Shown here: piece by piece, positions 1-22,556 of the stretch
How the letters are laid out: every line of letters starts with the position of its first letter
Numbering within the stretch: position 1 is the stretch's first letter
Notes under the pieces: model-generated
Database searches by the model: none
What the model saw: only the letters and a program-made list of their open reading frames with translations
Told to the model about the DNA's origin: nothing
Origin: Thermomucor indicae-seudaticae
Taxonomy: Eukaryota; Mucoromycota; Mucoromycetes; Mucorales; Lichtheimiaceae
Reading direction: 5' to 3'
DNA length: 22,556 bases
Assembly: GCA_000787465.1 (NCBI GenBank)
Contig: JSYX01000307.1
Span: 1 to 22,556 of the forward strand
Made by a program: the position numbers and the translations under genes

Positions 1-18
1 TTTTTTTTTTTTTTTTTT
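1..18. repeat. T homopolymer at the window start
   Basis: Eighteen consecutive T residues open the window. This may be a contig edge or simple low-complexity sequence; nothing else can be said about it. Confidence 0.8.
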
Positions 19-44
19 CACGCGGCGCCACTGGAAACCTTAAT

Positions 45-836
45 TTGAAAAAAAATTGCGGGGTAAACACGTGCGTTGATGGAAACAAGGCTAAAAAAAA
101 GAAGAGACCGCGTGTGTCTTGTTGCAACAACCATTGCGTCATTGCCACACCTAGCACGAACCCATTGCTACTGACAACAACAACGACACGTCGGGTACCT
201 GATTTCAATGGGGCTGCGATTTTAAACCAGCAACCGACGCTCGTCCAGTTTTCGTCATTGCTCCAAGAAGCGCGGGCCATTGTGCTCTTCTTTATTGGCA
301 GTGACTTGTAAGTTTTTTTCCTTTGGCCTCGTTAACAAAGGATCTTAAAAAAATAATGATATAACGTACGTGTTAAGACGACGCCGCGAGTGCAACTGGA
401 CCTTGAATACATTCGGTAATTCATCAGCCCCCTTTCTTCCCCCATTCAACAGCTCACACTGATTGATAAAGGGCCCATGTCGACCGATTCCGTGCCATCG
501 AATGATGCCGCTGGCCATGACCACCGCCCTCGTACAAGACATGCACGCTCTACCAGCAACACCCTTTCCCATTGGCGAGTCTCATTTTATTATTCATCCT
601 AATTAAAGTTTATTAATTCTTCACCCACAGTTTCAGACGCAACCAGGTCCATGTCGCGTTCACTCCACGTCCTTGACCCCGCAACAAAAGGTAGCACCAC
701 CACCACCTGCAAACGCGTCGCATTCGTCATTGACCGCGCGCGCCGCATCCGGTTCTCGATGCTCCTCGAAGACGACCGCATCCACCACGCCATGGACACC
801 CTCTTGCTCTTCTCATCATCCGTCAGCGCGCCATAG
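45..836 (+). CDS. Peroxiredoxin-like (AhpC/TSA fold) protein, exon structure incomplete
   Basis: Two segments look like the two ends of a thioredoxin-fold peroxiredoxin. The first (open from 45, ending at a GTAAGT donor at 310) contains a VPDF start and the strand AIVLFFIGSD. The last exon (631-836, stop TAG 834-836) reads SDATRSMSRSLHVLDPATKG followed by RVAFVIDRARRIRFSM, the usual end of such domains. A preceding exon ending at 574 (LPATPFPI) joins it through an intron at 575-630 whose donor is GCGAGT; the join gives FPIVSDATRS, which fits the family. The middle is unresolved. A possible 38-nt exon at 378-415 carries RREC, and an exon opening at about 472 follows, but the phases do not all fit. 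No in-frame ATG is visible at the 5' end, so the gene may begin outside the window, be misassembled or be decayed. The peroxidatic cysteine is not securely placed. Confidence 0.5.
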
Positions 837-2559
837 CAGATCGTTCATGATCGACGTCCCGCGCAGGCACTCGACCATGCTGCTCATAAACTCGCTCGTC
901 TCGCGGTGGTTGTGGCGCTCCGAGCAAAAGATAATCACCAGCACCACGTGCTCGTCCACGCGCGCCAGATAGTACGTGCTCGCTATCTTGCTGTCAAAGA
1001 ACTGGATGATCGGTTTTTGGTGGGGGTCATCTGCGCCGGCGCCGGCGCCGGCGGCGACGACAAGCTTGTCTTGGATAATCGAAATGATATTCGGCAAATG
1101 ATCCTTGGGTGGTTGCTGCTGCTGGCATACATGAGATCCCTGTGTCTCTTTCTCTTGGTACAGACAATAAACAAGGACAAACTCACGCTTGGCTGGCAGT
1201 AAATAAAGGGAAACGAATGGATGCCTTGGGGCGCCTCGTACGGTGTGTCGGCACACACATAGCCTTCGGGATGGAATGGCACAGACGCCGAAACTTGGTA
1301 TATGAAACTGATGCTGTGTGCTCCAGACCGTCGTTTAAACGTCGATATCCTAATGACAAACCAAATCCCCCATTGGAATCAATGTCCTTGCTGTTTTTAC
1401 CAGCTCATATTGAATACTTGCTGGTCATGGTAATCCAGCTGCACGCCTTTCCAAAGCTGCTTTTCCGGCTCTTCGTCCGACGACGCCAGGAGGCGTTGCT
1501 TGGACAACAGAATGGGATAAAAGTACAAGGTCATTTTGGCCACAAGGCTGTCGTGGTATTTGGTGAGCCACCGCACATGGTGCGGCCAAGACTCTCCACC
1601 TCCTGCTCCCGTTTTGGGGCTTTCCGTGCTGCCAAACAAGAGTGTTTTCCAGTAGGGACCTTCGCGAGTATCCTGACTTGATGTGGATGATTTCTGAAAG
1701 GGGGGAGGACAGCCGGGTTAGAAAAACTCCTGCTTCCCCTTGCTAATCGACAGAAACAGACAAACCTCCAGATAATCCACTTGCTGGCAGGCCTTTTTCC
1801 AATGCACCAGGTCTTGCTTGCACTGAAACAGGGTGATGCAGGCATCCTGGAACGCGTACTGGTCGATCCACTGCCGCGCACGCAACAGCCATCCGAGCAC
1901 ACGGATCTCCCGGACCACGCCTTGGCCCAGGAGTCCCAGCCGCTTGTCCAGCTGCATCCCGTCCTCGACCATCCTTTGTGCCGCTGCTGTCAGCTGCTGG
2001 TGGTTGTTGTCCTGACGCAGCATTGTCCGCTGCGCAAACAAAGACTGGTATCTTTTATGGAGTCAGTCAGTCAGTCGGTCATCGGTCAGTTCATTCACGC
2101 ATAGACGGATTCGGTTTACATTTCAATCAGCGTTTGCCGCACTTCGCAGAGGTCCAAGATGGCCTGCATCCCTTCTTGCTCTTCTGCGGCCAGGGACTTG
2201 GTCATGCTTGTGCGCGTGTCATTGGCCAACGCATGGTAGACCGAGGCCAACTACGATGGTACAAGTCAACATTCAAGTCGTTTTCAGACATGGCTCAAGT
2301 TGTATATATACTTGCCGAGTCTTTGCGCAGGTACCATTTTGATTTCATGAATGACAGTTGCGTGTACTGACTCTCGGTGGCGCAGACGCGACTCAACAAC
2401 TGACCGAATGCAGGATGCACCTAATCGTTTCATTGATTGTCAAAAACGAACAATTTTTTACTTCTGTAGACTACTTGCTCTAAAGACGCGCGTGGCCAGC
2501 CTGCTTGCGGCTGGGTAATCAAATGCACCCAGAGCATTCCATGCGTCGAGATGGGACAT
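816..2559 (-). CDS. KICS2: KICSTOR complex subunit KICS2 (C12orf66/DUF2003 family)
   Basis: Seven exons, read on the minus strand: 2479-2559, 2316-2420, 2120-2250, 1766-2051, 1401-1693, 1187-1349 and 816-1121. All phases fit and give 454 aa, against about 445 aa for the human protein as I remember it. Matching blocks run along the whole length: NALGAFDYPAASRLA (N-terminus), LRKDSLASVYHALAND, TLIEIYQSLF, VAKMTLYFYPILLSKQ, ISTFKRRSGAHSISFIY, GYVCADTPYEAPQG, LPNIISIIQD and IIQFFDSKIASTYYLARVD. In vertebrates KICS2 joins KPTN, ITFG2 and SZT2 to hold the GATOR1 complex at the lysosome, so that TORC1 responds to amino acids; the fungal role is inferred. Introns 1 (2421-2478) and 2 (2251-2315) both have GCAAGT donors, and moving to the nearby GT breaks the frame. 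The start MSHLDAW is chosen because the similarity begins just after it; an upstream in-frame codon exists but lies in low-complexity sequence. The stop codon lies inside the converging neighbour's coding end. Confidence 0.88.
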
Positions 2560-3139
2560 GAAAGAAGGGGGGGACGGGGTAAATACCGAAAAGGGAAAGG
2601 TTCCGTCACCGGCTTTGCTGTGTGTGTAACCAATGGGATTTTGAGGCCATTTTGTGTGTTTATGTGTGTGGGTGCGTGTCTTAATCAGGTGATGGTGGAT
2701 GATCATGTGAGCCACCCCCGCCCTCCTCAATCAGACCCACCCACCCCCACCTCAACTTTTCAAGTTGTTGCCCGCGCTTTTCTTTTGCAGAAGCTTCCTG
2801 CAAGTTTCATGCTATAAAAGGATGATAAATAAGAAGAGAAAAAGTTTTCCCGACAATATAGGGAAAGGGAACAGAACCGAAAAAAAACTGGTTCGAAACT
2901 GGGAAATCTATCATTTGCGATTTGATTGGTAAAGTGAAAATGTGGGGTTGAGCGGACAGGCCTCTATTTTTTTCAACCGGCGATACGAGCGGGTCTTTAA
3001 AGGGCGAAGAAAAGGGCGTTTGTCTAAGGTTGTGTGTAACTTGGATTGGTATTATAAAGCGAGAGAGCGAAAGAGTTGCCCTTCTTTTTTCCTTTCTTTT
3101 TACTTCTCCTCGATTTTTCTTTTTTGTAAATCGCTGGCG
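2560..3139. other. Divergent intergenic region between KICS2 and the CSL gene
   Basis: No convincing coding sequence. It holds a G-rich stretch near 2566-2580, TATA-like boxes at 2813-2820 and 3053-3058, and a pyrimidine-rich leader at 3080-3125 just before the CSL start codon. It probably contains the promoters of both divergently transcribed genes. Confidence 0.55.
3053..3058 (+). promoter_or_regulatory. TATA box of the CSL gene
   Basis: TATAAA lies about 80 nt upstream of the ATG at 3140 and is followed by a CT-rich leader, an arrangement common in fungal promoters. A second TATAAAAG lies at 2813-2820. Confidence 0.45.
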
Positions 3140-5657
3140 ATGGCTACCTTTCTCGATAATGCATTGACAATGTCTCGTAAACGAAAGCAAGAGGATCTAC
3201 CGACTGGATGGTCGTCGTCAGATTATTATTACCACGATGATTTTGACTTTGCGACAATGATGATGACGACGACGACGACGATGGATGATCCCGTCTTTCA
3301 ACAACAAGATACGACTCAAGGTGCCGCCGCCGCTGAACCTACATCTTCTTCTCGACGGCATTCGGTGGCAGTAGGCGAATTGGATTACCATTCATTTGAA
3401 CCGGTCAAACAAGAAATAGCAATGCGTCAAGACGAATTCCTGCTCTTTGGTGGCAAAGCACCTTCTTCGCCCAGCTTCTTTTCTCCAAGTTTTCTGGATG
3501 CCCTGAACGCGGATTTGTCGGATGATCTCTTGTCGACATCCGATGGTTTTACCGTCGCCCCTGCCGCTACGACCATTAATAATAACAATAACAGCAACGA
3601 CTTTTCATGGCTCAATCAGTCTCCTATCTCGACTTCTTCGCCATCTCCTCCCATCACACCCGTCTTTGAGGACCAAGAACAAGAAGAACAACAGCCATGT
3701 CTCGGCGCCAGTACTAGTAGCAACAGCAATAGCCTCGTGACCGCTCGCATGCTTCAAACGGCTGGTGAACTGCAACCCCATCTTCAACAATACCTCTTGA
3801 ATCAGAACAAGCAAGGTGAACGGACCGTAACCATTTTAACCAGTAAAGTCGCACAAAAGAGCTACGGCACCGAGAAAAGGTAAAAAAAGGCGAGAGAAGG
3901 AGAAAGAAGCTTTTCGTCTAACACGCATAAATTTAAGGTTCTTGTGTCCCCCACCGACGACAATCTTATCTGGCACTTCCTGGTGGACTACCCAAGATGT
4001 TGCGCTGAGCGCATCATCATCACCACCAACATCAACAGGCAGTGCGCTGAGCGCGCCGCCCAATTTGACCATCCAGATTTCAGGCGAACAACAGACCAAC
4101 AAACAGACGGGAGTCTTGGAATGGACCGAGGATGCCGCGGTGGGCAAATGCGTCTCGAAACACTTGCATATCAGTGACGCGGATGAGAAGCGCAAGCGCG
4201 TCGAGGTCTTGGTCAAGATGCAATTGGCCAATGGTGTCTCTCTGGGTACACTAGCCAGTAAAGGTATCAAGGTTATTAGTAAACCCAGCAAGAAGCGCCA
4301 GAGCGTCAAGAACATGGAGTGTGAGTTTTAGCATTTCTACACTGTCTTTCCCTTCTTACATTAACCATTCGATTCTTAATGATCAGTATGCATTCATCAT
4401 GGGACGACAATCTCCTTGTTTAACCGTATCCGATCTCAAACCGTATCGACAAAGTACCTCGGCGTATCGAATACCGGAGAACAGTCTGCAGGCACATGTT
4501 TTGTGGCGAGAACAGGATCCTGGGACCCGTTTGTGATTTGGATCGTCGACACGGCGCGTGCAACGGCTGCACCGGACATGGTATTACCGCCACCACCGCC
4601 GGCCAGCAAACATCATCCGACGAACCCTCACTATCCACCACCACCTGCGATCGCGTTACAGACCAACACGGATGAGCCTCTGGCGATTCATTACAACCAG
4701 GCGGTGGTACTTCAGTGCGTGACAACGGGTCTTGTGAGCCCGGTGATGGTGATTCGTAAAGTGGACAAGGGCAGTATGGTCCTGGGCGGCAATCGAACAA
4801 GTGAGCAAGGCGGTGGCGAATGCGGTGATGAGGCGCTGGGCGATCCTGTATCACAGCTACACAAGGTGGCTTTCCAGATTGTCCAAGATCCTATGTTTGC
4901 TTCGTTCAACAACAACAACAGCCAACATCACCACCTGAACAGCAGCAAGAACGAATGGATCCTGCCTCAGTCCAGCCAGCCCGTGACGTATCTGGCGTGT
5001 CTAAACGATGTGGTCGGCATGCACAAGACAACCACGCCCAGAACATGGATCGGCCCATCGGGATGGAACAATGTGGTCGTGGTGGAAGAGGAAAAAGAAA
5101 AGATCATTCGCAAACGACGCGTGTCGTGTGACGTGGTCAAACCACCACCATTGTCAGCGTCATTCTCGACCAAGTTGCAGCAAATCAATCAGCGACGCAG
5201 GGTCAATTCGTTGAGTGATGTGACGACGCGTCATAGCAATGCAGTGGATAACGGAGCGTGCTGGACTGAAGACGTCTCGGATGCAGCCGTATGGACGATT
5301 GTGGGCACAGACTGTGCAACCTACACCTTCTGGGTGCCTCCCTTTGCTGCTCCTCCTAGTCCGATCACGCCCTTCCCAATCGTTCATCAAGTGACACTAC
5401 CGACTGCTGGCGGCGGTATGACGATCACAGGCGAGAACCTGACGCGCGATCTGACCGTTTGGTTGGGTGACATCCAGTGCCCTTTAACGACCGTTAAATC
5501 ACGCGAATCCTTGGCTTGTCAAGTCCCTCCGCATGATCTTTTACTCTCCAGTCCCGTCACCGTGATGGATGAGGAGCAGGACACCAGGAAACTACCGATC
5601 CTTTTGGTACGAGCTGATGGCGTTGTCTATCGAACCACCCATTTCTACTCTTTCTAA
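3140..5657 (+). CDS. CSL family transcription factor (CBF1/RBP-J/Su(H)/Lag-1)
   Basis: Three exons (3140-3879, 3938-4320, 4387-5657) give 797 aa. The first 235 or so residues are a low-complexity S/T/N/Q/acidic region with a basic patch (SRKRKQED). Then come the Rel-homology N-domain (TVTILTSKVAQKSYGTEKR, CPPPTTI, KVISKPSKKRQSVKN), the beta-trefoil part (ISLFNRIRSQTVSTKYL, VIRKVDKGSMVL, DPVSQLHKVAF) and the C-terminal IPT/Rel domain (WTIVGTDCATYTFW, GGGMTITGENL, VWLGDIQC, ending at FYSF). These are the DNA-contact and fold signatures of CSL proteins, which recognise a GTGGGAA-type site. In animals they are the nuclear effector of Notch; fungi lack Notch, and fungal CSL proteins such as Cbf11 and Cbf12 of fission yeast act in cell-cycle, adhesion and lipid-gene control. 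The beta-trefoil carries a long fungal-type insert rich in N/H and basic residues (about residues 550-650). The start is the first ATG after the TATA box. Both donors are GT. Confidence 0.93.
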
Positions 5658-5886
5658 GAAACACCTCGTCCCGTATACATATGCCTTCTTCTTCTTATGC
5701 GTTTGTCTGTCTGTCGATCTATCTATGCCCCCCTCCTTTTATGCTGTATATTTTCTCGCTTTTTTTGTTTGTTGTAGATATATTAAAAATTTCACCCCCC
5801 ACCCTTTTCACTCGCGCGTAACGAACAAATGTTGCAGGACAAGGTTTGATGTTGCTAAATAAAGAGAGAGAGAGAGAGAAAGATAC
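5658..5886. other. Intergenic region between the CSL and SEN15 genes
   Basis: No gene seen. It holds a pyrimidine-rich 3' region of the CSL gene and a GA microsatellite at 5863-5880, shortly before the SEN15 start codon. Confidence 0.5.
5863..5880. repeat. (GA)n microsatellite
   Basis: About nine GA units, directly upstream of the SEN15 start codon at 5887, so they probably lie in its 5' leader. Confidence 0.8.
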
Positions 5887-6343
5887 ATGTCTATTATTAA
5901 TATATATCAAAAGCTGGATGCGATTCAAGCGCAAACGGATCACAAGCAGTGGCCACTCGTACGCCAAGTCTACCTGGACCTGACGTGCGGTAATGATCAT
6001 GTTCAAAAACATTGATTTGCAATCAAACTCACAATGAGGGAAATAAAGCCAAAATGTGGAAATCCGTTGACGTGATTCACATGGCAGACACAACGCTACT
6101 GACAGCCCATGCACCACCAGACAATGAACCATGCGTGATTTTACCGATCCAAGAAGACGCCACCGTGTCCGTAGCAAGGTATTCTATTCTAGACAACACG
6201 TGCGGCAAAAAAGTGAACAGCAGACTTACAGATTGTCATTATGACCAAGCTTATCTCAAATGCTGGGTTCAAGAACTAAGCTTACGCTGGCCATTGTTTC
6301 CAGAGACGCCACAGTCGTCTACTACCACATCCAAAAGAGTTGA
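5887..6343 (+). CDS. SEN15: tRNA-splicing endonuclease subunit Sen15
   Basis: Three exons (5887-5989, 6049-6178, 6250-6343) give 108 aa. The second exon has MWKSVDVIHMADTTLL and PCVILPIQEDATVSVA; the third has LTLAIVSRDATVVYYHIQKS and a TGA stop. This is the Sen15 pattern of a strand followed by VLPI, then a helix, then the hallmark LAIV-x-D-S/A-T-VVYY strand. Sen15 is a structural, non-catalytic subunit of the heterotetramer with Sen2, Sen34 and Sen54 that cuts introns out of pre-tRNAs. The last splice matters: reading through 6179-6249 gives a different 3' frame without the signature. The protein is short, close to the minimal conserved core, and lacks the extensions seen in some homologues. 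It lies 229 nt downstream of the CSL stop on the same strand. Confidence 0.85.
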
Positions 6344-6449
6344 AAACGAAACCATCATTTATTAGAAAAACTAATTCCAAAACTTTTTATAAAAAGCGGA
6401 AAACGAGATTAAAAGAAAGAAGACGTGTGAGTTTACTATGCAAAAATGT

Positions 6450-6510
6450 GGCAAGATAAGAGTGAGAGAGAGAGAAAGAGAGAGTGGGAGAGAGTGAGTG
6501 AGGGAGAAGG
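6450..6510. repeat. GA-rich low-complexity tract
   Basis: An imperfect run of GA and GAGT units between the 3' ends of the converging SEN15 and Sel1-repeat genes. No coding sequence is seen here. Confidence 0.7.
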
Positions 6511-6530
6511 GGTGTGTGTAGAGATAGTAA

Positions 6531-8526
6531 TTAGGCGGCAGGAGCACTGTGACCACTAATGAATCCACAGCATATTAAGTCGTCTTCACTCATGGCAGAG
6601 GATGGGGATGATAATAAACACACTCGAACAAGCAATCGTCGTAATCTTTCATGCGAACTGCGGCAACCAGCTATACAATCATAAAAACCGTCAATTATAT
6701 ATTCAAATACACAAACAATTCAATGCAAACTTACCCAGTGCAGCACGTTCAAACCAAATGGTCGCTTGACGCAGATCGACTTCACAACCAAGCCCCTTTT
6801 CATAGCAGTTTGCAAGATGGAACTGTGCGGCCGTGTGGTCCTGCTCCGCAGCACGCTTAAAGAGTTCAAACGCAGCCTTCAGATCCTTTTCGCAACCCAG
6901 CCCTGCCTGCAGGTGGACACCGAGCTTGTCCAGGGCCCGTGCGTGGTTCTGCTTGCACGCTTCGCGGTACCATTCCACAGCCTTCTCGTTGTCCTGCGGC
7001 ACTCCGATCCCGTTCGCATAACAGAAGCCCAAGTTGCACTGCGCCCACGGATTGTTCTGCCGCGCCGCCTTGTGGTACCAGTACACCGCCCGGCTGCAGT
7101 CCTTCTTCACACCGAGTCCTTCTTCGTAGCAGAACCCGAGCGAGTTCTGTGCGAGTGCGTTGCCCTGTTCCGCCGAGCGTCTGAACCACTTGACCGCCTC
7201 ACGTTCGTTCTTGGGCACGCCGATGCCGTTGCGGTAGCAGTAACCGAGCGAGAGCTGGGCAGGCGCATGGTTCTCTTCCGCGCTGAGATAGTACCAAAAG
7301 ACGGCTTCCTGTTCGTTGACGGGCACGCCGATGCCGTTCTGGTAGCAGTAGCCGAGCGAATGGTACGCAAAGATGTTGCCTCGTTCAGCCGACCGACGGT
7401 ACCACTTGACAGCCTCCTGTTCGTTGCGTTCGACGCCGATGCCGTTCTGGTAGCAGAAGCCGAGGTTGTGCTGTGCGCGCGCGTGGCCCTGGACAGCCGC
7501 CTTGCGGTACCAGTAGACGCCCTTGGCATCGTCCTTGGGGACGCCGATGCCGTTCTGGTAGCAGTAGCCCAAGTTGCATTCGGCCCACGGGTAGCCCTGT
7601 TCAGCCGAGCGCTTGTACCACATGGCGGCCTGGACAAAGTCCTGCTCGACGCCGATCCCGTCCTCGTAGCAGTAGCCGAGCGAGTTCTGTGCGAATGCGT
7701 TCCCTTGTTCGGCGGACATCCTGTACCACTTGACCGCCTCCTTGACGTCGCGCTCGACGCCGATGCCGTCCTCGTAGCAGTAGCCGACGTTGTAGATGGC
7801 GACGGTCTCGCCCTGAGCGGCCGCGAGCCTGTACCACTTCATGGCCTCGACCTCGTCCTTCTCGACGCCGAAGCCTTCGCCGTAGCAGTAGCCGAGGATG
7901 CCCTGGCCGCGCGGGTTGCCCTGGTCCGCGCTCGCCTTGTACCAGCGGAAGGCCGCATGCTCGTCCTTGGGCATCCCGACGCCGTCGTGGTAGCACACGC
8001 CCAGCGCATACTGCGCAGCCGCATCGCCGTCAATCGTAGCCGCTTCCACAATCCAACTGACCGGGTTCTTCAGCTGCCTGACCCGCTCGGCCCACTCCTC
8101 GGCCTCCAGCCGGTCGATCTTCACGTTCGGCCGCCCGTACTTGCGCAGAAAACTCAGCCGCGCCATCGCAAGCCCGTCATTCTGCTTCGCTGCTTCCAGG
8201 TAATGTCGCTCGGACTCGCGGAAATCTTTCTCCACTCCAAGGCCAAACTCGTAGCAGAACCCAAGCACGCCCAGCGCAGGGGCGTAGCCCATGCTGGCCG
8301 CCTTTTTGTAGTAGCTGATGGCGAGCGCAGGTGCCTTTTGGTACCCCTTGCGTCCGAACAAGAAGTGATTGGCGAGTCGAAAGAGATGGTGTGCGGTGGT
8401 TGTTGTCATATCTTGTTGCTGTTCACAACGGTCCGGTTGCTTCGTTGTAGTAGTACTCTGTTGTTGTAGCTTGGCACGAAAAAGTCGAGAAGATCGCAGG
8501 AAGGGAGAAAGAGGTGAAGGAGTCAT
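6531..8526 (-). CDS. Sel1-repeat (TPR-like) protein
   Basis: A large first exon (6735-8526) and a short last exon (6531-6670) joined by a GTAAGT donor give 643 aa. After about 45 residues of low-complexity N-terminus, nearly the whole protein is tandem Sel1 repeats of about 36 aa, roughly 14 copies. Each resembles LGYCYEDGIGVE then a charged turn, then AVKWYRRSAEQGNA. The most regular copies lie between 7140 and 7960, and at DNA level they form a tandem repeat of about 108 bp. Such repeats build a superhelical scaffold for protein-protein contacts, as in Sel1/Hrd3 of ER-associated degradation or Skt5/Chs4 of chitin synthesis. Neither specific family is recognised, so the partner is unknown. 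The start is MTPSPLSPF at 8526; the upstream in-frame codon at 8646 is GTG. The last exon could use a second acceptor that changes the C-terminus; the one chosen preserves a repeat-like helix. Confidence 0.85.
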
Positions 8527-8787
8527 TTGGACGGACTGAGGAACACACACACTCAATAATAATATAAGGAGTGGAAAACAGGGACAGTAAGTCGGAGCAG
8601 AAGAAGAAAAAAGCAGTGGGAACAGTTTCTCTCTCCATTTGCCCACCCCCTTTTTTTTGGCTCACTTGCGTTAATCCTCGTTGGTAGGTTTCAAATCGGG
8701 AGATGTAATTAAAAATTGTGCGAATTATTTTTGGGCGCAAGTTCAGGGGCACGTGTGAGAAGAACAATGAACAACAAACAAAAATAG

Positions 8788-9094
8788 TTATTCTACAAAT
8801 GTCACCAGGCTCTTGTTTTCCTCCACCAGATCGCCGACCTTGTACAAAACCTGGTCAATCACGCCTGCGGCTGGCGCCTTGATGATGTGTTCCATCTTCA
8901 TGGCCTCCAGCACAACCAGGGTCGTGTCCTTCTCGACCTTCTGTCCAGGTGATACCAGCACCTGCGAGATTTTACATGGCATCGGTGTCTTGACGGATCC
9001 TGCTCTGTCCACCACGCCTCCGCTACTCTCTGTAATATACTGAGGAGTCTCTAATGCCAGTTCCGTTCGACCATGCTACATAACATAATAATTA

Positions 9095-9127
<33 letters not shown>

Positions 9128-11531
9128 GAACAACACCCCCTCTTTCAAACAAACTTACATCGTCATCAAAGACAGTAACTTTTTCACCCATCATGACCAC
9201 GTTACTCTTTATCTTGCGCTCCTGGATGCTCGATACAAGCTGCCCGTCTTGTTCAAAATACCCCTCTACATTCGTAAACCGTTCAATCGTCTGCTGGCTC
9301 GCCGCATCCACGACTTCAATGTCGACTCCGGCAGCACCGTTGTTGTTGCTGCTGATATGGACTTGGTATTTCTTTTCATGAGCATTCAGCACCACGGTGC
9401 GGCTATCGACTGTATTCAGACGGAAATCAAAAAGGGTGCTCCAAGGGCTGTAGGGATCTACACCAGCATACAATGTGAGCAACACACACACACCGCCCCT
9501 TAATTTAACTTGTTCATTGTCTTTCCCCCCTATTTCGTACCTTTACTACTCTTGGCTACATTTTCGATTTCTTTCAGGCGAATGGCATTGGCTGCAATAG
9601 CCAGCGTAGCCGGATCAGGCTCTGCAGGTGGTGGCAACAAGTCCTTTTCATATTTCTTTAAGCATCCATTTGCATCAGCTGCTAATTTACACAACAATCA
9701 AGGACGATCACAACAAAAAGGAAAGCTTGCCTGAATGAATCCCGTTTCGACTTGGCCTTTAATGAATTCTGGATGTTCGGCGACACGCTTGATGAATCCA
9801 ATATTGGTATTCAATCCCACAATCTATATATCATCTGTCATTATCTAGCATGCATCAACAGCAGCGCGGGTTTCAAACCTGATATTGTTCGAGTGCACGG
9901 CGGAATCGACGCAGCGCATCATTTCGGTCTTGACCACGGACGACCAGCTTGGCAATCATCGGATCATAATGAACACTGATTTCGTCGCCTTGCGTGAACC
10001 CAGTCTCGACACGGATATCCGCTGATTCCTGGGGTGTCTTGACGCTAAACAATCTGCCTGTATCCGGAAGAAAATGGCTAGCGAGCGATTCAGCGACTGG
10101 ACGATGACAGAAAACACAGTTTCATTTCTAACGATATACTTGCTTTGATGGGTTCTCTGCATAAATGCGTGCTTCAAAGGCATGTCCGCGGAGTTGCAGC
10201 TCTTCCTGAGTCATGGGCAATGGGTTACCAGCAGCTACCTGGGAGGTGATTCGAGTCCAATCAGCGCTCCTTTCAATCCGATCTTTTCCCATCCGTCGTC
10301 CTTACCTCCAATTGCCAGTGGACCAGATCCGTATTCGTGACCATCTCCGTGACCGGATGCTCGACCTGGAGCCTGGTATTCATTTCCATAAAGTAAAACT
10401 GCTTGTTGACGTTGTCCATGATAAACTCGACCGTGCCTGCGTTTTCATAACCGACCGCGCGTGCAGCCGCGACGGCCTTGGCGCCCAGCTGCGCCCTGAC
10501 CTCGTCCGTGAGCCCGGGCCCGGGCGCCTCCTCAATCACCTTCTGGTGCCGCCGCTGGACAGAGCAGTCGCGCTCAAACAGATGCACCACATGGTCGTGC
10601 TTGTCCGCAAACACCTGCACTTCCACGTGCCGCGGTCGCTCCAGGTACTTTTCGACCAGCACCTTGTCGTCGCCAAACGACTTGAGCGACTCCCGCTTCG
10701 ACGACTCCAGCATCTCTTCGAACTCGCCCGGGTGCCGCACGATCCGCATGCCCTTGCCGCCGCCGCCCTTGACCGCCTTGATCAGGACGGGGTACCCGAT
10801 TTTGGCCGCTTGCTCCTTAAGAAACTGGACGTCCTGGTTGTCGCCGTGGTAGCCCGGCACCACTGGCACCCCCGCGTCCTGCATAATAAACTTGCTTTCA
10901 CTGATAAAGTGTGTGTGTTGGATCTCTCTCTACTTCTTGTTTACTTTATGCTCAAAAAAGGGGTCACATACCTCTTGGAACCCATGGACCGCATCGCGTC
11001 ACCCGGAGGCCCGATAAACGCAATCTTGGCGGCCTTGACGCGGTCAGCAAAGTCGGCGTTCTCGGACAAGAACCCGTAGCCCGGATGGATGGCCTGCGCG
11101 CCCGTGATCCGGGCCACGTCCAGGATTTTGTCGATGCACAGATACGACGATGCAGAAGGTGGCGGGCCGATCAAGAACGCTTCGTCTGCCTATCGATATA
11201 TAGATACAAGATGAGCTGCTGCGGTGGTACATTTTCTTAACCTTGTTTCGTATTACCATCTTGACGTGCAGCGCATTCGCATCGGCTTCGCTGTAAACCG
11301 CCACCGTCTTGATACCGAGTCGTTTCGCTGTTCGCATCACACGACACGCAATCTCGCCTCTATTTTTTTTTTTCAACTCTCAGTATTTCATGTCTTCCTC
11401 TTGATCGTTATCCCCTTTGTGAATATTTGCCTGTTTGCAATCAGGATCTTTTCAAAGAGCGGGTTTCTTGCTATGAAGAACAGTTGAGTATGGAACGGTC
11501 TGAAGAGATCGGGATGATGTATGCTTGCCAT
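8788..11531 (-). CDS. mccA: 3-methylcrotonyl-CoA carboxylase, biotin-containing alpha subunit
   Basis: Ten exons (11431-11531, 11257-11359, 10972-11189, 10306-10900, 10144-10238, 9879-10077, 9731-9823, 9541-9655, 9159-9457, 8788-9075) give 701 aa, the normal family length. The N-terminus ([19 protein letters not shown]) looks like a mitochondrial presequence. The biotin carboxylase domain follows: [36 protein letters not shown], the ATP-grasp loop [24 protein letters not shown] and [16 protein letters not shown]. The C-terminal biotinyl domain has EAMKMEH, with the biotin-accepting lysine at about residue 666. Together with a beta subunit the enzyme carboxylates 3-methylcrotonyl-CoA in mitochondrial leucine breakdown. 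YHGDNQD after PVVPG, and the EAMKMEH domain, suit MCC rather than the propionyl or pyruvate enzymes, but this is by eye. Three introns (11360-11430, 10078-10143, 9656-9730) need GC donors. Intron 9076-9158 carries an ATT microsatellite. Confidence 0.93.
9085..9127. repeat. (ATT)n microsatellite in an mccA intron
   Basis: A run of ATT units with slight interruption, lying wholly inside the last intron (9076-9158) of the carboxylase gene. Confidence 0.85.
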
Positions 11532-11639
11532 AAGTCGACGAGTGTCGTAAGAAGATGGATCGGGGCCGCATGGCCCATCGTGTTGATATGACTGACGATA
11601 GCATGAAAAGAAAAGAGAGTGAGAGAGAAGAAAAAAAGA

Positions 11640-12121
11640 AACACGATCGAGTAAAAAAGCAATGTGGGGAAGGGCGCCGTGGGAAAAATGTAATGTAATC
11701 GGAGTCGGTTTCCTTCCAACTCGATACGCACGTCGTGAAGAAGGGAGCTCATGATAAAGTCGACACGCGTAGGTAGGGTATCCAGTGGAACAGTGAGGAA
11801 CTTGACAACCGGGTTTTCACTGTACACAGATGGAGTCTGCGAAAACCAAGCTAAAGAAGTCACCTTTCAGAACGTAATACCTAGCAGCATTGAAGGGTGT
11901 ATAAAAGTTGCTCATGGTACCGCCTTCAGAAAGGCCTTACTGCGCAAAACAGATGGATGACTGACTTGCTGGTAACCTGCCAATGAATAAAGTTCCAATA
12001 TCTTTCATTGACCTTTGGGCATTTCTGCAGCGATCGAAAGATCGCCCGCCAAAAAACCTGTGATAATCGCATGATTTCAGAGCCAGACGGCGTGCGCGCC
12101 GCCCTTGATTTCAGTTGCCAT
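11640..12121 (-). other. Possible small minus-strand gene or gene remnant upstream of mccA
   Basis: This region between the mccA start (11531) and the NMNAT start (12168) contains protein-like minus-strand stretches that do not assemble cleanly. One frame, from about 11858 down to 11690, reads SENPVVKFLTVPLDTLP and VDFIMSSLLHDVRIELEG. An ATG at 11915 (MSNFYTPFNAARYYVLK) would run into it if one base were removed near 11864. A further frame from an ATG at 12121 (MATEIKGGAHAVWL) continues as AIITGFLAGDLSIAAEMPKG after an in-frame TGA at 12077-12079. Several canonical splice sites are available, for example a GTAAGG donor near 11942 and a TAG acceptor near 11881. I could not choose one model and recognise no family. 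It may be a real short gene, a decayed copy or chance; it should also contain the promoters of the flanking genes. Confidence 0.25.
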
Positions 12122-12167
12122 TTCTCTCACTTTTGATCGGGATACCTTAATTCCGGCAGCAGCAGCC

Positions 12168-13062
12168 ATGGCCGCCAGTGCAAGCGATGAGTTTGACGAC
12201 GAGTACGTTTTTCCACGGCACTACCTACCAGACACCCTCCAAGGTGCGGGGCATATCCAATTTCGTATATTGTTCGTAAGCGTGAGGGGCTCCAACTCTC
12301 TTTTATTTCTATAGACGACAGCAAAACGCCACTGGTGCTGGTGGCATGCGGCTCATTTTCGCCCATTACCTACCTCCATTTACGCATGTTTGGTAATGCT
12401 TTTTCTCTGTCTCGTTCTTTGTTGTCCAACAAGCGACATTCACCACTCAACTTTTTTTAATCCCAATCGACAGAAATGGCGCAGGACCACTTTAAAGAAC
12501 GAAACGAGTACGAGCTGCTGGCGGGCTACTATTCGCCCGTATCCGACGCCTACATGAAAGAAGGCCTCGCCAAGGCCAAGCACCGGGTCACGATGTGCAC
12601 CCTTGCGGTCGAGTCCACGTCCGACTGGCTCATGGTCGACTCGTGGGAGCCCCGCCAGACGACCTATCAGCGCACCGCCGTCGTCCTCGACCATTTTGAT
12701 TATGAGCTCAATACCGTAGGCGGTGGTATCAAAACCAAGTCCGGTAAGCTCTTACTTTCTTTATCTCTTTCTCCAGCTCTCTCTCACACATCTAGCCAAA
12801 GGCGAACGGCGCAAGATCAAAATCATGCTGCTGGCTGGCGGCGATCTGATCGCTTCGTTTGGTCACCCGGGTGTCTGGGATCCTAGAGACGTAAGTGCCA
12901 CGCAACCGCATGAACACCACGGTTTCGCCCTGATCAGCTCTATCTCTCTTTTCTAGTTGCATCACATTGTTGGACACTACGGTTGCGTCATTATAGAACG
13001 GACGGGCACGGATGTATACGGCTTTTTACTGTCCCATGATATACTGTATCAACATAGAGTAC

Positions 13063-13097
<35 letters not shown>

Positions 13098-13397
13098 GAA
13101 CCTTCCCCAATTCATCGATCGCAGTCATATTCACACCTCTCGTCTTAGATGAATGTTACTGTCATCAAGCAGCTGATACACAATGACATTAGTTCCACAA
13201 AAATTAGGCAAGTCATAAAACTATTGAACTTTTGCCGCGACGCATGACTCATAATAATAATAAACAGGCTTTTCGTTAAACGAGGCATGTCCATTAAATA
13301 CTTGCTCCCAAACCCAGTCATCGATTATATTCACAAACACGGTCTCTACCTCCCTTCACCACCACCATCAAACGAAACCCCAATAGATTCTACATGA
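12168..13397 (+). CDS. NMA1: Nicotinamide/nicotinate mononucleotide adenylyltransferase
   Basis: Seven exons (12168-12243, 12315-12392, 12474-12743, 12796-12890, 12957-13058, 13149-13207, 13268-13397) give 269 aa. The nucleotidyltransferase signature GSFSPITYLHLRMFE (G-x-F-x-P, then H) is at residues 38-52. It is followed by SPVSDAYMKEGLA, HRVTMCTLAVESTSDW, WEPRQTTYQRT, MLLAGGDLIASFG, and near the C-terminus NDISSTKIRLFVKRG, the SSTxxR phosphate-binding motif, then YLLPNPVIDYI. The enzyme joins ATP with NMN or NaMN to make NAD+ or its deamido form, the last common step of salvage and de novo NAD synthesis. The yeast enzymes have long N-terminal extensions; this one has only about 30 residues before the domain. 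The ATG lies in a good context (GCAGCCATGG). The last intron (13208-13267) has a GCAAGT donor, required to read KIR-LFVKRG. The intron at 13059-13148 contains a CT repeat. The gene converges on the SNF1 gene with 25 bp between stops. Confidence 0.93.
13064..13094. repeat. (CT)n microsatellite in an NMNAT intron
   Basis: About fifteen CT units directly after the GTACGT donor of the intron at 13059-13148. Confidence 0.85.
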
Positions 13398-13422
13398 TTT
13401 TTTTTATCCATTTATTTATTAT

Positions 13423-15936
<2,514 letters not shown>

Positions 15937-16056
15937 TTTTTCTAGCGACAAAACGCAAAGACAGACAGACAGAGAAAGCATGTGATACTGGGATGCGGAC
16001 TTTTTGAATTCATCCGCCTGCCTGCCCTCTGGACCCCGCACGCTTTTTTTTTCTCC
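15937..16056. promoter_or_regulatory. Short divergent promoter between SNF1 and the gene at 16057
   Basis: Only 120 bp separate the two start codons, so the genes must share this stretch, or their transcripts must begin within each other's 5' regions. No clear TATA box is seen. Confidence 0.4.
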
Positions 16057-16771
16057 ATGCTGCGTGAACTGGGACTTTTGTGTGTCTTGCTCTTGCCCGT
16101 CTTGCTTTTCTTTGTATTCCCGCCTGTATCAACAACCAAGTCTAAATCCAGGAAAAAGAAACGACATGCAAAAAGAAAGAAATCGGCCACATCTACTGCC
16201 GAGAATCCTCCCCCGTCATCGTCTTCGTCATTCGCTTCCTCACCACCATTACAGCATCATGAACCCACTGGTAGTCCAGCAGCCAGCAACGAGGTAGACA
16301 CTGATTTAATCGAGACGCCACGGTACTCGCGCGTCATGCGCATCACGACAACACCTGCCACACCCGAGCCCGTCCCACGCGAGCCAGGCTGGGAATCCGT
16401 CGAGAAAAAGCAAAAACCAGGCAAGATGGATTTCTATCTCGTCTGTGTGTGTCCAGCCATAGATAGCTAACGTGCACAGTTCATGGACACACATAGCCAC
16501 CCCACGCGCTGAACAAGAAGAACCGTTGACCAAGAAGCAACGCGAAAACCGGGCCAAAGCAGCCAAGCGCAAAGAGCTCAAAGTGATCGCGGACGCACTG
16601 CAGGCAGAGCGGTTACGAAAGCACCGCCGCGAACTGGAACAGGAGCGGATCAAAGAGCTGTATGCCAAAAAGCATAGCAGCAGCCAACAACAACAACAGG
16701 GTCCAACGACGAAAAAGACGTTGCCTCATACCGCAGGTGTCAATGAATACGGGCAATTGATTTGGGACTGA
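16057..16771 (+). CDS. Small membrane-anchored basic/coiled-coil protein, function unknown
   Basis: Two exons (16057-16420 and 16467-16771) give 222 aa. The N-terminus, MLRELGLLCVLLLPVLLFFV, is a strong signal-anchor or transmembrane helix. It is followed by a lysine/arginine stretch (about residues 27-45), which favours a type with the N-terminus out and the rest in the cytosol. Then come a Ser/Pro-rich linker, a GWESVEKKQKP motif, and a charged helix (LTKKQRENRAKAAKRKELK up to about residue 190). The end is GVNEYGQLIWD. Proteins with a W-x-x-V motif, a KKQR helix and a terminal G-x-L-V/I-W-D are widespread in fungi, but I cannot name a function. The intron uses a GCAAGA donor and a TAG acceptor in my preferred model. 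This is less certain than the other GC introns, because no strong homology spans the junction. The gene is divergent from SNF1 and converges on the next gene with 70 bp between stops. Confidence 0.65.
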
Positions 16772-16841
16772 TTTGGGATTGGGGATATATATTGGCTACA
16801 ATTTCTACTACACACACAGAGAGACATTTCTAGAGCTTTTT

Positions 16842-18254
16842 TTAGGCATCAATGTAGAAAGGATGAGAGAACGTCTCGCACTTCTCATTGTGCTGGGTGG
16901 TGCTGGTGAGCTTGTAAAAGTAAGCGTAGCCGCTCTGGACGCCTTCCTTGACGGAATCCTTGAACGTGACGACCTGCTGGATCATGGTCGTGCGGTTGAA
17001 GGATTGCTGGACCTTGACGGGTTGGCGGTCGTTCAAGTCGACCCGGAACAGATCCAGGCTGTCGATCGTTTCTACCTGGGAAGCAGAGTCGCGGGCTATG
17101 TATGATGCGTGTGCCATGTTAGTGTTGCTGCCCTTATCATGAGGGGGAATGCACGGGAGAGAAGGAACGTACTGATCTGGACAGAAAACTGGGTAGCCTT
17201 GACGTGTTCGCCAAGTGCAGGCTTGGTGATTTCGGTACCAAAGCAGCCACGATCGATGTCTGGGTTCATGGCAGCCATCTCCGCTTCTTCGACAGCGTTC
17301 GAGTGAGAAGACGACTTGACTTTAAAGGTCTGTCCCAAAAAAGGGAGGTTAACCATGATGCGTTCGTTCGTTCGTTCGTTCATTCATTGTGTGCTTTGGA
17401 TATCACCTACCTTGGACATCAGAGTGCAGTCAGGGCCTTTTGGGGGCGGAGAGAGAGGATGTGTGTTGAGTGATTAGCAAAGTCATACATACAGTGTGAA
17501 AGATCAAGAAAAGGAGACTCACCAGCTTGGTTGTGAACCCAAACACTGAAAAAAAAGAGAGAGAGTACATGTGTCAGTAAAGAGATCATTTTTCGAACTG
17601 CTAAAGATCTTGCTATAACTTACCGGAATTCGAATTGGGAGGGGAACTTGACACCGGAAGCCTTGGTCAAGTCAACACTATTTGATGATAAAAAGTCAGT
17701 CAGTTCGTCATTCCAGGTTCTCACACCTATAAAGAACACAAACGCTCGATGGATATTTACGTCAAGGTAGCCTTCTTGTTCAAGGAGTATTGACCCTTCC
17801 ATGGCGTACCAAGGTACGTTGCTTTTCCTTTCGAGTCAATCGAGTAAACCTATTCATTGTTAGAATGTCAATGATATAGATATAGAAATGTACAATACAT
17901 ACATCGACGCCGTTAATGACTTTGGCTTGAGCGTTGGGTTGACGACCTAACGACATATATGTGTGAGTAAGTGACAGAGCGACAGAGAGAGAGAGGAAAT
18001 GTCTAGTACTCACTGACGGTGACCTTGACTTGTTTAGGGTTGCTAAAGACTTGGCTGGTCGAGGGCGCCGTCACTTGGATACCTGCCAAACAACCAAGTC
18101 AACAACAAGAACACACGCTCTCTCACACTTTTTATATCGTACCGCCGCAAAACTTTTTCATGGCTTGGTCAATCTCATCTTGCAGTTCATCAGCTCGAAC
18201 CACAAGCACGCCCAAGAGCGCCAAGAGCAAGGCAATGACAAGTGTCGATTTCAT
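16842..18254 (-). CDS. Secreted beta-sandwich-like protein of unknown function
   Basis: Nine exons (18143-18254, 18014-18082, 17903-17946, 17761-17849, 17624-17677, 17523-17545, 17411-17436, 17173-17329, 16842-17095), all with GT donors and consistent phases, give 275 aa. A classical signal peptide (MKSTLVIALLLALLGVLVVRA) is followed by a short acidic helix ending in KKFCGG. The rest looks like two beta-rich domains of similar layout. One runs from GIQVTAPSTSQVFSNP to RVWVHNQAGPDCTLMSKTF; the other runs from GCFGTEITKPALGEHV to CETFSHPFYIDA. Cysteines could pair within domains, and one N-glycosylation site (FNRTT) is visible. No transmembrane segment or GPI tail is seen, so it is probably soluble in the secretory pathway or cell wall. 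I do not recognise the family; cell-wall Ig-like proteins of the Kre9/Knh1 kind are only a loose analogy. Two exons are tiny, 23 and 26 nt. Confidence 0.75.
17361..17389. repeat. (TTCG)n / (TTCA)n short tandem repeat in an intron
   Basis: Five TTCG-type units followed by TTCA units, inside intron 17330-17410 of the secreted-protein gene. Confidence 0.75.
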
Positions 18255-18610
18255 TTGGGGGGCAACGGAATGAAATGAAAGGTTAAACAAGAGAGAAAAA
18301 AGGAGACACAGGCCCTGAACTATTCAAGGACCTCTCTCTCTGTCTGCTATTTTTAAAACCAAAAAAAAAGCTGTCTGATTTGTTGTCGTGTCGCACAAAC
18401 AAATTACTGGACTCCCAAAAAAAGACCTCGGACTACTCTATTCGCAGCATTGAGACTTTATGAGTGATGTCTACATGAAACTCTCTTTCGTTTACTACTA
18501 CTCTGCTAGACGCGTAAGCGTTTGTATTTATTCCCTCCTTGGGTCGAGCACGGTCGGTCATTTTATTACGTCGGCGCGCTCTTCAGGGGCATCCAGTGGC
18601 TGGAACAGGG
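18255..18610. other. Intergenic region upstream of the secreted-protein gene
   Basis: No coding sequence is supported. The stretch contains an A-rich tract near 18360-18370 and probably the promoter of the minus-strand gene starting at 18254. Confidence 0.45.
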
Positions 18611-18930
18611 CTAGTAGTTGGGTTGGGCTTCTGTATTAGCAATTTTAGACACGTATTCGTACACAATTGCCTTGGCCCGTAGCAAAATCATACTTTTGGT
18701 TGTTTGCAATCGATCCAATGTCGGGCAAGCAAGGAAGGCACGTCCTTCATCCACTTTTGTTCGAGGCAGCTTTCCTTGATCAAAAGATATGAACGCGTGG
18801 TTAAAAGCGAGCTGTATTTACTTGACCCAGTTATTGACACTGTGCATAACAATTCGAGATAGAGGGGGGGGCTTTAATACTGTAAAAGTACGCAAAAAGG
18901 TTTGTCTTTTTTCTGGTTGAGGGCAATCAT
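18611..18930 (-). CDS. Possible two-exon small protein, unrecognised
   Basis: The segment 18611-18811 on the minus strand is open for 66 codons up to TAG and reads like protein: LAFNHAFISFDQGKLP, VDEGRAFLACPTLDRLQTTK, MILLRAKAIVYEYVSKI. It starts exactly after a TACAG acceptor, and the same frame is closed by a stop just upstream, as expected for a last exon. A phase-compatible first exon exists at 18892-18930 (MIALNQKKDKPFC, donor GTACTT, intron of 80 nt), giving 79 aa, but that exon is too short to trust. It would begin 34 nt after the sestrin stop on the same strand. Another frame through the region (WMKDVPSLLARHWIDC) also looks protein-like, so the reading may be wrong. No family is recognised. 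Confidence 0.3.
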
Positions 18931-18964
18931 AAGCAAAATGTACATATATCTACAATGATGAGGT

Positions 18965-21312
18965 TCAAATTTCAGCAATGACCGAAAGTCCATAGCACAA
19001 TAATGCTTGCTTTCGAGCAGAAGCAATGAGCAAATTGACATGGCATTTTTCTTCAGGTCGCAAGGAAAGACCGATATTGTTCCAGTCACAGCGCTGGACT
19101 TGATACGGCTTCTGGCACACTTTACGGATATAATCCATCATTCGCTCGTTCAAATACTTGTGCAAATCACCGTAATCATAGTCTTCCTTGAACAATCCGA
19201 GGTATCTTTGGGTGCAGTTCCATATTGCATATCGGACGGGTGAAGTATCCACAGCCGCATCGGGTATCTGATGAAAGATACTGTCCAAGTAACTTTGAGC
19301 ATCCCCTCTCTCTCTTTACGTGCAACAGTCACTCTTACCTCCAGTCAGTAATGCTCTGAGCCTCATTAAATTCATCGTCTAAAGCTTGCCCAAGACTAGG
19401 CAAAAACTGATCCACCAGGTCGCATCCATGATCTTCCCAGCAATACTCGCCGACCATAAAGTCGGCATACTCTGGATGTCCCGGCTGGAAGACTTCCAGA
19501 GTAATCCGCCGGTTCTCTTCCGCATCAATAAACCGTTCAAAGTTTTCATAGAAAGCATTGCCACCATCATCGCAAAGGTGTTGTTCATGGTTCTTCATCT
19601 CTTCGGTACAAGAACAGGTATTATCAATCCGTAAATTATGCACATCTTGCTCTGCAGCGTGCAGCTTGTTTCCGAGATTCAAGTTCTCCAAACTCTCCAG
19701 GAGCTCTTCTTTGACCGGTGAATCTTTCACTGATTTTAGCTTGGAAATCAATTCCGTGGTTCTTTCTAAATTGCCGTCTTCGTCCGATGATGGCAAGCGC
19801 CGCTGCCGTTGCGGCTGGTCCTTCTCATCCTGCTCTGACGTGTCATACCAGCCAGTCGCGCGTGCTGCCGCTGCCCTGGAATCTTCCGAGTCTTTTCCAA
19901 GAAATAAGGGTGCTTGCATATCGAGCTCGTCCTCAACGCCGCCTCCCAATTGTTGATGGCCGTTCGCGTAGTAGTGTCCACCGCGCATATCCATTTCCGG
20001 CGCAATGCCGCATCCCAGCACAAAGCTGCTGAGACTCAAGAACGTGGATATAACCACAATCGCCTGCACAAGCTCGGCTTTGCTCCAGTGCTCTCCCAGC
20101 GAGGCACCCGAACTATTCATCAGGCTCCTCATATCATTCACACTCAATCGCCACGGCTGCCGTGCCATCCGTAGTACAAGCCTTGATATCTGTTGGATCT
20201 TTCGCGGGCAATACATGATGCCTTTCAGCCAGGTCGGGTCGCCGCCGCTCTGAAGGAACTCGTGTTTCAAAATTGACACCAGATACTGGCATTTCTGCTC
20301 TGCAGCAGCCTAGTGAGCCAGAAAATCAGTAAAAAAGAGAGAGCATTATTTCTTGTGATCTTACCAATATACCCAGGTAACATCGCCAAGTCCTGCTCAG
20401 CGGACCGACCGCCGACTTGAGTGTCTTGTTGAAAGTGACATAATAGATCTCGTAAAAGGTGGGAAAGAATGCCATGATGCGAAACACGTTGGGCAGCCTG
20501 CCGTCCTCCAGAAAAGTCTTGACCAACATTTGGCGTACATACTCGTCGGACGGTCGACCCCCTGTGGCTGCAGCATCCTCAAGGTTGCTATTATTATACT
20601 GGCTAGGCAGATCGTCCGTCGAGTCGGTATCATGAGACCAGGATGAGAACGAAGAATTGCCTGATCGAGGGTATGACACGATTGTCTTATAAGATGCAAC
20701 CGACTCGAGCGAGAAGATGTCTTTGAGTGCGACAAACGAAGAAGGTGACAAGTGCGTTGCTTCAGGTGCTGCTATCGCTCGTCGTCGTCGTCGTCGTGAG
20801 TCCTTGTGAACAAACTAAAAAGTTTAAAAAAGGTTTATGCTCTTTCCTTTTCCTTGTTCCCCCACCTCGTGACCCCCTCCCCCACCCTTACCGAAACCAT
20901 GCGCAGAAAATCTTTAAAAGCTTGTCGTACGTCATTGAAAGGGCAGCTGTGAGCAAGTCGAAGCATCGTCAAAAGGAAATACTTGAGTTGCTCGTCTGTC
21001 CGCTCGTCATTGTCGCTATCCTCGCCTGTTGACACGACTCGCAAATAAGATCTCACAACCTGAAAGATCTTGTCTAGCGCTGCTTGTCGATCTTCTGCCG
21101 AGTCTACCTGCAGACCCTTGAAGAGCGCTATGCGTAATCGTGATGCCTGTAGCTGCTGAGCTCGTGCGTCGCGTGCTGTTCTCCACCCCCATTTATACGT
21201 AAGACATGGTTGCGTGGCCCACGCTAGAGCTTCATTTACCTAATTGCTGTAAATCTTGTTCAGTGGCCCCCGTAGTATTTGCGCTCAGCCCATAATGTCG
21301 ACCTTGCTGCAT
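18965..21312 (-). CDS. SESN: Sestrin (PA26 family), predicted leucine/stress sensor
   Basis: Five exons (21240-21312, 20892-21175, 20365-20814, 19339-20309, 18965-19292), all with GT donors and consistent phases, give 701 aa, against about 480-550 for animal sestrins. The N-terminal AhpD-like domain has LRLAHSCPFNDVRQ, RLPNVFRIMAFFP, YYVTFNK, CYLGILAAAEQKCQYLV, GGDPTWLKG, QPWRLSVNDMRSLM and SLSSFVLGCGIAPEM. The C-terminal domain has GEYCWEDHGCDLVDQF, VDTSPVRYAIWN, EDYDYGDL and EEKCHVNLLIASARKQA. Animal sestrins bind leucine through the C-terminal domain and restrain TORC1 through GATOR2; they also work with AMPK. Counterparts of the human Sestrin2 residues T386, R390 and E451 are present (T609, R613, E674), and the DD406-407 pair is ED (629-630). 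The peroxidase Cys and Tyr are kept (C276, Y278), but the His at human position 132 is Leu. The extra length is a long acidic, disordered linker (about residues 385-500) and an N-terminal extension. Confidence 0.92.
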
Positions 21313-21590
21313 AGCAAGCGTTCTGAGAAACCGGAATCCAAAAAAGTGTGTGTTGCTTTGTCGATTAGTAAAGAAACAATAAAGAGAGAAAAACGAAGCC
21401 CGGTCGGGCTATATATTATATGCAGATTGGCGAGAAAGAAGAAGAAAAATTTCCCAATAGCCCTGTTTGGTGGGAAACTTTTTTTTTCATGCAAAGTCGG
21501 GCAGTGCTTTTATACCAATCCTAATTATCAATGGTCCTCGGATGTTATCGGGCTGTTCTCGCGCTCATTCATGTTTCTTATGTTTGAGTG
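21313..21590. other. Upstream region of the sestrin gene
   Basis: No supported gene. It is AT-rich with A-tracts and a TATATTATAT stretch near 21411-21420, about 100 nt upstream of the sestrin ATG at 21312 on the minus strand, a plausible core promoter. Confidence 0.4.
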
Positions 21591-21591
21591 A

Positions 21592-21641
21592 GAATTACTA
21601 CGCGCCGTCACGGGCACTTTAGCAACAGCGCGTAGTAATTC
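21592..21641. repeat. Perfect 14-bp inverted repeat (hairpin)
   Basis: The arms GAATTACTACGCGC (21592-21605) and its reverse complement (21628-21641) are separated by 22 nt. Flanking bases extend the pairing imperfectly. It could be a transcription end or boundary signal, a protein-binding palindrome, or a tip or core of a miniature transposable element. No target-site duplication could be settled by eye. Confidence 0.7.
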
Positions 21642-21666
21642 CCTCATGTTTCACGGAAAACAATGG

Positions 21667-21927
21667 TCAATGAAAGAGCTTCTGACACTGGTTTCTGGAA
21701 AGAGGATGTTTCCTGTACTTGTCTAAAAGCCTTTTAACGCTGCTGCCAAAGACACTTTTTGCATTGATTTCATTTGGTTTTTCTGGGTGAAGGATGTTTG
21801 CGCCCCATCCTACAGCTCTCTTCGCGGCGAATGTTTCAGCTTTTGCATCGAAAGCGCGGAAATTATTAATCTTGTTTTCGTTTCGGTACAATTCCGCATC
21901 CGTCCCAAAATCGTGCTATGCTGGAAC
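21667..21927 (-). other. Orphan open frame, possible terminal exon or remnant
   Basis: The minus strand is open from a CATAG acceptor-like site at about 21928 to a stop at 21667. It encodes a protein-like stretch including FRAFDAKAETFAAKRAVGWG and NEINAKSVFGSSVKRLLDKY. No ATG precedes it in frame, and no family is recognised. It may be the last exon of a gene running in from the right, or a relic of a mobile element. Confidence 0.25.
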
Positions 21928-22556
21928 TTTTCCTTCTTCCTAAAGTAGTCTGTCGAGGTGGAGCACAGTCATCTTGTGCGTTGGCCTGGTTTCATACATT
22001 CGTAGAAAAAACCAAGAAGATGCGACGCGCTTCTTGCAAAAAGTAGCCTGAAAGGAGATAATTTCCCTGTTGCACAGATTGGTTGAGGGGAAAACAAAGC
22101 AGAAAATCTGTGACAGAAATACGCATATTTCAATTATGGTATCTCGTGTAACCACAGAGCTTGCACATATACAACGAGGAGAGGCCTCTATGCTTAGAGA
22201 TGTTGCCCGGTTATAAGCCTATGTCCTATATTTACGGGGTTCATACGCACACAGCCATTTTTCGAGTTCGTTTATTGAAATCATTACCTTTGGGCAAACT
22301 TGAGGGTGGAATATGACCGTAGTGTCATAACAACATCATGCGCTTCTGCACCACTCGCCAAGCTGGTACGAAAGCAGAAAGACTTTACTATGTTTACAGT
22401 GGCTGCAAAAACCCGCTCGATACAGTGATCACTTCTCAATTTCACCAACTCTGTTCGCAGGGAAATACCACTTAATCTCTATGGTGATCGCTCGTTATAA
22501 GTAGTGATCAGTTTTTGGTCCACCGGGGGAGATGACTACTGGATTTTTCCCGGAGA
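21928..22556. other. Right end of the window, no gene recognised
   Basis: Open frames here are short and carry no recognisable motif. Base composition is more AT-rich than in the genes, with scattered short repeats such as GTGATCA near 22426 and 22505. This may be intergenic sequence or degraded repeat. Confidence 0.4.

What the first reader, a model, noticed from the sequence alone, without database searches (positions are those of the whole stretch)
816..2559. KICS2, a KICSTOR subunit, in a fungus
The model covers the human protein end to end at nearly the same length, with every exon contributing similarity. KICSTOR has been described as missing from fungi, based mainly on yeasts. If real, GATOR1 anchoring of this type is older than animals, or was kept in early-diverging fungi only.
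Basis: partly seen in the sequence, partly recalled or inferred. Interest (0 to 1): 0.85.

Follow-up and report, generated by a model that had tools for sequence, protein, structure and literature searches.

The report
Fungal KICS2 gene, already reported family
The gene is a genuine fungal version of KICS2, a piece of the complex that in human cells ties a growth-restraining brake to the lysosome, but the presence of that complex in this group of fungi was already published in 2025.

The parts
816..2559 (-). KICS2 (C12orf66/DUF2003) gene, 7 exons, 445 aa
   Evidence: PF09404 142 bits; human KICS2 E 1.3e-22
2479..2559 (-). exon 1 (27 aa)
   Evidence: aligns with 16 fungal relatives
2421..2478 (-). 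intron 1, GC-AG (GCAAGT...TAG), 58 nt
   Evidence: no gap at the junction in 15 of 16 relatives (one lacks a residue just after it)
2316..2420 (-). exon 2
2251..2315 (-). intron 2, GC-AG (GCAAGT...TAG), 65 nt
   Evidence: in frame; this product is one residue shorter here than most relatives
2120..2250 (-). exon 3
2052..2119 (-). intron 3, GT-AG, 68 nt
1766..2051 (-). exon 4 (helical part)
   Evidence: secondary structure of homologue model
1694..1765 (-). intron 4, GT-AG, 72 nt
1422..1693 (-). exon 5
1350..1421 (-). intron 5, GC-AG (GCAAGT...TAG), 72 nt
   Evidence: no gap at the junction
1187..1349 (-). exon 6 (YEAPQGIHSFP motif, shared with human as EAPKGVDQYP)
1116..1186 (-). intron 6, GT-AG, 71 nt; acceptor chosen among neighbouring CAGs by fit to relatives
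816..1115 (-). exon 7, C-terminal part and stop
   Evidence: (E 7.2e-11 within this exon alone)

Best explanation
It is an ordinary orthologue of KICS2 in a Mucorales-like fungus. Shown here: full-length family membership, the same predicted fold in its nearest named homologue, and coexistence with matches to the other KICSTOR subunits and GATOR1 in one genome. Inferred: KICS2 binds the C-terminal part of SZT2, and the SZT2-KICS2-KPTN-ITFG2 assembly holds GATOR1 on the vacuole or lysosome membrane, so that GATOR1 can switch off the Rag (Gtr) GTPases and TORC1 when amino acids run short, as described for human cells.
Against: No expression, binding or localisation data for this species. N-terminal similarity to human is weak pairwise. 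The fungal SZT2 matches human SZT2 only in limited stretches, so the GATOR1-contacting surface was not tested, and my by-eye splice of SZT2 broke frame. The ITFG2 match is marginal. No interface check was made.
Confidence: 0.9

Rival explanations
1. A true KICS2 orthologue whose complex has another job in these fungi (for example scaffolding on another compartment) and is not the GATOR1 anchor.
For: PMC11836306 calls its own fungal pathway model speculative; divergence of the N-terminus and of SZT2.
Against: Matches to all four KICSTOR genes and to GATOR1 are kept together in one genome.
Confidence: 0.08
2. A decaying pseudogene: reading frames with GT donors only do not join properly across three of six introns.
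For: A draft without GC donors has extra residues at junctions 1 and 5 that relatives lack, and no GT donor in the right phase was seen by eye for introns 1 and 2. At junction 2 the product is one residue shorter than most relatives.
Against: GCAAGT donors at all three places give an open 445-aa frame that aligns through the junctions with 16 relatives and raise the Pfam score from 113.3 to 142 bits and the human KICS2 score from 54.2 to 83.5 bits.
Confidence: 0.02
3. Contamination by animal DNA.
For: The family was described as absent from fungi in 2017 (as quoted in PMC11836306).
Against: The closest proteins are Mucorales (51% identity to Rhizomucor pusillus with the draft; 53.8% with the final model); introns are 58-72 nt; the SNF1 kinase in the same window is closest to yeast kinases among solved structures.
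Confidence: 0.005

Closest known systems
Human KICS2 (C12orf66), KICSTOR subunit 2 (PDB 25gf_D, 9o5a_F, 9v6e_D)
   Same: Length 445 aa, PF09404 over most of its length, same predicted fold in the fungal homologue
   Different: 25% identity in the structural alignment of the homologue; pairwise sequence match starts only at residue 36
KICS2 homologues of Mucoromycota, as reported in PMC11836306 and found
   Same: 44-54% identity to the 12 Mucorales and Umbelopsis sequences compared, over 403-427 aligned residues (orders recalled)
   Different: Nothing essential; 40.5% and 41.6% to the two Endogonales and 35.3% and 32.2% to the two Glomeromycota sequences compared

Membership tests
KICS2 / PF09404 (C12orf66_like) | Pfam model above its gathering score | tested here: met
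   142 bits against cut-off 22, positions 52-431 of 439
KICS2 / PF09404 (C12orf66_like) | Same fold as solved KICS2 over the full length | tested here: met
KICSTOR complex | SZT2 and KPTN in the genome | tested here: met
   SZT2; KPTN
KICSTOR complex | ITFG2 in the genome | tested here: met
   27.5 bits against cut-off 27 for one exon, a second at 24.6 bits below it; 28.1 bits and a sub-threshold upstream piece of 17.8 bits in the expected order; marginal
KICSTOR complex | Its client GATOR1 (and GATOR2) in the genome | tested here: met
   NPR2 domain, IML1 domain; zf-RING_16 at three places (which GATOR2 subunits these are was not determined). NPRL3, the WD40 parts of MIOS/WDR59/WDR24, SEH1 and SEC13 were not searched for
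KICSTOR complex | KICS2 binds SZT2 and the complex sits on the lysosome/vacuole | not testable with these tools
   needs co-purification and microscopy

The most novel reading that the evidence does not exclude
The lineage of this fungus uses GC-AG introns roughly ten times as often as the fungal average, with an ordinary U1 snRNA. In KICS2 3 of 6, in the MCC alpha-subunit gene 3 of 7 examined, in NMNAT 1 of 6 and in the SNF1 kinase domain 1 of 8 introns begin with GC, plus 1 of 5 in-frame introns of NPRL2 outside the window.
Probability: 0.4. Interest if true: 0.4.

Novelty: already known. Interest (0 to 1): 0.22.

Why it matters
KICSTOR in early-diverging fungi means that yeast is a poor guide to how fungi in general restrain TORC1, and that a genetically tractable mould could serve as a model for the human complex. 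That point was made in print in 2025 (PMC11836306); this window adds one more species with matches to the full gene set, plus a splicing peculiarity worth a genome-wide count.

Tried and rejected
A first 467-aa gene draft, typed by hand, was used; the alignment showed extra residues, which led to the GC-AG model, supported. The homologue search was not repeated with the final model; one search repeated it with the alignment A2 (43 hits, again only the 7998 candidates sharing most words scored, so animal sequences may have been crowded out).

GC-AG controls. A count of GNAAGT followed by a branch-point-like motif and AG gave GT 16 of 128, GC 7 of 170, GA 9 of 136, GG 3 of 100: no GC excess. A first gene finder gave GT 22, GC 7, GA 6 among 35 introns. 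A second, with loose settings and any GN donor, gave GT 133, GC 45, GA 31, GG 27. A third, stricter, gave GT 42, GC 7, GA 5, GG 5 over 222,556 bases; it shows no clear excess of GC over the controls, and the KICS2 introns are not among the GC introns that it listed. These finders were trained on little data, so they neither establish nor exclude a genome-wide excess. The GC introns of NMNAT and SNF1 were noticed by eye through the motif GCAAGT, so the 8 of 27 tally is not an unbiased sample. The two further MCC introns (both GT), the CSL gene (its first intron read as GCAAGG, as GT by eye), and the other window genes were left out of the tally because their junctions were not checked against homologues. 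A possible GCAAGT intron in KPTN (L014) was read by eye only and is not counted. An altered U1 snRNA was tested and rejected for the two copies found: both start AUACUUACCU. A by-eye splice of SZT2 broke frame after 97 aa, so no SZT2 length or intron count is claimed; NPRL2 was corrected and is in frame through five introns, the sixth unresolved; the Pfam match covers residues 9-293 of it, so its fifth junction has no such support.

Literature. Listings for GC-AG introns in fungi or Mucorales showed no title on a high rate in Mucorales; passages were seen of two papers only, PMC7072748 (1.009% GC-AG in fungi) and PMC10639083. The 2017 KICSTOR paper was not read. Other listings. One search failed on a wrong frame. 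Not done: a rooted phylogeny of KICS2, searches in chytrids or amoebae, and searches for Sestrin, CASTOR, SAMTOR, NPRL3, TSC and Rag genes.

Full report
What is there. The minus strand of window 2559-816 encodes a 445-aa protein in seven exons. The protein aligns through all six junctions with 16 fungal relatives (16 of the 42 found); at junction 2 it is one residue shorter than most of them, and the acceptor of intron 6 was chosen among neighbouring CAGs by this fit. The protein scores 142 bits, E 3e-41, against PF09404. It matches human KICS2 at E 1.3e-22 over residues 36-427. A profile of 17 fungal homologues matches human KICS2 from position 18 to 439 at E 9.4e-57. The six-frame search gives one PF09404 place in the genome.

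Partners in the same genome. ITFG2: C349, PF15907 matches at profile positions 299-329 (27.5 bits, cut-off 27) and 264-301 (24.6 bits), and a sub-threshold upstream piece at 78-110 in the expected order; marginal but consistent. SZT2: C441:4579-4848 matches recalled human SZT2 at 34% identity, E 3.3e-7, and the 834-aa frame there and a 977-aa frame downstream match solved SZT2 at E 7.8e-9 and 1.9e-18, in the right order. KPTN: C86, 52% and 45% identity to recalled human KPTN over two exons, the second of which lies in a frame that matches solved kaptin at E 2e-9. GATOR1: NPR2 domain on C297, E 4.3e-36 (joined exons 322.3 bits), IML1 domain on C98, E 1.1e-47. GATOR2-type zf-RING_16: three places at 50.2, 31.4 and 27.6 bits, cut-off 27.4; one control genome, Corynebacterium glutamicum, rang below the cut-off.

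What is known. Barua, Plecha and Muszewska 2025 (PMC11836306; abstract, passages, Results part 1, the pathway-model section and Methods seen) report KICSTOR, TSC and Sestrin homologues conserved across Mucoromycota and other early-diverging fungi, with expression data, and state that this expands on the 2017 view that fungi lack KICSTOR. Their table gives PF09404 as the KICS2 domain. They also report more than two SZT2 copies in all members of Mucoromycota; one SZT2 place was seen here with a single human N-terminal query, which is no test of copy number. The finding is thus a further member of an already described set.

Mechanism. Shown: gene identity, homologue fold, co-occurrence of partner genes. 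Inferred from human work: KICS2 sits on the C-terminal part of SZT2 (of the two fungal SZT2 frames compared, the better match is to the fragment also present in entry 25gf with KICS2), KPTN and ITFG2 pair with each other, and the assembly keeps GATOR1 at the vacuole, allowing TORC1 to be shut off in starvation. Against: no functional data, weak pairwise N-terminal similarity, short SZT2 matches, a marginal ITFG2 match.

Splicing by-product. Introns 1, 2 and 5 of KICS2 begin with GCAAGT. The final model has 142 Pfam bits and 83.5 bits to human KICS2 (25gf_D), against 113.3 and 54.2 for the draft. In the same window the MCC alpha gene has 3 of 7 examined introns with GC (GCAAAT, GCAAGT, GCAAGC), NMNAT 1 of 6 and the SNF1 kinase domain 1 of 8. 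The spliced proteins align with solved homologues without gaps at the GC junctions; the third MCC junction lies in a poorly conserved stretch. Outside the window, NPRL2 has 1 of 5 in-frame introns with GC (GCATGT). The fungal average is 1.009% (PMC7072748, passages). The chance of 3 or more of 6 at 1% is 2e-5. Two of these genes were noticed through the motif, so the tally is biased. Results against: the branch-point count shows no GC excess, and the strict ab initio count over 222,556 bases found GT 42, GC 7, GA 5, GG 5. Both U1 snRNA copies found have an ordinary 5' end.

Verdict. Interest is low to moderate, mostly for the gene set found in one genome and for the splicing lead.

Noticed in passing
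window donors at 2478, 2315, 1421 (-), 11430, 10143, 9730 (-), 15137 (-), 13208 (+): Eight GC-AG introns in four genes (KICS2, MCC alpha, SNF1, NMNAT) out of 27 examined introns, against about 1% in fungi; the sample is biased and the genome-wide frequency unresolved.
   Followed up: partly
window 3140-5654 (+): CSL / Suppressor-of-Hairless-type transcription factor gene (TIG_SUH 91.6 bits, BTD 47.5 bits) next to KICS2, divergently transcribed.
   Followed up: no
window 8526-6534 (-): Long protein of Sel1-like repeats (label recalled, by eye; frame), with a 594-aa open frame on the opposite strand.
   Followed up: no
L036 1501-1665, L037 1501-1665: Two U1 snRNA genes that differ in many positions yet both keep AUACUUACCU at the 5' end.
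   Followed up: yes
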